Below, one piece after another: positions 1 through 64,000 of a stretch of 64,000 nt of DNA. Origin of the DNA: an uncultured Anaerolineae bacterium. GTDB lineage: Bacteria; Chloroflexota; Anaerolineae; Aggregatilineales; Phototrophicaceae. The translations under genes and the position numbers were made by a program. How positions within the stretch are numbered: the stretch's first letter is position 1; each line of letters opens with the position of its first letter. The stretch spans positions 1-64,000 of the forward strand of contig CALKJO010000002.1 of NCBI GenBank assembly GCA_937995825.1, read 5' to 3'. The notes under the pieces were generated by a model. That model had not been told where the DNA came from, searched no databases, and was given only the letters and a program-made list of their open reading frames with translations.

Positions 1-2
1 CC

Positions 3-164
3 GATCCGACGACGCCAATGGGGAAAGTACGCGCGGCAGTCCTGGAGGCGCAGATGGAGCTGGCGCAGGCCGAAGCACGGCTGGCGCAAGCCGAAGCTTA
101 TCTGCGCCGCTACGCCGCGATCACGCCTGAAAATCTGCTGCGCAAATTGCAGGAAAGCCCTTAA
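3..164 (+). CDS. C-terminal end of an unidentified protein (partial)
   Basis: This frame is open from the window edge to a TAA at 162-164 and gives the last 53 residues of a protein whose start lies outside. It is rich in Ala, Glu and Leu, with a short repeated pattern (LAQAEARLAQAEA), and is predicted by eye to be helical or coiled coil. I recognise no family. Its stop shares the palindrome TTAA (161-164) with the stop of the leftward gene that faces it, which supports both being genuine genes. Codon choice is the same GC-rich type as its neighbours. Confidence 0.5.
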   Translation, partial: DPTTPMGKVRAAVLEAQMELAQAEARLAQAEAYLRRYAAITPENLLRKLQESP

Positions 165-526
165 CGCGGTAGGACCTGCGCCAGCACAACCAGCAGCACA
201 ACCAGCGCTCCCGCCAGCAGCCCCATGCTGCGCAGATCGCTGATCACATAGGCGTAATCGCGCCGCAGTTCATCTTCGCTGACGATTTTAGTCGGGTGCG
301 CCAGCAGATAGGCGGTCATGTCCTGCTCCTGCTCGCTGCGCTGACGCGCTCGCTGCTGCTCCGCCGACCGCTGAGCCGCTGCGCGTTCGCGCTCAAGCGG
401 ATCAGCGCCGGTGACGCTGAAGGAACGCCGGCTGGCGGCTGCCTGCGCTTCCCGCGCCTTGCGAGCAGCGCGGCGCTTGCTGGCGGGAACCGCGCCGTAG
501 GTGCGTTTTGGCGGCTGCTGACTCAT
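161..526 (-). CDS. Small single-pass membrane protein, unknown function
   Basis: A 121-residue protein with a very basic, Ala/Arg/Gln-rich N-terminal two thirds (cytoplasmic by the positive-inside rule) and one hydrophobic helix at the C-terminus (about residues 97-119). No family is recognised. ATG at 526 is chosen: it lies three bases past the sortase stop and has AGGA about 10 bases upstream; a TTG at 532 is the alternative and would overlap the sortase stop. It is the last gene of a leftward operon with a methyltransferase and a sortase, and its architecture (basic tail plus one helix) resembles the N-terminal half of the sortase, so a role next to it in the membrane is possible but only inferred. 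Confidence 0.7.
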   Translation of the reverse strand: MSQQPPKRTYGAVPASKRRAARKAREAQAAASRRSFSVTGADPLERERAAAQRSAEQQRARQRSEQEQDMTAYLLAHPTKIVSEDELRRDYAYVISDLRSMGLLAGALVVLLVVLAQVLPR

Positions 527-528
527 CT

Positions 529-1569
529 TCAACTGATCCTATCCGCAAAGATCACAATGCGCTTATCGTTCACCTGATAGGGATAGCACGAGATCAAGGT
601 CGCGGTTGCGCCCTGACGACTTTCCAGCACATAGACATCATTCGGCATGACGATCCGATAGGGTTCGCTGACTCGATAGGTATACAGGTTGGTGGCGGTC
701 TGGATCGTGAAGGTATCGCCGGGTTCGAGCTGATCCAGATGCCGGAACAGTTCGCCGTAGATGTCATTGTGGGCTGCCAGCACTAGATTGCCGGTCTCAT
801 CGCTCGGATTGACGCCGTTCGGGAGCTGACCGATCCCCTGCTTGAGCGCCTCCCAGTCCACGCCCTGGACAATCGACTGGCTCAAATTGAGCTTAGGGAT
901 GGTCAGGTTGAGCGCGGTCTCGCGAGTCGGCGGCGGACGATTGATGATCGGCTGCACCCACTGCGTCTGCACCAGCGGCGCAAGATGCGCGGGGACTTCA
1001 GCAAAATTGAACTGCGCCGATCCCGTCGTCCGGTCGAGCGTGTGTCCGCCTGGCAGGACAAAGTTCTCAATCCGCAGCGTCGGCGTCGGCTCCAGTGTCG
1101 GGATTCCAGCGCGGCGCTGTTCTTCCGCCAGCCGCTGCGCTTCCGCTGTCTCCCGCTCCAGCGTCTGCATCCCTCGCAGCAGCAGCAGCCCGATCACCAG
1201 CACCCCGATCACCGCCGCGATCTCGATCAGCAGCAGCAGCCGATCCACAAACTGACGCGCCGCCGCGCGGCGCGCATTCTCGCGCTGCTGCATCTCCGCC
1301 GTGTCGATAAACGTGACACCGTCGCCGCCATCATCGAACTGCGGCAGCGGCGCGCTGCTCCCCTTCGGAATGATCGGCTCCGGCTTTGCCAGCGGCATCG
1401 GTCTCGCCGCGATCACCGGTGGCGGCATGACGGGCGCGGTCTCAACCACCCGCCCCTGACGCTGAAGCTCCGCCAGCCGCGCCAGCCGCGCCTCGCGCTT
1501 TTTGATCGCCAGGATGCGCTCCAGTTCTTCGATACTCAGTTCATCGACCGGTCGCTTATCGCGCATCAC
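529..1569 (-). CDS. Sortase family transpeptidase with long cytoplasmic N-terminus
   Basis: Membrane-anchored cysteine transpeptidase that in known families joins surface proteins to the envelope. Residues 1-105 are charged and partly helical, 110-132 form one transmembrane segment, and 215-346 form the sortase barrel. The catalytic residues are visible: His267 in LAAHND, Cys328 in LISCYPY and Arg337 in DKRIVIF. The pattern is closest to class D/E-like sortases (inference). The 105-residue cytoplasmic region is longer than the short tail usual in sortases. GTG at 1569 is followed at once by ATG at 1566; either could start the protein, and both overlap the end of the upstream methyltransferase, which implies translational coupling. 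No LPxTG-type sorting signal was seen in any protein of this window. Confidence 0.88.
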   Translation of the reverse strand: MMRDKRPVDELSIEELERILAIKKREARLARLAELQRQGRVVETAPVMPPPVIAARPMPLAKPEPIIPKGSSAPLPQFDDGGDGVTFIDTAEMQQRENARRAAARQFVDRLLLLIEIAAVIGVLVIGLLLLRGMQTLERETAEAQRLAEEQRRAGIPTLEPTPTLRIENFVLPGGHTLDRTTGSAQFNFAEVPAHLAPLVQTQWVQPIINRPPPTRETALNLTIPKLNLSQSIVQGVDWEALKQGIGQLPNGVNPSDETGNLVLAAHNDIYGELFRHLDQLEPGDTFTIQTATNLYTYRVSEPYRIVMPNDVYVLESRQGATATLISCYPYQVNDKRIVIFADRIS

Positions 1570-2365
1570 GCAGCCTCATCACTGCAAACACTTCGCGCTC
1601 GAAAAACCAGCGCAGCGGCGCGGTGTGAAACGCCAGATAGCGCAGGCGCTCCATCCCGCCCTTCTTCCAGTCCTGCGGCGGGCTTTCCAGCCAGACCTTG
1701 CCGACGAAGCCCGCCCGATTGAGCGTCCGCCGTAAGCTCCACATCGACTGCTCATTGACATGCACATGTTCATTGACCGCGACCAGGAACTCGCGCGGGT
1801 TTTTCGGATATGCCGCGCCCTGTCCCATCAGCGACCGGATGCGCCGCACCAGCGGGTATGCATATCGATCATACCAGACGTTCGGCGCAGTGTGGACGAT
1901 GAAACGCCCCTCCGCTTTCAGCACCCGCCGGACTTCCGCCAGCGCCTGATCGAGTTCCCACGGATGCAGATGCTCGACCACATCGAACATCAGCACGCGG
2001 TCGAAAGACCGGTCTTTGAATGGCAGTCGCTTGGCGTCTGCCAGCCCGACCGCGACTTTGCCAGGCGCAACCCCCTCCAGCGGCTCGATCACCTGGCGCG
2101 ACATGCGCACGGCGACCTCAGCGTAATCCACGCCAATCGCATTCGCGCCCAGACGCGCCGCGTGCCGCAGGATTTCGCCGCGTCCGCAGCCGACGTCCAG
2201 CACGCGCATCCCGGCGGACACCTCCGCCAGCGCAAACGCCGATGCCAGCCGGCGCGAAAGCTGCTCGCCTTCGCTGGCATTAAACTCATCATACCCTTCG
2301 CAGGCGGTGCGGAAATACGCCTCATCGTAAAGCTTGGAGGGGACGGGTTCGGGCTGGTGACTCAC
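1556..2365 (-). CDS. Class I SAM-dependent methyltransferase
   Basis: A 269-residue Rossmann-fold methyltransferase of the Methyltransf_11 type. The SAM-binding motif I VLDVGCGRG is at residues 55-63, the acidic end of strand 2 (GVDYAE) near 78-83, and the motif DVVEHLH near 128-134, as in UbiE/COQ5-like small-molecule methyltransferases. A second half after residue 165 is less conserved and probably binds the acceptor, which cannot be named. It is the first gene of the leftward operon with the sortase and the 121-residue membrane protein. Only general methyltransferase function is certain. Confidence 0.85.
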   Translation of the reverse strand: MSHQPEPVPSKLYDEAYFRTACEGYDEFNASEGEQLSRRLASAFALAEVSAGMRVLDVGCGRGEILRHAARLGANAIGVDYAEVAVRMSRQVIEPLEGVAPGKVAVGLADAKRLPFKDRSFDRVLMFDVVEHLHPWELDQALAEVRRVLKAEGRFIVHTAPNVWYDRYAYPLVRRIRSLMGQGAAYPKNPREFLVAVNEHVHVNEQSMWSLRRTLNRAGFVGKVWLESPPQDWKKGGMERLRYLAFHTAPLRWFFEREVFAVMRLRDAR

Positions 2366-2558
2366 AGGCTGTCCTGCTGCTGCATCTGCGCTCGCCTTAA
2401 ATTATAGCCTGAGCAGGACGCCGCGCAACCGTCGATCCAGCGGGCTGCAGCGGATTGCAATACTTAGAAATATTCATGAATTTTTAGGATCACCTTAGAA
2501 TTTTTCGGCCTTACAATTCTAGGAGTTTAAATGCACGCTACGGAAGTAATAACATAAC

Positions 2559-3701
2559 ATGAGTTTTACGAATTCGCTTCATCCTCAACCCCTCATCGAC
2601 TCAGACCAACTCATCGACCTGCTTGAGCGCATCATGCTGGGAATTTACCTGTTTGAAACCGTGCAGGATGAAAGCGGCGACCTTGTCGACTTCAGATTTA
2701 TCTATGTCAACCGTCTGGGCGAGCTTCAGATGGACATGCCCCGCGAGCAGATGATCGGTCAAAAACTGTGCGAGCTGCTGCCTTACAATCAAACAGGCGG
2801 GTTTTTCGACAAATACAAGCAGGCGGTCGAGTCGGGGCAGGCATTCGAGGAGCAGTATCAAATCCCGGACGGTCAGCCGCACGCCGGATGGTGGTATCAT
2901 CAGGTCGTGCCGATGCGCGGCGGACTCGCCATCGGCAGGCGCGAGATCACCGCAGCCAAACGAGCAGAGGCAGATCAGATTCAGGAGGCGGCGCTGCAAG
3001 CGGCGCTTGAAAAAGAGATCGAACTCAGCCGCTTCAAATCGGAGATGATGCGCCGCATCTCGCACGAATTCCGCACGCCGCTGACGCAGATCGGCTTGGC
3101 AGGGGAGTTGATCGAACGCTATTTCGACCAGATGAGCTATGAACAACTGGGCGAGCGGATACTTACCATCCGCGAGAGCATCATGCAGTTGGAGGCGATG
3201 CTCGACGCGCTCAGCCTGGCGGTCACCGGCTTGGAGATCACGCGCGAAGACGAAAGGCTCGAAGCTCTCGATCTGCGCCAATTCTGCCTCGACCTGGTCG
3301 AACGCTATTGGGACAAGCACTTGAAGAACCAAAGCCTGACCGTCAATGCGCCCGCGCCGATCATGCTGACGACCAACCGCCGCCTGCTGGAGCTGGTGCT
3401 GGTCAATCTGCTCTCCAACGCGATCAAATTCTCGCCGCCGAACAGCGCCATCACGATCAGCATCATTCAGGATGAAGACCGCGTGATCATCACCATTCGC
3501 GACTCCGGGATCGGCATTCTGCCGGAGGACGCCGATCACATCTTCAAGCCGTTCTACCGAGGGCGCAATTTCGACGAAATTCCAGGCATCGGCGTCGGGC
3601 TGACGGTGGTGCAGAACGCGCTGATCGCGCTCGGCGGGACGATCCATGTCCAGAGCGCGCCAGGCGACGGCACGACGGTTCACGTCGCCCTTTTCCGCTG
3701 A
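2559..3701 (+). CDS. PAS-domain sensor histidine kinase
   Basis: A 380-residue soluble kinase. Residues about 20-135 look like a PAS domain (LLERIMLGIYLFE at its start). A helical linker leads to the HisKA dimerisation segment with phospho-acceptor His169 in RRISHEFRTPL. The ATPase domain follows with the N box (LLSNAIKFS, Asn287), G1 box DSGIGI (315-320) and G2 box GIGVGL (343-348). There is no membrane segment, so it senses a cytoplasmic cue. No response regulator lies beside it; the next gene starts one base after its stop and encodes a nuclease-like protein instead. ATG at 2559 has only a weak ribosome site (GGAAG, about 13 bases upstream). Confidence 0.92.
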   Translation: MSFTNSLHPQPLIDSDQLIDLLERIMLGIYLFETVQDESGDLVDFRFIYVNRLGELQMDMPREQMIGQKLCELLPYNQTGGFFDKYKQAVESGQAFEEQYQIPDGQPHAGWWYHQVVPMRGGLAIGRREITAAKRAEADQIQEAALQAALEKEIELSRFKSEMMRRISHEFRTPLTQIGLAGELIERYFDQMSYEQLGERILTIRESIMQLEAMLDALSLAVTGLEITREDERLEALDLRQFCLDLVERYWDKHLKNQSLTVNAPAPIMLTTNRRLLELVLVNLLSNAIKFSPPNSAITISIIQDEDRVIITIRDSGIGILPEDADHIFKPFYRGRNFDEIPGIGVGLTVVQNALIALGGTIHVQSAPGDGTTVHVALFR

Positions 3702-3702
3702 C

Positions 3703-4416
3703 ATGCGCATCGGCAAGCTCAACGAGAGCGGGCTGCACGCCGCGCTCAAAGCGCACTATGCGCAGCCAGGCGACCGGCTGGAGAGCGTCGTCAGCGGCTG
3801 TGTGATCGACATCGTGCGCGAAGGCCAACCGCCTCAGTTGATCGAAATTCAGACGGGCAATTTCGGCGCGCTCAAGCCGAAGCTGACCGCTCTGCTCGCT
3901 GCGCACCGGATCAGGATCGTCTATCCGCTGGCGATGCAGAAGTGGATCGTCCGCATTGACGCGGCTGGCGTGCTGCTCTCGCGCCGCAAATCGCCGCGCC
4001 CCGGATCGCCGCTGGACATTTTCCGCGAGCTGGTCTACATCCCGACCTTCGTCGGTCACCCCAACCTGACCATCGAGCTGATCGAAACGCAGCAGGAGGA
4101 AATCTGGCGCGATGATGGCGCGGGAAGCTGGCGGCGCAAACACTGGAGCATTGCGGATCGCCGTCTGGCAGCGCTCGGCGGCGCGCACATCCTCAGGACG
4201 CCCGCCGACTGCTTCGCGCTGCTGCAAACCGCGCTGAACACCGATTTGCCCGCCGAATTCACCCGCTCCGACGTGACCGCCCGCCTGAGCGCGCCGCGCC
4301 TGAAACCGCTGATCCAGCCCAGCCTATACACGCTGCATAAGATGGGCGCGCTTGCGCGCATAGGCAAGCGCGGACGCGCTTATACGTATGCGCTTCGCCC
4401 TATGGACGCGCTATAA
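3703..4416 (+). CDS. Putative PD-(D/E)XK nuclease-like protein with C-terminal winged-helix region
   Basis: A 237-residue protein of no named family that I recognise. Near the N-terminus an acidic pattern VIDIVRE (Asp36) followed by QLIEIQTGNF (Glu48, Gln50) resembles the PD-(D/E)XK nuclease core, where the last position may be Gln instead of Lys; this is inference from the motif. The last 60 or so residues look like a winged helix (SLYTLHKMGALARIGKRGRAYTY). ATG 3703 is chosen because it is one base after the kinase stop; an upstream in-frame start at 3646 would lie deep inside the kinase gene. Tight spacing implies cotranscription with the kinase. Confidence 0.65.
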   Translation: MRIGKLNESGLHAALKAHYAQPGDRLESVVSGCVIDIVREGQPPQLIEIQTGNFGALKPKLTALLAAHRIRIVYPLAMQKWIVRIDAAGVLLSRRKSPRPGSPLDIFRELVYIPTFVGHPNLTIELIETQQEEIWRDDGAGSWRRKHWSIADRRLAALGGAHILRTPADCFALLQTALNTDLPAEFTRSDVTARLSAPRLKPLIQPSLYTLHKMGALARIGKRGRAYTYALRPMDAL

Positions 4417-4417
4417 T
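4412..4417 (+). promoter_or_regulatory. Candidate -10 box TATAAT for the SLC13-type permease
   Basis: A perfect TATAAT overlaps the stop codon of the upstream gene and lies 38 bases before the permease ATG. No convincing -35 hexamer is present at 16-18 bases, so this is a weak call. Confidence 0.35.
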
Positions 4418-4455
4418 CTAAAAATTGACAGATCAACACAACGAGTTTCAATCCT

Positions 4456-6273
4456 ATGCCGATGACAGGTCAGGAAATGCTCGTGATCGGGATCACGCTC
4501 ATTGCGATGAGTCTGATCCTGACGAACGCACTACGGGCGGATGTCGTCGCGCTGCTGGTGCTGATCGCGCTGGGCGCATCGCAGGTGATCACGGTCGAGC
4601 AGGCATTTGCCGGTCTGAGCCAGCCGGTCATCATCACCCTGTTCAGCCTGTTCATCCTGGCGCGGTCGCTGGAAGAGACGGGCATCGTCCAGTGGATCGG
4701 CGACCGAATGCGGCTGTTCGGCAGCAAGTCAGAGGCGCGGCTGATGCTGGCGGTCATGCTGGCGGCGGTCGCGCTGTCGTTCTTCATGAACCTGGTGGCG
4801 GTCGTGGCGCTGCTGATGCCAGCGGTCATGCAGGCGGCGCGCGACTCGGACATCCAGCCGTCACGGGTGCTGATGCCGCTGTCATTCGGCTCGCTTTTGG
4901 GCGGCATGGCGACCTACTTTGCCACCGTCAACCTGCTGATAAGCAGCATTCTGGTGCAGCAGGGCTACGCGCCGCTCACGCCGCTGAGCCTGCTGCCGAC
5001 GGGAATTCCGATTATCATCGCAGGCATTGCTTACATGCTGCTGATCGGGCAGCGGCTGCTGCCCCATCGTGAAAGCGCGGTCAGCGGGGTGAGCGCGCGC
5101 AGCTTGTCGCGCAGTTTGTATGAAGTCTACCAGCTTGATGAGCGCTTATGGGAATACTTTGTCCCGCCGACCGCGCAGCTTGTCGGCAAGACGCTGCGCG
5201 AAAGCTGCATCGGCGAAGACCTCGGCGTGACCGTGCTGGGCATCTGGCGCGGTCAGCAGGCGCTCCTGACTCCTGCGCCCGAAGAACAGATCAGGGCGAA
5301 CGACTATCTGCTGATTCTGGGGCGCCAGGAGCGCGTCGCGCATTTGCGCCAGCACGGCTTGCAGCTTGGGCGTGACGAGAACGGACGCCGCTATGATCCC
5401 GATCACGACTATTCCGTCGATCTGACCGAGGTGATCATCCCGCCGCGCTCAACCATCATCGGTAAGACGCTGATCGAGCTGCATTTTCGCAGCAGATTCG
5501 GGCTGACGACCGTCGCGCTCTGGCGCAATGGGCGCAGCTATCGCACCGATGTCGGCAAGATGCCGCTGCAAGTGGGCGACGCGCTGCTGATGGTCGGCAA
5601 TGCCGGACACATTCGCGCGCTGGCGCAGGAGCCCGATTTCACCGTGCTGCAAAGCGGACACGCGGCGCGCCCTCGCCGCCCCCACAAAGCGCGGCTGGCG
5701 CTGACGATCTTCATCATCACGATCTTCACCGCCCTGACCGGGATCATCCCGCCGGCGGAGATACTGCTGGCAGGCGCAGTAGCCGCGATCCTGACCGGCT
5801 GTTTAAACATGGACGAAGCCTACCGCGCTGTCGAGTGGCGCGTGATCTTCACCATCGCCGGGATGCTGCCGCTTAGCACCGCGCTCATCGAAACCGGACT
5901 TGCCGCGCGGGTGGGCGATCTGCTGACCAGCACCTTCGCGCCGCTCGGGACATGGGTCTTTCTCGGCGCGCTCTATCTGGTCGTCATGCTGCTGACGCAG
6001 GCGCTCAGCTCGCAGGTGACGGTCATCGTCGTCGGCGCCATTGCCGTGAACGCGGCGGTCAAAGCGGGCATCGCCCCCACTATCGCCGCCATCCTGACCG
6101 CCGCCGCCTGTTCCAGCGGCTTTCTCAACCAGGTCGCGCATCCAGTCAATGTGCTGGTCACTGCACCGGGCGGGTATCGCCCTGCCGATTATCCTCGTGT
6201 CGGCTTCGGGTTGATGGTAGTGGTCTTTTTAGCGCTCATGTTCGGCTTAGCGGTCTTTTGGGGCGTGAGGTAG
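4456..6273 (+). CDS. SLC13-family anion permease with two TrkA-C (RCK_C) domains
   Basis: A 605-residue inner-membrane transporter. Hydrophobic helices fill residues 5-215, then two copies of a soluble TrkA-C-type domain occupy about 232-300 and 325-395 (each with the pattern IGKTL or VGKTL, LGVTVLGIWR or LTTVALWR, and a closing LLILG or LLMVG), followed by a second block of helices to residue 605. This order is the classical one for the divalent anion:Na+ symporter (SLC13/CitM-like) family with regulatory RCK_C inserts. The substrate (sulfate, dicarboxylate or other anion) cannot be read from the sequence. The ATG at 4456 is supported by the immediate hydrophobic helix. Confidence 0.88.
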   Translation: MPMTGQEMLVIGITLIAMSLILTNALRADVVALLVLIALGASQVITVEQAFAGLSQPVIITLFSLFILARSLEETGIVQWIGDRMRLFGSKSEARLMLAVMLAAVALSFFMNLVAVVALLMPAVMQAARDSDIQPSRVLMPLSFGSLLGGMATYFATVNLLISSILVQQGYAPLTPLSLLPTGIPIIIAGIAYMLLIGQRLLPHRESAVSGVSARSLSRSLYEVYQLDERLWEYFVPPTAQLVGKTLRESCIGEDLGVTVLGIWRGQQALLTPAPEEQIRANDYLLILGRQERVAHLRQHGLQLGRDENGRRYDPDHDYSVDLTEVIIPPRSTIIGKTLIELHFRSRFGLTTVALWRNGRSYRTDVGKMPLQVGDALLMVGNAGHIRALAQEPDFTVLQSGHAARPRRPHKARLALTIFIITIFTALTGIIPPAEILLAGAVAAILTGCLNMDEAYRAVEWRVIFTIAGMLPLSTALIETGLAARVGDLLTSTFAPLGTWVFLGALYLVVMLLTQALSSQVTVIVVGAIAVNAAVKAGIAPTIAAILTAAACSSGFLNQVAHPVNVLVTAPGGYRPADYPRVGFGLMVVVFLALMFGLAVFWGVR

Positions 6274-6311
6274 AATGCACGCTACTTGACCGGATTTTCC
6301 CAGGAGTACTC

Positions 6312-7514
6312 ATGCGCCTTTTAACGATTGCGAGCGTTGTTCTGCTCCTGTCCATCCTGCCTGTGTCTGCGCGGGATAATGCGCTGCCCGCTGACCTGGT
6401 CGAACAGATGGATGGACTGGAACGCTTCACCAACCGCGCCCGCCGACTCGACACGCTCGAACCGGTCGCGCGCGCTTTTCCAACCCGCGACAATGTCCGC
6501 GCCTACCTGGAAGCGCTTTACAGCCGCGACACCGCGCTGCAAGACCTGACGCGCGCCGAGCTGTTCTACAAGGCGCTTTGGATGCTCGCGCCGGAGATCG
6601 ACCTGCGCCAAACCTACCTGACCCTGCTCGGCAGCCAAGTGGCGGGCTTTTACGACACCGAGACGCGCCTGATGAACGTCATCCCCACCCTCGGCGAGGG
6701 CAGAGCGCGCCTTAACCTGACCGAGCAGATCATCTTTGTCCATGAATTCGTCCACGCGCTCCAGGATCAGCATTTTGGGCTAGATGCGCTGATCGAAGGC
6801 GCGGGCGACAACTTCGATGCGCGGTTGGCGCGGGTCTCGCTGGTCGAAGGCGACGCGACCGCCGTCATGAATCTCTACATCACGCAGATGTCCGCCGTTG
6901 CGCCTGGGGCTGCGTTTCAGCTTCTGGCAGAAGGACTGCTGGCGGGCAACCTGCTCCTGCCGCCAGACATTCCGCCGATCCTGGCGCGCGAACTCGGCTT
7001 CCCATATGAAAACGGCTTGGTCTTCGTCCTTCAGCTCTGGCGCGACGACGGCTGGGATCGCGTCAATGCCGCCTACAGCGATCCACCAACCACCACCGAG
7101 CAGATTCTCCACCCTGAGAAATACCTCGCGGGCGAAGGCGCGATCCCGGTTGAGATCGATGCACCCTCTTTCGGCGAAGACTGTGAATTAGTCTTGGAGA
7201 CCCCCCTGGGCGAGTTTTATCTGCGCGAGCATCTGCGCTCTGGTCTGGATGCCGGTGTTGCAGCGCGCGCGGCGGCGGGCTGGGGCGGCGATCAGTTCGT
7301 GCTTTACAGCTGCGGCGGCGCCGCCGCGTGGATGCTGCGCATCGTCTGGGACATGCCTGAAGACGCTGCCGAATTCACGACAGCGTATGAGGCGCTGGCG
7401 CAAGCGCGCTATGGGGTCGAGCGCGTGGAGGGCTGCTGGCGCAATGACACGTCGTCGCTGTGCTTGAATGCCGCCGACGGTGGACACACGATACAGTATG
7501 TGGAGGCGCGCTGA
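6312..7514 (+). CDS. Secreted HExxH zinc metallopeptidase (gluzincin-like)
   Basis: A 400-residue exported protein. The start at ATG 6312 has AGGAG seven bases upstream and gives a clean signal peptide (MRLLTIASVVLLLSILPVSA); longer in-frame starts lie inside the permease gene and are rejected. The zinc site is HEFVH at 144-148 within FVHEFVHALQDQHF, and Glu179 in LVEGDAT is the likely third ligand, as in gluzincins of this shape. I recognise the HExxH-ALQDQ-EGDA pattern as a recurrent uncharacterised peptidase type in Chloroflexota and related groups, but the substrate is unknown. Cys pairs near the C-terminus may form disulfides outside the cell. Confidence 0.75.
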   Translation: MRLLTIASVVLLLSILPVSARDNALPADLVEQMDGLERFTNRARRLDTLEPVARAFPTRDNVRAYLEALYSRDTALQDLTRAELFYKALWMLAPEIDLRQTYLTLLGSQVAGFYDTETRLMNVIPTLGEGRARLNLTEQIIFVHEFVHALQDQHFGLDALIEGAGDNFDARLARVSLVEGDATAVMNLYITQMSAVAPGAAFQLLAEGLLAGNLLLPPDIPPILARELGFPYENGLVFVLQLWRDDGWDRVNAAYSDPPTTTEQILHPEKYLAGEGAIPVEIDAPSFGEDCELVLETPLGEFYLREHLRSGLDAGVAARAAAGWGGDQFVLYSCGGAAAWMLRIVWDMPEDAAEFTTAYEALAQARYGVERVEGCWRNDTSSLCLNAADGGHTIQYVEAR

Positions 7515-7631
7515 AGCGCGATCTTAAGCAGGATTTGCAGGAATGCAGATCGTATGTTATTGTCCTTATTAAACTCTGAAGGGGTATCCTTCGGTATTTA
7601 AGAATTTTTGTTGATCAAAGGAGTTTTCAGA

Positions 7632-9368
7632 ATGCGTCGTGGATTGTTTATCTTCCTTTTGCTGACGCTGGCGCTCGCGCTGGCAGTCGGCGCGGTGGGC
7701 GCGCAGGAACCGACTCGGTTTGCGGGCGGCTGGCCCTATCAGCTCCCTCCCGATGGTCACTTCAACAGCTACGCCTCCGGCGTCATCAACCTGGGCATCT
7801 ACTGGGACTTGATGGAGCCGCCGCTCGGCGTGTACATGTGGGCGCAGGGCGCATATGAAGGGATGCTGGCGGAGCGCTTCGGCTTTGAAGGCGATGAAGC
7901 CTATACCGTCACCCTCAAGAGCGGCGTCTCCTGGAGCGACGGCTCGCCCGTCACTGCGCGGGACATCGTCACCACGTTTTATACCGGCTATCTGATCGGC
8001 TGGGCGGTCTGGAACGACATTTCTTCGGTTGAAGCCGTCGATGATCGGACGGCGCGGTTCGTCTTCAAAGCGCCGTCGCAAGCCGCCGAGCGCCGCATCC
8101 TGACCGAGCAGATTCGCCCTGCCAGCGTTTACGGCGCCTTTGCCGAGCGCGCCAAGCCGCTGGTCGAGGCGGGCGCGCGGGCGGGCAGCGCCGATTTTGA
8201 CGCGCTCCTTTCCGAGCTGACCACCTTCCGACCTGAAGCTTTCGTCTCGGCGGGTCCGTATGTCCTACTGCCGGAGAACATCACCGATGCCAAGGTTGTG
8301 CTGGTCAAAAATGAAGGTGGCTTAAACGCTGACATCGTCGCGTTTGACGAAGTCCACCTGTGGAACGGCGAGACCGAAGTGGTCACGCCGCTGGTTCTCA
8401 ACGGCGAACTGTGGTACGGCACGTATGGCTTCCCGCCGGCGACCGAAGCGCAGTTCATCCAGGCGGGCATCGACATCATTCGTGGACCCAGCTATTCCGG
8501 TCCAGCGCTCTATTTCAATCATGCGATTGAGCCGCTCAATAACGTCAAGCTGCGTCAAGCGCTGGCGTATGCCATCAACCGCGAGCAGAACGGCTTTGTC
8601 AGCTTGGGCGAGTCGGGCATCGCCAACGAATGCATGTGCGGCATGAGCGACAACCTCGCCAGCGTGTGGCTGAGCGATGAGGTGATGGACAGCCTGAACT
8701 ACTATGACTATGACCGCGCCATGGCGGAATCGCTGATGATTGAGGCGGGCTTCAGCCGCAGCGCCGCTGGCAAATGGACGGACGCGGGCGGAAATGTCTT
8801 GGCGTTCGAGCTGATCTTCCCAGCGGAATTCCTCGACTGGGCGGCGGCGGCGGAAAACGTCACCGCGCAGTTGAACGATTTCGGGCTGGAGATCAGCGCG
8901 CGCGGCGTCCAGTTCCAGCAGCAGCAGCAGGATGTCTACGATAACAACTTCCAGCTCGCCATTCGCAACTGGGGCGTCGGCAGCCCGTTCCCCGGACAAG
9001 CTTACCTGCAAGCCTATGACCGCTACAACGGTCAGGGCGAGCTGGCGGGTGAGGGCGTCGGCGGCGGGATGCGCTTCCCGCAGTCGGTCGAATACAGCGG
9101 CGGCACGATCGAAAACCTGCGCCAGCTCGCCCTCGACTCCAGCTCCGGGCTGGACATCGACGCGCAGCGCGCGCGAGTCGCGATGCTGGCGCTGTCGTAT
9201 AACGAGCTGCTGCCCGCTATCCCGCTCTGGGAACGCTATGGCAACAACCCGCTCAACCGCGCCAAGCTCAACGCGCCGCCGAACGGCGATCCGGTCTATA
9301 TCAATGCGGGCGTGGATCACTTCATGCCCTACCTGATCATGACCGGCGGCATCACGCCAGCAGTGTAA
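7632..9368 (+). CDS. ABC transporter substrate-binding protein, family 5 (peptide/nickel type)
   Basis: A 578-residue extracytoplasmic solute-binding protein of the SBP_bac_5 family, the first gene of a peptide-type ABC transporter operon. ATG 7632 is preceded by AAAGGAG and starts a signal peptide (hydrophobic to about residue 23, cleavage near AVGAVGAQ). There is no lipobox Cys, so it is either released or held by the uncleaved helix. Family features include the segment YTVTLKSGVSWSDGSPVTARDIV, the hallmark of cluster C binding proteins, and a C-terminal half with LRQALAYAINRE. A strong hairpin follows the gene, separating it from the permeases. Confidence 0.9.
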   Translation: MRRGLFIFLLLTLALALAVGAVGAQEPTRFAGGWPYQLPPDGHFNSYASGVINLGIYWDLMEPPLGVYMWAQGAYEGMLAERFGFEGDEAYTVTLKSGVSWSDGSPVTARDIVTTFYTGYLIGWAVWNDISSVEAVDDRTARFVFKAPSQAAERRILTEQIRPASVYGAFAERAKPLVEAGARAGSADFDALLSELTTFRPEAFVSAGPYVLLPENITDAKVVLVKNEGGLNADIVAFDEVHLWNGETEVVTPLVLNGELWYGTYGFPPATEAQFIQAGIDIIRGPSYSGPALYFNHAIEPLNNVKLRQALAYAINREQNGFVSLGESGIANECMCGMSDNLASVWLSDEVMDSLNYYDYDRAMAESLMIEAGFSRSAAGKWTDAGGNVLAFELIFPAEFLDWAAAAENVTAQLNDFGLEISARGVQFQQQQQDVYDNNFQLAIRNWGVGSPFPGQAYLQAYDRYNGQGELAGEGVGGGMRFPQSVEYSGGTIENLRQLALDSSSGLDIDAQRARVAMLALSYNELLPAIPLWERYGNNPLNRAKLNAPPNGDPVYINAGVDHFMPYLIMTGGITPAV

Positions 9369-9384
9369 CTCCACGCACGCCAGG

Positions 9385-9429
9385 CGATGCGTGAAGCGGG
9401 CGTCTGCCTGATCCCCGCTTCACGCATCG
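9385..9429 (+). terminator. Intrinsic terminator or attenuator between binding protein and permease genes
   Basis: A perfect 16-base-pair stem (9385-9400 with 9414-9429, sequence CGATGCGTGAAGCGGG and its complement) with a 13-base loop is followed by TCTTTT. It sits 16 bases after the binding-protein stop and 18 before the permease ATG. Partial readthrough would give more binding protein than permease, a common arrangement in ABC operons. Confidence 0.75.
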
Positions 9430-9447
9430 TCTTTTCAAGGAAACGCT

Positions 9448-10542
9448 ATGGCGACCCTCAACCCACCGATCCGGTCTGCTTCATCTCGCCCCCCATCCCT
9501 CACAGCTAGCGCCCGACTGCGCCGCTTGGCGCGCAGCTACACCCTGCGCGTGTTCGCGCAGGCGGTCGTGACTGTCTGGGCGGTGATCACCTTCACCTTT
9601 TTTCTAATCCGGCTGATGCCTGGCAATCCGGTCGATGTCTATATCGACTTTTTGATGAATCAGCAAAATATCACTTATGAAGAGGCGCGCGCACGCGCGG
9701 CGTCGCAGTTCAAATTCGACCCGGACGCCAATATCTTCGTCCAGTACGGCGAATACATGGGGCGGCTCATCCAGCTTGACCTAGGCGAATCGATCACCTC
9801 GACGGGGACGCGCGTCATCGAGCAGATCGCCCGCTTTTTGCCCTGGACGGTCTTCAGCGTCGGGCTGGGGCTGTTCATCAGCTTTATATTGGGCGTCACC
9901 ATCGGCACGATCATGGCATACCTGCGCAACAGTTGGCTGGACAATCTCTTCTCGCTGCTGGCGTCGATTCTGGGCGCTGTCCCCAATTACATCTGGGGCT
10001 TGCTGATTCTGATCGTCTTCGGCGTTCAGCTTCAGTGGTTTCAGGTCGGCGCGCTGCGCGGCACGTACAACTCCAGCCTGACGCCCGGCTTCAACCTGAC
10101 CTTCCTGCTCAGCGTGCTGACCCATGCGGCGCTGCCGGTGCTGGTCTACGTCCTGGGATCGATCGGGCGCTGGATGCTCAATATGCGCAACAGCACCATC
10201 GGCACGCTCGGCGAGGATTACGTCAGCGTCGCGCGGGCGCGCGGGCTGCCGCCATCGCGGATTCTGCTGGCGTATGTCGGGCGCAATGCCGCGCTGCCGA
10301 TGTTCACCCTGCTGGCGATTGACATCGGCTTCATCATCGGCGGCAGCGTGATCATTGAGGAATTGTTCGTCTATAAGGGCATCGGCTCATTCCTGTTCTG
10401 GTCGATCTCGCAGCGCGATTACACCTCGATGCAGGGCGTGTTTCTCGTCATCACCATCTCAGTTGTATTCTCGAATGTGCTGGCAGACCTGCTCTACAGC
10501 CAGCTCGATCCGCGCGTCCGCGTCGGCGGCGGGGAGAAGTGA
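9448..10542 (+). CDS. ABC transporter permease, OppB/DppB type
   Basis: A 364-residue inner-membrane permease of the binding-protein-dependent family. After a polar N-terminus of about 30 residues comes the first helix (VVTVWAVITFTFFLIRLMPG, the typical OppB signature), a large external loop, and five more helices. The cytoplasmic coupling (EAA) loop is GEDYVSVARARGLPPSRILL. ATG 9448 follows AAGGAAA. Its stop overlaps the start of the second permease by one base (TGATG), so the two are translationally coupled and should form the heterodimeric channel. Confidence 0.92.
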   Translation: MATLNPPIRSASSRPPSLTASARLRRLARSYTLRVFAQAVVTVWAVITFTFFLIRLMPGNPVDVYIDFLMNQQNITYEEARARAASQFKFDPDANIFVQYGEYMGRLIQLDLGESITSTGTRVIEQIARFLPWTVFSVGLGLFISFILGVTIGTIMAYLRNSWLDNLFSLLASILGAVPNYIWGLLILIVFGVQLQWFQVGALRGTYNSSLTPGFNLTFLLSVLTHAALPVLVYVLGSIGRWMLNMRNSTIGTLGEDYVSVARARGLPPSRILLAYVGRNAALPMFTLLAIDIGFIIGGSVIIEELFVYKGIGSFLFWSISQRDYTSMQGVFLVITISVVFSNVLADLLYSQLDPRVRVGGGEK

Positions 10543-11789
10543 TGGTCTCCCAAGCGGCTCCCACCCACGAACGGATCATCCAAACCGCCCCACCGCGTTT
10601 GATGGAAGGGCTGCTCCGCCCGCTGCGGGTCTTCTGGCGCGCGCTGCGCCAGAATCCGGTCGGGCTGGTCGGATTCAGCGGGCTGCTGTGCTACGCCTTG
10701 CTGATCACAGTTGGACCGCTGCTTGTGCCATTCGACAACATCGTCCGCCTTGACCAGATCGCTGCCCCGCCCGGATCGCGCCAAGTGCTGCTGACTCGGG
10801 CGGAAGATGCGGCGCGCTACACGACGCTGGAGTCGCTGGCGGGTCGCACCGTCGGCTACGTCCGCGAGACCGGCGGCGAGGCGTTCCTACGCGACTATCT
10901 GCGCGCCAACCCAGACGCCTTCCAAACCGAAGACACTCGCTGGCGCAGCGGGCGCGGCGTCCCGGACGCGATGCAGGCGCTTGCTGACGGCGAGATCGAT
11001 GCGCTGGTGGTCTTTTCCGAGTCGGTCAAGCGCTTCATCCCCCATGATCCAGCCACCCCATTCACCAACCTCGTCGTCAGCAATCCCGCGCTCGGCGCGC
11101 CCCACCTGCTCGGCACAGACACGCAGGGGCGCGACATCTTCAGCCACATCGTCAATGGCGGCTCGGCGCTGATCTACACCGCGCTGCTGGCGGGTTTCTT
11201 CTCCAGCCTGATCGCGGTCACGCTCGGATCGCTGGCAGCGCTGATCGGCGGCGTGGTGGACAATGTGCTGACTTCTATCGCCAATTTCGTGCTGACCATT
11301 CCCGGCTTTCCGCTGCTGGTGGTGCTGGCATCGCTGATCACACTCAACAATATGGTGCTGCTGGCGGCGCTGATCGGCGCGCTCTCGTGGCCCGTGCTGA
11401 TGCGCGCCGTGCGTTCGCAGGTCTTGAGCCTGCGCGAGCGCGATTACGTCGAGGCGGCGGTTGCGCTCAATCTCGGACTGCCGCACATCATCCTGCGCGA
11501 AATCCTGCCCAACATGATGAGCTTCGTGGCGATCAATTTCATCTTCGCCGTCACCAGCGCCATGTATCAGCAGGTCGGGTTGATCTTTCTGGGCATGGCT
11601 CCAATCAATGACTACACTTGGGGCGTGATGCTCTATTTCGGGCGAACGCGCGGCACGCTCTTCAGCGCGGATAGCGCGCTGATGGTCTTAGCGCCTGTGC
11701 TGGCGATTGCGTTCTTTCAGGTGAGCATGGTTTTGTTTGCGCGGGCGGTTGAGGAGATGTTCGATCCGCGCCTGAGGACGGCAAAATGA
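10542..11789 (+). CDS. ABC transporter permease, OppC/DppC type, with a binding-protein-like insert
   Basis: A 415-residue permease; the family is usually near 300. The first helix is at about 40-62, the hallmark PHLLGTDTQGRDIFSHI begins near 187, and the EAA loop is RDYVEAAVALNLGLPHIILRE. Between them, residues about 78-182 form an extra external segment inserted just after AAPPGS. It contains TTLESLAGRTVGYVRETGG and DAMQALADGEIDALVVF, which read like the hinge and second-lobe motifs of type 2 periplasmic binding proteins (SBP_bac_3). ATG 10542 is preferred over the GTG at 10539. The final helices and the C-terminus FDPRLR are normal for the family, so the core is intact. Confidence 0.9.
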   Translation: MVSQAAPTHERIIQTAPPRLMEGLLRPLRVFWRALRQNPVGLVGFSGLLCYALLITVGPLLVPFDNIVRLDQIAAPPGSRQVLLTRAEDAARYTTLESLAGRTVGYVRETGGEAFLRDYLRANPDAFQTEDTRWRSGRGVPDAMQALADGEIDALVVFSESVKRFIPHDPATPFTNLVVSNPALGAPHLLGTDTQGRDIFSHIVNGGSALIYTALLAGFFSSLIAVTLGSLAALIGGVVDNVLTSIANFVLTIPGFPLLVVLASLITLNNMVLLAALIGALSWPVLMRAVRSQVLSLRERDYVEAAVALNLGLPHIILREILPNMMSFVAINFIFAVTSAMYQQVGLIFLGMAPINDYTWGVMLYFGRTRGTLFSADSALMVLAPVLAIAFFQVSMVLFARAVEEMFDPRLRTAK

Positions 11790-12823
11790 GCGAATCCGTG
11801 CTGCGCATCGATGACCTCTCCATCGTCTATCGCACGGCGCGCGGTCTGGTGCGTGCCACCAGCCACGTCAGTTTTTCGCTGGCGAAAGGCGAAACCATCG
11901 CCCTGATCGGCGAGAGCGGCAGCGGCAAGACCACCCTCAGCCTGGCGCTCATTCGGATGCTGCCCGCCGCCGCGCAGATCACCAGCGGCGCAATCCACTA
12001 CACCCGCAATGGGCAAACCCGAAATGTGCTGTCGCTGTCGCCTGGCGACATGCGCGCTTTCCGCTGGAAGGAGTGCGCGATGGTCTTTCAGGGCGCGCAG
12101 AACGCTTTCAATCCCGTCCTGCGCATCCGCCAGCAGTTCGCCGACACCGCCGCCGCGCACGGCATCAAAGACCCGGAGGTCGTCAAGGCGCGGACTTTGG
12201 AGCTTTTAAGACTTGTGCGGCTCGACCCGCAGCGCGTCTACGATGCCTATCCGCACGAAATGTCCGGCGGGATGAAGCAGCGGGCGCTGCTGGCGCTCGG
12301 CGTGCTGCTCGATCCGCAGGTGGTCATCCTGGATGAGCCGACGACCGCGCTCGACATTCTGACTCAGCGCGCCATCATCGACGTGCTGAACGAGATGCAG
12401 AAGCGGCTGAATTTCAGCATCATCTTCATCAGCCATGACCTGGCGCTGGCGGCGGAGATGGCGGATCGGGTTGCCACGATGTATGCCGGTGAGATCGTCG
12501 AGCTTGCCCCCGTCGCAGAGATGTTCTACCGCCCGCATCACCCCTACACGCTCGGCTTGCTGCGCTCTGTGCCGAAGCTCGATCAGCGCCGCGATGATCT
12601 GGTCAGCATCCCTGGCGATCCCCCCAACCTGATCGATCCCCCGTCGGGCTGCAAATTCCATCCGCGCTGCCAGTTCGCAACCGACCACTGCCATCAGGAA
12701 GCGCCGCCGCTGGTGGAATACACGCCGGGGCATTTCGCGGCGTGCTGGCACACGGATAAAGTCGCCGCCGCGCGCAGCGGGTTTATCGATTTGAAGGAGG
12801 TGAAAAAAGATGATCGCAGTTGA
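11786..12823 (+). CDS. ABC transporter ATP-binding protein, OppD/DppD type
   Basis: A 345-residue ATPase that powers the peptide transporter. Walker A is GESGSGKT (42-49), the signature is MSGGMKQR (from residue 159), and Walker B is VVILDEPT with Asp183 and Glu184. The C-terminal oligopeptide_HPY region holds the Cys-rich pattern CKFHPRC-CH-AACW seen in OppD/DppF proteins, where it may bind an iron-sulfur cluster. Start and preceding stop overlap as ATGA. The coding region contains the strong ribosome site for the next gene, whose start lies inside it. Confidence 0.95.
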   Translation: MSESVLRIDDLSIVYRTARGLVRATSHVSFSLAKGETIALIGESGSGKTTLSLALIRMLPAAAQITSGAIHYTRNGQTRNVLSLSPGDMRAFRWKECAMVFQGAQNAFNPVLRIRQQFADTAAAHGIKDPEVVKARTLELLRLVRLDPQRVYDAYPHEMSGGMKQRALLALGVLLDPQVVILDEPTTALDILTQRAIIDVLNEMQKRLNFSIIFISHDLALAAEMADRVATMYAGEIVELAPVAEMFYRPHHPYTLGLLRSVPKLDQRRDDLVSIPGDPPNLIDPPSGCKFHPRCQFATDHCHQEAPPLVEYTPGHFAACWHTDKVAAARSGFIDLKEVKKDDRS

Positions 12824-13655
12824 GACGCTGCCACAGGATCGGTTCGTTCAGGTCGGCGGGTTCAAAGCGCGCTACTGGCAGGTCGGTCAGGGCGCGCCCA
12901 TCCTGCTGCTGCACGGCATCGCGCACAGCGTCCGCGCCTGGGAACAGAACCTCGAAGGCTTGTCAGCGCGGCACACCGTCTACGCCCTCGACCTCATCGG
13001 TCATGGGCTGACCGACAAGCCGACCCGCTCATATCACATCAGCGATCTGGCGAAGTTCGTCCATGATTTCATGGCGGCGGTCGATCTGTCCAAAGCCCAC
13101 CTCGTCGGGCATTCGATGGGCGGCGCGATTGCCATGCACTTCGCCATCCTCTATCCCGCGCAGGTGGACAAGCTCGTGCTGGTCGCGCCCGCCGGCATCG
13201 GCAATGTAGTCGGACTCGGTTTCCGGCTGGCATCGCTGCCGCTGCTGGGCGAATACCTCACCCGCCCAGATTGGAAGCGCCTCAAGCTGGTCAGCCAAAG
13301 CCTGGTCTTCGACAAAACGATCATCCAAGATGAATTCGTCAATTGGCAGTATGCGTACAATGCGCTGCCCGGCGCGCAGGCGGCGCAGCTCGCCATCATC
13401 CGCACGCATTTGAACCTGTTCGGCTTCAAAAAATGGGTGACGGACATGGTCAACGCCGAGCTGGATCGCTTCAAAACCCCAACGCTGGCGATCTGGGGCG
13501 AAAATGACAATGTCATCCCGCTCGACTCGGTCAGGAGCCGGATCAGCGCGATGAAAAATGTCACGCTGCACACGCTCAAGCACTGCGGGCATCAGGTGCA
13601 GTTGGAATATCCCGAAGAATTCAATCGACTCGTGCTGAACTTTGTGAACAGCTGA
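12810..13655 (+). CDS. Alpha/beta hydrolase inside the peptide transporter operon
   Basis: A 281-residue alpha/beta-hydrolase fold enzyme. The oxyanion segment is LLLHGIAHS, the nucleophile elbow GHSMGG has Ser102, the acid is Asp233 in WGENDNVIPL, and the base is His261 in HCGHQVQLEYP. The layout is that of the MhpC/haloalkane dehalogenase/proline iminopeptidase group; the exact substrate is unknown. No signal peptide is visible. ATG 12810 lies 14 bases before the end of the upstream ATPase and has an unusually strong ribosome site (AAGGAGGTG, 7 bases upstream). Its place between two transporter ATPases suggests it acts on the imported compound (inference). Confidence 0.9.
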   Translation: MIAVETLPQDRFVQVGGFKARYWQVGQGAPILLLHGIAHSVRAWEQNLEGLSARHTVYALDLIGHGLTDKPTRSYHISDLAKFVHDFMAAVDLSKAHLVGHSMGGAIAMHFAILYPAQVDKLVLVAPAGIGNVVGLGFRLASLPLLGEYLTRPDWKRLKLVSQSLVFDKTIIQDEFVNWQYAYNALPGAQAAQLAIIRTHLNLFGFKKWVTDMVNAELDRFKTPTLAIWGENDNVIPLDSVRSRISAMKNVTLHTLKHCGHQVQLEYPEEFNRLVLNFVNS

Positions 13656-13665
13656 CGGAGGCGAC

Positions 13666-14673
13666 ATGGAGGGGGCGATTCTGGGGCTGGAAGGCGTTTA
13701 TCGCACCTTCAAAAAAGGGCGAACGCTGATTCCGGTCTTGCAGGACATCGATCTGAATGTCATGCCGCAGGAATGCATCTGCCTGGTCGGAGAAAGCGGC
13801 TGCGGCAAGACCACCACCGGCAAGATTCTCTCCGGGCTGCTCAAGCCATCGCGCGGGCGCGTGTTCTTTGAGGGCAAAGATACCACCTCGCTACGCGGCG
13901 CAGCATACAACGCCTACCGCCGCGCCGTCCAGATCATCCATCAGGACCCGTATGCCTCGCTCAATCCCGCCCACACCATCTACAGCACCCTCAGCTTTCC
14001 GCTCTTTCGGCATAAACTGGTTAAACATTACAACGAAGCCCGCGAGCGCGTCGCTGCGCTTTTGGAAATGGTCGATCTGACCCCCGTCGCAGACGTCATC
14101 GATAAATACCCGCACCAGCTCAGCGGCGGTCAGCGCCAGCGCGTCGGCATCGCCCGCGCCCTGACGACCAATCCCCGCGTCATCGTCGCCGATGAAGCCG
14201 TCAGCATGGTCGATGTCTCGATCCGCATCGGCTTGCTCAACATGATGGGCCGTTTGCAGGCGGAGCTGGGCGCGGCGCTGGTCTTCATCACCCATGACCT
14301 GGCGCTGGCGAAGTATTTCGCCTGGGAAGGGCGCATCGCCGTGATGTATCTGGGGCGCATCGTCGAGATCGGGCGGACGCAGGAGGTGATCGCCAACCCG
14401 CAGCATCCGTATACCCGCGTCCTGCTGTCTGCCATCCCGGAAGCCGATCCCGAACGGACGCGCCACAAGCAGCATATCCAGCTTCGCAGCGAGGATATCC
14501 CCCGCCTGACCGAACTGCCGCCCGGATGCGCCTTTCACCCGCGCTGCCCCTGGTTCGTGCCAGGTATGTGTGACAGCGAAGTCCCGACGCTGGAGCGCGG
14601 CGCAGACATGGACACCCGCGTCGCCTGCCACCCGCTCACGCGCGGTGAACCGCTGACGCTCTATCCAGCATGA
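13666..14673 (+). CDS. ABC transporter ATP-binding protein, OppF/DppF type
   Basis: A 335-residue ATPase, partner of the OppD-type subunit. Walker A GESGCGKT is at 42-49, the signature is LSGGQRQRVGIAR, and the Walker B region VIVADEAVSMVD reads Ala-Val-Ser where most paralogues have Pro-Thr-Ser before Ala-Leu-Asp, a mild deviation. The C-terminus has the Cys pattern CAFHPRCPWF and MCDSEVP typical of the family. ATG 13666 follows GGAGG by four bases. Its stop overlaps the start of a 59-residue membrane protein (ATGA). Confidence 0.94.
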   Translation: MEGAILGLEGVYRTFKKGRTLIPVLQDIDLNVMPQECICLVGESGCGKTTTGKILSGLLKPSRGRVFFEGKDTTSLRGAAYNAYRRAVQIIHQDPYASLNPAHTIYSTLSFPLFRHKLVKHYNEARERVAALLEMVDLTPVADVIDKYPHQLSGGQRQRVGIARALTTNPRVIVADEAVSMVDVSIRIGLLNMMGRLQAELGAALVFITHDLALAKYFAWEGRIAVMYLGRIVEIGRTQEVIANPQHPYTRVLLSAIPEADPERTRHKQHIQLRSEDIPRLTELPPGCAFHPRCPWFVPGMCDSEVPTLERGADMDTRVACHPLTRGEPLTLYPA

Positions 14674-14849
14674 CCGCGGAGACGCGGCGCGCCTTTCTGC
14701 GCGCCGGCATTTTCGTGCTGGGCGCAGGGCTGTTCACAACGCTGCTCAACCGCCCCGACTCGCCGGAATTTGTCATCTCAGTCTGCTCGACGCTGATCGG
14801 CGCGGCGCTGATCGGCGGTGTGATCATGCTGCTGCGCCTCACCCGTTAG
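14670..14849 (+). CDS. 59-residue membrane protein at the end of the transporter operon
   Basis: A short open frame starting with ATGA overlap at the preceding ATPase stop and ending with TAG at 14847-14849. It encodes a basic N-terminus (MTAETRRAFLRAG) and two hydrophobic helices (about 12-25 and 35-54) with a polar turn RPDSPE between them. No family is recognised. The overlap start, GC-rich codon use and helix pattern make it a credible gene. It could assist the transporter or be an unrelated passenger. Confidence 0.6.
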   Translation: MTAETRRAFLRAGIFVLGAGLFTTLLNRPDSPEFVISVCSTLIGAALIGGVIMLLRLTR

Positions 14850-14882
14850 ACGGTGCGGCGTCCGGCTCTTTCTCATCACCCA

Positions 14883-15887
14883 TCACGCATGACTTTCAAC
14901 GTCTCTGCCCCCCTGCACTTTCGCGTCCACCAGCCGCGCATCGGGATGCAGGGCGATCAGCTTCTCCCCAAGCCGCCGCACCGCTGCATGGACACCGGCG
15001 GTCATGCGCGGATGCCCCAGCGTGTTCACTTTCAAGCTGTATTCCCCGCCGCGCCTCGGCAGCAGCGTCAGCGCGATATGCTGATCAATCGTCGGCTCGC
15101 TGACGTGCGCCTCAAACAGCAGGCTGCTGCGCCCGCGATAGACGGCAGTCAGGCGGATGTGCGCGCCATTACGCTCAAACACCTCCGGCGTGAAGTTCTC
15201 GCGCAGCGCGTCCAAATCCAGCGGGGATGCAAAGATCAGATGTGCCATCGGCAGTTCCTCGATCACAGGGATGTCCGGCGCGGGATGATGCGTCCGCTGG
15301 TACGCAAAATACAGCGGCGTCCGCCCTTCGCGGCGCGCCTTCTCTTCATACTTGGTCACAATCCGCCCCGGGGGCGGCTCGGTCGTCCACGATTCCGACT
15401 GCCGACTCTCAAACGTCCGCACTGACTCCAGCAGCGCCGCGCTCATCTCGGCATAGTCCAGAATATCGGTGGCAAGGTACAGATGCGCGCCCGGCTGCAT
15501 CCGGCTGGCGAGCACGTCGAGCGTGTCCGCCTGCATCAGCCGGCGGTGATGATGCCCGCGCTTGAACCAGGGATCGGGGAAGTTGATGTACACGTCGCGA
15601 ATCGTGTTCGGACGAAACAGATGATGCAGCGCCGTCTCCGCTCTAGCATGGACAAGGCGCACATTGGTCAGTCCGAGCCGCTCCACCGCGCTCTCGGCGG
15701 CTTCCAGACAGCGGTTGGCGACTTCTAACCCGATCACGTTGCAGTCGGGATGGGCGCGCGCCAGATGGATCAGAAACGCGCCGCGCCCAAAGCCGATCTC
15801 TAAAAGTAACGGCGCGGCGCGCCCGAACACGCTATCCCAATCGGTCGCCCAAGGCAGCGTTTGCGCGGACAGACGCGGCAGGATCAT
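14883..15887 (-). CDS. trmB: tRNA (guanine-N7-)-methyltransferase with extra C-terminal domain
   Basis: Residues 1-200 form TrmB, which makes m7G46 in the tRNA variable loop with SAM. The SAM site is LLLEIGFGRGAFL (28-39), the catalytic signature is NFPDPWFKRGHHHRRL (102-117), and the late motif VTKYEEKARREG is at 177-188. TrmB is normally 200-240 residues; this protein is 334, and residues about 205-334 form an added region (with FTPEVFERNGAHIRLTAVYRG and SLKVNTLGHPRMTAGVH) that I do not recognise. It starts 21 bases after rny ends, in the leftward recX-rny-trmB cluster. Confidence 0.9.
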   Translation of the reverse strand: MILPRLSAQTLPWATDWDSVFGRAAPLLLEIGFGRGAFLIHLARAHPDCNVIGLEVANRCLEAAESAVERLGLTNVRLVHARAETALHHLFRPNTIRDVYINFPDPWFKRGHHHRRLMQADTLDVLASRMQPGAHLYLATDILDYAEMSAALLESVRTFESRQSESWTTEPPPGRIVTKYEEKARREGRTPLYFAYQRTHHPAPDIPVIEELPMAHLIFASPLDLDALRENFTPEVFERNGAHIRLTAVYRGRSSLLFEAHVSEPTIDQHIALTLLPRRGGEYSLKVNTLGHPRMTAGVHAAVRRLGEKLIALHPDARLVDAKVQGGRDVESHA

Positions 15888-15908
15888 CCAGACCGAGCGC
15901 CCTCGCCC

Positions 15909-17438
15909 CTAGCGCGCATACTCGATGGCGCGCTTCTCGCGGATCACCTGGACTTTGATCTGCCCCGGATACTGCATCGTGTCCTCGATCTTCTTGGCGA
16001 CATCGCGCGCCAGCCGCAGCGCCGCCAGATCATCCACTTCTTCAGGGCGCACCAAGACGCGGATTTCGCGCCCAGCTTGCAGCACGTAACACTGCTCAAC
16101 GCCGTCGAAGCTGTTGGCGATCTCCTCCAGGTTCTTCACGCGGCGAATGTACATGTCCATGCTCTCGCGCCGCGCCCCCAGACGCGCCCCGCTGATCGCG
16201 TCTGCCGCCTCCACGATGTACGCCTCAATGCATTCCTGCTCGACTTCATGATGGTGACTGGCGATGCAGTTAACCACTTTCGCGCCAACGCCGTAACGCT
16301 TGGCAAACTCCGCGCCGATCAGCGCGTGTGTCCCTTGAACTTGATGGTCAATCGCCTTGCCCAAATCATGCAGCAACCCGCCCATCTTAGCGATCAGCAC
16401 GTCGCCGCCCAGTTCGGTCGCGATCATGCCAGCGATATGCGCCGTCTCGATGGCGTGCGCGTGCTGATTCTGCCCATAGCTGGTGCGAAATTTCAGCCGT
16501 CCGACCAGCTTCAGGATTTCCGGATGTAAACCTGGTATACCCGTCTCATAGGCGGCGCGCTCGCCTTCCTGACGGATGATCGACTCGATCTCGGCGCGGG
16601 CATCGTCCAGCAGCTTTTCGATCCGCGCCGGATGGATGCGCCCATCGCCGACCAGCTTCTCCATCGCCCGCCGCGCCACTTCGCGCCGAATCGGATCGAA
16701 GCTGCTGACTGTGATCGTCTCCGGCGTGTCATCGACCACAATATCGACGCCCGCCGCCAGCTCAAAAGCGCGGATGTTGCGCCCATTGCGCCCGATGATG
16801 CGCCCTTTCATCTCGTCGCTCGGAAGCTGCACCACGCTGACCGCGATCTCGTTAACATGCTCCGATGCGAGCCGCTGCACCGCCAACGAAATAATCTCGC
16901 GGGCGCGGTTGTCCGCTTCCTCGCGCGCTTCCGACTCGACCTGGCGGATGATGCGCGCCACCTCGTTGCGCGCCTCCTGATGTGCCTGCGCCAGCACTTC
17001 AGCGCGCGCCTCTTCGATGGTCAGCTGGGCGATGCGCTGCAGCTCGGCATCGCGCTCGGCTTGCAGTTTGCTCAGCTCAGCCTGCTGCTTGTCGAGCTTG
17101 CTCTGCCGCTTATTCAGCAGCTGCTCGCGCTGTTCAAGACGTTCGAGGCGTTTGTCCAGTTCTTCACGGCGCTTTTGCAGGCGCTCGTCCTCGCGATCCA
17201 GTTCACGCCGCCGCCGCAGGGCAGCTTCCGTCGACTCATCGGTAACCGCTTTGGCTTTCGCCTCCGCATCACGGGTGATGGTAGCAGCTTGTTCATGAGC
17301 CTGCGCCAGAAGCAGCCGGACTTCCTCTTCCGCCAGTGTCCGCCGGTTTTTTCCCTGCGTGTTCTGATACCACAGCAACCCGCCTCCCCCAAGCGCAGCG
17401 CCGACCGCTAATGCGATCAATGCGATTATAATTTCCAT
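15909..17438 (-). CDS. rny: Ribonuclease Y
   Basis: A 509-residue membrane-anchored endoribonuclease that starts mRNA decay in many Gram-positives and Chloroflexota. Residues 3-23 form the single N-terminal helix, 35-190 a long charged coiled coil, 205-265 a KH domain with GRIIGRNGRNIRAFE (the loop reads GRNG where most RNase Y has GREG), and about 325-425 the HD domain with the metal pair His357-Asp358 in LLHDLGKAIDHQ. Length and domain order are standard. It lies between recX and trmB in the same direction. Confidence 0.96.
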   Translation of the reverse strand: MEIIIALIALAVGAALGGGGLLWYQNTQGKNRRTLAEEEVRLLLAQAHEQAATITRDAEAKAKAVTDESTEAALRRRRELDREDERLQKRREELDKRLERLEQREQLLNKRQSKLDKQQAELSKLQAERDAELQRIAQLTIEEARAEVLAQAHQEARNEVARIIRQVESEAREEADNRAREIISLAVQRLASEHVNEIAVSVVQLPSDEMKGRIIGRNGRNIRAFELAAGVDIVVDDTPETITVSSFDPIRREVARRAMEKLVGDGRIHPARIEKLLDDARAEIESIIRQEGERAAYETGIPGLHPEILKLVGRLKFRTSYGQNQHAHAIETAHIAGMIATELGGDVLIAKMGGLLHDLGKAIDHQVQGTHALIGAEFAKRYGVGAKVVNCIASHHHEVEQECIEAYIVEAADAISGARLGARRESMDMYIRRVKNLEEIANSFDGVEQCYVLQAGREIRVLVRPEEVDDLAALRLARDVAKKIEDTMQYPGQIKVQVIREKRAIEYAR

Positions 17439-17465
17439 AGACTTTTATTCTCCAGGTCAAGTGCT

Positions 17466-18128
17466 TCAAAGCTCGTCCTCCTGCTCAGCCCGCCAAAAAG
17501 AGGGATCAGACGCTTCAATCTCCGCCTGAAGCTGGCGGATGGCGCGCGCTGCATCCTCATAGTCAAAGCCGCGCCGCTGCAAAAATGCGCCAAGCTTGAG
17601 CCGAAAATCACGTCGGCTGAGTCCGCGCAGTTTGCGCACCTGCCCTTGAGCAGCCCGCAACACATCCTCCTCAGCATCGACATCCGCCAGCGCCTCACGG
17701 ATGATCGACTCGCTGACCCCTTTTTGACGGAGTTCATAGCGCAGCGCGCGCGCGCCCAGCGGCTTGAATGCCCGCCGTTCGCGCACCCAGAATGCTGCAA
17801 AAGCTTGATCGTCGAGGTAACCAAGCGCCTGGAGCTTGTCAAGCGCCTGCGCGATGACCCCATCCGCAAAGCGCTTGCGAGTCAGGTTGTCGCGGACTTC
17901 TTGAATGCTGCGCGGGCGCGCCGCCAGAAACCGGCTGGCGCTATCTACTGCGCGAACAAGCGCATCAGCGCTTTTAAGCGCGGCGATCTCAGCCTCGGTC
18001 AGCTCCTGACCCTTGCGCAGGCGCGCCGCGTCATTCCGCGTCAGACTGAAAGCATATTCACCGTCCAGATAGACGTTGACTCGCGACGGATCGCGTTTGC
18101 CCACTTCAAGTGTGGTGATTTTGCCCAT
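17466..18128 (-). CDS. recX: Regulatory protein RecX
   Basis: A 220-residue helical-repeat protein that in characterised bacteria binds RecA filaments and limits recombination. The N-terminal beta region VNVYLDGEYAFSL is the usual RecX opening, and the three-helix repeats include SIQEVRDNLTRKRF, LDDQAFAAFWVRERRAF and LRYELRQKGVSESIIREAL, all family signatures. recA itself is not next to it in this window. It begins the leftward recX-rny-trmB group, 27 bases before rny. Confidence 0.93.
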   Translation of the reverse strand: MGKITTLEVGKRDPSRVNVYLDGEYAFSLTRNDAARLRKGQELTEAEIAALKSADALVRAVDSASRFLAARPRSIQEVRDNLTRKRFADGVIAQALDKLQALGYLDDQAFAAFWVRERRAFKPLGARALRYELRQKGVSESIIREALADVDAEEDVLRAAQGQVRKLRGLSRRDFRLKLGAFLQRRGFDYEDAARAIRQLQAEIEASDPSFWRAEQEDEL

Positions 18129-18449
18129 CGTGCTTCGATCCAGCTTAACAAGCCGTGATCGCCAGGACGAGCGCCGCTTACCAGCATCGATAGGCGCTGC
18201 CCCTCTTTTAATTCAGGGACAGTCTCCGCCAGAACTTCCGACCAGATTTGACCTGTTTTTCGCCTCAGCGGCGGCGCGAACGCGCCCAAAACGCCTGCTG
18301 ACGGTCGCTTGGCTGTCGTAAACGGCATTTCCATTGATCTCTACAGGAAAACGCCGCGTTTCTCGTCACAGGGTTACACGTCGATCAAGTTTATACGCTA
18401 AAATTATGCACAATTTGAGCGAATTGCACAACAGGGGTTTTCATCCACT
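18129..18449. other. Intergenic region between divergent recX and SDR genes
   Basis: About 320 bases without a gene that I can support. The right part is AT-rich and includes TTACAC (18374-18379) and TAAAAT (18399-18404), 19 bases apart, a poor-to-fair promoter for the rightward SDR gene. A leftward open frame (from 18334) runs through the region into recX but has no recognisable family or codon signal. Confidence 0.4.
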
Positions 18450-19232
18450 TTGGCTGCGAAGCGAAAACGCGTCTTGATCACGGGCGGCGGGACATTTCTA
18501 GGCGACGCGCTCGCGGCGGCGCTGCTGGCGGAGGGCGCGGAGGTCACGCTGCTGGTGCGTCCGGATAAAATTCCGCCGGAGGAACGGCTCGGCTCGCTGG
18601 CGGATCGGACGCGTTGGCACAGCGCCGATGTCTGGAATCCAGCAAGCCTCAAAGGGCATGGACGCGCTCATGCTGTCGCCATCCACACCATCGGCGGCAT
18701 GCATGCCGATCCTGCCCAGGGCTTGACCTATCATTACCTCAACGTGGTCTCGACGCGCAATGTCGCCCATATGTGCATCACTGGCGGGGTCAACCGCATG
18801 ATCCTGATGAGCGCGGCGCGCGCGCCCTGGATGAGTCCGGGCTACATTGCCGCCAAGCGCGAAGCTGAGGCTTATCTGGAGCGCATCGGCTTGCCGCACA
18901 TCATCATCCGCGCCCCGCTGGTCTACGCGCGCGGTCATCCGCGCCCGTTGTTCTACCGCCTCATGTCCTGGCTGCGCGGCGTGCCGCCGTTTGCCTGGAT
19001 CGGCTGGCGGCGCGCCGCCCCGATGCCGATTGACATCCTGGCGCGCGGCGTGGCGCGCATCGCGCTTGACGACACACCGACCCAAACCATCTTTTACGCG
19101 CCCGATCTGCGCCGGCGCAACACCTGGGCGGAGCGGCGGCGCGGCTCCGCTTACATCACCCAGCCCACCGCCGCCCCGCGCCGCCCGATCGACCGCATCG
19201 ATGACGAAATCCCCTTCGGCTGGACGCCGTAA
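18450..19232 (+). CDS. Atypical SDR / NAD-dependent epimerase-like protein
   Basis: A 260-residue protein with an N-terminal nucleotide-binding fold: strand KRVLITGGG, then GGGTFLG at 12-18 (a variant of GxxGxxG), and a YxxxK pair Tyr132-Lys136 in GYIAAKREAEAYL. The pattern fits NmrA/complex I 39-kDa-type atypical SDRs, which often bind NAD(P) without clear catalysis. TTG 18450 is taken as start because no ATG or GTG lies in frame nearby and the Rossmann strand begins eight residues later; AGGGG lies about 12 bases upstream. Substrate unknown. Confidence 0.75.
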   Translation: MAAKRKRVLITGGGTFLGDALAAALLAEGAEVTLLVRPDKIPPEERLGSLADRTRWHSADVWNPASLKGHGRAHAVAIHTIGGMHADPAQGLTYHYLNVVSTRNVAHMCITGGVNRMILMSAARAPWMSPGYIAAKREAEAYLERIGLPHIIIRAPLVYARGHPRPLFYRLMSWLRGVPPFAWIGWRRAAPMPIDILARGVARIALDDTPTQTIFYAPDLRRRNTWAERRRGSAYITQPTAAPRRPIDRIDDEIPFGWTP

Positions 19233-19248
19233 AGGGCGTCATGCCCTT
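19232..19248. terminator. Short hairpin between convergent genes
   Basis: AAGGGC (19232-19237) pairs with GCCCTT (19243-19248) around a five-base loop, in the 16 bases between the facing SDR and P-domain protein genes. The stem is only six pairs and lacks a clear T tract, so termination is uncertain. Confidence 0.3.
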
Positions 19249-21465
19249 CTATTCCACAACGCTGCCTTCATCCGTCGGCGCTTCGCCATCCGCCTCCGAC
19301 GCCGGCGCATCGATCGGCGGAATTTCCAGCAGCGCGCTATCCGGGGCATACGGCTGCATCTCTGGAAGCGCCGTCGGCAGCAGTTCGGGCAGCATCTCGC
19401 GCACCACCTCATCCGTCAGCAGCTCGAGCATCCATTCAGTGCTGTTGTCGATCAGCGAGCCAGGTTCGTAGCACTCCGTCCCGTGCACGTTCAGGTCATG
19501 GCGCTGGCGCAAAAACACGTTGTCCAGCCGCGTCCAGCCTTGCGTCGTGACCGTTGAAGCGTAGAAGGTGATGCTGGTCGCGTTCCACGCGCTCCCGGCG
19601 AATGTCCGCATCAGATACGGCTGAAGCGGGCTGTTGGGCGCGAGCCAGAACGTGCAGGCTTGCAGGTCAGTCCAATCCCCGCGCCGGATCAGCACGGTGA
19701 CGCGCTTGCGCTGCGTGCTGCTGTTGCCGAGCAGGAAGCTCGCTTCGAGCGCCGACCCGATCGGCGTTGCGGTCGGCGTGTTCTGCTCGATCAGTCCAAC
19801 TGGATCGGCGGTGCTGTAGAACTCGAACACCCCGCTCGACCACTGCCAGGTCAGACTCCAGAAAGTCGTCCAGGGCGCAATCGGGAAAGTGTTGAAATTC
19901 GGATTGGCGACCAGATTGGCGCTGGAGAACGTCCCAGTGGACGGCGGCGCGAGCGGATCGATGCACAGCGTCTCGGCGCGGTTAAACGTCGGGAAGTATT
20001 GCAGGCTGGCGTTGTCGAACTGCAGCCATGGCAAGCCGTCGTTGTTGGAGGCGTAGAGCGAGAATGTCGCGTTCGTCCACGCGCGCGTTGTATGGGTCAG
20101 GATGGTGAAGGTGCGCATCGGCGCGTTCGGCGGAATCCAGAACGTGCAGAATGCCAGATCGCTGAAGTCCGAGTCATGCAGCAGGATCGCCGCGCGCTTG
20201 CGGACGCTGCTGCTGTTGCCCAGTTGGAAGCTGGCGTGCAAAACGCCGCCGGACGGGATCGCCGCTCCGGTGCGCTGGAGAACCCCTGCGCTCGCGCCGC
20301 TGCGATAGAACTCAAACACGCCGCCGCTGACCTGCCATGTGATCTGCCCGAACACGCCCCAGTTGCCGTTGCCATTCCCCAGCGCGCCGCTGAAGCTGGG
20401 ATTATTGAGCAGATTCGGCGGAGTCGGCGTGGTGGTGATCGTTAAGTCCCAGTCGTTCAGCCAGCCGCTGAAGCCTGCTTCATCGTCGCGGATATACAGC
20501 TCCCATGTGCCGTTGGGATGACCACCGTCAAACGCGCTCAGCGCTCCCCAGTACGGACCCAGCGGCGCGGGCGCGCCGAAATTCTCCGCGCCTTCATCGA
20601 GATAGTTCATCGGACGATATTCGCCCGTCCCGCACGCGCCCCCATTCGGCAGCGGCGCGGCGGCTTCGTCGTTGAGCGTGATCACAGCGTTCGAGAGCGG
20701 CGTCAGACCGCACGCATCCGACATCACCATGACCGTCTGCCCGTCAGGGGATTTGAGCATGATGTCCAGATCGTCGGGGCGGCTGTGCGTCAGTCCATTC
20801 AGCCGCAGATTGACATCGGCAATCGAGCCGCTGATGCCGCTGTACGTGCGGCGCGATGGGAACGGACTGGCGCTGCCGCTGGTCGGAATTGTGATCGCGG
20901 TTGTGAACTCCAGCCGCCAGCCGCCGCTGATCGCCCCCACATTTGGGCTGCTGAAGGTATCGTCATAGACGTAAAGCTCCCACACCCCGTTGGGATTCAT
21001 GCCGTTAAAGGCGCTCAGCGTGAAGCTGTAGACGTTCGGCGCGGGCGGCGGGAACGTGTTCGGCGTATCCGTGTAGTCGGTTGGCTTATACGTCCCGCTG
21101 AAACACGCGCCGCTGTTGGATAGGAACGATGCCGCTTGATCGTCAAACGTCAGATTGACCCCCAGCATCAGATTCGCCCCGCATGCATCCGACATCAGCA
21201 GCACCGCGTTTCCGCTTGGGCTTTTCACCAGAATATCGAGATCGTCAGGGAAATAATGATTGATCCCCAGCAGAGTCACGTTGAGGTCGGTGATCACCCC
21301 TGTCGCATTGGTGACGTTGATCAGCGATGGATACGGGCTTGCCGCGCCAAATGTCGGGATCGAGATGCTGAGTGTGTTGGCAAAGACATAGCTGGCGGCG
21401 CTGGCGCTTGGCACAACGCCGATCAGCGCAGTGAGCAGAGTCAGCAGCAGCAGAAGGCGGCGCAT
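19249..21465 (-). CDS. Large secreted protein with two P-domain-like modules and two repeated C-terminal modules
   Basis: A 738-residue exported protein with a clear signal peptide (cleavage near residue 23, ASA). Residues about 28-190 and 191-346 are two related copies of a beta domain like the proprotein convertase P/Homo B domain (each has DDLDI-KSP-G-MSDACG and SAF-G-NG-WELY-DD). Two further related modules follow (about 350-505 and 520-680), each starting N-N-F and containing LGNSSS/T-RKR, CTFW and ITWQ/LTWQ, resembling carbohydrate-binding or jelly-roll modules. The tail is acidic. No catalytic domain is present, so it may be an adhesin or scaffold. GGAG lies nine bases before the ATG. 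Confidence 0.8.
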   Translation of the reverse strand: MRRLLLLLTLLTALIGVVPSASAASYVFANTLSISIPTFGAASPYPSLINVTNATGVITDLNVTLLGINHYFPDDLDILVKSPSGNAVLLMSDACGANLMLGVNLTFDDQAASFLSNSGACFSGTYKPTDYTDTPNTFPPPAPNVYSFTLSAFNGMNPNGVWELYVYDDTFSSPNVGAISGGWRLEFTTAITIPTSGSASPFPSRRTYSGISGSIADVNLRLNGLTHSRPDDLDIMLKSPDGQTVMVMSDACGLTPLSNAVITLNDEAAAPLPNGGACGTGEYRPMNYLDEGAENFGAPAPLGPYWGALSAFDGGHPNGTWELYIRDDEAGFSGWLNDWDLTITTTPTPPNLLNNPSFSGALGNGNGNWGVFGQITWQVSGGVFEFYRSGASAGVLQRTGAAIPSGGVLHASFQLGNSSSVRKRAAILLHDSDFSDLAFCTFWIPPNAPMRTFTILTHTTRAWTNATFSLYASNNDGLPWLQFDNASLQYFPTFNRAETLCIDPLAPPSTGTFSSANLVANPNFNTFPIAPWTTFWSLTWQWSSGVFEFYSTADPVGLIEQNTPTATPIGSALEASFLLGNSSTQRKRVTVLIRRGDWTDLQACTFWLAPNSPLQPYLMRTFAGSAWNATSITFYASTVTTQGWTRLDNVFLRQRHDLNVHGTECYEPGSLIDNSTEWMLELLTDEVVREMLPELLPTALPEMQPYAPDSALLEIPPIDAPASEADGEAPTDEGSVVE

Positions 21466-21569
21466 GGTAGACGCTCCGATGTTACAATTTTTTCATCAAT
21501 CGCTACTATTGTACGACGAATTGAAGCAGCGCACTGAGGCTGACTGCCCGACGGTTTCCCGCCGCTGAC

Positions 21570-21662
21570 TCAAAGAGCAGGCACACGGCTGATCACGACC
21601 ACCACCGCGATCACCCAGATTGCGATCAAGAGCAGAAACAGAAGGGGGATGAGATGTTTCAA
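21570..21662 (-). CDS. Candidate 30-residue single-helix membrane peptide
   Basis: In the gap between the HNH and P-domain genes, a short leftward frame from TTG (21660-21662) to TGA (21570-21572) encodes a Lys/His start followed by an almost uninterrupted hydrophobic stretch (LIPLLFLLLIAIWVIAVVVV) and ends ISRVPAL. AGGTGAA lies four to five bases upstream of the TTG, somewhat close. The composition is that of a genuine one-helix peptide, but length alone makes it tentative. The remainder of this gap (21466-21778) shows nothing else I can name. Confidence 0.35.
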   Translation of the reverse strand: MKHLIPLLFLLLIAIWVIAVVVVISRVPAL

Positions 21663-21778
21663 ACACTTCACCTAAACAGAGAGACGGATGTAATGGGGAC
21701 CGAGAGATACAAACCCATCAGCCGCGCAGTGTGTTTATTCATAAAAAAAGCGCACACCAGAACCCGATGCCGCGCTTT

Positions 21779-22324
21779 TCAGTACTCGATGTAGCGCCTC
21801 CAGGCGTCGACGCCGCTCCCGATGGCTACCACCAGATAGCTCGTCCGGGGCGTTTTCGGCTCCCAGAGCAGCTTCATCCCCGCTTCATTGGGCATCTTGT
21901 CGCCCTTGCGGTGATTGCAGGTGTAGCAGGCGCAGGCGGTGTTCACCCATTGATCCTTGCCGCCCCGCGACTTGGGGACGATGTGATCGACAGTGAAATC
22001 GCTCTTGGAGAGAACTTTGCCGCGAACCACCGTTCCCGGCGTCACGCCGCAGTAGATACACGTGTAGCCGTCCCGAACCAGCACGCCGCGCCGACTCCAA
22101 TGCGCGTGGCGGCGCGGGACATTGATATACGTCCGCAGCGCGATCACCGACGGAACCGGGAATTTCTCGCGCACCGTGCGCAGAAAATGCCCCGATTGTT
22201 CTATGACGAACGCCTTCTCCGACAGCACCAGATTAATCGCGCGCTGCACAGAGATGACGGACAGCGGTTCCCATGTATGCCCATTGAGCAGCAAAACCCG
22301 ACTTTGCGCGGCAGAACTGGTCAC
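21779..22324 (-). CDS. HNH endonuclease
   Basis: A 181-residue HNH nuclease. An N-terminal region (LLLNGHTWEPLSV) precedes the HNH core: RRGVLVRDGYTCIYCG, then DFTVDHIVPKSRGGKDQWVN and CYTCNHRKGDKMP, giving two CxxC zinc pairs, the catalytic His in VDHIVP and the final Asn-His. This is the common stand-alone HNH family of cyanobacteria and Chloroflexota with unknown biological target. I prefer GTG 22324, which has AAGGG eight bases upstream; the GTG at 22354 lies only ten bases from a perfect -10 box and would leave almost no leader. Confidence 0.85.
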   Translation of the reverse strand: MTSSAAQSRVLLLNGHTWEPLSVISVQRAINLVLSEKAFVIEQSGHFLRTVREKFPVPSVIALRTYINVPRRHAHWSRRGVLVRDGYTCIYCGVTPGTVVRGKVLSKSDFTVDHIVPKSRGGKDQWVNTACACYTCNHRKGDKMPNEAGMKLLWEPKTPRTSYLVVAIGSGVDAWRRYIEY

Positions 22325-22364
22325 GTTTGCACCCTTGAACGCGCCTTTTTTCACGATCTACCAC

Positions 22365-22370
22365 ATTATA
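22365..22370 (-). promoter_or_regulatory. Candidate -10 box TATAAT for the HNH gene
   Basis: A perfect TATAAT on the leftward strand, 40 bases before the preferred GTG start. No clear -35 hexamer is seen. Confidence 0.4.
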
Positions 22371-22447
22371 CACTGAAATTCAAACAAACGTTGTGATTTA
22401 ACACACGCTTGATACAGAGGAAAAGTAATGAGGTGCGAGGAATGAGT

Positions 22448-22479
22448 GATGAGGAAAAGCAGCTACTTTCCCCCTCATC
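22448..22479 (-). terminator. Imperfect hairpin after the P1B-4 ATPase gene
   Basis: GATGAGG (22448-22454) pairs with CCTCATC (22473-22479), and an inner AAAG/CTTT segment extends the stem with a bulge. It lies just downstream of the leftward ATPase stop. No T tract follows directly, so this may be only a weak terminator. Confidence 0.3.
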
Positions 22480-22487
22480 CCTGATTG

Positions 22488-24443
22488 CTACTGCTTACGC
22501 AGCGCCGGCAGCAGCAGCAGTTGAGTCAGCCCGTTCATGACCACGATCACCGTGCTGCCCTCATGACCCAGCACGCCGAGCGGCAGCGGCAGCTCGACCA
22601 GAAACACCCCCGCGATCAGCATCCCGATCACCAGCAGCGAAAACGTGATATTCTGCCAGACGACGCGGCGGGCTTTCTTGCTCAGCGCAATCGCGTATGG
22701 GATCAGCGGCAGCCGGTCGCCCATCAGCACCACATCCGCCGTCTCCAACGCCACATCCGTACCCGCCGCGCCCATCGCGACGCCGATCTGCGCGGTCGCC
22801 AGTGCCGGCGCATCATTCACGCCGTCGCCGATCATCGCCACCGCGCCCACCTCGGACGCGAGCCGCTGCACTATCGTCACTTTGTCATCGGGCATCAGCT
22901 CAGCGTAGACTCGATCTACACCTGCCTGTCTCGCAGCCGCCTCAGCGACCCGCGCATTGTCCCCGGTCAGCATGGCGACCTGAATCCCCTGCGCTTTCAG
23001 CGCCTGCACGACCGCTGGTGCTTCTGGGCGGAGCTGATCCGACAGCGCGATCAAGCCGATATGCGCGCCATCGCGTTTGACCAGCATCACCGTCTTGCCC
23101 TCGTGTTCCAGGCGCATCCGCTCCTCATTCAAAGCGGCGGGCAGGTCTGCGCCGAGATGAGTTGGGCTGCCGATCTCGATCTCGTGTCCGTCCACTGTGG
23201 CGCTGACTCCGCGCCCCATAAGTGCATGAAATGCGGTTGGCTCGGTCAGCGGCGCGTCTTCCGCCGCCTTCACAACCGCTTTTGCCAGCGGATGCTCTGA
23301 GCGCATCTCCGCCGACGCCGCGATCTGGATCAATTCGCCCTGACTGATCCCCAACGGCACAACATCGGTCACCGTCGGCTTGCCGAGCGTCAGTGTGCCG
23401 GTTTTGTCGAACGCCACCGCCTTGATCGCCGCCAGCCCCTCGATATACGCGCCGCCCTTGAACAGCACGCCGCCGCGCGCCGCCGCCGCGATCGCGCTGA
23501 TGAAGGCAGCCGGCGTGCTGATCACCAGTGCGCACGGGCTGGCGACCGTCATCAGCACCATCGCCCGATAGAAATTGCTCTGAAAGTCCGCGCCAAAGAG
23601 CAGCGGCGGCAGGACGATGAACAGCCCGACCGCGCTCAGGATCACCTTGGCGTAGCGCTGCTCAAAGACCTCCAGAAAGCGCTCCGTCGGCGCTTTACTG
23701 TCCTGCGCCTGCTCGACCAGCCGGATGATCCGCGCCAGCACCGTGTCCGACGCGCCCGCCGACGCCCTGACATCGAGCGCCCCCTGCTGATTGAGCGTCC
23801 CGGCGAACACCGTGTCCCCTGGCGCTTTCTCAATCGGCATCGACTCGCCCGTGATCGGCGACTGATCGACTGTGGAAACGCCCGCCGCGATCACCCCATC
23901 GACCGGAATCCGCTCGCCCGGCTCGATCAGCAGCACATCGCCCGCGCGAATCTGCTCCACTCCGACCGTCACCACGCCATTCTCGCGCCGCACCTTCGCT
24001 TCGGATGGGTAAAGCTTCATCAGGCTCTTGATCGCCTGACGACTGCGCCCGATGGCGTAATCCTGCAAAACATTGCTCAGGCTGAACAGAAACAGCAGCA
24101 GCGCGCCCTCCGCCCACTGATCGATCAGCGCCGCGCCCAGCGCCGCCAGGATCATCAGCAGGTCAACGTTGATGACGATCTTGCTCTCATCGTGTTCACC
24201 CGCTGCCGGCTTGATAATCCGCAGCCCGTGCAGCACTTCAAGCGTGCCGTACAAGCCGCCGGAAACATACCCTACCGCATATACCGCTGTGATCAGCCAG
24301 CGCTCCGCCTCATTTGCGCTGAGCCATGCGCCGATCAGCAGCGCCGCCAGCGTCACGATCACCAGACGCGGTTCAAGCCATGCTTTGCTCAACGGCGGTC
24401 GGGTTTCAGGCGTTGAAGCAGCGGGCTTGGCGAGGACTTCCAT
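22488..24443 (-). CDS. P1B-4-type metal-exporting P-type ATPase
   Basis: A 651-residue metal-transporting ATPase. The phosphorylation site is Asp346 in FDKTGTLT, TGES is at 198-201, and GDGVNDAPAL lies in the hinge region. The transport signature is SPC at 302-304 (not CPC) plus HEGST near residue 627 in the last helix, the pair that defines subgroup P1B-4 (cobalt, iron or zinc efflux, as in CoaT, CtpD and PfeT). There is no N-terminal HMA metal domain, also usual for this subgroup. ATG 24443 is chosen over 24485 because GAGG lies seven bases upstream. No metal regulator is adjacent. Confidence 0.92.
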   Translation of the reverse strand: MEVLAKPAASTPETRPPLSKAWLEPRLVIVTLAALLIGAWLSANEAERWLITAVYAVGYVSGGLYGTLEVLHGLRIIKPAAGEHDESKIVINVDLLMILAALGAALIDQWAEGALLLFLFSLSNVLQDYAIGRSRQAIKSLMKLYPSEAKVRRENGVVTVGVEQIRAGDVLLIEPGERIPVDGVIAAGVSTVDQSPITGESMPIEKAPGDTVFAGTLNQQGALDVRASAGASDTVLARIIRLVEQAQDSKAPTERFLEVFEQRYAKVILSAVGLFIVLPPLLFGADFQSNFYRAMVLMTVASPCALVISTPAAFISAIAAAARGGVLFKGGAYIEGLAAIKAVAFDKTGTLTLGKPTVTDVVPLGISQGELIQIAASAEMRSEHPLAKAVVKAAEDAPLTEPTAFHALMGRGVSATVDGHEIEIGSPTHLGADLPAALNEERMRLEHEGKTVMLVKRDGAHIGLIALSDQLRPEAPAVVQALKAQGIQVAMLTGDNARVAEAAARQAGVDRVYAELMPDDKVTIVQRLASEVGAVAMIGDGVNDAPALATAQIGVAMGAAGTDVALETADVVLMGDRLPLIPYAIALSKKARRVVWQNITFSLLVIGMLIAGVFLVELPLPLGVLGHEGSTVIVVMNGLTQLLLLPALRKQ

Positions 24444-24573
24444 AGTGATACCTCGGTTCATTATCAGGTATGCGTTGATCAACACCTGAATTTAACCACT
24501 GTTTTACTCAGATCGCAAGCGACGTGGTATCATTTGGCAACTTGAGTTTCTGATTGGGATTTAGGCTCATTCA

Positions 24574-25860
24574 ATGCGCTCGATTTCGCGCCGCCAATTC
24601 CTTGCCGGAACAGCGGCAGGGCTGATATTCCTCCCCCGATTGCAAATCGCCCGTCCACCGCTGACGATTGCCATGCCCGCCCTAACCGCCTCGCTCGATC
24701 CGCACATGGCGGCAGGGCGGCGCGACTGGCTGGTCATCCGCCAGGTGTTCGACACGCTGGTCGAGTACGGCGAAAACAGCGCCATCCAGCCCGCCCTAGC
24801 GCAGTCCTGGACACTGGATGAAACGGGCGCGACCTTCGCGCTGCGCGACGATGTGACCTTTCACGATGGGACACCGTTCGATGCGGACGCGGTGGTCTTC
24901 AACGTCGAGCGCATCCTGACCGCCGACCCGACTCGCGCCGCCGTGCGCGCCCTGATGGGCGGCATCATCGGCGCGCAGGCGCTCAACGCGCGCACCGTCC
25001 GCATCGTCACCCGCGCAGCCGATCCGCTCCTGCTGCGCCGGCTGGCTCATCTGCCAATTGCCGCGCCAAGATCGGACAGCCTGCGCTATCGCGCTGTCGG
25101 CACGGGGGCGTATCTGGCGGGGGAATATCGCCCTAACCGCTACCTTGACCTGATCGCCTTCCCGGAAAGCTGGCGCAGCATTGCGGGGATCGAGTCAGCC
25201 CGCCTGATCGCCATCGACGACCCGCAGCGCATGTTGGGCGCGCTTCAGCGCGGCGAAGCCGACATCCTCGCCGAGACACCAACAGAATTTCTCGCCGGAA
25301 TCGCCCGCATTTATCCGGTGGCGGCGCGGGCAGATGGGACGTGCGTGATGATTCGGCTGAATGCATCCGCGGAGCCGCTTTTGGACGCGCCGGAAGTGCG
25401 GCGGGCGCTCAGTCTGGCGATGGATCGCCGCTTCATCGCGCAGATCGTGTACAGCGGCTTCGCAGGTGCAGCGGGACAGATCGCGCCGCCGGGCTATCCC
25501 GATCATGACCCGGCGATCACCCCGCCTGACTATGACCGCGCGTCCGCCCTGGCGCTGCTGAATAATGCGGGCGCGTCGGCGCTGCGCCTGACCATCGGCG
25601 GGACAGCGTCATGGGAACGCAGCATCGCCGAACTGGTCATCGCGTTTCTGCGCGCTGTCGGGATTGATGGTGAATTGGCGGAAATTGGCGCGCTGACGGT
25701 CGAAACACAGGATTTTTCAGCCCTGCGCGACACCTCCGGCGCTGACGACAGCGCGATCCCGCTGGTGCATCCGCAGATCGCCTTTCCGCTCTCGCCGGGC
25801 GTGGCGGCATCGGTCGCGCCGGACGGCTTGATCCGCCTGCGCGAGGTCATCCGCCGCTGA
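24574..25860 (+). CDS. Tat-exported substrate-binding protein, family 5, stand-alone
   Basis: A 428-residue SBP_bac_5-type binding protein, shorter than the usual 500-600. It opens with a twin-arginine motif (SRRQFLAGTAAG, Arg6-Arg7) instead of a Sec signal, followed by the family segments SLDPHMAAGRRDW, VTFHDGTPFDADAVVFNVERI and VRRALSLAMDRRFIAQ. No permease or ATPase genes lie beside it, so it probably works with a transporter elsewhere or is a sensor. A TATCAT box (near 24528) precedes it with a TTTACT 19 bases upstream, a weak promoter. Confidence 0.85.
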   Translation: MRSISRRQFLAGTAAGLIFLPRLQIARPPLTIAMPALTASLDPHMAAGRRDWLVIRQVFDTLVEYGENSAIQPALAQSWTLDETGATFALRDDVTFHDGTPFDADAVVFNVERILTADPTRAAVRALMGGIIGAQALNARTVRIVTRAADPLLLRRLAHLPIAAPRSDSLRYRAVGTGAYLAGEYRPNRYLDLIAFPESWRSIAGIESARLIAIDDPQRMLGALQRGEADILAETPTEFLAGIARIYPVAARADGTCVMIRLNASAEPLLDAPEVRRALSLAMDRRFIAQIVYSGFAGAAGQIAPPGYPDHDPAITPPDYDRASALALLNNAGASALRLTIGGTASWERSIAELVIAFLRAVGIDGELAEIGALTVETQDFSALRDTSGADDSAIPLVHPQIAFPLSPGVAASVAPDGLIRLREVIRR

Positions 25861-25910
25861 TGCGATGCCGCCGGCGCTGAACGTATGGGCTTGCTGCATC
25901 TTTTCAAACG

Positions 25911-27395
25911 TCACGCCCAGTTTTTGGCGCGCTCGACCGCCTTCTTCCAACCCGCGTACAGCGACTCGCGCTGATCGGCGGACATGCGCGGCGCAAATTC
26001 GCGCTCAACGCGCCACTGCCGCTTGAGTTCCTCCGGCGATGCCCAAAACCCGACCGCCAGCCCCGCCAGATACGCCGCGCCGAGCGCTGTCGTCTCCGTC
26101 ACTGCCGGACGCTGCACCGCTGTCCCTAAAATGTCCGCCTGAAACTGCATCAGGAAGTCGTTGCTGACCATCCCGCCATCGACGCGCAGTGCCTTGAGAT
26201 CGATCCCGCTGTCGGCGTGCATCGCCTCCGCCACATCGCGCGTCTGGTAAGCGACCGCTTCGAGCGCCGCCCGGACGATATGCGCGCGCCCCGTTCCGCG
26301 CGTCAAGCCCAGCACTGCCCCGCGCGCGAACTGATCCCAGTGCGGCGCGCCCAGCCCGACAAACGCCGGCACGACATACACGCCGCCGCTGTCCGCGAGG
26401 CTTTCCGCCAATACCTGCGACTCCGAGGCGTGCCGAATCAGCCCCAGCTCATCCCGCAGCCACTGCACCGCCGCGCCTGCGATGAACACGCTGCCTTCAA
26501 GCGCATACTGCGTCGGCTGATCGCCCAGCTTCCATGCCACCGTCGTCAGCAGATTCGCCTTCGATGGCACAGCCAGCCCGCCGACATTCATCAGCATGAA
26601 ACAGCCCGTGCCATACGTATTCTTCGCCGTCCCCGCCTCAAAACAACTCTGTCCAAACGCCGCCGCCTGCTGATCGCCCGCGACGCCCGCAATCGGGATC
26701 GACATGTGCAGCAGATCGGTCTCGCCGTAAACCGCGCTCGACGGCATCACCTGCGGCAGGATCGCGCGCGGGATGTTCAGCCGCGCCAGAATCTCATCCG
26801 ACCAGTCGCCAGCGCGAATGTCATACAGCATCGTCCGGCTGGCATTGCTGACATCCGTCGCGTGGACGCGCCCCTGAGTCAGCCGCCAGATCAGGAAGGT
26901 ATCAATCGTGCCGAATGCCAGTTCGCCGCGTTCGGCGCGTTCCCGCGCCCCAGATACATTGTCCAGCAGCCACGCGACCTTCGTCCCGCTGAAATAGGCA
27001 TCCGTGACCAAGCCCGTTCTGGCAGCGATCACGCTGTCGAAGCCCTCCGCTTTCAACTGCTCACAGAGCGGCGCGGTGCGCCGGCACTGCCAGACAATCG
27101 CATTGTAGATCGGCTCGCCTGTCGCCCGATCCCAGATCACGGTCGTCTCGCGCTGATGGGTGATGCCGATGACGGCGATCTCGCTGGCGGTGATATTCGC
27201 CCTGTGCAGCGCCGCCCGCGCCGAGTCGACCTGCGAGCGCCAGATGGCTTCTGGGTCATGCTCGACCCAGCCGGGTTCGGGGTAAATCTGGGGAAATTCC
27301 TGCTGCGCGACCGCGACCACCGCGCCAGCATGATCGAACAGGATGGCGCGCGATGAAGTCGTCCCCTGATCGAGCGAAAGCACATAAGCTGACAT
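25911..27395 (-). CDS. glpK: Glycerol kinase
   Basis: A 494-residue FGGY-family kinase that phosphorylates glycerol to glycerol-3-phosphate. The N-terminus [15 protein letters not shown] is the classical GlpK phosphate-1 motif; [26 protein letters not shown] contains the Arg-Glu pair that contacts glycerol; the C-terminal [22 protein letters not shown] is the FGGY signature 2 region. Length is standard. It is not beside a glycerol transporter or glpD. The gene faces the Tat-exported binding protein with a 50-base gap. Confidence 0.96.
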
Positions 27396-27436
27396 CGTGA
27401 ATGATCCTTATTAGCGCTGACATGAGATATAAAAAA

Positions 27437-27458
27437 GGGCGATCCTGCAGGATCGCCC
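27437..27458 (-). terminator. Intrinsic terminator of the TPR/SH3b membrane protein gene
   Basis: A perfect 22-base palindrome (GGGCGATCCTG and its complement, 27437-27458) followed on the leftward strand by TTTTTT (27431-27436). It begins nine bases past the stop of the leftward gene and is a textbook factor-independent terminator. Confidence 0.85.
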
Positions 27459-27466
27459 CACTCTTT

Positions 27467-29914
27467 TCAGAATGATGGGCAGGGCGTGACCTCCGCCACT
27501 GTGTCCGAACGGACATAGCCATTGCGAATGAATGCCCCGGCAACGTCGGCTTCAATGCGATACCAGAGCAAGCCGTCATTCAGCCCAACTTCGACGCCCA
27601 ACACCCGCATCACTGTCGCGCTCGGAAGCTGCGCGATGATCGGCGTCTGCCCCGCTGACGGGCGCGCCCGCACATTGATGCTCTGGCGCGTGATCACCGT
27701 GCAGAGCGTCTCTAGCGTCGGGGTGATCGTCGGCGTCGGCGTGACGGAAGGCGTCCAAGTTGGCGTCGGCGTCTCAGTGGGGCGCGGCGTCTCCGAGGGG
27801 GTGATCGTGTGCGTCGGCGTATGCGACGGCGTCCACGTGAACGACGGCGTGACAGTCGGCGACGGCGTCCACGTCTCGGTTGGCGTGTTGGACGGCGTTG
27901 GCGTATTGGACGGCGTCGGCGTATTGGACGGCGTCGGCGTGTCCGATGGCGTCGGCGTGTCCGACGGCGTAAAGGTCGCGGTGGGCGTCTCCGTCGGCGG
28001 CGGGAAGAGCGCCGGCTGCCAGGTTCCGCGCGTCAGCAGGATGAACAGCAGGATGATGATGATCCCGCCGCCGACAATGCCGCCGTTGCGCAGGCGTGTG
28101 CGCTGTTTGAGTTCGCGCACGCTGTTCTCCAGCCGCGTTACCTCGGAGCGCCGACCCAGGATGTTGAACGGCTCCTCGCGCATCGTTTGCAGCAGCGCAT
28201 CCGCCTCAACATAGTCGTTCTCATCGACAGCTGCATTCGCCCGTTCGAGATAGCGGCTCAACAATTCGCCGACCACCGCGCGATAGCGGCTGTCCTGCGC
28301 ATAATGGAGCAAGCCGACCAGCATCGACCGCGCTTGCAGCAGATCATTGTCGTAGTTCTGGGCGATCAGCGCGGCGGCGCGCTCGATCACCTGACGGGCG
28401 CGCTGCATATCGGAGGCGTTCGAGCGCGCCTCCTGCGCGCGGCTCGACAGCTCGGCATCACCCGGATCGAGCTTGACCGCCAGCTCAAGCTGCTGGAGCG
28501 CGTCATTGGTCAGCGTCAGCCGCTCATCCAGACCAGGCGCGCTGCCGGCGCGCCGCAGCAGCGCCTCCGCCTGATCGACCAACTGCGTCTTGATCGCGTT
28601 CAGCCGGTTATTGGCGTCCGCCGCCAGCGACGCGAGCCGCTGGCTGTTGGGCAAAGATTGGCGCAGCCGCGTCACCGCGCCGATGATATTCTGAAGCTGC
28701 GACGCCTGATCGGACAGCGCGCCGCTCAACATGCTCATCTGCACGCTGACCGCCTCGGTCTCCTGCTGGATGCGGCGCAGCTTATCGATGCGATCCTCTG
28801 CCTGCGGATCGTTGGGGACAACCCGCAGCGCCCCCTCATATTTGCGCAGCGCTTCCTGCCAGTTATCCGCCCCCATCAGGCGGTCGCCTTCGAGCAGCAG
28901 TTCGCGCGCCAGCGCCAAATCCTGAATGTCTAAAAGCGCCTGCTCCGCGTCCTTCCATGACAGAATGCCGCTGCGCTCAGCGGCATCGCGGGCCTCGCGG
29001 TAGAGCCGCTCCGCTTCATCATAGTTGCCGGCGCGCACCAGCGAATTCGCGCGGTTATAGGCGACTCGCGCCTCAAACGGGATGCGATGATCCGGCACGA
29101 CGCCGCGAATCAAGTTATCTTCGGCTTTCTGGCGGTAGTCCAGCGCCGTTGTGTTGCCCGGACTCTGATTGAGAATTCGGTTAGCGAGATCGACCACCAG
29201 CGGGTAATCGCCTGCGTAATACGCTTGTGCTAGTTCGGACAGCGCGCTGTCCAGCGCCGAGTCGCCACCGGATGACAGGAATGTCCCAGGCGAACGGCGC
29301 TGCGGAACCGGATCGCGCGGCGGCTCAGGCGCGGGATCGTGGGCGGCTTCGCGCAGTGCCTCGCGGGTCGATTCGTAAGCGGTTTTCGGCGGGCTGGGCG
29401 GCGCAATGTAGCCCGCAGATGGGCTGTCTGGCTTTGGCGCTGCCGGCGGGGGCGCAGCGCGCTTTTCGGACTCATCAGCGCCGTTCGCCTGCGGACGCCA
29501 CACGCCGTGACGCGCGAATAAGTCCTGAACCCGCCGCGCCGCCTGCTCATTGTGCCGCGCGGCTTCATCCAGCAGCGCCGCCACATCCGCATCCTGCGGA
29601 CTCAGTTCGAGCGCCTGCGCGAGAATATCGATGGCTTCGTCAATGTCCTCATCGTCGCCCGCGATCTCAATGCGTATCCGCGCTCGCCGCACCAGTCCGC
29701 GCACCGATACATCTGCATCCACGGCGGGCGCGCTCATCCGCGCCAGCTCCGCAAACAGTGCCTGCGCTTCACTTTCGTAAAGGGTGTTTTTCGCGTCCGT
29801 CAGCAGTGAACGCGCCTGGCGCTCCAGCTCCGCCACTGATCCCGAGTCAGCCTCATCGGTGAGGACACGAATGCGCCGCCGCAGATCATCCAAGCGCTGT
29901 CGTAGTTCTGGCAT
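27467..29914 (-). CDS. Membrane protein: TPR-like cytoplasmic region, one helix, Thr/Pro linker, external SH3b domain
   Basis: An 815-residue protein. Residues about 1-600 are helical and cytoplasmic, with TPR-like units (AQAYYAGDYPLVVDLANRIL, AYNRANSLVRAGNYDEAERLY) and coiled coil. One transmembrane segment lies near 610-628. A Thr/Pro/Ser linker (about 635-725, units TPSNTP and TPSDTP) leads to a C-terminal SH3b domain (INVRARPSAGQTPIIAQLPS onward). The topology puts the SH3b domain outside, tethered to the wall. No enzymatic site is visible; it may link envelope state to a cytoplasmic complex. Gene ends at a strong terminator. Confidence 0.75.
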   Translation of the reverse strand: MPELRQRLDDLRRRIRVLTDEADSGSVAELERQARSLLTDAKNTLYESEAQALFAELARMSAPAVDADVSVRGLVRRARIRIEIAGDDEDIDEAIDILAQALELSPQDADVAALLDEAARHNEQAARRVQDLFARHGVWRPQANGADESEKRAAPPPAAPKPDSPSAGYIAPPSPPKTAYESTREALREAAHDPAPEPPRDPVPQRRSPGTFLSSGGDSALDSALSELAQAYYAGDYPLVVDLANRILNQSPGNTTALDYRQKAEDNLIRGVVPDHRIPFEARVAYNRANSLVRAGNYDEAERLYREARDAAERSGILSWKDAEQALLDIQDLALARELLLEGDRLMGADNWQEALRKYEGALRVVPNDPQAEDRIDKLRRIQQETEAVSVQMSMLSGALSDQASQLQNIIGAVTRLRQSLPNSQRLASLAADANNRLNAIKTQLVDQAEALLRRAGSAPGLDERLTLTNDALQQLELAVKLDPGDAELSSRAQEARSNASDMQRARQVIERAAALIAQNYDNDLLQARSMLVGLLHYAQDSRYRAVVGELLSRYLERANAAVDENDYVEADALLQTMREEPFNILGRRSEVTRLENSVRELKQRTRLRNGGIVGGGIIIILLFILLTRGTWQPALFPPPTETPTATFTPSDTPTPSDTPTPSNTPTPSNTPTPSNTPTETWTPSPTVTPSFTWTPSHTPTHTITPSETPRPTETPTPTWTPSVTPTPTITPTLETLCTVITRQSINVRARPSAGQTPIIAQLPSATVMRVLGVEVGLNDGLLWYRIEADVAGAFIRNGYVRSDTVAEVTPCPSF
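27881..27970 (-). repeat. Five 18-bp tandem repeats encoding the Thr/Pro linker
   Basis: Five consecutive 18-base units of the type GGCGTATTGGACGGCGTC occupy 27881-27970 inside the TPR/SH3b gene, with a few substitutions between units. They code for TPSNTP or TPSDTP hexapeptides. Such arrays can change copy number by slippage, altering linker length in frame. Confidence 0.85.
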
Positions 29915-30065
29915 GGCTTTTGCAATCCGCCGATCTGATCATAGGCTACATTAGCGGATTCAAATTCGGATCACAAGTGGGGATTTTTGTCCTGCGTCTG
30001 TTGCGCTCCAGCGCTGTTGCCGTTATCCTGTTAAGAAAATCGTGCTGCTCTAGAAAGGGAACCTC

Positions 30066-30830
30066 ATGCGCGCCCGTTTCATTTTAATGTGCCTTGCGCT
30101 CGTCTGCCTGTTCGCCGCCGCCGCGCCCAGCTTTGCTCAGGATATGCCCGTCGCATCGGTGAACACGGGCAGCCTGAACGTCCGCTCCGGTCCAGGGATG
30201 CAGTATGGCTCGATTGCGACTCTGCCTTTCGGCTTCGGCGTGCCGATGATCGCTCGTAACAGCCAGGGCAACTGGATTCTCATCCAGCTCACCAACGGGC
30301 TGACCGGCTGGGTCAATGTCAACTACCTGTTCACCCAGTATCCTACCAGCCGCCTGCCGATCACCGATCAGCCGATTGCCTCGGATATCACCCCAACTGG
30401 ACGCTCGAACGCCTTCACGCTCGATTTGCGCAGCGGACCCAGCACTGAAAATGCGGTCATCCGCACCGTCGGGCTGAACACGCCCTTCCAGCTGCTCGGG
30501 CGCAACTATAATTCGCTCTGGGCGCAGATTCGCCTTGACGATGGCACGGTCGGCTGGGTCGAGACGCGCTATATCATCACCAGCGTGCCGGTGCGCAGCA
30601 CGTCGCCGCAAGATGGCAGCGTGTTTGTGCCGTTCGCGCCTGTTAGCCCGCCGTCGCAGCCGCATCAGCCGCCCGGAACTGTCCGCTATCACATCGTCCA
30701 GCCTGGCGAGACGCTCTCCGCCATTGCCGCCCGCTACGGCGTCAGCATTCAGTCGATTGCCCGCGCTAACCACATCTACAACCCTGACCGGATTTACTAC
30801 GGCACGACCTTGATCATTCCGTATTCGTGA
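30066..30830 (+). CDS. Secreted SH3b-SH3b-LysM protein
   Basis: A 254-residue exported protein. Signal peptide to about residue 24 (cleavage after FAQ). Two bacterial SH3 domains follow: about 30-95 ([19 protein letters not shown]) and 110-175 ([18 protein letters not shown]), then a proline-rich spacer and a C-terminal LysM domain (about 205-252, [20 protein letters not shown]). LysM binds peptidoglycan or related glycans, and SH3b domains often bind wall peptides, so this is a wall-associated protein without a catalytic domain. AAAGGGA lies eight bases before the ATG. The gene ends at a strong hairpin. Confidence 0.88.
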
Positions 30831-30838
30831 GCCAGCAA

Positions 30839-30874
30839 AAGCGGTCGCGAAAGCTCCTCGTTTCGCGACCGCTT
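30839..30874. terminator. Bidirectional intrinsic terminator
   Basis: A perfect 14-base-pair stem (30839-30852 with 30861-30874, AAGCGGTCGCGAAA and complement) with an eight-base loop lies between the convergent SH3b-LysM and L,D-transpeptidase genes. Short A/T runs flank both sides. Confidence 0.8.
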
Positions 30875-30895
30875 CTCAAATAACCCGGTCGAAAA

Positions 30896-31999
30896 CTAAA
30901 CCCCGCTGGCAGTCCTGCCGTATTCGCCCGAACTCCACACATAGACGAAATTATTCATCTCGCCCCCCTGGTTGTTCGGATCGCTGCTGAACCAGTCGAA
31001 CAGCCATTTGGCATCGCTGATCGAGAGATTGACGCAGCCTCGGCTGTGCCGATACCCGAACATGTCGTGCCAGTACGTCCCATGCAGGCTGATCGAATTG
31101 TCAAAATACATCACCCACGGGACGCTTTGCAGCGCATACGCGCTCGGCGCGCCCGCTGCGCTCGCCATCCGGTCGCGCGGCAGCGCTGCCCATACATTGA
31201 ACAAGCCTTCGTTGGTCGGCGTCAGCTGCCGCCCCGTGCTGACCAGCGTCGCAAACACCGGCGTATCATTCTCATATGCGACCAGCGTCTGCTCATATAG
31301 ATCAATCGCGACCCAGCGCCCGCTCACCCCCTCCGGGCGCTCAATCCGCTGCACTTTGGCGACAAACCGCTGCTCAACCCAGTGATTGGGTCCGATCATG
31401 TACCAACGCCAGCCGGCATCATCATACGCAACCGAAAATATATTAACGCGCTCATAGCGCTGTAAAAAGCGCCCAGTGCTGGCGTTCCACGCTCCGCCGG
31501 GTTCGGTTGAGACGGCGATCCGGCTCATGTCCAGCACCCACGCAAACGGATACTCCAAGCCGTTGGTGATCTGCACGCCAGTGAAAAACGATGGCTGCGC
31601 ATACGTCGCTGTATCGCGCGGAATCCAGCGCCCGCCCTCGATCTGCAGCCAGCCATCGACGCTCAGATCGATCGCGCGGACGAAGTTGAAGCCGCGCCCA
31701 ATCTCCCCAACCACATTCCCACCTGGCGAATCGTAGGTCGGGACAGCATCCGGCCCGACACGCCAAAAGCTGTAGGTATCGAGCGTATACCCATCCTGCG
31801 GCACATTGAACACCGCCGGTCGCGGAAACGCTTCGATCATCTGGCGGCATGCGGGACTGAGTTCACTCCCGTCAATGTGTTCGTAGCAGACCGTCGGATC
31901 GTAGCGCAGCGGCGCACTGACATTGGCAACCGACTGCGCGCTGGCAGCTCCAAGCCCCGTGAACAGCAGACAGATCGATAAACCGAAGCGCCGCAGCAT
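30896..31999 (-). CDS. L,D-transpeptidase (YkuD family)
   Basis: A 367-residue exported enzyme that forms 3-3 cross-links or attaches proteins to peptidoglycan in known cases. Start ATG 31999 has GAGG eight bases upstream and gives a short signal peptide (cleavage near ASAQS); upstream in-frame starts lack a ribosome site. The C-terminal catalytic domain has SLHGTYWHDMFGYRHSRGCVNL, with the conserved His and the nucleophile Cys322 in SRGCVNL. The N-terminal two thirds contain a wall-facing region with SH3-like segments (NVVGEIGRGFNFVRAI). Its presence implies a peptidoglycan-containing envelope. Confidence 0.92.
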   Translation of the reverse strand: MLRRFGLSICLLFTGLGAASAQSVANVSAPLRYDPTVCYEHIDGSELSPACRQMIEAFPRPAVFNVPQDGYTLDTYSFWRVGPDAVPTYDSPGGNVVGEIGRGFNFVRAIDLSVDGWLQIEGGRWIPRDTATYAQPSFFTGVQITNGLEYPFAWVLDMSRIAVSTEPGGAWNASTGRFLQRYERVNIFSVAYDDAGWRWYMIGPNHWVEQRFVAKVQRIERPEGVSGRWVAIDLYEQTLVAYENDTPVFATLVSTGRQLTPTNEGLFNVWAALPRDRMASAAGAPSAYALQSVPWVMYFDNSISLHGTYWHDMFGYRHSRGCVNLSISDAKWLFDWFSSDPNNQGGEMNNFVYVWSSGEYGRTASGV

Positions 32000-32173
32000 A
32001 GACACAACCTCAACACTCATGTCGAGCAATAATTCATCCAATCGTATAAACTCCCGCCGCATCTGTCCAGTCCAAACGGGCGATCCGCGAACAAGAGTCA
32101 GGTTGTTTGAGGCGCTTCAGATGACTTATTATTGAAAGCTATTGAAAGTTGGCATTCACAAAATTAAGAAGGC

Positions 32174-33181
32174 ATGATGATCCCTGAAAAAACCTATCTG
32201 ATCTGCGCAACTCCGCGCAGCGGCAGTTACCTGCTCAGCTACGGCTTAACCCGCACTCAATTGGCAGGCCGACCGGATGAATATTTCCAAGTGCGCGACT
32301 TTTTCACCTGGACGGAGCGGCTTGGCTTCAAAGCAGGCAGCTTCACCGAGTATGTTCAGGGTGTGATCCAGGCGCGGACGGTCGCCGGCGTGTTTGGCGC
32401 AAAAATCATGTGGGATCACATGGACAACTGCTTCTCGATCTACCTGAACAGCATTCCCGAATTGATGGGCAAACCGCGCCATGAGCAATTGGCTCGCCTC
32501 TTCTATCACCCACGCTACATCTTCATCACCCGCCGCGACAAAGTCCGCCAGGCGGTGTCGATGGTGCGCGCCCTGCAAACCCAGGTCTGGCAGATATGGG
32601 TGGACATCTTCGCTGAGCAGACCACGCCCGCCCAGCAGCCCTATTTTGATTTCGACTGGATCGAGCGAGAATACTGGAACCTGCTCAAAGCCGAGCAGCA
32701 CTGGCGCGATTTTTTCGCCGCCAGCGGCATCGAGCCGCTCACGCTCGTCTATGAAGAATTCGCCGAGCGCTTTGAAGACACGATCACCGATGTGCTGCGC
32801 TATCTGAAGATCGATCTGCCGCCGACCTATGTCCCGCCTACCCCGACCATTCATAAGCAGGCGGACGCGCTCAATGAAAGCTGGATTGAGCAGTATTACG
32901 CCGAGCAGCGCCGCCGCGCCGCCTTGATCCAGGCGATTGAACTACGACAGGCGCATGAAAGCGAGCTGCTCTCTGCCCAGCAGGAAGTTGAGCGGCTTGG
33001 TAGTCAGTTGCTCGCCTTGAACACTGAAAACCGCGCCCTGCATCAGCAGCTCGAAGCGCTCCAACGGGAAATTGCGGACATGCCACGCCCAGTCGTCGAA
33101 CTCGCGGCGCGCCGCGTTTATCGCAGCATCGTGCCGACGCCCATCCGCCTGAAACTGCGCAGCCTGCGGAAGCGGCGCTAG
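32174..33181 (+). CDS. Stf0-type sulfotransferase with C-terminal coiled coil
   Basis: A 335-residue sulfotransferase of the Stf0 family (the trehalose 2-sulfotransferase type), which moves sulfate from PAPS to a sugar hydroxyl. The 5'-phosphosulfate loop is CATPRSGSYLLSY (11-23), and the 3'-phosphate motif is ITRRDKVRQAVSM (about 117-129). GRPDEYF after the loop is a family trademark. Residues about 255-305 form a Gln/Glu/Leu-rich coiled coil not found in the compact Stf0 enzymes. AAGAAGG precedes the ATG. The stop shares the CTAG at 33178-33181 with the facing M20 gene. Confidence 0.9.
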   Translation: MMIPEKTYLICATPRSGSYLLSYGLTRTQLAGRPDEYFQVRDFFTWTERLGFKAGSFTEYVQGVIQARTVAGVFGAKIMWDHMDNCFSIYLNSIPELMGKPRHEQLARLFYHPRYIFITRRDKVRQAVSMVRALQTQVWQIWVDIFAEQTTPAQQPYFDFDWIEREYWNLLKAEQHWRDFFAASGIEPLTLVYEEFAERFEDTITDVLRYLKIDLPPTYVPPTPTIHKQADALNESWIEQYYAEQRRRAALIQAIELRQAHESELLSAQQEVERLGSQLLALNTENRALHQQLEALQREIADMPRPVVELAARRVYRSIVPTPIRLKLRSLRKRR

Positions 33182-34452
33182 CTTGTGCTGACGCCTCCCA
33201 GCGCCAGCGTGGTGTGCAGCAGCACGTTCGCGCCGCTGACCACATCCTCCCAGCGGCTGAATTCGCTCGGATGGTGGCTGATCCCGCCGACCGAAGGAAT
33301 GAAAATCATGCCGCAGGGCATGATCTGGCTGAGAATCTGTGAGGAATGTCCGGCATAGCTGACCAAGCGCTTGTGGCTCACTCCAAGCCGCTGACACGAG
33401 TCTTCGAAGGCGCGGATCAAGCTATCCTCCATCTTCGCCGCCGGCATGTGCGTCACCACCGTGAAGGTCGGCTCGCGCTCCAACCCAGTTGACGCCGCGC
33501 ACTGCTTGGCGATGCTGATGATCTCGCGCTCCATGTCCGCCATCAGCTGCTCATCGACGTGCCGAATCTCGACCACCAGCCGCGCTTCCGACGGGATGAT
33601 GTTGAACATGCCGGGTTTCACAGTAATGTCGCCGCAGTTGAAAATCCCATCCCCGAACCGCTCGCGCACCAGATCGTGCGCCCGGACGATGAATTGCGCC
33701 GCCCCCCGCAGCGCGTCCCGCCGCTTATACATGTCTGTCGTGCCGGAATGCCCCGCCTGCCCATAAAACGTCACATCATAGCGCTTGCGCCCGACAATAC
33801 CGGTCACCACGCCAATCTGAATCCCCTCGCGCTCCAGCCGCTGCCCCTGCTCAATATGCAGCTCCAGATAGCCCGCCAGCTGCGCCGGATCGCGCCGCGC
33901 CGACAGCACCGCGCGCGGATTGATCACCCCGGCGCGCCGCAGCGCCGCTACAAATGACCCGTTGTTAGCGATGATGTCGATCACGTCGCGCGGCGTGAAC
34001 ATCCCGCCAAAGGCGCGCGCGCCAAACAGCGATTTCCAACAGCCCTCATCATCCGTAAAGTCGATCACTTCCAGATGAAACGGCAGCGCCAGCTCCGCCT
34101 CCTTAATCGTCCGCAGCACTTCCAGCCCCGCCAGCACGCCCAGCGCGCCGTCATAGCGCCCCCCATTCGGCACGCTGTCCAAGTGCGAGCCGATCAGCAG
34201 CGTTTTCGCCTCCGGATCAAGCGCAGGCAGCACGCCGCTCAGATTCGCCGCGTCGTCATCGCGAATGCTCAAGCCTGCCGCATCCAGTTTGTCGGCAAAC
34301 CATGCCCGCGCCTGAATGTCTTCAAGCGACAGCGCCAGCCGATTGACTCCGTGTTCCGGTGTGCCGCCGATTGCCGCCAGCTCTTCAAAGTCGGCGTGCA
34401 GCCGATCCGCGTTAATGTGCAATGCTGCCGCTGTCATGCTGTTTATCTGCAC
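33178..34452 (-). CDS. M20-family amidohydrolase (N-carbamoyl-amino acid hydrolase / allantoate amidohydrolase group)
   Basis: A 424-residue dinuclear zinc enzyme of the hydantoinase/carbamoylase group. Signatures include the first metal ligand in GSHLDSVPNGGRYDGALG (His and Asp), DFTDDEGCW with the Asp/Glu pair, YLELHIEQGQ with the next His, and SYAGHSSQILSQI near the C-terminus. The dimerisation lobe is GQAGHSGTTDMYKRRDAL. It probably cleaves carbamoyl or ureido amino acids in purine or pyrimidine breakdown. GTG 34452 has AAGG about seven bases upstream; ATG 34437 is the alternative. It does not share an operon. Confidence 0.9.
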   Translation of the reverse strand: MQINSMTAAALHINADRLHADFEELAAIGGTPEHGVNRLALSLEDIQARAWFADKLDAAGLSIRDDDAANLSGVLPALDPEAKTLLIGSHLDSVPNGGRYDGALGVLAGLEVLRTIKEAELALPFHLEVIDFTDDEGCWKSLFGARAFGGMFTPRDVIDIIANNGSFVAALRRAGVINPRAVLSARRDPAQLAGYLELHIEQGQRLEREGIQIGVVTGIVGRKRYDVTFYGQAGHSGTTDMYKRRDALRGAAQFIVRAHDLVRERFGDGIFNCGDITVKPGMFNIIPSEARLVVEIRHVDEQLMADMEREIISIAKQCAASTGLEREPTFTVVTHMPAAKMEDSLIRAFEDSCQRLGVSHKRLVSYAGHSSQILSQIMPCGMIFIPSVGGISHHPSEFSRWEDVVSGANVLLHTTLALGGVSTS

Positions 34453-34611
34453 TCTGCACCTTTGCCTCCACGTCGGGTAATCATGATTTTTGTTACATGG
34501 ATTAAGTAATGATTATAAACGGCTTGCAAAGTTTCACCATCAGACCAGCATGGAAGATTGGTAGAGCTTTATCTCCCAATCAATAGGGGATCATTCAGCG
34601 GCAACCGGATG

Positions 34612-34617
34612 TATAAT
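34612..34617 (+). promoter_or_regulatory. Candidate -10 box TATAAT upstream of nfeD-slipin
   Basis: A perfect TATAAT lies 73 bases before the nfeD ATG in an AT-rich stretch (34453-34690) that holds no other gene. No clear -35 partner is seen. Confidence 0.35.
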
Positions 34618-34690
34618 GATGCATAATAAAAGAACAAGAGCGGGATGGCTGTTAGCGCCCTGCATTCAGATATGGTCGAAAGGAGGAGCG

Positions 34691-35317
34691 ATGCTCGATG
34701 CTAACATCGCTTATCTAGTGCTGCTGGCGAGTCTCTGGTTGGTTATCTCGGCAATCCATTTCCCGGGGACGGGCATGTTTGAGGTGTTGGCGCTGGTGGT
34801 GAGCATTATCGCTGTTGCCCTACTGATCTCCATGCCAACCAACTGGGGCGCGGCGGTGCTTGTCGTGAGCGGAATGTTGAGCGCATTGGTAACCCCATTT
34901 TTCGGGCGACAGTATGAATGGATTGCGGTCGGTGGAATGATCCTGGCAGCCGTTGCGGCGTCGTTTCTCTTCACCGGCATGGCGATTTCGCCGGCTGTCA
35001 TTCTATTGATGACGAGCGCTGGTCTAATTTTTCAACGGTTTGCGCTGCTTCCCACTATCGAACATCAAAGAGCGCATCCTGCCATGCTTGACGATCAGCC
35101 GATTGTCGGCATGAGAGGCTATGTGCATCGGGCGCTCAATCCGGTCGGCACGGTCTACGTTCAGGGTGAGTTGTGGACAGCCCGCGCCAGCAGCAGCGAT
35201 ACTCTGCTGACCGAAGGTGCGGAGATTGTCGTGGTCGAACGCGATGGCTTGACGCTGCTGGTCGAGCCAGTCAAACAGAAACGTACGGAAATTTCTGCCG
35301 ATGAGCATCTCAATTAG
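34691..35317 (+). CDS. NfeD-family membrane protein
   Basis: A 208-residue short NfeD protein: four or five hydrophobic helices (residues 6-130), then a C-terminal OB fold (about 145-205; GMRGYVHRALNPVGTVYVQGELW and GAEIVVVERDGLTLLVEP). NfeD proteins work with stomatin/flotillin partners in membrane microdomains, and the next gene is such a partner. ATG 34691 is chosen because AAAGGAGGAG lies just upstream and the first helix begins at once; a longer start at 34616 has no ribosome site. Codon use is slightly more AT-rich than in neighbours. Confidence 0.88.
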   Translation: MLDANIAYLVLLASLWLVISAIHFPGTGMFEVLALVVSIIAVALLISMPTNWGAAVLVVSGMLSALVTPFFGRQYEWIAVGGMILAAVAASFLFTGMAISPAVILLMTSAGLIFQRFALLPTIEHQRAHPAMLDDQPIVGMRGYVHRALNPVGTVYVQGELWTARASSSDTLLTEGAEIVVVERDGLTLLVEPVKQKRTEISADEHLN

Positions 35318-35354
35318 TTGAGTCAGATGTCAGATAAGGGAGACTTGAACCCTC

Positions 35355-36263
35355 ATGGAAGGTCTGATCCTCACTGTCCTGATCCTGATCTTGGTCATCA
35401 TGCTGTTCAACACCTTCCGCGTCATGCCCGAATATGAGCGCCTGGTCGTGCTGGCGCTCGGTAAATACGCCGGCACGCGCGGACCTGGCATCACCGTTGT
35501 TATCCCATTTCTGGAAACCGCGAAAAAAGTCGATCTGCGCGAGCGTTTTCTCGAAATCCCGCGCCAGACCGCTATTTCCCGCGATAACACCAGCATCGAC
35601 ATCGATTTTCTGGTCTATTACCGCGTCGTCAATCCCAAGCTGGCGGTGCTGGAGGTCGAAAATGTTGTGGTGGCGTCGCTCAATCTCGCCGCCACGACGC
35701 TGCGCGCCGTGATCGGTGACATCGAACTCGACGATGTGCTTGCCAAGCGCGAGCAGATCAACGACACGCTGCGCGTCAAGCTCGATGAAGTGACTGAGCG
35801 CTGGGGGCTGAAGATCACGCGGGTGGAAATTCGCGAAGTGGAGCCGCCGCGCGAAATCCGCGAAGCGATGAACCGTCAGATGAGCGCCGAACGCGACCGC
35901 CGTGCGCTGGTCACCCGCGCCGACGGTGAGCGCGAAGCCGCTATTGCTGCGGCAGAAGGGCAGAAGCGCGCTGAAATCCTGCGCGCTGAAGGCGAGCGCG
36001 AAGCCGCCGTCCTGCGCGCCGAAGGTGAGCGTCAGGCGCAGCTCTTGCAGGCGCAGGGTCGCGCCGCCGCCTTGCAGGCGCTGCTCAGGGAAGCGCAGAA
36101 ACTCGATGAAAAGACGATGATGCTGCAGTATCTGGATACGCTGCGCGAAATCGGCACCAGCCCGTCGACCAAGTTCGTCGTGCCGATGGAAGTGACCTCG
36201 CTGGTTAGCGACATCGCGCGCCTGGCGCGTCTGACCGAAGTCAGTCAGAACGGGTCACAATAA
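35355..36263 (+). CDS. SPFH/stomatin-family slipin
   Basis: A 302-residue protein with one N-terminal helix (3-20), an SPFH/Band 7 domain (RVMPEYERLVVLALGKYAG onward, about 22-190), and a helical tail. The tail includes five 11-residue repeats of the type AEGEREAAVLR. Slipins form large oligomeric cages at the membrane and control nearby proteases or transporters in studied cases. It follows nfeD by 37 bases, a pairing seen across bacteria, so the two form a complex. A hairpin terminates the gene. Confidence 0.93.
   Translation: MEGLILTVLILILVIMLFNTFRVMPEYERLVVLALGKYAGTRGPGITVVIPFLETAKKVDLRERFLEIPRQTAISRDNTSIDIDFLVYYRVVNPKLAVLEVENVVVASLNLAATTLRAVIGDIELDDVLAKREQINDTLRVKLDEVTERWGLKITRVEIREVEPPREIREAMNRQMSAERDRRALVTRADGEREAAIAAAEGQKRAEILRAEGEREAAVLRAEGERQAQLLQAQGRAAALQALLREAQKLDEKTMMLQYLDTLREIGTSPSTKFVVPMEVTSLVSDIARLARLTEVSQNGSQ
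35919..36083 (+). repeat. Five 33-bp repeats encoding hendecads in the slipin tail
   Basis: Units at 35919, 35952, 35985, 36018 and 36051, each 33 bases, code for 11-residue repeats beginning Ala-Glu-Gly or similar (AEGQKRAEILR, AEGEREAAVLR, AEGERQAQLLQ). An 11-residue period indicates a right-handed coiled coil. Confidence 0.75.
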
Positions 36264-36270
36264 AAGCTTG

Positions 36271-36304
36271 CCAGTGAGGCGAGCGCGGCTTCCCGCCTCA
36301 CTGG
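36271..36304. terminator. Bidirectional hairpin between slipin and acyl-CoA dehydrogenase genes
   Basis: CCAGTGAGGCG (36271-36281) pairs perfectly with CGCCTCACTGG (36294-36304) around a 12-base loop, ending one base before the facing stop codon. There is no long T run, so the strength is moderate. Confidence 0.65.
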
Positions 36305-36305
36305 T

Positions 36306-37469
36306 CTACCGCCCCGCCTCCGCCAGCACGCGGCGGGCGATCACTAAGCGCTGAATTTCGCTCGTCCCTTCGCCGATCGTCATCAGCCGCTGATCGCGGT
36401 ACAGCCGCTCAACCGGGAATTCCCGGCTGTAACCGTAACTGCCATGTATCTGTATCGCGTGGTGGCAGACGCGCTCAGCCATCTCGGTCGCAAACAGCTT
36501 CGCCATCGCCGCCTGCTTGGTGTACTCCAGACCGCGATCCTTGAGCCACGCTGCCCGATACACCATCAGCCGCGCCGCGTCGATCTCGGTGGCGGCATCC
36601 GCCAGCATCCACTGGATCGCCTGATGCTGCGCAATCGGCTTGCCGAATGCCGCGCGCTGACTCGCGTATTTCACGCTCTCCTCCAGCGCCGCCTGCGCCA
36701 GCCCGACGCTCAGCGCGCCGATGCCGATCCGTCCGCCGTCGAGCAGCTGCATCGTCTGAGCAAATCCCCGCCCTTCCTCACCCAACAGATGCGACGCCGG
36801 CACGCGCACATGGTCAAAGCTGAGCATGTGCGTCGGCGATCCCATCAGCCCCATCTTCTTTTCCGGCGGGTGAATCGTCAGCCCGGGCGCGTCGGTGTTG
36901 ACCAGGATCATGCTGAAGCCGTGCGTGCCGGCATCAGGATCGGTGCGCACCAGCACGGTGATCACCGGCGCAAGTCCGGCATTGGTGATCCACGCTTTCG
37001 AGCCGTTGATCACCCATTCGTCCCCCTCGCGGACGGCGCGCGTCTGCACGCCGCCCGCCAGGTCAGACCCCGCGCCCGGCTCCGTCAGTGCCAGCGCGCC
37101 TAAATGCCTGCCGGACTGCAAAAGCGGGAACCACTGCGCCTGCTGTTCCGCTGTCCCCCATCGCGCGATGGGCGCGCACCCCAGCCCGTTGTGCGCCGCA
37201 ATCGACAGCGCTGTCGAGCCGCACGCCCGCCCCAGTTCCTCCAGCGCAAGCACGACGCTCAGCGCGTCCAGTTCGCTGCCGCCGTGCGCTTCGGGAATGT
37301 CCATGCTCAGCAAGCCCATCGCGCGCGCCTGCTCCAGCACATCCCAGGGAAGCTGTGCGCTTTCGGCAGTCTGCGCCGCGCGTGGTCTAAGCTTTTCCTG
37401 ACAAAAGGCGGCGACCGTCCGCTGCCATTGGCGCTGCTCGGAAGAAAATTCAAAATCCATGCTCCGCAT
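36306..37469 (-). CDS. Acyl-CoA dehydrogenase
   Basis: A 387-residue FAD enzyme that makes the first double bond in fatty-acid or branched-chain acyl-CoA oxidation. Signatures: ALTEPGAGSDLAGGVQT (FAD/substrate), WVINGSKAWITNAG, and the C-terminal TIGEGTSEIQRLVIARRVL with catalytic Glu367 in the position used by short/medium-chain enzymes. ATG 37469 has AGGTGA nine bases upstream; ATG 37460 is a possible shorter start (MDFEFSSEQ, the usual family opening). No electron-transfer flavoprotein genes are next to it. Confidence 0.93.
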   Translation of the reverse strand: MRSMDFEFSSEQRQWQRTVAAFCQEKLRPRAAQTAESAQLPWDVLEQARAMGLLSMDIPEAHGGSELDALSVVLALEELGRACGSTALSIAAHNGLGCAPIARWGTAEQQAQWFPLLQSGRHLGALALTEPGAGSDLAGGVQTRAVREGDEWVINGSKAWITNAGLAPVITVLVRTDPDAGTHGFSMILVNTDAPGLTIHPPEKKMGLMGSPTHMLSFDHVRVPASHLLGEEGRGFAQTMQLLDGGRIGIGALSVGLAQAALEESVKYASQRAAFGKPIAQHQAIQWMLADAATEIDAARLMVYRAAWLKDRGLEYTKQAAMAKLFATEMAERVCHHAIQIHGSYGYSREFPVERLYRDQRLMTIGEGTSEIQRLVIARRVLAEAGR

Positions 37470-37556
37470 CCTTAAAAATCACCTATTTTTACATATGCAG
37501 CTATTGTACATCTGTTTTAAGATAGAGCTGCGAGCCACAGCCACAGGGTGACAGCC

Positions 37557-38084
37557 ATGCCGCGTCTGGATCAACGTTTGGGCTTCACGCGCTATGAAGC
37601 CGATGCCGCCTATAAGCGCGCCCTCGAAGCCTATCGCAAAGGCGATTACGATGCCGCGCTCGACCTGCTCAATCTCGCGCTCGCTGCCCAGCCCGGACGC
37701 TCGGAGCTGCTGGCGGCGCGTGGACTGGTCTATCTCGAGGACGGCGAAAAAGACCGCGCTCGCGCCGATTTTGAAGCGGCGCTCAAGGCGTTCCCCTATG
37801 AAATGCTCGCTCGGTATGGGCTTGGAGCCATCGCCTACCGCGACGGTCAGTGGGAGCAGGCGCTCGACCACTTCACCCGCGCCCTCTACATCGATCAGGA
37901 TCGCGGCGAAACCCTCTACTACCTGGCGCTGACGCACTATCAGCTCAAAAATTATCCTCAAGCGCAGGCTGCCATGCAGCGCGCCCTCGAACGCCTTGAA
38001 GCCGCCAATCACAAAGGGAAAGCCGACGCTGTCCGCTGGCTGCGCGAATGGAGCCGCAGCGCCGATCTGCATCGCGATCATTAG
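37557..38084 (+). CDS. Small TPR protein
   Basis: A 175-residue soluble protein made of about four tetratricopeptide repeats: AYKRALEAYRKGDYDAALDL, LLAARGLVYLEDGEKDRARAD, RYGLGAIAYRDGQWEQALDH and LYYLALTHYQLKNYPQAQAA. It should act as a protein-binding adaptor; the partner is unknown. ATG 37557 is chosen because AGGGTGA lies five bases upstream; GTG 37548 is within that site. It stands just before a two-component system but is separated from it by 108 AT-rich bases. Confidence 0.85.
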   Translation: MPRLDQRLGFTRYEADAAYKRALEAYRKGDYDAALDLLNLALAAQPGRSELLAARGLVYLEDGEKDRARADFEAALKAFPYEMLARYGLGAIAYRDGQWEQALDHFTRALYIDQDRGETLYYLALTHYQLKNYPQAQAAMQRALERLEAANHKGKADAVRWLREWSRSADLHRDH

Positions 38085-38108
38085 TGGACTTTTTTCGCTT
38101 TTTTAGAA

Positions 38109-38160
38109 ATATGGACTGGTTTAAAAGTTACAGTTCATGTATATTAATTACAATCCATAT
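38109..38160 (+). promoter_or_regulatory. Candidate operator and promoter of the two-component operon
   Basis: The AT-rich leader before the response regulator holds two direct repeats, TTACAGTTCAT (38128-38138) and TTACAATCCAT (38148-38158), spaced 20 bases start to start, and an inverted pair ATATGGACTG (38109-38118) and CAATCCATAT (38151-38160) with one mismatch. Repeats about two helical turns apart are typical targets of OmpR/PhoB-type regulators, so self-regulation is plausible. TACAAT (38149-38154) could be a -10 box. Confidence 0.35.
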
Positions 38161-38192
38161 GATGAAATACTTCAAGAGCAGGGCTTAAGGAT

Positions 38193-38936
38193 ATGGGCAA
38201 AACCAAAATTCTCCTCGTCGAAGATGATGCAGGTATCAACAAACTGATCCATGATTATCTATCGTTGCATGGTTATGAGGTCGTCACGTTTGGCGACGGA
38301 CCCGAAGCGCTGGAGTATGTGCAGATGCGCGGGCTGCCCCATCTCGCCCTGATCGATCTCGGTCTGCCGACCATGCACGGCTTTGAACTCAGCACCCGCC
38401 TCAAATCGATGGCGGATGTGCCGATCATCTTCGTCACCGCGACCAATGACACCGATACCGTCGTCCAGGGATTGAGAAAATACGCCGAAGATTTCATCGT
38501 CAAACCCTTCGAAATGCGTGAACTCGAAGCCCGTATCCAGGTCGTGCTGGCGCGGATGCCCAGCCTCGATTACGCCAGCGCCCCTATCGTCCGCATCGAC
38601 GATCATCTCAGCATCGATTTCGCCCACCATCGAATCGTACTGAACGGCAAATCCGACGGTCTGACCCCGACCGAGTCCAACTTGCTCTCCGTGCTGCTCC
38701 GGCACGCCGGGCGCGTTGTCGAAAACCGGATGCTCATCGCCCGTGTCTGGCCTACTGAAGAAGTTTACGAAGATACCCTGCGCGTCCACATGCACCGGCT
38801 GCGCCGTAAGCTCGAAAGCGACTCGCATCACCCGCACTATATCCGCACTGAGCGCGGCGTCGGCTATATGTTCACCATCCGCCCGCTTGAAGGCTTGACG
38901 ATCGAGAGCGAGGACAGCGTAAACGAGGATGCTTGA
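38193..38936 (+). CDS. OmpR/PhoB-family response regulator
   Basis: A 247-residue regulator. The receiver (1-120) has the acidic pair Glu10-Asp11-Asp12, phospho-acceptor Asp55 in LIDLGLPT, Thr82 and Lys104 in FIVKPFE. The C-terminal winged helix (about 135-232) shows LTPTESNLLSVLLRHAGRVV and TLRVHMHRLRRKLE, the DNA-recognition helix, ending ERGVGYMF. Its gene overlaps the start of the adjacent kinase by eight bases, making a coupled pair. Confidence 0.95.
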   Translation: MGKTKILLVEDDAGINKLIHDYLSLHGYEVVTFGDGPEALEYVQMRGLPHLALIDLGLPTMHGFELSTRLKSMADVPIIFVTATNDTDTVVQGLRKYAEDFIVKPFEMRELEARIQVVLARMPSLDYASAPIVRIDDHLSIDFAHHRIVLNGKSDGLTPTESNLLSVLLRHAGRVVENRMLIARVWPTEEVYEDTLRVHMHRLRRKLESDSHHPHYIRTERGVGYMFTIRPLEGLTIESEDSVNEDA

Positions 38937-41082
38937 TTACACACTCAGACGCGATGACATGGCGCTGCTCAATTACCTGCTTGCCCAGATCGGCATCCAG
39001 AGCGGCGCGGACGCCGCCGCTGTCGTCGATTTCAACCGCGAAGCCAAGTGCGCCCGCTGGGTCGCTTTCTGGGGGGCAATCGACAGCGCCGCGCCCGCCC
39101 CTTCCGAACAGGGAGAGGCGCGCCTGCTGCGCCGTCTGCGCGATGTGCTGGCGGCGATCAAGCCCTCCGGCAGCCCATCCCATGCTCCCTTCGCAGTCGA
39201 TCTGGAGTCCGAACACTGGCATTCGGCGCTCGCCTTCCCGCTGCTCATGCCCGATCAGGTGATCGGGCTGCTGGTTCTGCTCTCCAAACAGCGCTCCGCT
39301 TTCATCCCCCACAGCATCAGCACCGTGCAGATGCTCGTCAGCGCAGTCGGCAAAGTCCTCGAAAATGACCACCTCCACAATCTGCGCGCTGAAAACCTGG
39401 CAACCGCTCAGTCGATCTTGGTCGCGGCGCAGGCGATTGCCGAGAACAGTTCTCCGCAGAATGTCGTCGACATCCTGCAAATGACGCTCTTTGGCGCTCA
39501 TGTCACCAGCTGCGCCCTGCTGCTTTACGGACCGCAGCAGGAGAACAGCCTCCCTGAACCCTTCGAATACCTTGAAATCGCTGGCACATGGTCGCGTCAG
39601 CATGGCAGCGGCGTCGGGACAGGGTCCCGGCTGTATTTGCGCGATTACCCCACGCTGCTCGACCAGCTTGAGCGCGACCGCATCCTCACGTTCCAGAGCG
39701 TGCGCCCGCTCTGGCGGCAGCTCGATCCGCGGGCGCGCACGTTCCTGTGCGCGGAACGCATCCGCGCCATGACGCTGATCGGGCTGCGCTCAGCGCATTA
39801 CAACCTCGGCGTCATAGTCATCGGGACGAGTCAGCGCTACAAATTCAATGAGCGCGAACTGCGCAGCTATTTCATCGTCAGCGAATTTCTCGCCATCAGT
39901 GCGATGGCACAGCTCTTGCGCCGGCAGCATGATCGCGTCCGGCAGGCGCGCGCTGCGCTCATGGACGCTGTGACCGACGGTGTGCTGATGACGCTCCCCG
40001 GCGCGCGCGGCGGCTCAGTGCTGACCGTCAATCAGCGTTTCACGCGCATGTTTGCCGTCTCGGAGCGGCGCGCGCAGGGTTTAGCCCTGAAGGACTTGCT
40101 CGATCTGATGAGCCTGCCCGAAGATGTCCGCGCCGAGCTGCGCGCCGCTTGGCTGACCGTGCCGGTCAGCGCGCCGCAGACGCAGCGGGGAGCTTTTCAG
40201 TGGATCGGGACAGACGGAATGCCGCTGGAGATGGAGTGGTACAGCGCGCCAGTTTATGAGGACGACCAGGTCTTAGGGCGCATCTACACTTTTCACGATG
40301 TCACCGCTGAACGAACCGCCATGCAGATGCGCGCGCGCTTCCTTTCCGGCGTCTCCCACGAGCTGCGGACGCCGCTCACTTCGATCCGGGGTTTTGCCGA
40401 ATTTATCCTCGAACAATACGCCGATCAGCTTCCCGATATGGCGCGGGAGTATGTCGAAATTATCCTGGCACAGTCGAGCCACCTCAACAACACCTTCCGC
40501 GACCTTATCGATCTATCCCGCGCCGACGCGGGCGATCTGCGCCTCAAGAAAACCGACGCTCGCCTGGCGGATATCATCATCGACGCCGTCGCCGGCATGG
40601 AAATGCGCTTCAAAGCGCGCCAGCAGCGCGTGATCATGGACATTGACGACGATCTGCCGCCCGTTTACGTCGATATCGACCGAATCATGCAGACGATCAA
40701 CAATCTGCTCAGCAACGCGCATAAATACTCGCCCGAAAAAGGCAAGATCACCATCAGCACGGAAGCCATCTACAGCGCCGAGGCGCTGCCGCCCTCCGCG
40801 CCTCCGGATATCACCCTGCCCGCCGTCATGGTGACGATCACTGATGAGGGTAAAGGCTTGTCGCCGGAAGAGGCGGTGAAGGTCTTTCAGCCTTTCTACC
40901 GCGCCGAGACAGCCCGCAAAACCAAAATTGAAGGCGCTGGACTGGGACTCGCCGTGACACGGGGAATCGTCGAAATGCACCGTGGGAAAATTTGGGCAGA
41001 AGCGCGCGCCTCAGGCAGCAGCGGCGGAGTCTTCCGCTTCGCGCTGCCCATCAGCAGCGCCGCGCTTGAGAACGACAGATAA
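38929..41082 (+). CDS. Soluble GAF-GAF-PAS sensor histidine kinase
   Basis: A 717-residue kinase, partner of the preceding regulator. No transmembrane helix is seen. Residues about 10-150 and 160-335 look like two GAF domains, about 345-460 a PAS domain (GVLMTLPGARGGSVLTVNQRF start), then HisKA with His477 in SGVSHELRTPLTSIRG, and the ATPase domain with NNLLSNAHKYSPEKG (N box), DEGKGLS (G1) and GAGLGLAV (G2). GAF domains suggest a cytoplasmic small-molecule, redox or light cue, but no conserved chromophore Cys could be assigned. Confidence 0.93.
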   Translation: MLDYTLRRDDMALLNYLLAQIGIQSGADAAAVVDFNREAKCARWVAFWGAIDSAAPAPSEQGEARLLRRLRDVLAAIKPSGSPSHAPFAVDLESEHWHSALAFPLLMPDQVIGLLVLLSKQRSAFIPHSISTVQMLVSAVGKVLENDHLHNLRAENLATAQSILVAAQAIAENSSPQNVVDILQMTLFGAHVTSCALLLYGPQQENSLPEPFEYLEIAGTWSRQHGSGVGTGSRLYLRDYPTLLDQLERDRILTFQSVRPLWRQLDPRARTFLCAERIRAMTLIGLRSAHYNLGVIVIGTSQRYKFNERELRSYFIVSEFLAISAMAQLLRRQHDRVRQARAALMDAVTDGVLMTLPGARGGSVLTVNQRFTRMFAVSERRAQGLALKDLLDLMSLPEDVRAELRAAWLTVPVSAPQTQRGAFQWIGTDGMPLEMEWYSAPVYEDDQVLGRIYTFHDVTAERTAMQMRARFLSGVSHELRTPLTSIRGFAEFILEQYADQLPDMAREYVEIILAQSSHLNNTFRDLIDLSRADAGDLRLKKTDARLADIIIDAVAGMEMRFKARQQRVIMDIDDDLPPVYVDIDRIMQTINNLLSNAHKYSPEKGKITISTEAIYSAEALPPSAPPDITLPAVMVTITDEGKGLSPEEAVKVFQPFYRAETARKTKIEGAGLGLAVTRGIVEMHRGKIWAEARASGSSGGVFRFALPISSAALENDR

Positions 41083-41086
41083 TGCC

Positions 41087-42871
<1,785 letters not shown>

Positions 42872-42928
42872 TTAACAGACATAAAACTATTTTTGAATGC
42901 GATTGCTCTGGACGCCGGCATCGAAAGC

Positions 42929-42958
42929 TTGGATAGGCGCTGCGCTTTCAGATACAAT
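42929..42958 (+). promoter_or_regulatory. Promoter of uvrC
   Basis: TTGGAT, an 18-base spacer and TACAAT (42953-42958) form a good sigma70-type promoter 38 bases before the uvrC ATG. Confidence 0.5.
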
Positions 42959-42996
42959 CGGAACATCCGTTAGCATTTTCCAATCGGAAACAGAAC

Positions 42997-44880
42997 ATGG
43001 GGTTCCAGCCATCCGAACATATTCAGACGATTCTCGATCATCTGCCGCTCAAGCCAGGCGTTTACATCATGAAGGACGCGCGCGGGACGATCATCTACAT
43101 CGGCAAGGCGAAGAAGCTGCGCAATCGGGTTCGCAGTTACTTCAACGCGAGCGCCGAAAACAGCCTCAAGACGATGCGCCTGCGTGAGCAGATTCGGGAC
43201 ATCGAGTTCATCGTTGAGGAGAACGAAGTCCGGGCGCTGATCCTTGAGGAGACGCTGATCAAACGGCATCAGCCGCGCTTCAACATCGCGCTGAAGGACG
43301 ATAAACGCTATCCGTATATCAAAGTCACCTGGCATCAGCCGTTTCCGAAAGTCGAGACGACGCGGCGGATCGAGCAGGATGGATCGCGCTATTTCGGACC
43401 CTACGTGGCGATGTGGGCGGTGCAGAACACGCTCAAGACGCTGCGCAAAGCCTTTCCCTATCTGACCTGCGACCGCGAGATCACCGGTAAAGACGCGCGC
43501 GCCTGCCTGTTTCACGACATCGGGCTGTGCATCGCGCCGTGCACAGGGGCGGTCGATCAGGCGGGCTACCGCGCCATGATCCAGGAATTGATGGACGTGC
43601 TGAGCGGCAAAAGCGAGGCAGTGGTCGCCCGTCTGACGGCGGAGATGGACGCCGCCGCCGCCGACCTGAATTTCGAGCGCGCGGCAGCCCTCCGCGATCA
43701 GCTTCGCGCCATCGAATACATCACTCGCCAGCACCGCGCCGTCAGCAGTACGCTGGCGGATCAGGATGTGATCGCGCTGGCGCGCGAGCAGGGCGAGGCG
43801 GTCGTGCAGATTCTCTTCATTCGCAACGGCAAATTGATCGGGAGCGACGCGCGTGCGCTGGACAACGCCGAAGGCGCGGACGATGGCGAAGTGCTGACGG
43901 CATTCATCAAGCGCTTCTACGACAATGCCGCCGAAGTCCCGTCGGAGATCGTCATCCCGCAGTTTATAGAAGAAGCGCGCATCATCGAGCGGTGGCTTAA
44001 AGACAAGCGCACGGGAAAAAAGGTGACGATCACGGTTCCCCAGCGCGGCGACAAGCGCGGGCTGATCGATCTGGCGGCAGAAAACGCCAAAGAGACGCTG
44101 CACATGCTGCGCGCCCAATGGGAAGCCGACTCGCACAAGCAGGAGACGGCGCTGTCCGAGCTGCAAGATGCGCTCGGACTGGAGAATCCGCCCAATCGGA
44201 TCGAGTGTTACGACATCAGCACGACGCAGGGGACGGCAATTGTCGCCAGCCGCGTTGTGTTCGTGCGCGGGATCGCGGCAAAAAAGGAATACCGCCGTTT
44301 TAACATCCGCACGGTTACCCATGCCGGCTCAGACGACTACCAATCGATGCGCGAGGCGCTGACGCGCCGTTTCAACCGCTGGCGCATGTCGCTTGCGGCG
44401 ATCAAGCCGGTCGCGCCGGGCAAGGACGATCATGATGAGACGTGGCGTCTGCTGCCCGATCTGCTGATGATCGACGGCGGCAAAGGTCAGTTGAATGTGG
44501 CGGTCGAGGTGCTGGCGGAGTTCGGCTTGACCGAGCGCGTGCCAGTGGTGGCGCTGGCGAAGCAGTTCGAGGAGATTTACCGCCCTGGTCAGCCTGACCC
44601 GCTGCTTCTGCCGCGCCAGAGCGGCGCGCTCTATCTGGTACAGCGCATCCGCGATGAAGCGCACCGCTTTGCGATCACTAGCCACCGGCATCAGCGGCAG
44701 AAGCTGGGCATGGCGAGCCAACTGGAGTCGATTCCTGGGATCGGACCCGCCAAGCGCAAGGCGCTGCTGAAGGCATTCGGCAGTTCGATCAACGCGATCC
44801 GCGCCGCGTCGGTCGAGGAACTGACCGCCGTGCCAGGGATCAACGTCAAGCTGGCGGCGCTGATCAAAGAGATGCTCTGA
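42997..44880 (+). CDS. uvrC: Excinuclease ABC subunit C
   Basis: A 627-residue nucleotide-excision-repair nuclease that cuts on both sides of a lesion within UvrBC. The GIY-YIG domain is at about 18-95 (PGVYIMKDARGTIIYIGKAKKLRNRVRSYF region), a Cys cluster (CDREITGKDARACLFHDIGLCIAPC) follows, then the UvrB-interaction helices (LNFERAAALRDQL), the RNase H-like nuclease (IECYDISTTQGT with its catalytic Asp; LMIDGGKGQLN), and C-terminal tandem HhH (IPGIGPAKRKALLKAFGS). The length is typical. It stands alone with its own promoter. Confidence 0.97.
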   Translation: MGFQPSEHIQTILDHLPLKPGVYIMKDARGTIIYIGKAKKLRNRVRSYFNASAENSLKTMRLREQIRDIEFIVEENEVRALILEETLIKRHQPRFNIALKDDKRYPYIKVTWHQPFPKVETTRRIEQDGSRYFGPYVAMWAVQNTLKTLRKAFPYLTCDREITGKDARACLFHDIGLCIAPCTGAVDQAGYRAMIQELMDVLSGKSEAVVARLTAEMDAAAADLNFERAAALRDQLRAIEYITRQHRAVSSTLADQDVIALAREQGEAVVQILFIRNGKLIGSDARALDNAEGADDGEVLTAFIKRFYDNAAEVPSEIVIPQFIEEARIIERWLKDKRTGKKVTITVPQRGDKRGLIDLAAENAKETLHMLRAQWEADSHKQETALSELQDALGLENPPNRIECYDISTTQGTAIVASRVVFVRGIAAKKEYRRFNIRTVTHAGSDDYQSMREALTRRFNRWRMSLAAIKPVAPGKDDHDETWRLLPDLLMIDGGKGQLNVAVEVLAEFGLTERVPVVALAKQFEEIYRPGQPDPLLLPRQSGALYLVQRIRDEAHRFAITSHRHQRQKLGMASQLESIPGIGPAKRKALLKAFGSSINAIRAASVEELTAVPGINVKLAALIKEML

Positions 44881-45033
44881 GACACTTGTCAGCGCGGCGC
44901 TGCAACGCATTAACTTGCCGATCCAACAGACTTTATCTCACTTCTCACGTGTCTTAATGTCAGACTTTTATCTTAATGCTGGCACATGTATCGCTTATCC
45001 AAGCTCGACTCGATTTGGAGGGTTCTTCAATTT

Positions 45034-46671
45034 ATGTTCCAGCAGACTGTGGTTCGCATCGTTCTTATCGCTCTTGCCGTGACGCTCATCGCTGCTCCGG
45101 CACTGGCGCAGGACACCTTCACCTTGACCGTCATGCACACCAACGACACCCACACCTATCATCAGCCGGATGCTGATGGCAATGGCGGCGTGGTGATCAT
45201 GAAGACAGTGGTCGACCAAATCCGCGCCGAAGCCGCGAATTCGCTGCTGCTCGACGCAGGTGACCGCTTCACGGGGACGCTCTTCCATGCCTATCATCTC
45301 GGCATGGACAACAGCGCAGTCATGCGGCTGCTCGGCTTCGACGCCATGACACTGGGCAACCATGAATTTGACAATGGCGAGCAGGTGCTGGCGGACTTCA
45401 TCGACTCGGTCGATTTCCCGATTGTCTCCGCCAACATCCGCGTCAGCGAGCAGTCGCCGCTGACGGGCAAGATCGTGCCTTACGTCATCATCGAGATGAA
45501 CGGGCAGCAGGTCGGCATCATTGGTTTGACCACGCCAGAGACGCGCTTTCTCGCCAAAGTGACCGAGAACATCCGGTTTGAGGAAGACCTGGCGGCGGTC
45601 GTTCAGCAGTACGTGGATGAACTGACGGCGCAGGGCGTGAACAAGATCATCCTGCTGGCGCACCTGGCTTACGACCTCCAGCAGGCGCTGGCGGCGCAGA
45701 TCAGCGGCGTCGATGTCTTCATCGGCGCGGACAGCGAGACGCTCCTGAGCAACATCTTCGCGGTAGCAGGTGGTCGCTACACTGCCGACGTCGACGGTCC
45801 CTACCCAACGGTCGTGCGCAGCGCCAGCAATGAGCCGGTCTTGATCGTGCAGGCATTCCGCCACAACCGCTATCTGGGACGCCTGGACGTGACCTTCGAC
45901 GCCAACGGCGTGCCAATCCGCTGGAATGGTGATGCCATCCTGATGTCGCGTTACATCCCCGCCAACCCTGAAATGCGGGCGCTGATCGCTGAGCTGGCTC
46001 AGCCGCTGGAAGCGCAGCGCGCCCAGGTCATCGGGCAGACCAGCGTCTATCTCGATGGCGACCGCGACGTGTGCCGCAGCATGGAGTGCAACACGGGCAA
46101 CCTGATCGCCGACGCCATCCGCTTCGACACCGGCGTTCAGATCGCCATCATGAACGGCGGCGGCATCCGCGCCAGCATCCCGGTCGAAACCGACCGCCCT
46201 GCCGATCTGATGCTCCCTGAGCCGTATGCGATCACGGTGGGCGATGTGTTGACGATGCTGCCCTTCCGCAACCGCGTTTCCACCTTCCAGCTCACTGGCG
46301 CGGACGTGATCGCGGCGCTGGAGAACGGTCTCTCGCGCATCGGCGCGGACAGCGGCACGGGGCGCTTCGCGCAGGTCTCTGGGCTGCGCTACAGTTGGGA
46401 TGGCAGCAAGCCGGTGGGCGAGCGCATCGTCAGCGTCGAGGTGCTGAACGCCGACGGCACGTACAGCCCCATCGATCCGGAAGCGATCTACACCGTCGCT
46501 GCCAACGACTTCCTGCGCAACGGCGGCGATGAATACACCATGTTCCGTAACCGCGCCATCGACCCGCGCGATGACGGCAAAGAGCTGGATATCGTCCTGA
46601 TCGACTACATCCGCGCCAGCGGCTCCGTTGCGCCGATGATCGAGGGGCGCATCACCCGCATCGATCAGTAG
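45034..46671 (+). CDS. Secreted 5'-nucleotidase/UshA-type metallophosphatase
   Basis: A 545-residue exported phosphohydrolase. ATG 45034 gives a clear signal peptide (cleavage near ALAQ) and has GGAGGG 11 bases upstream; a longer start at 44986 would bury the signal. The metallophosphatase domain has HTNDTH (Asp38, His40), LLLDAGDRF and LGNHEFDNG (109-115). The 5_nucleotid_C domain has GNLIADAIRFDTGVQIAIMNGGGIRASI and the nucleoside-stacking region near NDFLRNGGDEYTMF. It probably scavenges nucleotides outside the cell. A strong terminator follows. Confidence 0.93.
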   Translation: MFQQTVVRIVLIALAVTLIAAPALAQDTFTLTVMHTNDTHTYHQPDADGNGGVVIMKTVVDQIRAEAANSLLLDAGDRFTGTLFHAYHLGMDNSAVMRLLGFDAMTLGNHEFDNGEQVLADFIDSVDFPIVSANIRVSEQSPLTGKIVPYVIIEMNGQQVGIIGLTTPETRFLAKVTENIRFEEDLAAVVQQYVDELTAQGVNKIILLAHLAYDLQQALAAQISGVDVFIGADSETLLSNIFAVAGGRYTADVDGPYPTVVRSASNEPVLIVQAFRHNRYLGRLDVTFDANGVPIRWNGDAILMSRYIPANPEMRALIAELAQPLEAQRAQVIGQTSVYLDGDRDVCRSMECNTGNLIADAIRFDTGVQIAIMNGGGIRASIPVETDRPADLMLPEPYAITVGDVLTMLPFRNRVSTFQLTGADVIAALENGLSRIGADSGTGRFAQVSGLRYSWDGSKPVGERIVSVEVLNADGTYSPIDPEAIYTVAANDFLRNGGDEYTMFRNRAIDPRDDGKELDIVLIDYIRASGSVAPMIEGRITRIDQ

Positions 46672-46705
46672 CCACCATCGGCGTTCAACCATCGCGTGAA
46701 AACGG

Positions 46706-46735
46706 GCAGGGCGGTCTGAATTCAGACCGCCCTGC
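46706..46735 (+). terminator. Intrinsic terminator of the 5'-nucleotidase gene
   Basis: A perfect 30-base palindrome (GCAGGGCGGTCTGAA and its complement, 46706-46735) is followed by GCTTTT. It lies 35 bases past the stop codon and ends the transcript before ilvD. Confidence 0.85.
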
Positions 46736-46810
46736 GCTTTTCAGCCGCTTGAATGTTCACCGGACTGGGGAAAAACATCCGTGCCGTCCCCACCTGCTGC
46801 ATTTCTGCGC

Positions 46811-46816
46811 TACAAT
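46811..46816 (+). promoter_or_regulatory. Candidate -10 box TACAAT of ilvD
   Basis: TACAAT lies 58 bases before the ilvD ATG, just after the terminator of the upstream gene, where a promoter is required. No convincing -35 hexamer is seen. Confidence 0.35.
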
Positions 46817-46874
46817 GGCGGGTAAAGATAGAGATGGGCGCAAAGCCTGATTTACCTCGAAAAACAGGAGCCTG

Positions 46875-48596
46875 ATGATGTCCGACAGTCCCGAAATCCG
46901 CGATGCCATGGTTAGAGCGGCGCGCAGCCGCACCCTGCTGGAAGGCGCAGACCGATCCGGCGCGCGCGCGATGCTCAGAGCCATCGGCTTGACCGATGAC
47001 GATCTCGCCAAACCGCTGATCGGCATCGCCAACACCTGGATCGAAATCGGCCCGTGCAATTTCCATCTGCGCCGCCTGTCCGCCAAAGTCAAAGAGGGGA
47101 TCAAGCGCGCAGGCGGGACGCCGCTGGAATTCAACACCGTCAGCATCTCCGACGGAATCACCATGGGGACGGAGGGCATGAAAGCATCGCTGGTCAGCCG
47201 CGAGCTGATCGCTGACTCGATTGAGCTGATCGCACGCGCCAATTATTTCGACGGCATCGTCTGTCTTGCCGCCTGCGACAAGACGATGCCCGGCACGATC
47301 ATGGCGATGATCCGGCTGGATATTCCTGGAATCATGCTCTACGGCGGGTCGATCATGCCCGGCAGCTACAACGGCAAAGATATCACCATTCAGGACGTGT
47401 TTGAGGCGATGGGCGCGTATAACGCGGGCAAGATCACGCTGGATGAGCTGCACGCCATCGAGAGCGCAGCCTGTCCGGGACCGGGCGCGTGCGGCGGGCA
47501 GTTCACCGCCAATACGATGGGCATGGTCGCCGAGATTCTCGGCATCTGCCCGATGGGCGCGGCGGACATTCCGGCAATGGACAGCGCCAAAGACGATGTA
47601 TCACTGCTGTCCGGCGAGCTGATCCTGCACATGGTCGAGGCGGATCGCCGTCCGAGCCAGATCATCACGCGCGCCGCGCTCGAAAACGCGATTGCGGCGG
47701 TGGCGGCGTCCGGCGGCAGCACTAACGGCGTGCTGCACACACTGGCGTTCGCCCGCGAAGCCGGCATCCCCTTCACCATCGACGACATCGAGGCGATCAG
47801 CAAGCGGACGCCGCTGATCGCCGATCTGAAGCCGGCAGGCAAATACACGGCGGTCGATGTCCATCGCGCAGGCGGCAACCGCCTGCTGGCGCAGCGGCTC
47901 GTGCAGGGGGGCTACGTCGATCCATCCGCGCTGACCGTGACCGGAAAGACGCTGGGCGAAGAAGCCGCATCCGCCAAAGAGACGCCGGGGCAGGATGTGA
48001 TCCGCACCTGGGACAACGCGATCAACAGCAACGGCGGCTTGCATATCCTCAAGGGCAATCTCGCGCCGAGCGGGAGCGTGATCAAGCTCAAGGGCGTCGA
48101 ACCGAAGCAGTTCACCGGTCCGGCGCGCGTGTTCGACCGCGAAGAGGCTGCCTATGCTGCGGTCAAAAGCGGGCAGATCAAGCCAGGCGATGTGGTGGTG
48201 ATTCGCTATGAAGGACCCATCGGCGGACCGGGGATGCGCGAGATGCTGCAGGTGACCGCCGCGATCACGGGTCAGGGTCTGGGCGAATCGGTGATGCTGA
48301 TCACCGATGGGCGCTTCAGCGGGGCGACGCGCAACCTGTGCATCGGGCATGTCGCGCCGGAGGCAGCGGTCGGCGGGACGATTGGCTTGCTGCATGAAGG
48401 GGACATGATCCATGTGGACATCGACCGACGGCTGATCGAAGTGCAGCTTTCAGATGCGGAACTGGCCGCGCGGCGCGTGCAGTGGCATCCGCCGACGCCG
48501 CACTACACCGGCGGCGTGATGGCAAAATATGCGCGGCTGGTGGCGCAGGCGGATGATGGCGCGGTGACCAACAGCGCAGCCGGACTGGTCAGGTAG
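46875..48596 (+). CDS. ilvD: Dihydroxy-acid dehydratase
   Basis: A 573-residue iron-sulfur enzyme of branched-chain amino acid synthesis that dehydrates dihydroxy acids to the 2-keto acids of valine and isoleucine. The three cluster ligands are visible: Cys61 in IGPCNFH, Cys134 in AACDKTMPG and Cys206 in GPGACGGQFTANT. LITDGRFSGATRNLCIGHVAPEA is the C-terminal family signature. Two ATGs (46875 and 46878) follow a CAGGAG site. Other ilv genes are not adjacent. Confidence 0.97.
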   Translation: MMSDSPEIRDAMVRAARSRTLLEGADRSGARAMLRAIGLTDDDLAKPLIGIANTWIEIGPCNFHLRRLSAKVKEGIKRAGGTPLEFNTVSISDGITMGTEGMKASLVSRELIADSIELIARANYFDGIVCLAACDKTMPGTIMAMIRLDIPGIMLYGGSIMPGSYNGKDITIQDVFEAMGAYNAGKITLDELHAIESAACPGPGACGGQFTANTMGMVAEILGICPMGAADIPAMDSAKDDVSLLSGELILHMVEADRRPSQIITRAALENAIAAVAASGGSTNGVLHTLAFAREAGIPFTIDDIEAISKRTPLIADLKPAGKYTAVDVHRAGGNRLLAQRLVQGGYVDPSALTVTGKTLGEEAASAKETPGQDVIRTWDNAINSNGGLHILKGNLAPSGSVIKLKGVEPKQFTGPARVFDREEAAYAAVKSGQIKPGDVVVIRYEGPIGGPGMREMLQVTAAITGQGLGESVMLITDGRFSGATRNLCIGHVAPEAAVGGTIGLLHEGDMIHVDIDRRLIEVQLSDAELAARRVQWHPPTPHYTGGVMAKYARLVAQADDGAVTNSAAGLVR

Positions 48597-48649
48597 ACCT
48601 CAGCAGATGGGATCACGCTCGCCCATGACCGATGGTGGAGGCATGTCAA

Positions 48650-50278
48650 ATGCGCATTTCACAACGCTCGTTCGCGCCGCTGCCAAGCGCCCTGCTGATC
48701 ATGGTAAGCCTGCTCGTCCTGATCGCACCGGCTGGGGCGCAGACAGATATCCTGCCGACGCTCACCCCCATTGGCACAACTGAGGCGCCGATTTTGCCGA
48801 CTCTGGTTCCCGGCGCAACCTCAGCATTGAACCCGACCTGTCCGGCGCTGGTAGCTGACGCGCTGGAGCGCGTCAGCACGCTGTGCGCCGAGACGCGGCG
48901 CAATCAGGCATGCTATGGCAACCTTCTGGTGGACATCACGCAGCGCCCGAACACCCAGCCGGTCGTCTTCTCCCGTCCTGGCGACATCGTTGATCTGGCG
49001 CTGATTCAGAGCCTGCGGACTCAGCCGCTGAACCTGATCAATGGGACGTGGGGCATCGGTCTGCTGCGTTTTCAGGCGAATCTGCCGACGACGCTGCCAG
49101 GTCAAAATGTGACGATGTTGGTGTTTGGCGATGTGCGGATACAGAACGCCACCGACTCGCCGACGCTGCAATCGTTTTTCGTCTCCACATCATTTCAGGG
49201 GGTGGTCTGTGATGAAGCGCCGCGCGACGGCATCATGCTGCAAACGCCGCGCGATGCCGGACCGGTCTCGCTGACGATCAACGATGTCGGGATCGAGCTG
49301 GCATCCACAGTCTTCATCGGCTTCCATCGCGAGAGCGCGATGCGCATCTTCACACTGGACGGCGAAGCGCGCGTCGAGGCGCTGGGCGTGGAAGTGTTGG
49401 TGCAGCCTGGGCTGCGGACGGGCGTTAATTTAGACAATCTGCGCGCTGCCGCCCCGCCAAGCGATCCCGCCCCGTTCGATCTGGCGGCGGAACTGGGCGC
49501 GATGCCGATTGAACTGCTGCCAGAAGCCTTTGAGCTGCCCACACCGCCGCCATCGGGCGAAGTGGTGCTGCCGACCATGCCGACGACAGGCGAATGCGTG
49601 ATTGCGACCAGCACGACGACCCCAGTCAACATCCGGCGCGCGCCGGCGCTGGACGCCGCCGTTGTCGGGACGCTCGATCCATCGCAGCGCTATCCGGTGA
49701 TCGGGCGCGACTCGTCGGGTGAGTGGTATCAGACGGCGCGCGGCTGGTCAGCAGCATCGGTGACGCGGCGCGGCGGGAACTGTGCCAACGTCCCGATCAC
49801 GTTCACGCTTACGCCCTCGCTCACGCTTACGCCCTCGCTCACGCCTGCGCCCTCGCTCACGCCGACGTATACGCCAATGGCGCAGGTCGCGGGCGATAAC
49901 GAATACCCAAACCTGAGCGTGCCGTTTGTCAACAATCAGCCCGTCTTCGCATCGGGGGCGATCTCGTATCCGCAGGGAGATCGTCAGGATACGGTGTCGT
50001 ACAACTGGACAGATTTCAACCAGATGTATTATTATTACAGCGGATATTTCTATATCACGGTGCGCTGCTACGGGCAGGGCGTCGAATACGCAGCATTCAG
50101 CATCAGCGGGGGAGCCTCCGGGACGTGTTCGCCGACCGCGCAGCAGTACAATCTCCAGCTGAGCAGCTATCCGCCGCCGTATGGCAGCGTCACAGTCGCG
50201 CTGGCGGGCGGAGACAATGCCTATGTCAACTGGGAAGTGACGCTTGGGTTTGCGCAGCTCGACTCGCCTGGCATATAA
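48650..50278 (+). CDS. Secreted SH3-domain protein with Thr/Pro/Ser linker
   Basis: A 542-residue exported protein. ATG 48650 has GGAGG nine bases upstream and starts a signal peptide (to about residue 30, APAGAQ). Residues about 60-290 form a beta region whose end (RVEALGVEVLVQPGLRTGVNLD) resembles FecR-type domains; about 320-385 form an SH3b-like domain (TTTPVNIRRAPALDAAVVGTLD); a linker of LTPS repeats follows; and a C-terminal beta domain with many Tyr (QMYYYYSGYFYITVRCY) ends the protein. No enzyme site is seen; likely a surface-binding protein. Downstream genes follow closely. Confidence 0.8.
   Translation: MRISQRSFAPLPSALLIMVSLLVLIAPAGAQTDILPTLTPIGTTEAPILPTLVPGATSALNPTCPALVADALERVSTLCAETRRNQACYGNLLVDITQRPNTQPVVFSRPGDIVDLALIQSLRTQPLNLINGTWGIGLLRFQANLPTTLPGQNVTMLVFGDVRIQNATDSPTLQSFFVSTSFQGVVCDEAPRDGIMLQTPRDAGPVSLTINDVGIELASTVFIGFHRESAMRIFTLDGEARVEALGVEVLVQPGLRTGVNLDNLRAAAPPSDPAPFDLAAELGAMPIELLPEAFELPTPPPSGEVVLPTMPTTGECVIATSTTTPVNIRRAPALDAAVVGTLDPSQRYPVIGRDSSGEWYQTARGWSAASVTRRGGNCANVPITFTLTPSLTLTPSLTPAPSLTPTYTPMAQVAGDNEYPNLSVPFVNNQPVFASGAISYPQGDRQDTVSYNWTDFNQMYYYYSGYFYITVRCYGQGVEYAAFSISGGASGTCSPTAQQYNLQLSSYPPPYGSVTVALAGGDNAYVNWEVTLGFAQLDSPGI
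49804..49857 (+). repeat. Three 18-bp tandem repeats in the linker
   Basis: CACGCTTACGCCCTCGCT at 49804, exactly repeated at 49822 and with two changes at 49840, encodes the Leu-Thr-Pro-Ser linker of the SH3 protein. The unit size (18 bases, six residues) equals that of the repeats at 27881-27970, although the sequence differs. Confidence 0.85.
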
Positions 50279-50288
50279 AGGGACGCGC

Positions 50289-51491
50289 TTGAACCGAGGA
50301 TCGCTGGGATCGCTGCTGATCGCCTATTTCGCCTTCATCACCATCGGGCTGCCGGATGGGGCGCTCAATATTGCCTGGACATACATCCATCCGACGTTCA
50401 ATGTGACGTTCGACGCGCTCGGCGTGCTGCTGCTGTTCGTGGTCATCGGGCGCATGTCGATCACGTTCGCGGCAGGGCGGCTGATCGCCGTGCTGGGCAT
50501 ACGCGGCGTGCTGATCATCGGCGCAAGTCTGCTGGCATTAGGCGCGCTCGGCATGGCGACCGCGCCCGCCTGGGAAATCCTGCTGCTGGCGGTGCTGGCG
50601 ACCTGGCTAGGATCGGGGGCGCTGGACGCAGCGCTGAACACGTTCGTGAGCGCCAATTACAGCATGGGGCGGCTGAACTGGCTGCACGCCGCGTATGGCA
50701 TCGGCACAACAGTCGGACCGGCGCTCATGACCGTGCTGATCACACAGATGGCGCTCGAATGGCGCTGGGGCTATGCCCTGATGGTGGTGCCTGGGATCAC
50801 GGCGGTGGCGCTGTTTGCGCTGACGCCGAACGGCTGGCGCATGGACAGCGCGGAGACCATCGGCACAGCGCGTAAAGACACGGCGGGTTTTCGCGAAACC
50901 CTGCGCTCGCCGATCATCTGGCTGGGTTTGCTGCTGTTTTTCGTCTACGGCGGCGCGGAGATCGGGACGGGACAGCTCGCCAATCCGCTGCTGATGGAGG
51001 GGCGCGGCGTCGATCAGGAAACAGCGGGCTTCTGGATCAGCGCATATTGGGGCATGTTCACCATCGGGCGCATGATCATGGGGGTGGCGGCGGATAGGCT
51101 GCCGGTGCGCACGCTGCTGCGGGTCAGCATGATCGGGTCGATCATCGGCGCGCTGCTGCTGTGGCTGAGTCCGGCGGTCGAAGGCGCATTGGTGGGATTG
51201 GCGCTGACTGGCTTCAGCTTCGCGCCGCTGTTCGCCGCGTTGACGGCGGAGACGCCGCGGCGGGTTGGGGCGCGGCTGGCGACGAATGCCATTGGCTTCC
51301 AGATCGGGATGGCGGGCTTGGGCGGGGCGGTTGTGCCAGGGGTGGCGGCATTCGTCACCGAACGGACAGACGCAAACGCGATTGCCCCGCTGATCTTCCT
51401 GACCGTGCTAGCCGTGCTGATCGTGTATGAAATCATGATGCGCTATCAGCTACGGACGCGGCGGGTTCTGCCTGCGCCCGCCGGGGATTGA
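50289..51491 (+). CDS. MFS transporter
   Basis: A 400-residue major facilitator with about 12 helices. The loop 2-3 region (VVIGRMSITFAAGRLIAVLGIRG) matches the GxxxDRxGRR-type signature only loosely, and a related loop recurs in the second half (GRMIMGVAADRLPVRTLLRV). Similarity by eye is to the fucose/FucP-like or general sugar MFS group; the substrate is not readable. TTG 50289 is preferred because AAAGGGA lies six bases upstream; a TTG at 50244 would overlap the previous gene. Cotranscription with its neighbours is likely from the small gaps. Confidence 0.8.
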   Translation: MNRGSLGSLLIAYFAFITIGLPDGALNIAWTYIHPTFNVTFDALGVLLLFVVIGRMSITFAAGRLIAVLGIRGVLIIGASLLALGALGMATAPAWEILLLAVLATWLGSGALDAALNTFVSANYSMGRLNWLHAAYGIGTTVGPALMTVLITQMALEWRWGYALMVVPGITAVALFALTPNGWRMDSAETIGTARKDTAGFRETLRSPIIWLGLLLFFVYGGAEIGTGQLANPLLMEGRGVDQETAGFWISAYWGMFTIGRMIMGVAADRLPVRTLLRVSMIGSIIGALLLWLSPAVEGALVGLALTGFSFAPLFAALTAETPRRVGARLATNAIGFQIGMAGLGGAVVPGVAAFVTERTDANAIAPLIFLTVLAVLIVYEIMMRYQLRTRRVLPAPAGD

Positions 51492-51492
51492 A

Positions 51493-53343
51493 TTGAAAAC
51501 GAGTATGAAATGGATCGCCCTTCTCATTCTGCTGGCTGCGCTGATAGTCAGCCTGAGCGCGGTCAGCCAGCCGTCCGCACAGGCGCAGGTGGGCGGGACG
51601 GCGACTCCGCTGCCGCTGTATGCCCTGCCCGACGCGCGCACCAACCGCGCTTACACCAACAGCACCATCGCGCTCGACAGTGACGGGCGGATCATGGCAG
51701 CGGCGAACTTTATCAACAGCACGGTGACGCTGATCACAGCCGCAACGCCGATTTCCCCGCAGGGGCGCGTACTCACCGAGATCGCCGTTGGCGGCGATCC
51801 GCGTTCCGTCGCTATCACGCCGGATGGGACGCGGGCGCTGGTCACCAGCCGGCGCGAGTCGACGCTGAGCGTGATCACCATCGCCAACCGCGCCGTCTCG
51901 ACCGTGATCCCGTTGGGCGGGGCATGGGCGTATGGGGTGGTCACAGGGGATAATGCGCTGGCGTATGTCACGCTGCAAGGCAGCCATGAGGTTGTCGCGG
52001 TCGATCTGCGCGCTGAGCAGGTCGTGTGGCGGCTGTCCGTGCCGGCATACCCGTCCGGGCTGATGCTGTGGGGTGATTTTCTCTACGTCACCCATTTCTG
52101 GTCGGGCGATGTCAGCCTGATCTATCTGCCCGCCCGCCGCGTGGTGCAGACGGCGCGCATCGGCGGCGGCTTAGGGGTGGCGCAGGCGATTGAACCCGAT
52201 ATCTCACGCGGCTTGGCCTATCTGCCGGCAACACGCAGCAATGCCGACAATCTCGCACTGACTTATGACACAACGATGTTTCCTGTCGTGAACGTCGTCA
52301 ATCTGCGCGATCTGTCCCTGGCGCGGCGGGAGCGCATCGCGCTGGATACGGCAGATCGTCCAGTCAATACGCCGTTCGCCGCTGCGCTTGACCGCTTCAG
52401 TGGACGGCTGTATGTCGCCAATTCGGGCAGCAATTCGGTCAGCGTGATCGATCTGAATAGCGGGCGCGCCCGCGCTAATCTGACCGTGCGCGGCAGTCCA
52501 CGCGGCGTGCTGCTCAATCGCGACAATTCGTATCTCTATGTCCATGCGGCGCTGGATGGCATCATCACCACCTATGCCACCAATGATTTTCGCGTGGTGG
52601 ATCGGCTGCCGATCAGCAATCTGACGATCTCGACGGATGTGCTGATCGGCGCGGAGCTGTTTCACAGCGCGGAAGCGCCGATGAGCGTGCCAGGCTGGGT
52701 GAGCTGCGCCAACTGCCATTTCGACGGCATGAGCGATGGGCGCGTGTGGATGGGCTTTCAAGACGGCCCGCGCAATACGCCCGCGCTTTACAACCTGCCG
52801 GAGACGCCGCCCTACAACTGGTCGGGGACATGGGATGAACTGGCGGATGTCGAACTCAAAATTCGCGGCTTGATGGCGGGCGAAGGCTTGATCGACGATC
52901 CGCCGCCAGGATCGCTCGACCCGAACACGCCGTTCACGCACGCGGGCTTGTCCGACGATCTGGATGTGCTGGCGGCGTATCTGGCGCTGCTGACCGCGCC
53001 GCCCAATCCGAATTTGCCCGACGCCGCCCTGATCGCGCGCGGAGAGCAGGTGTTCACCCAACGCGGGTGCGTCCTCTGCCATGTCGGACCCGCTGGAACC
53101 AATCTCCGCGCTTACGATGTCGGCACAGGAAGCTCGCCGCTGGAACGGCGCGGGGCGCAGTTCGACACGCCGTCGCTGCGCTGGCTGTGGTGGAGCGCGC
53201 CATATTTTCACGATGGCTCCGCGCAGACGCTGCGTCAAGTGTTCGAGCTGCCGGGGCTGCACCGCCTGTCCGGAGCGAATGCGCCGGAGGAGATCGACGC
53301 GCTGGTTGCCTACCTGCTCAGTCGTCCCGCGCCGGCGAACTGA
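51493..53343 (+). CDS. Secreted beta-propeller / di-heme cytochrome c peroxidase-like fusion
   Basis: A 616-residue exported protein. Signal peptide to about residue 32 (PSAQAQ). Residues about 45-385 form a YVTN/YncE-like propeller (VAITPDGTRALVTSRRESTLSVI; LYVANSGSNSVSVIDLNSG). Residues about 390-612 resemble MauG/bacterial cytochrome c peroxidase, with two heme c sites: CANCH (405-409) and CVLCH (526-530), and the downstream signature PYFHDGSAQTLRQVFELPG. So heme is attached outside the cytoplasm, and the protein is probably a peroxidase or an electron-transfer partner. TTG 51493 starts two bases after the MFS stop; ATG 51505 is an alternative. Confidence 0.9.
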   Translation: MKTSMKWIALLILLAALIVSLSAVSQPSAQAQVGGTATPLPLYALPDARTNRAYTNSTIALDSDGRIMAAANFINSTVTLITAATPISPQGRVLTEIAVGGDPRSVAITPDGTRALVTSRRESTLSVITIANRAVSTVIPLGGAWAYGVVTGDNALAYVTLQGSHEVVAVDLRAEQVVWRLSVPAYPSGLMLWGDFLYVTHFWSGDVSLIYLPARRVVQTARIGGGLGVAQAIEPDISRGLAYLPATRSNADNLALTYDTTMFPVVNVVNLRDLSLARRERIALDTADRPVNTPFAAALDRFSGRLYVANSGSNSVSVIDLNSGRARANLTVRGSPRGVLLNRDNSYLYVHAALDGIITTYATNDFRVVDRLPISNLTISTDVLIGAELFHSAEAPMSVPGWVSCANCHFDGMSDGRVWMGFQDGPRNTPALYNLPETPPYNWSGTWDELADVELKIRGLMAGEGLIDDPPPGSLDPNTPFTHAGLSDDLDVLAAYLALLTAPPNPNLPDAALIARGEQVFTQRGCVLCHVGPAGTNLRAYDVGTGSSPLERRGAQFDTPSLRWLWWSAPYFHDGSAQTLRQVFELPGLHRLSGANAPEEIDALVAYLLSRPAPAN

Positions 53344-53463
53344 GCGCGGCATTCAGTCCCACTGCGCGCCGCAAGCCGTTTTTCTCTATCCATAATCGCA
53401 CAGATGATCTAGAATCAGGTGGTAGCGTCTGCTCGGCATGGGCGGTAAACTTGCCTATGCAGC

Positions 53464-56097
<2,634 letters not shown>

Positions 56098-56104
56098 CGC
56101 GAGC

Positions 56105-57895
56105 ATGTTAGAGGAAATCCGCATCCAGAACTTCGCCATCATCGACGCACTCGAACTGACCTTCGCGCCTGGGCTGAACGTGATCACGGGCGAGACGGGC
56201 GCAGGCAAATCGATCATCATCGACGCAGTCGATCTGCTGCTCGGCGGCAAGGCGGATGCGGCATTTGTGCGCGCTGGTGCGGAGAAAGCGCTCATCGAAG
56301 GCGTTTTCAGCCTGGATGAGCGGGCGCGCGCTGCCCTGCTGCCGATTTTGCGGCGGACTGACCTGATCGATGACGGCGCGCCGCCGGATGCGCTGACGCT
56401 GACCCGCGAAGTCCGCGCCAATGGACGCAGCACGGCGCGCATCAATGGGACGACGGTCAATCTGGAGCTGCTGAGCGAGATCGGCGGCGCGTTGGTCGAT
56501 CTGCACGGGCAGAGCGAGCACCTCTCGCTGATGAAGCCGTCGTCCCATCTCGACCTGCTCGACCGCTTCGGCGGACTGATGGAAATGCGGATGGCGCTTG
56601 GCGCGGTCGTCAACAAGCTCAACGACGCCCGCGCTGAAATCGCCCGGCTGACCAGCGACGACGCCGCCCGCGCCCGCCGCGCCGAAATGCTGCGCTATGC
56701 GGTGGAGGAGATCGACGCCGCCGCGCTTGTTCCCGGTCAGGATGCCGCGCTGCGCGCCGAGCGCGATCGCCTCTCCAACAGCGAACAGATCGCGGAGCTG
56801 ACCGCCACGATCCTGCTGATCCTGCGCGGGGATGACGCCGCTGACGGCTTCGTGTCGGCGGTGGATGGGCTGGCGCAGGCGGCGGCGCTGCTGCGCAAGC
56901 TGGCGGGCATCGATCCGTCGCTAAAAGACGATTACGATCTGGCGGAGTCGATTGCAGCGCAAGCGGATGAACTCGCCGCCAGCATCCGCCGCTATGCCGA
57001 CTCGGTTGAATTCAACCCCGAACGCCTGAATGAGCTGGAAGAACGGCTGGAGCTGATCAGCGCGCTCAAGAAGCGCTTCGGGGGGAGCATCGAAGCCGTC
57101 CTCCAATACGCCGACGATGCCCGCGCCGAACTCAACCACCTGGAGAACAGTGAAGAGCGGCTGGAGAAGCTGCGCGCCGAAGAGACCAAGCTGCTGCGCT
57201 ACATCGGTGAGATGGGGAGCAGGATCAGCGCGCTGCGGCGCGAGGCGGCAGCGCGGCTGAGCGCGGGCGTGGTCGCGGAGCTTGCCGATCTGCGCATGGC
57301 GAGCGCGCGGTTTGAAGTCGAGATTGCCCATGTGGACGATCCCGACGGCTGCTTCGTCGGGGATCGGCGGCTGGCTTTTGACCACACCGGCATCGACCGG
57401 GTGGAGTTCATGATGTCCGCCAATCCGGGCGTGCCGCTGCGTCCGCTGGCAAAAGTTGCGTCCGGCGGCGAGGCGGCGCGCATCATGCTGGCGCTCAAGC
57501 GCGTCTTAGCCAGCGCCGATCACACGCCGACGCTGATCTTCGATGAGATCGACACGGGGATCGGCGGTCGAGTCGGGGCGGTTGTCGGGGAAAAGCTGTG
57601 GCAGCTCACCCGCGAGCATCAGGTCTTGGTGGTGACGCACCTGGCGCAGCTTGCCGGCTACGCCGACCGGCATTACCGTGTCGAAAAGCGGATCGAAGAT
57701 CAGGTGACGCGGACGCGCATCCTGACGCTGGACAGCGATGCCGCCCGCGCCGAAGAACTCGCCGCCATGCTCGGCACGACTAACGACACCGGCTATCAGA
57801 GCGCGGTCGACCTGCTGACAGCGGCGGCGCGCTACAAGCAGGGCATCAGCGCATCGGCGGCGGATGATCTGCCCGCACAGCCGACGCTGCTGTAA
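56105..57895 (+). CDS. recN: DNA repair protein RecN
   Basis: A 596-residue SMC-like ATPase for double-strand break repair. Walker A is GETGAGKS (29-36) after FAPGLNVIT, two coiled-coil arms fill about 160-390, the signature is [19 protein letters not shown], and Walker B is [36 protein letters not shown] is the RecN switch region. Full length and intact. In many bacteria nadK and recN are linked; here a methyltransferase and a B-box gene lie between them. Confidence 0.96.
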
Positions 57896-57918
57896 TCGGT
57901 GCACCTCAAACGCCGAGG

Positions 57919-58503
57919 ATGATCGCGCTGCGCTTCTGGAAGCCTTATGGCGTCCTGACCCAGTTCACTGACAAAGACGGCCGCCCGACGCTGGCGGATT
58001 ACATCGATCTGCCCGATGTTTACGCCGCCGGAAGGCTGGATATGGACAGCGAGGGGTTGCTCATCCTGACCGACTCCGGCTGGCTGCAAGCGCGCCTGAC
58101 CGATCCGCGCTTTGCTCATCCGCGCACGTATTGGGCACAGGTCGAGCGCGTCCCGGACGACTCCGCGCTGCGCCAGCTTCGCGAAGGCGTCATGCTCAAG
58201 GATGGCATAACGCGACCGGCGTCGGCGCGGCTGATCCATCCACCGGATGTACCTGACCGCGATCCCCCGATCCGCTATCGCGCCAGCGTGCCAACCGCAT
58301 GGCTCGAACTGACGCTGACCGAAGGGCGCAACCGCCAGGTGCGCCGGATGACCGCCGCCGTTGGACACCCGACGCTGCGGCTGGTGCGCTTTGCAGTGGG
58401 GCGCGGCGCGAGCATGATCACGCTGCATGGCTTGCAGCCCGGAGGGTGGGAGCGCCTGTCTGACAAGCAGATCGCGGCGATCCAGTCGGCGCTGCGCGGC
58501 TGA
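57919..58503 (+). CDS. rluE: rRNA pseudouridine synthase, RluE-like
   Basis: A 194-residue RsuA/RluB/C/D-family enzyme lacking the N-terminal S4 domain, which is the shape of RluE (23S rRNA U2457). The catalytic Asp41 lies in [17 protein letters not shown], and [25 protein letters not shown] is the C-terminal signature. ATG 57919 is 24 bases past recN and has no well-placed ribosome site, so it may depend on coupling. Confidence 0.92.
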
Positions 58504-58540
58504 ACATGGTAAGATCGAGTCAGAGTGAAAGGCAGCACCC

Positions 58541-59119
58541 ATGACCACCCTGAATCCAACCCGCGAGCGCGTCTATACCGTCGATGACCTGTGGCGGCTG
58601 TCGCATGACCCCGCCCACGCCGACTTGCGCCTCGAACTCACCGAAGGAAAGCTGATCATCATGTCTCCCGCCAGCGTCAAACATGGAAGCCACGCGATGC
58701 GGTTCGGTTTTGTGATCATGCAGCATGTCGAAGCGCACGATCTTGGCGTCGTGACGGCGGCGGAGACAGGCTATATTCTAGGGCGCATCGATGGCAAAGA
58801 CACCGTGCGCGCTCCCGATGTCGGCTTCATCGCCAAAGCCCGCATCCCCGCCAGCGGACTGCCGGATAAGGGGTTTTTCCCAGGCGCGCCCGATCTCGCC
58901 GTCGAGATCGTCTCCCCCAACGACGACCTAGACGATCTGGCGCGCCAAATCGCGCAGTATCTGCAGGCGGGCGCGCGCATGGTGATCGCCGCTCACCCGA
59001 CCAAACAGCAGCTCCGTGTCCACACGTCGGATGGGGTGAGCATTCTCGGCATCGATGACACGCTCGGCGGATCGGTGCTGCCCGGCTTCACCTGCCCCGT
59101 CCGCAAGCTGTTAGGCTGA
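58541..59119 (+). CDS. Uma2-family putative endonuclease
   Basis: A 192-residue Uma2 (DUF820) protein with a PD-(D/E)XK fold. Core residues: RLELTEGKLIIMSPA near 28-42, RAPDVGFIAKARI (the conserved PD) near 88-101, and PDLAVEIVSPNDDLDDL near 115-131 with the catalytic Glu. Uma2 genes are multiplied in Chloroflexota and cyanobacteria; the biological role is unknown. TAAGAT (58510-58515) may be its -10 box, and AAAGG lies nine bases before the ATG. Confidence 0.88.
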   Translation: MTTLNPTRERVYTVDDLWRLSHDPAHADLRLELTEGKLIIMSPASVKHGSHAMRFGFVIMQHVEAHDLGVVTAAETGYILGRIDGKDTVRAPDVGFIAKARIPASGLPDKGFFPGAPDLAVEIVSPNDDLDDLARQIAQYLQAGARMVIAAHPTKQQLRVHTSDGVSILGIDDTLGGSVLPGFTCPVRKLLG

Positions 59120-59126
59120 GAACCCG

Positions 59127-60452
59127 ATGATCGGACGCGGACTGTGGATTCTGGTCAACGCCGGCGCGGTGGCTGCGGCGCTGGCGGAGCGCGATCTATG
59201 GGATCGGGCGCTGTGGATGCCGCTGATCGCAGTGACGATGACCACGCTGACTGCGCTGGCGCTGTTCAGCCCGCGCGCACGGCTGCGTCTGGGGGAAATG
59301 CTGGCGCGCTTTCGCCGCCATGCCATCCTGTATTGGGGGCTGATCCTGCTGGTGATCTGCGGGGCGCTGACGGCGTGGGTGCTGCGCTTTCAGCCGTCGC
59401 GAGGACGCTGGCTCGAAGCGCCGGAAGTCACGCTGATGCTGTTCGCGCTCTGGCTGGTCATGTTCCTGATCGGCTACAACCTCGATGAAGCGGCACTGCG
59501 CGACGTAGGCGGACGGATCGCGCGCAGTCGGCTTTCCGGCGTCATGGTCATGCTGACGACAACCGCCGCCCTGTTCTGGGGCGCGGAGGGGTATCTGCGC
59601 CTGTTTTACATCACCACCGATGGCTACGCGCTGACAGCGATGAGCTATCTGTGGCATTTCAATTACATGTACGGCAGAGAAAACAGTCTGGGCTATCGCG
59701 ATGCGGAGCCGCTGCCCGACTCGCCAGATCGGATTCGGATCGCGGTGATCGGCGACTCGTTCGCCATCGGGCATGGTATCGATGATCCAAACGACATGTT
59801 CGCCCAACAGCTTGAGCAGCGGCTTGACGCCCACTATGAAGTCAATCTGATCGCCCAGCAGGGCTGGAGCCTGCCCGAATACACCGCGCATCTGCGCGCG
59901 TTTCCGTTTCAGACCGACATCGTCATCCTCTCATATTACCTGAATGAGATCGAGCCGCTGGCAGCGGCATTTGGGCGCATTCCTTACGACAATTTCATCA
60001 TCCCACAGCATCCGCTTGCCCACATTTTGCTGCGCAATTTTTGCGCGATCAGCGCTGTCTACTACCTCGGCTTCCAGTTCTTCAACGACTCGCGGGCGCA
60101 GAACTACGCCACCGATCTGCTGGAGATTTTCGACGATGACGCCATCTGGTCGCTGCACGCCGATCAGATCGACTCGTTCATCGCCGAAGTCGAGGCGCGT
60201 CAGGCGCGGCTGCTCGTGCTAGTTTGGCCCAGTCTGGTCGCCGTTGAGCGCTCCGCGCCCGCCGTGCAGAAGGTGAGCGGCTATTTTGCGGAGCGCGGCG
60301 CGCAAATCGTCGATTTCTCGGCGCTGATCGATGGGCGCGAGTCGCTTGACTGGGTGGTCAACCGCTTTGACTTTCATCCGAGCATCGACGCCAACCGGAT
60401 CGCGGCTGAAGGCTTGTATCAGGCGATCACGGCGGGCGACTCAGAAAGCTGA
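59127..60452 (+). CDS. Membrane-anchored SGNH/GDSL hydrolase-like protein
   Basis: A 441-residue protein with four hydrophobic helices in residues 1-165 and a C-terminal SGNH domain. The nucleophile is Ser211 in VIGDSFAIGHGI, and Asp415/His417 in FDFHPS are likely triad members. The domain is outside the membrane or cytoplasmic depending on helix count. Such proteins often add or remove acyl groups on cell-wall or exopolysaccharide sugars. It starts seven bases after the Uma2 stop and precedes surface-protein and glycosyltransferase genes. Confidence 0.8.
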   Translation: MIGRGLWILVNAGAVAAALAERDLWDRALWMPLIAVTMTTLTALALFSPRARLRLGEMLARFRRHAILYWGLILLVICGALTAWVLRFQPSRGRWLEAPEVTLMLFALWLVMFLIGYNLDEAALRDVGGRIARSRLSGVMVMLTTTAALFWGAEGYLRLFYITTDGYALTAMSYLWHFNYMYGRENSLGYRDAEPLPDSPDRIRIAVIGDSFAIGHGIDDPNDMFAQQLEQRLDAHYEVNLIAQQGWSLPEYTAHLRAFPFQTDIVILSYYLNEIEPLAAAFGRIPYDNFIIPQHPLAHILLRNFCAISAVYYLGFQFFNDSRAQNYATDLLEIFDDDAIWSLHADQIDSFIAEVEARQARLLVLVWPSLVAVERSAPAVQKVSGYFAERGAQIVDFSALIDGRESLDWVVNRFDFHPSIDANRIAAEGLYQAITAGDSES

Positions 60453-60527
60453 AAACCTCATCGGGAACTTTTTCATCCCCCTCATCGTCCTAACTGCATA
60501 GACAGGATTTTGCAGGAGGGAAAAGTG

Positions 60528-62741
60528 ATGAAACGCCTTGTTAGGTTCGTTTTACTTCTGATCGGAGCATTGGCGGTTGTGCCGGCGTCAGCGCAAGGCT
60601 GCATCCCGTGTCCGCCGGATGTCGTCTGCACCACAGTCTGCCGTCCGTGGTGGGGAGTCTCGACCAACCCGGAATGGCTCAGGATCGATCATCACCGCGT
60701 CAATGTCGAGATCGACCGCCAGATCGCCCGGACTCAGGTGAGCATGGAATGGGTCAATGAGGGGAACGGGTTAGCGGAAGGGACGTTCCTGTTCCCACTG
60801 CCAATCGGCGCGGCGGTGGAAAACCTAGTGATGTTCATCAACAACCAGCCGATCGAGGCGCGCATCCTCGATGCGGGCGAAGCGCGGGAAATCTACGACG
60901 CGATTGTCCGCCAGTATCGCGATCCGGCGCTGCTGGAGTTCGTCGGCATGGGCGCGGTGCAGGCGAACGTCTTCCCGATCCCGCCGGGCGAGTCGCGGCG
61001 CATCGAGATCACCTATTCGCAGATTCTGGAAGTCGATCATGGGCTGATCCATTATGTGTATCCGTTCGACATCACGCGGCTGACGACCTATCGCCCGGTG
61101 CAGCAGGCGAGCATCAGCGTCCGCGTCACGGGCGATGATCCCATCGGCAGCATCTACTCCCCCAGCCACAGCATCGCCATCTCCCGTCAGGGCGATAACG
61201 CCTTCCGCGCCGGCTTCGAGGCGTCCAACTACGCGCCCGATCAGGACTTCAGCCTGTATTACGGCATCGCCAGCGAGACGATCAGCGTCAATCTGCTCAG
61301 CTACCGCGAGAGCGCGACTCAGGACGGCTTCTTCATGCTGCTGGTGCAGCCGCCGCTGGAGATTCCAGAGGAACAGGTGATCCCGCGCGACATCATCATC
61401 GTGCTGGATCAGTCGGGCAGTATGCAGGGGGCGAAGTGGGATCAGGCGCGGCAGGCGGCGACGTATGTGCTGGACAATCTGAATCCGCAGGATCGCTTCA
61501 ATGTGATCCTCTTCAGCACTGGCTGGCGAATTTTCTCCAACCAACTGGAGTCGGCAGACGTAGCAGGGGAAGCCATCGACTGGATCAACGGCATGTTCGC
61601 GGAGGGCGGCACGGACATCAACGGCGCGCTGACGGCGGCGCTGGACATGGCGCACCCCGAACGCCCGACCGCCATCCTGTTCATGACCGATGGCTTGGCG
61701 ACCGAAGGCGAGACGCGCACGCCGAATATCCTCTCCAATCTGGCAGCCGCAAGCAGCCCGAACATCCGCATTTTCACCTTTGGCGTCGGGGATGATGTCG
61801 ATACGGTGCTGCTCGACTCCATCGCCCGCGATTTTCGCGGCGCATCAACCTATGTCCGCCCGACGCAGCGGATCGACGAGGAAGTCGCCAGTCTCTACAA
61901 CAAGATCAGCGCGCCCGTGCTGCGCGATGTGGAAGTGACGTTTGACGGCGTGCGCGTCGAGTCGGTCTATCCGGCGCTGCCGCTGCCCGATCTGTTCGCG
62001 GGGACACAGCTCACGATTGTCGGGCGCTATCGCGGGTCAGCGGAGGATGTGACGGTCACGCTGAGCGGCGAGGTCAACGGCGAACGCCAGACGTTTATCT
62101 ACGACGGCTTCACCATGCGCGCGCGCGCCGGCGGCGAGGGCTTCATCGCCCGCCTGTGGGCGACGCGGCGGATCGGCGAGCTGCTCAACACGATCCGGCT
62201 CAACGGCGAGAATGCCGAGCTGATCGACAGCATCATCTCACTGAGCATCCGCTACGGCATCATCACGCCCTATACCAGCTTCCTGATCGAGGAAGACGAC
62301 ATCCTCAGCCAGATGGGGCGCGATGCAGCGGCGGCGCAGTTCTCAGCGCGGTCGGCGGAGATGGGCTTCAACGCGGCGTCGGGCGCAGGCGCGGTTGCCG
62401 CTGCCGATGCGCTGAGCGAAATGGCGGAAGCCGCCGCCCCGATGATGATGCCGCAGGCGACCATGCCCGCGCCGATGCAGCCTAGGTCACCATCCAGCGA
62501 GTTCGCAGCGCCCGCGCAAAACCCGATCCAGACCATCGACGGCAAGACCTTCATCTTGCAGGATGGCGTCTGGACGGACACCGCCTTTGAGCCGGAAGCG
62601 ATGACCCCGGTCGAGATCGCGTTTTTGAGCGATGCCTACTTCAACCTGCTGACGGAATATCCCGAACTGGCGCGCTACCTGGCGCTGGGCGAGCAGGTGA
62701 TCGTAGTGTATGACGGAGTCGCCTACCAGATCACGGCGTAA
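60528..62741 (+). CDS. Secreted VIT and von Willebrand factor A domain protein
   Basis: A 737-residue exported protein. ATG 60528 has GGAGGG eight bases upstream and a signal peptide to about residue 23 (VPASAQ), then a Cys-rich stretch (CIPCPPDVVCTTVC). Residues about 45-180 form a VIT domain (REIYDAIVRQYRDPALLEFVG), and about 285-465 a VWA domain with the MIDAS DQSGSM from Asp294. The C-terminal part is helical then proline/alanine-rich. In animals the pair occurs in inter-alpha-trypsin inhibitor heavy chains; in bacteria it is thought to mediate surface binding. Ends at a hairpin. Confidence 0.92.
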   Translation: MKRLVRFVLLLIGALAVVPASAQGCIPCPPDVVCTTVCRPWWGVSTNPEWLRIDHHRVNVEIDRQIARTQVSMEWVNEGNGLAEGTFLFPLPIGAAVENLVMFINNQPIEARILDAGEAREIYDAIVRQYRDPALLEFVGMGAVQANVFPIPPGESRRIEITYSQILEVDHGLIHYVYPFDITRLTTYRPVQQASISVRVTGDDPIGSIYSPSHSIAISRQGDNAFRAGFEASNYAPDQDFSLYYGIASETISVNLLSYRESATQDGFFMLLVQPPLEIPEEQVIPRDIIIVLDQSGSMQGAKWDQARQAATYVLDNLNPQDRFNVILFSTGWRIFSNQLESADVAGEAIDWINGMFAEGGTDINGALTAALDMAHPERPTAILFMTDGLATEGETRTPNILSNLAAASSPNIRIFTFGVGDDVDTVLLDSIARDFRGASTYVRPTQRIDEEVASLYNKISAPVLRDVEVTFDGVRVESVYPALPLPDLFAGTQLTIVGRYRGSAEDVTVTLSGEVNGERQTFIYDGFTMRARAGGEGFIARLWATRRIGELLNTIRLNGENAELIDSIISLSIRYGIITPYTSFLIEEDDILSQMGRDAAAAQFSARSAEMGFNAASGAGAVAAADALSEMAEAAAPMMMPQATMPAPMQPRSPSSEFAAPAQNPIQTIDGKTFILQDGVWTDTAFEPEAMTPVEIAFLSDAYFNLLTEYPELARYLALGEQVIVVYDGVAYQITA

Positions 62742-62764
62742 AAGCCGAATTGAGCCGCAGAGAC

Positions 62765-62805
62765 GCACAGGGCGCGGAGTCGAAGCATGACTCTGCGTCC
62801 TGTGC
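62765..62805 (+). terminator. Hairpin terminator after the VIT/VWA gene
   Basis: A 17-base-pair stem (62765-62781 with 62789-62805), two of the pairs G-U, with a seven-base loop, followed by CGTTTATT. It lies 23 bases past the stop. The ATG at 62787 lies in its loop and right arm, so it is not a likely translation start. Confidence 0.65.
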
Positions 62806-62812
62806 CGTTTAT

Positions 62813-62821
62813 TGCTATAAT
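62813..62821 (+). promoter_or_regulatory. Extended -10 promoter (TGC-TATAAT) of the glycosyltransferase operon
   Basis: TGCTATAAT (62813-62821) is an extended -10 box placed directly after the upstream terminator. The ATG of the glycosyltransferase begins seven bases downstream at 62829, about where transcription would start, so the mRNA is probably leaderless. Confidence 0.55.
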
Positions 62822-62828
62822 GCACGGC

Positions 62829-63659
62829 ATGACTCTGCTATCCGTTGTTATCGTCAACTACAACACCCGCGACGATCTGCGTGCCTGTCTGACGGCGCTG
62901 CACGACTGCCGTCCGATGCCCGAGCTGATCGTCGTCGATAATGCGTCGTCCGATGGCAGCGCCGCGATGGTCGAGGCGGAGTTCCCCCGCGTCACGCTGG
63001 TGACGCCGGGACGCAACCTGATGTTCTGCAGAGGTAACAACCTCGGCGCGGCGGTCGCGCATGGCAAATACGCGCTGCTGCTCAACCCCGATACACAGCC
63101 GCCGTCCGGCGCATTGGCGGCGATGGTCGCCTTCATGGAGTCGCACCCCGATTACGCCGGCTGCACCATGCAGATGCGCTATCCCGATGGCAACCTTCAG
63201 CGCACCTGCTCGCGCACTCCAACTTACCGCTATCTGCTGCTGACGCAGACGGCGCTGAAACTGCTGTTCCCGAAGCGGGCAAAACAGGCAGTAGATCATC
63301 ATTATTACGCCGACTGGTCGCGGGAGTGCGAGCGCGATGTGGAGGCGATGCCCGGCTCATGCTGCCTGATGCGGCGGGACGAACTGCGATTGGATGAGGA
63401 TTTATGGCTGTATTTCCCAGAGGATGACTTGGCGCGCCGCCATGCCGGGCGCAAATTCCGCTTTCTGACCAGCCATCCGATCATCCACCGCGAGAAGTCC
63501 GCCACCCGCAGCGCCCGCGCTACCGCGATCTACTTTCGCGATCTGCTCGTCTACACGCGCAAACATCATGGGCTGCCCGCCGCCGCGCTCATGTGGCTGT
63601 GTTCGCGTCCGCTGGCATGGGGCATGGCGCTGCGCTGGCGAATCCGCCCGCCCACATGA
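62829..63659 (+). CDS. Family 2 glycosyltransferase
   Basis: A 276-residue GT-A fold enzyme that moves a sugar from a nucleotide donor. SVVIVNYNTRDDL opens the domain, VVDNASSDGS holds the first acidic donor contact, and LLNPDTQPP contains the DxD-like metal motif. The rest (PGSCCLMRRDEL, EDLWLYFPEDDLARR) matches rhamnosyltransferase-like GT2 proteins. ATG 62829 is chosen over 62787, which lies within a terminator hairpin. There is no Shine-Dalgarno site, consistent with a leaderless message. Its stop overlaps the next gene by ATGA. Confidence 0.9.
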   Translation: MTLLSVVIVNYNTRDDLRACLTALHDCRPMPELIVVDNASSDGSAAMVEAEFPRVTLVTPGRNLMFCRGNNLGAAVAHGKYALLLNPDTQPPSGALAAMVAFMESHPDYAGCTMQMRYPDGNLQRTCSRTPTYRYLLLTQTALKLLFPKRAKQAVDHHYYADWSRECERDVEAMPGSCCLMRRDELRLDEDLWLYFPEDDLARRHAGRKFRFLTSHPIIHREKSATRSARATAIYFRDLLVYTRKHHGLPAAALMWLCSRPLAWGMALRWRIRPPT

Positions 63660-64000
63660 CTCGTTTTCTGATCGTCCAGATCGCCGATATCGGCGATCTG
63701 GTGCTGTCCACGCCGGCGCTTGCCGCCCTGCGCGACTCACATCCCGACGGGACGCTGACCGTGCTGACGACGCCGCACGCCGCGCCAATTTTGCAGCATA
63801 CCCGGCTTGCCGACGCCGTGCTGACGCTGCCGCGCCGCGTTCGCCCGACCGATCCGGCGCTGTTCGCGCTGGCGCGGACGCTGCGCGCCGGAAAATTCGA
63901 CGCCCTTTTGTATTTTCATCATTTCAGCACGCGGGCGGGCGCGGTCAAGCATGGGCTGATTGCGCTGGCGGCGGGCGCGCCCATCCGCGCCGGACTCGAT
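63656..64000 (+). CDS. Family 9 glycosyltransferase (heptosyltransferase-like), partial
   Basis: The first 115 residues of a GT9-family enzyme; the window ends before its stop. The N-terminus FLIVQIADIGDLVLSTPALAALRDSHPDG is the typical family opening, and DALLYFHHFSTRAGAVKHGLIALAAG follows as expected. These enzymes add heptose or other sugars to lipopolysaccharide cores or, in non-Gram-negatives, to other surface glycans. It starts with ATGA at the GT2 stop, so both act in one glycan pathway. Confidence 0.88.
   Translation, partial: MTRFLIVQIADIGDLVLSTPALAALRDSHPDGTLTVLTTPHAAPILQHTRLADAVLTLPRRVRPTDPALFALARTLRAGKFDALLYFHHFSTRAGAVKHGLIALAAGAPIRAGLD

Follow-up and report, generated by a model that had tools for sequence, protein, structure and literature searches.

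The window analysed here, a stretch of 64,000 nucleotides from an uncultured Anaerolineae bacterium of the phylum Chloroflexota (contig CALKJO010000002.1, positions 1 to 64,000), carries a peptide-importer operon whose features are listed in Table 1. By its domains and its operon partners, the gene at positions 10542-11789 is assigned to the OppC-type peptide permeases. Its OppC_N (residues 27-66) and BPD_transp_1 domains both match above the Pfam gathering cut-off, which agrees with the view, put forward in a sequence-only reading of the locus, that the permease core is otherwise intact; the NCBIfam model Opp4C matches below its cut-off. The coupling of the gene to its partners, also claimed in that reading, is borne out by the stop/start overlaps TGATG (OppB-OppC) and ATGA (OppC-OppD). 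An SBP_bac_5 binding protein, an OppB-type permease and two ATPases stand beside OppC in the window and in its relatives: of the 26 named window-type loci, 25 have an SBP_bac_5 gene upstream, all 26 have OppB and 25 have at least one ATPase gene, the exceptions being contig ends. In the window, an alpha/beta hydrolase gene (12810-13655) sits between the two ATPase genes, unlike the window-type loci holding both of them, in which they adjoin or overlap.

Table 1. Features of the OppC-type permease gene and its operon in the window
Feature	Position	Strand	Basis
Separate SBP_bac_5 binding protein (OppA-type), signal peptide without lipobox	7632..9368	+	
OppB-type permease partner	9448..10542	+	Pfam, NCBIfam
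OppC-type permease gene, 415 aa plus stop	10542..11789	+	Pfam OppC_N and BPD_transp_1
First transmembrane helix region, residues 39-61	10656..10724	+	DSSP of AlphaFold2 model
Inserted SBP lobe 2 domain, residues ~80-187	10779..11102	+	Insert-less kin, hhalign, predicted fold
First strand-to-helix loop TGG, residues 110-112	10869..10877	+	hhalign alignment, conservation
Second strand-to-helix loop RWRSGRG, residues 133-139	10938..10958	+	Conservation, model topology
Third strand-to-helix loop FS, residues 158-159, invariant 27/27	11013..11018	+	Alignment, conservation
Family motif GTDTQGRD, residues 191-198	11112..11135	+	
BPD_transp_1 membrane core, residues 225-412	11214..11777	+	Pfam
OppD-type ATPase	11786..12823	+	Pfam
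OppF-type ATPase	13666..14673	+	Pfam

Between its first transmembrane helix (TM1) and the GTDTQGRD motif, the window OppC carries a clean domain insertion. An extra segment with the phrases TTLESLAGRTVGYVRETGG and DAMQALADGEIDALVVF had been noticed there at 10773-11088; the frame and both phrases are present, and the coordinates proved nearly exact, being refined to those of Table 1 from insert-less relatives (L143, '..DQIYQPPSSEHWLGTD'). The flanks 'PPGS' and 'HLLGTD' of the window protein align with 'PPSS' and 'HWLGTD' of L143 and other insert-less kin. About 118 residues of the window protein fall between model positions 62 and 181, against 10 to 20 (median 18) in 63 insert-less rows, these rows being the ones with a permease-profile match split here, some of them representing the same gene twice. 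A cruder listing of the same loop puts the window at 129 residues and most insert-less rows at 22-30; the larger values among insert-less rows arise where the text pattern caught an upstream site. Because an insert without internal stops recurs in 28 of 154 genomes and in 26 named loci, it is neither a chance feature nor an assembly artefact.

The insert almost certainly is, and derives from, one lobe (domain 2) of an amino-acid-binding protein of the SBP_bac_3 type, an identification that rests on sequence, profile and predicted fold. In profile-profile comparisons with hhalign, an alignment of 27 window-group inserts matched 41 SBP_bac_3-type domains with a probability of 97.9% (E 4.7e-13), the matched part being a contiguous lobe 2 with the first hinge strand. 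Most of these 41 domains were recruited via searches with the insert profiles; with only seven binding-protein (SBP) domains from operon neighbours, the probability was 95.8%. Two further insert groups, B2 and B1, described below, reached 99.7% and 76.7% against the 41 domains, and 99.2% and 83.4% against the seven. The controls (SBP_bac_5, OppB and ATPase) gave at most 1.4% for all three insert groups, as did 20 column shuffles of the window group. Searched against the PDB, the window-group profile matched 18 sequences at E <= 0.1, all of them amino-acid SBPs or SBDs (best E 8.8e-5).

Single-sequence matches were rejected as proof of a lobe, since they are sub-threshold (E 0.0005-0.34). They comprise Phosphonate-bd (E 5e-4) and NMT1 (E 0.014) in Pfam and TIGR01096 (E 5.5e-4) in NCBIfam, all below cut-off, and PDB entry 6gpm (E 0.34); the best of them are binding proteins, aligned mid-profile. 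No match of the insert to SBP_bac_3 (PF00497) is listed in Pfam. This 132-position model spans residues 72-288 of the L220 SBP and hence may cover mainly lobe 1. The binding-protein match sought in a profile search was obtained by profile-profile comparison.

Structure prediction led to the same identification. AlphaFold2 without templates folds the insert alone into an alpha/beta domain with beta-alpha alternation (pLDDT 84.3, pTM 0.79), and a model of the whole permease also gives the insert as an alpha/beta domain (pLDDT 92.5, pTM 0.85); these confident models rule out a disordered loop. With Foldseek, the best match is to ArgBP (E 3.9e-7), and the TMt is 0.83 to the isolated domain 2 of TmArgBP (6gpm). 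Among the best 50 of 145 rows at E <= 0.001, the first 27 are all binding proteins or their domains, and GluR0 and MltF appear later among further binding proteins. The description of the segment as type 2 binding-protein-like is thus upheld for lobe 2: its fold and profile are both found, and of the two lobes that enclose a cleft in a complete SBP only this one is present.

A survey of homologues, suggested along with the original observation, found the insert to be conserved. Of 154 genomes of the window's order, 28 gave a strong match (E <= 3e-37) to a profile of seven window-type rows, all of these 28 in the window's family and seven of them contributors to the profile; the window's own genome has one such match, and the inserts of the 28 carriers contain no internal stops. 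From 29 weaker rows, 17 were translated and by eye comprise 15 binding proteins and two RNA polymerase beta' proteins. A scan of named genomes yielded at least 80 loci, of which at least 26 hold a window-type insert, in Chloroflexota MAGs and three Trueperaceae; the other 54 loci among the matches listed, including L187, whose sequence ends before the insert region, showed no match to the three insert profiles at E 1e-3. Among 111 Deinococcota genomes, four match the window-type insert, one with an in-frame stop. Thousands of plasmid records match the permease core, and none of the four proteins read from them has the lobe (best E 0.19, L274).

A similar domain is found at the same site in two more OppC groups of the class. 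The B1 profile (GTNxxGQD permeases; three rows) matches 12 of 396 genomes, 11 of them in OppC-like frames, and when 400 genomes were drawn from the phylum, five matched, all in the class and all already among the B1 matches. For B2 (GTDNLGRD permeases), the eight strong matches in 396 genomes are the eight sequences, from a 120-genome search, that built the profile, and no further match at that strength was found among the 396; a B2 tally of 240 of 396 consists mostly of other matches (free or fused SBPs where inspected) and is not a permease count. The identification of the B2 insert as a lobe is firm. At E <= 0.01 its profile finds 66 PDB sequences, the top one at E 1.6e-19; the best 60 are by name mostly amino-acid SBPs or SBDs, together with receptor or sensor proteins that share the fold, GluR0 and BvgS among them. 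The B1 lobe is probable: single B1 inserts have no SBP match in Pfam (nothing for L039, only an unrelated weak match for L103), and its identity therefore rests on profile comparison, in which it reaches 92.6% to B2 and 45.0% to the window group in addition to the values given above.

The carriers belong to separate permease lineages. A quick tree of the core (95 rows hand-picked of 148, insert excluded, SH-aLRT support) unites the window type in a clade (98), with 14 insert-less permeases as its sister clade, and B1 in another (96). A branch with a support of 100 separates B1, B2 and 17 insert-less rows from the window type and 37 insert-less rows. Forcing all carriers together was rejected (AU p = 1e-7, log-likelihood 122 lower), and so was forcing the window type together with B2 (AU p = 1.9e-7, log-likelihood 117 lower), the four insert-less rows nearest B2 being left unconstrained in both tests. 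The position of the insert is equal across groups, after a PxG stretch and before xLGTD. In the short tree of the inserts themselves, window-type inserts join the B2 inserts at 90/91, but AU tests reject neither one origin of all inserts (p 0.44) nor other groupings (p about 0.2-0.4). Since the carrier cores do not form one clade, the phylogenies indicate that the lobe was captured by OppC at least twice, or was captured and then moved between OppC genes.

Proteins of unusual architecture turned up in other loci as well. Beside B1-type OppC genes, the SBP_bac_5 proteins of six loci (L230-L235) align as circular permutants cut near the middle, in which the two halves have exchanged places; those of L228, L236 and L237, also of the B1 group, are in normal order. 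Frames of about 740 aa in L253, L254 and L256 encode an SBP_bac_3-like domain followed by SBP_bac_5 (by Pfam in L253), with the N-terminal ~65 residues of SBP_bac_5 moved to the C-terminal end, a permutation point that differs from that of L230-L235; a C-terminal SBP_bac_5 piece was looked for in L258 and not found. Beside B2-type OppC, fusions of SBP_bac_3 and SBP_bac_5 of about 800 aa are encoded in five of eight loci (L220, by Pfam, L222, L224, L226 and L227), the others being L223, with a plain SBP_bac_5 protein, L221, with a cut SBP gene, and L225, whose sequence does not include the SBP gene. Large inserts after TM1 are found in the OppB-type permeases of the B2 systems L222 (6098-8524), L226 (3704-6064) and L225 (13-1512). 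They contain propeller-like repeats in L226 (a whole-protein match to Pfam Reg_prop) and L222 (by eye, with no Reg_prop match) and a bacterial SH3 domain (Pfam SH3_3) in L225. Extra hydrophobic N-terminal segments of about 100 residues precede the OppC core in the 13 insert-less sisters read (L010, L012, L013, L014, L017, L018, L020-L023, L026, L027 and L029; minus-strand loci left out).

The three strand-to-helix loops of the lobe bear on what it could still bind. The TGG loop occupies the position of GTT, the ligand loop of amino-acid SBPs. The FS loop falls where the DAVVxD strand of these SBPs ends in the ligand Asp. In amino-acid SBPs, this Asp holds the amino group of the ligand; the residue is Phe in 27 of 27 inserts. 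Of the isolated TmArgBP domains, domain 1 is reported to bind arginine and domain 2 is reported not to (PMC7589609). Because of the invariant Phe and this reported behaviour, independent substrate capture by a lone lobe 2 is judged unlikely, the substrate-capture option of the sequence-only reading becomes less likely, and the lobe would not be an independent receptor for amino acids. Mean entropy is 0.90 in the three former ligand-edge loops (17 columns) compared with 1.61 on the opposite edge (35 columns); helices average 1.40 and strands 0.96, the latter being about as conserved as the cleft edge. The bias towards the cleft edge is modest, as 2177 of 50000 random segment sets were equally conserved, or 1464 of 20000 with a looser definition keeping poorly filled columns, in a test that used segments from the model topology and was made after the invariant columns had been seen. 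B2 inserts show variation in the cleft loops, so the groups need not all share a single mode of contact.

Solved OppC and DppC permeases (8j5q-t, 8z1v-z, 8z21, 8wd9-b) are like the window protein in membrane core, motif and operon partners, as judged by PDB profile and fold, but their chains of 287-302 aa are too short for the lobe (415 in the window OppC). With TmArgBP domain 2 and SBP_bac_3-type SBPs, the insert shares the lobe 2 fold and the signature with the hinge strand, whereas it has no lobe 1, carries Phe for the ligand Asp and is embedded in a permease loop. GlnPQ-type permeases likewise bear SBP_bac_3-type domains covalently on an ABC importer permease, with SBDs linked in tandem to the membrane domain (PMC8025302); there a complete SBD replaces the free SBP, whereas the window OppC has one lobe in a loop and a separate SBP gene. 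Enlarged loops at the same place also occur in the Opp3C-like proteins L275 and L277, which match Opp3C over their full length below cut-off, and in L276 of Sinorhizobium fredii. The insert profiles found no significant match in these proteins (none in L275 and L276, E 0.7 in L277), and the loop of L276, encoded on a plasmid, holds a different, unrelated segment of ~100 residues.

In maltose importers, the MalF P2 domain, whose fold is not known to be SBP-derived, docks the maltose-binding protein. In E. coli DppABCDF, the TM1-TM2 region of DppB is described as holding a scoop motif that enters the DppA cleft (PMC12136057). Like MalF P2 and the DppB scoop (PMC8134467, PMC12136057), the window lobe is a permease-borne periplasmic element that would lie next to the SBP; the scoop consists of two short helices in the other permease subunit, whereas the lobe belongs to OppC. 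Located in the periplasmic TM1-TM2 loop of OppC, the lobe would stand at the channel mouth, and from topology and the published DppABCDF structure its loop would correspond by pseudo-symmetry to that of the scoop. There, as the docking option of the sequence-only reading has it, the lobe may act from the permease to dock or clamp the incoming SBP_bac_5 protein, comparable to MalF P2, with the conserved former ligand-cleft edge as the contact face, and it could help to position the SBP and seal the entrance during cargo handover. The analogy with MalF P2 and the DppB scoop makes docking or clamping the most economical reading of function, one that we place slightly short of an even call. The SBP_bac_5 gene upstream in 25 of the 26 window-type loci (a contig end in the other) counts for it, and the insert-less sister permeases that do without the lobe in comparable operons count against it.

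The lobe could also be a ligand sensor, in which the conserved cleft edge binds a small molecule or a peptide terminus, alone or with a lobe in trans, and thereby gates transport. The TGG, RWxSGxG and FS loops are indeed conserved on the edge that binds ligand in full SBPs, but such a sensor is unlikely: an invariant Phe stands in place of the canonical Asp, the window permease protein contains no lobe 1, and of the isolated TmArgBP domains only domain 1 is reported to bind arginine (PMC7589609). Somewhat less likely again is a composite site formed by the lobe and the docked SBP, in which substrate would be shared between SBP and permease before release. The place of the lobe next to the entrance, the cleft-edge conservation and the SBP_bac_3-SBP_bac_5 fusions of B2 loci would suit it; however, in the window-type loci examined the SBPs are plain SBP_bac_5 proteins with no SBP_bac_3 domain.

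Whether the lobe has any present role beyond folding is addressed by its substitution pattern. Among the 30 pairs with the lowest core synonymous distance, 23, all among L120-L134, have dN/dS values of 0.06-0.26 for the insert and 0.00-0.07 for the core. The other seven, which involve the window, L110, L111 or L113, have values of 0.28-0.95 and 0.10-0.33 at high synonymous distance. The 21 sequences give 210 possible pairs, of which 88 passed the filter; the medians over these 88 are 0.27 for the insert and 0.13 for the core. The close pairs show purifying selection on the insert; for the window's own lineage the evidence of constraint is poorer, given the ratios of the other seven pairs at high synonymous distance. 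A relic of a former SBP-permease fusion would account for a lobe without its partner lobe, for the OppCs that manage without it and for the high dN/dS of some distant pairs, which are near saturation. Nevertheless, the low dN/dS of close pairs, the 28 carriers without internal stops, the invariant loop residues and the similar lobe found at this site in permeases of separate lineages leave it improbable. That the lobe serves to keep a non-lipoprotein SBP, secreted in free form, near the membrane of cells possibly lacking an outer membrane is very improbable: a lipobox-like motif is found in none of 25 window-type SBP genes (one cut at the N-terminus), but insert-less sister systems are equally without it (one motif-like match in 17, upstream of the likely start, with four of the 17 cut at the N-terminus), so that the trait is not specific and does not follow the lobe.

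Taken as a whole, an SBP lobe 2 held in OppC as a docking or clamping domain is the best explanation of the insert, and we consider it evenly poised between right and wrong. The parts of this arrangement are already known; the combination was absent from the literature searched, weak evidence of novelty given that the search covered titles and abstract openings, mostly without subscription journals, and found no paper on such an OppC insert. More tentatively, an SBP lobe captured at one OppC loop site in at least two permease lineages may serve as a built-in half of the docking machinery. Together with the modules of the matching OppB loop, SH3-like or propeller-like, and with the fused or circularly permuted SBPs of related operons, it might form a modular periplasmic crown on Chloroflexota peptide importers, co-evolving with remodelled binding proteins.

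Recognition of peptide importers by SBPs, and the unloading of SBPs there, are under active study. With an SBP-derived lobe on the permease and natural insert-less sisters as controls, domain removal can test the role of permease-borne periplasmic elements. The repeated use of one insertion site shows the reuse of binding-protein lobes as modules, and a specialist would be surprised that one SBP lobe has been reused repeatedly at a single place in the permease. This pattern suggests that parts are added recurrently in the outer loop of OppC, where they may aid the reception of delivered cargo.
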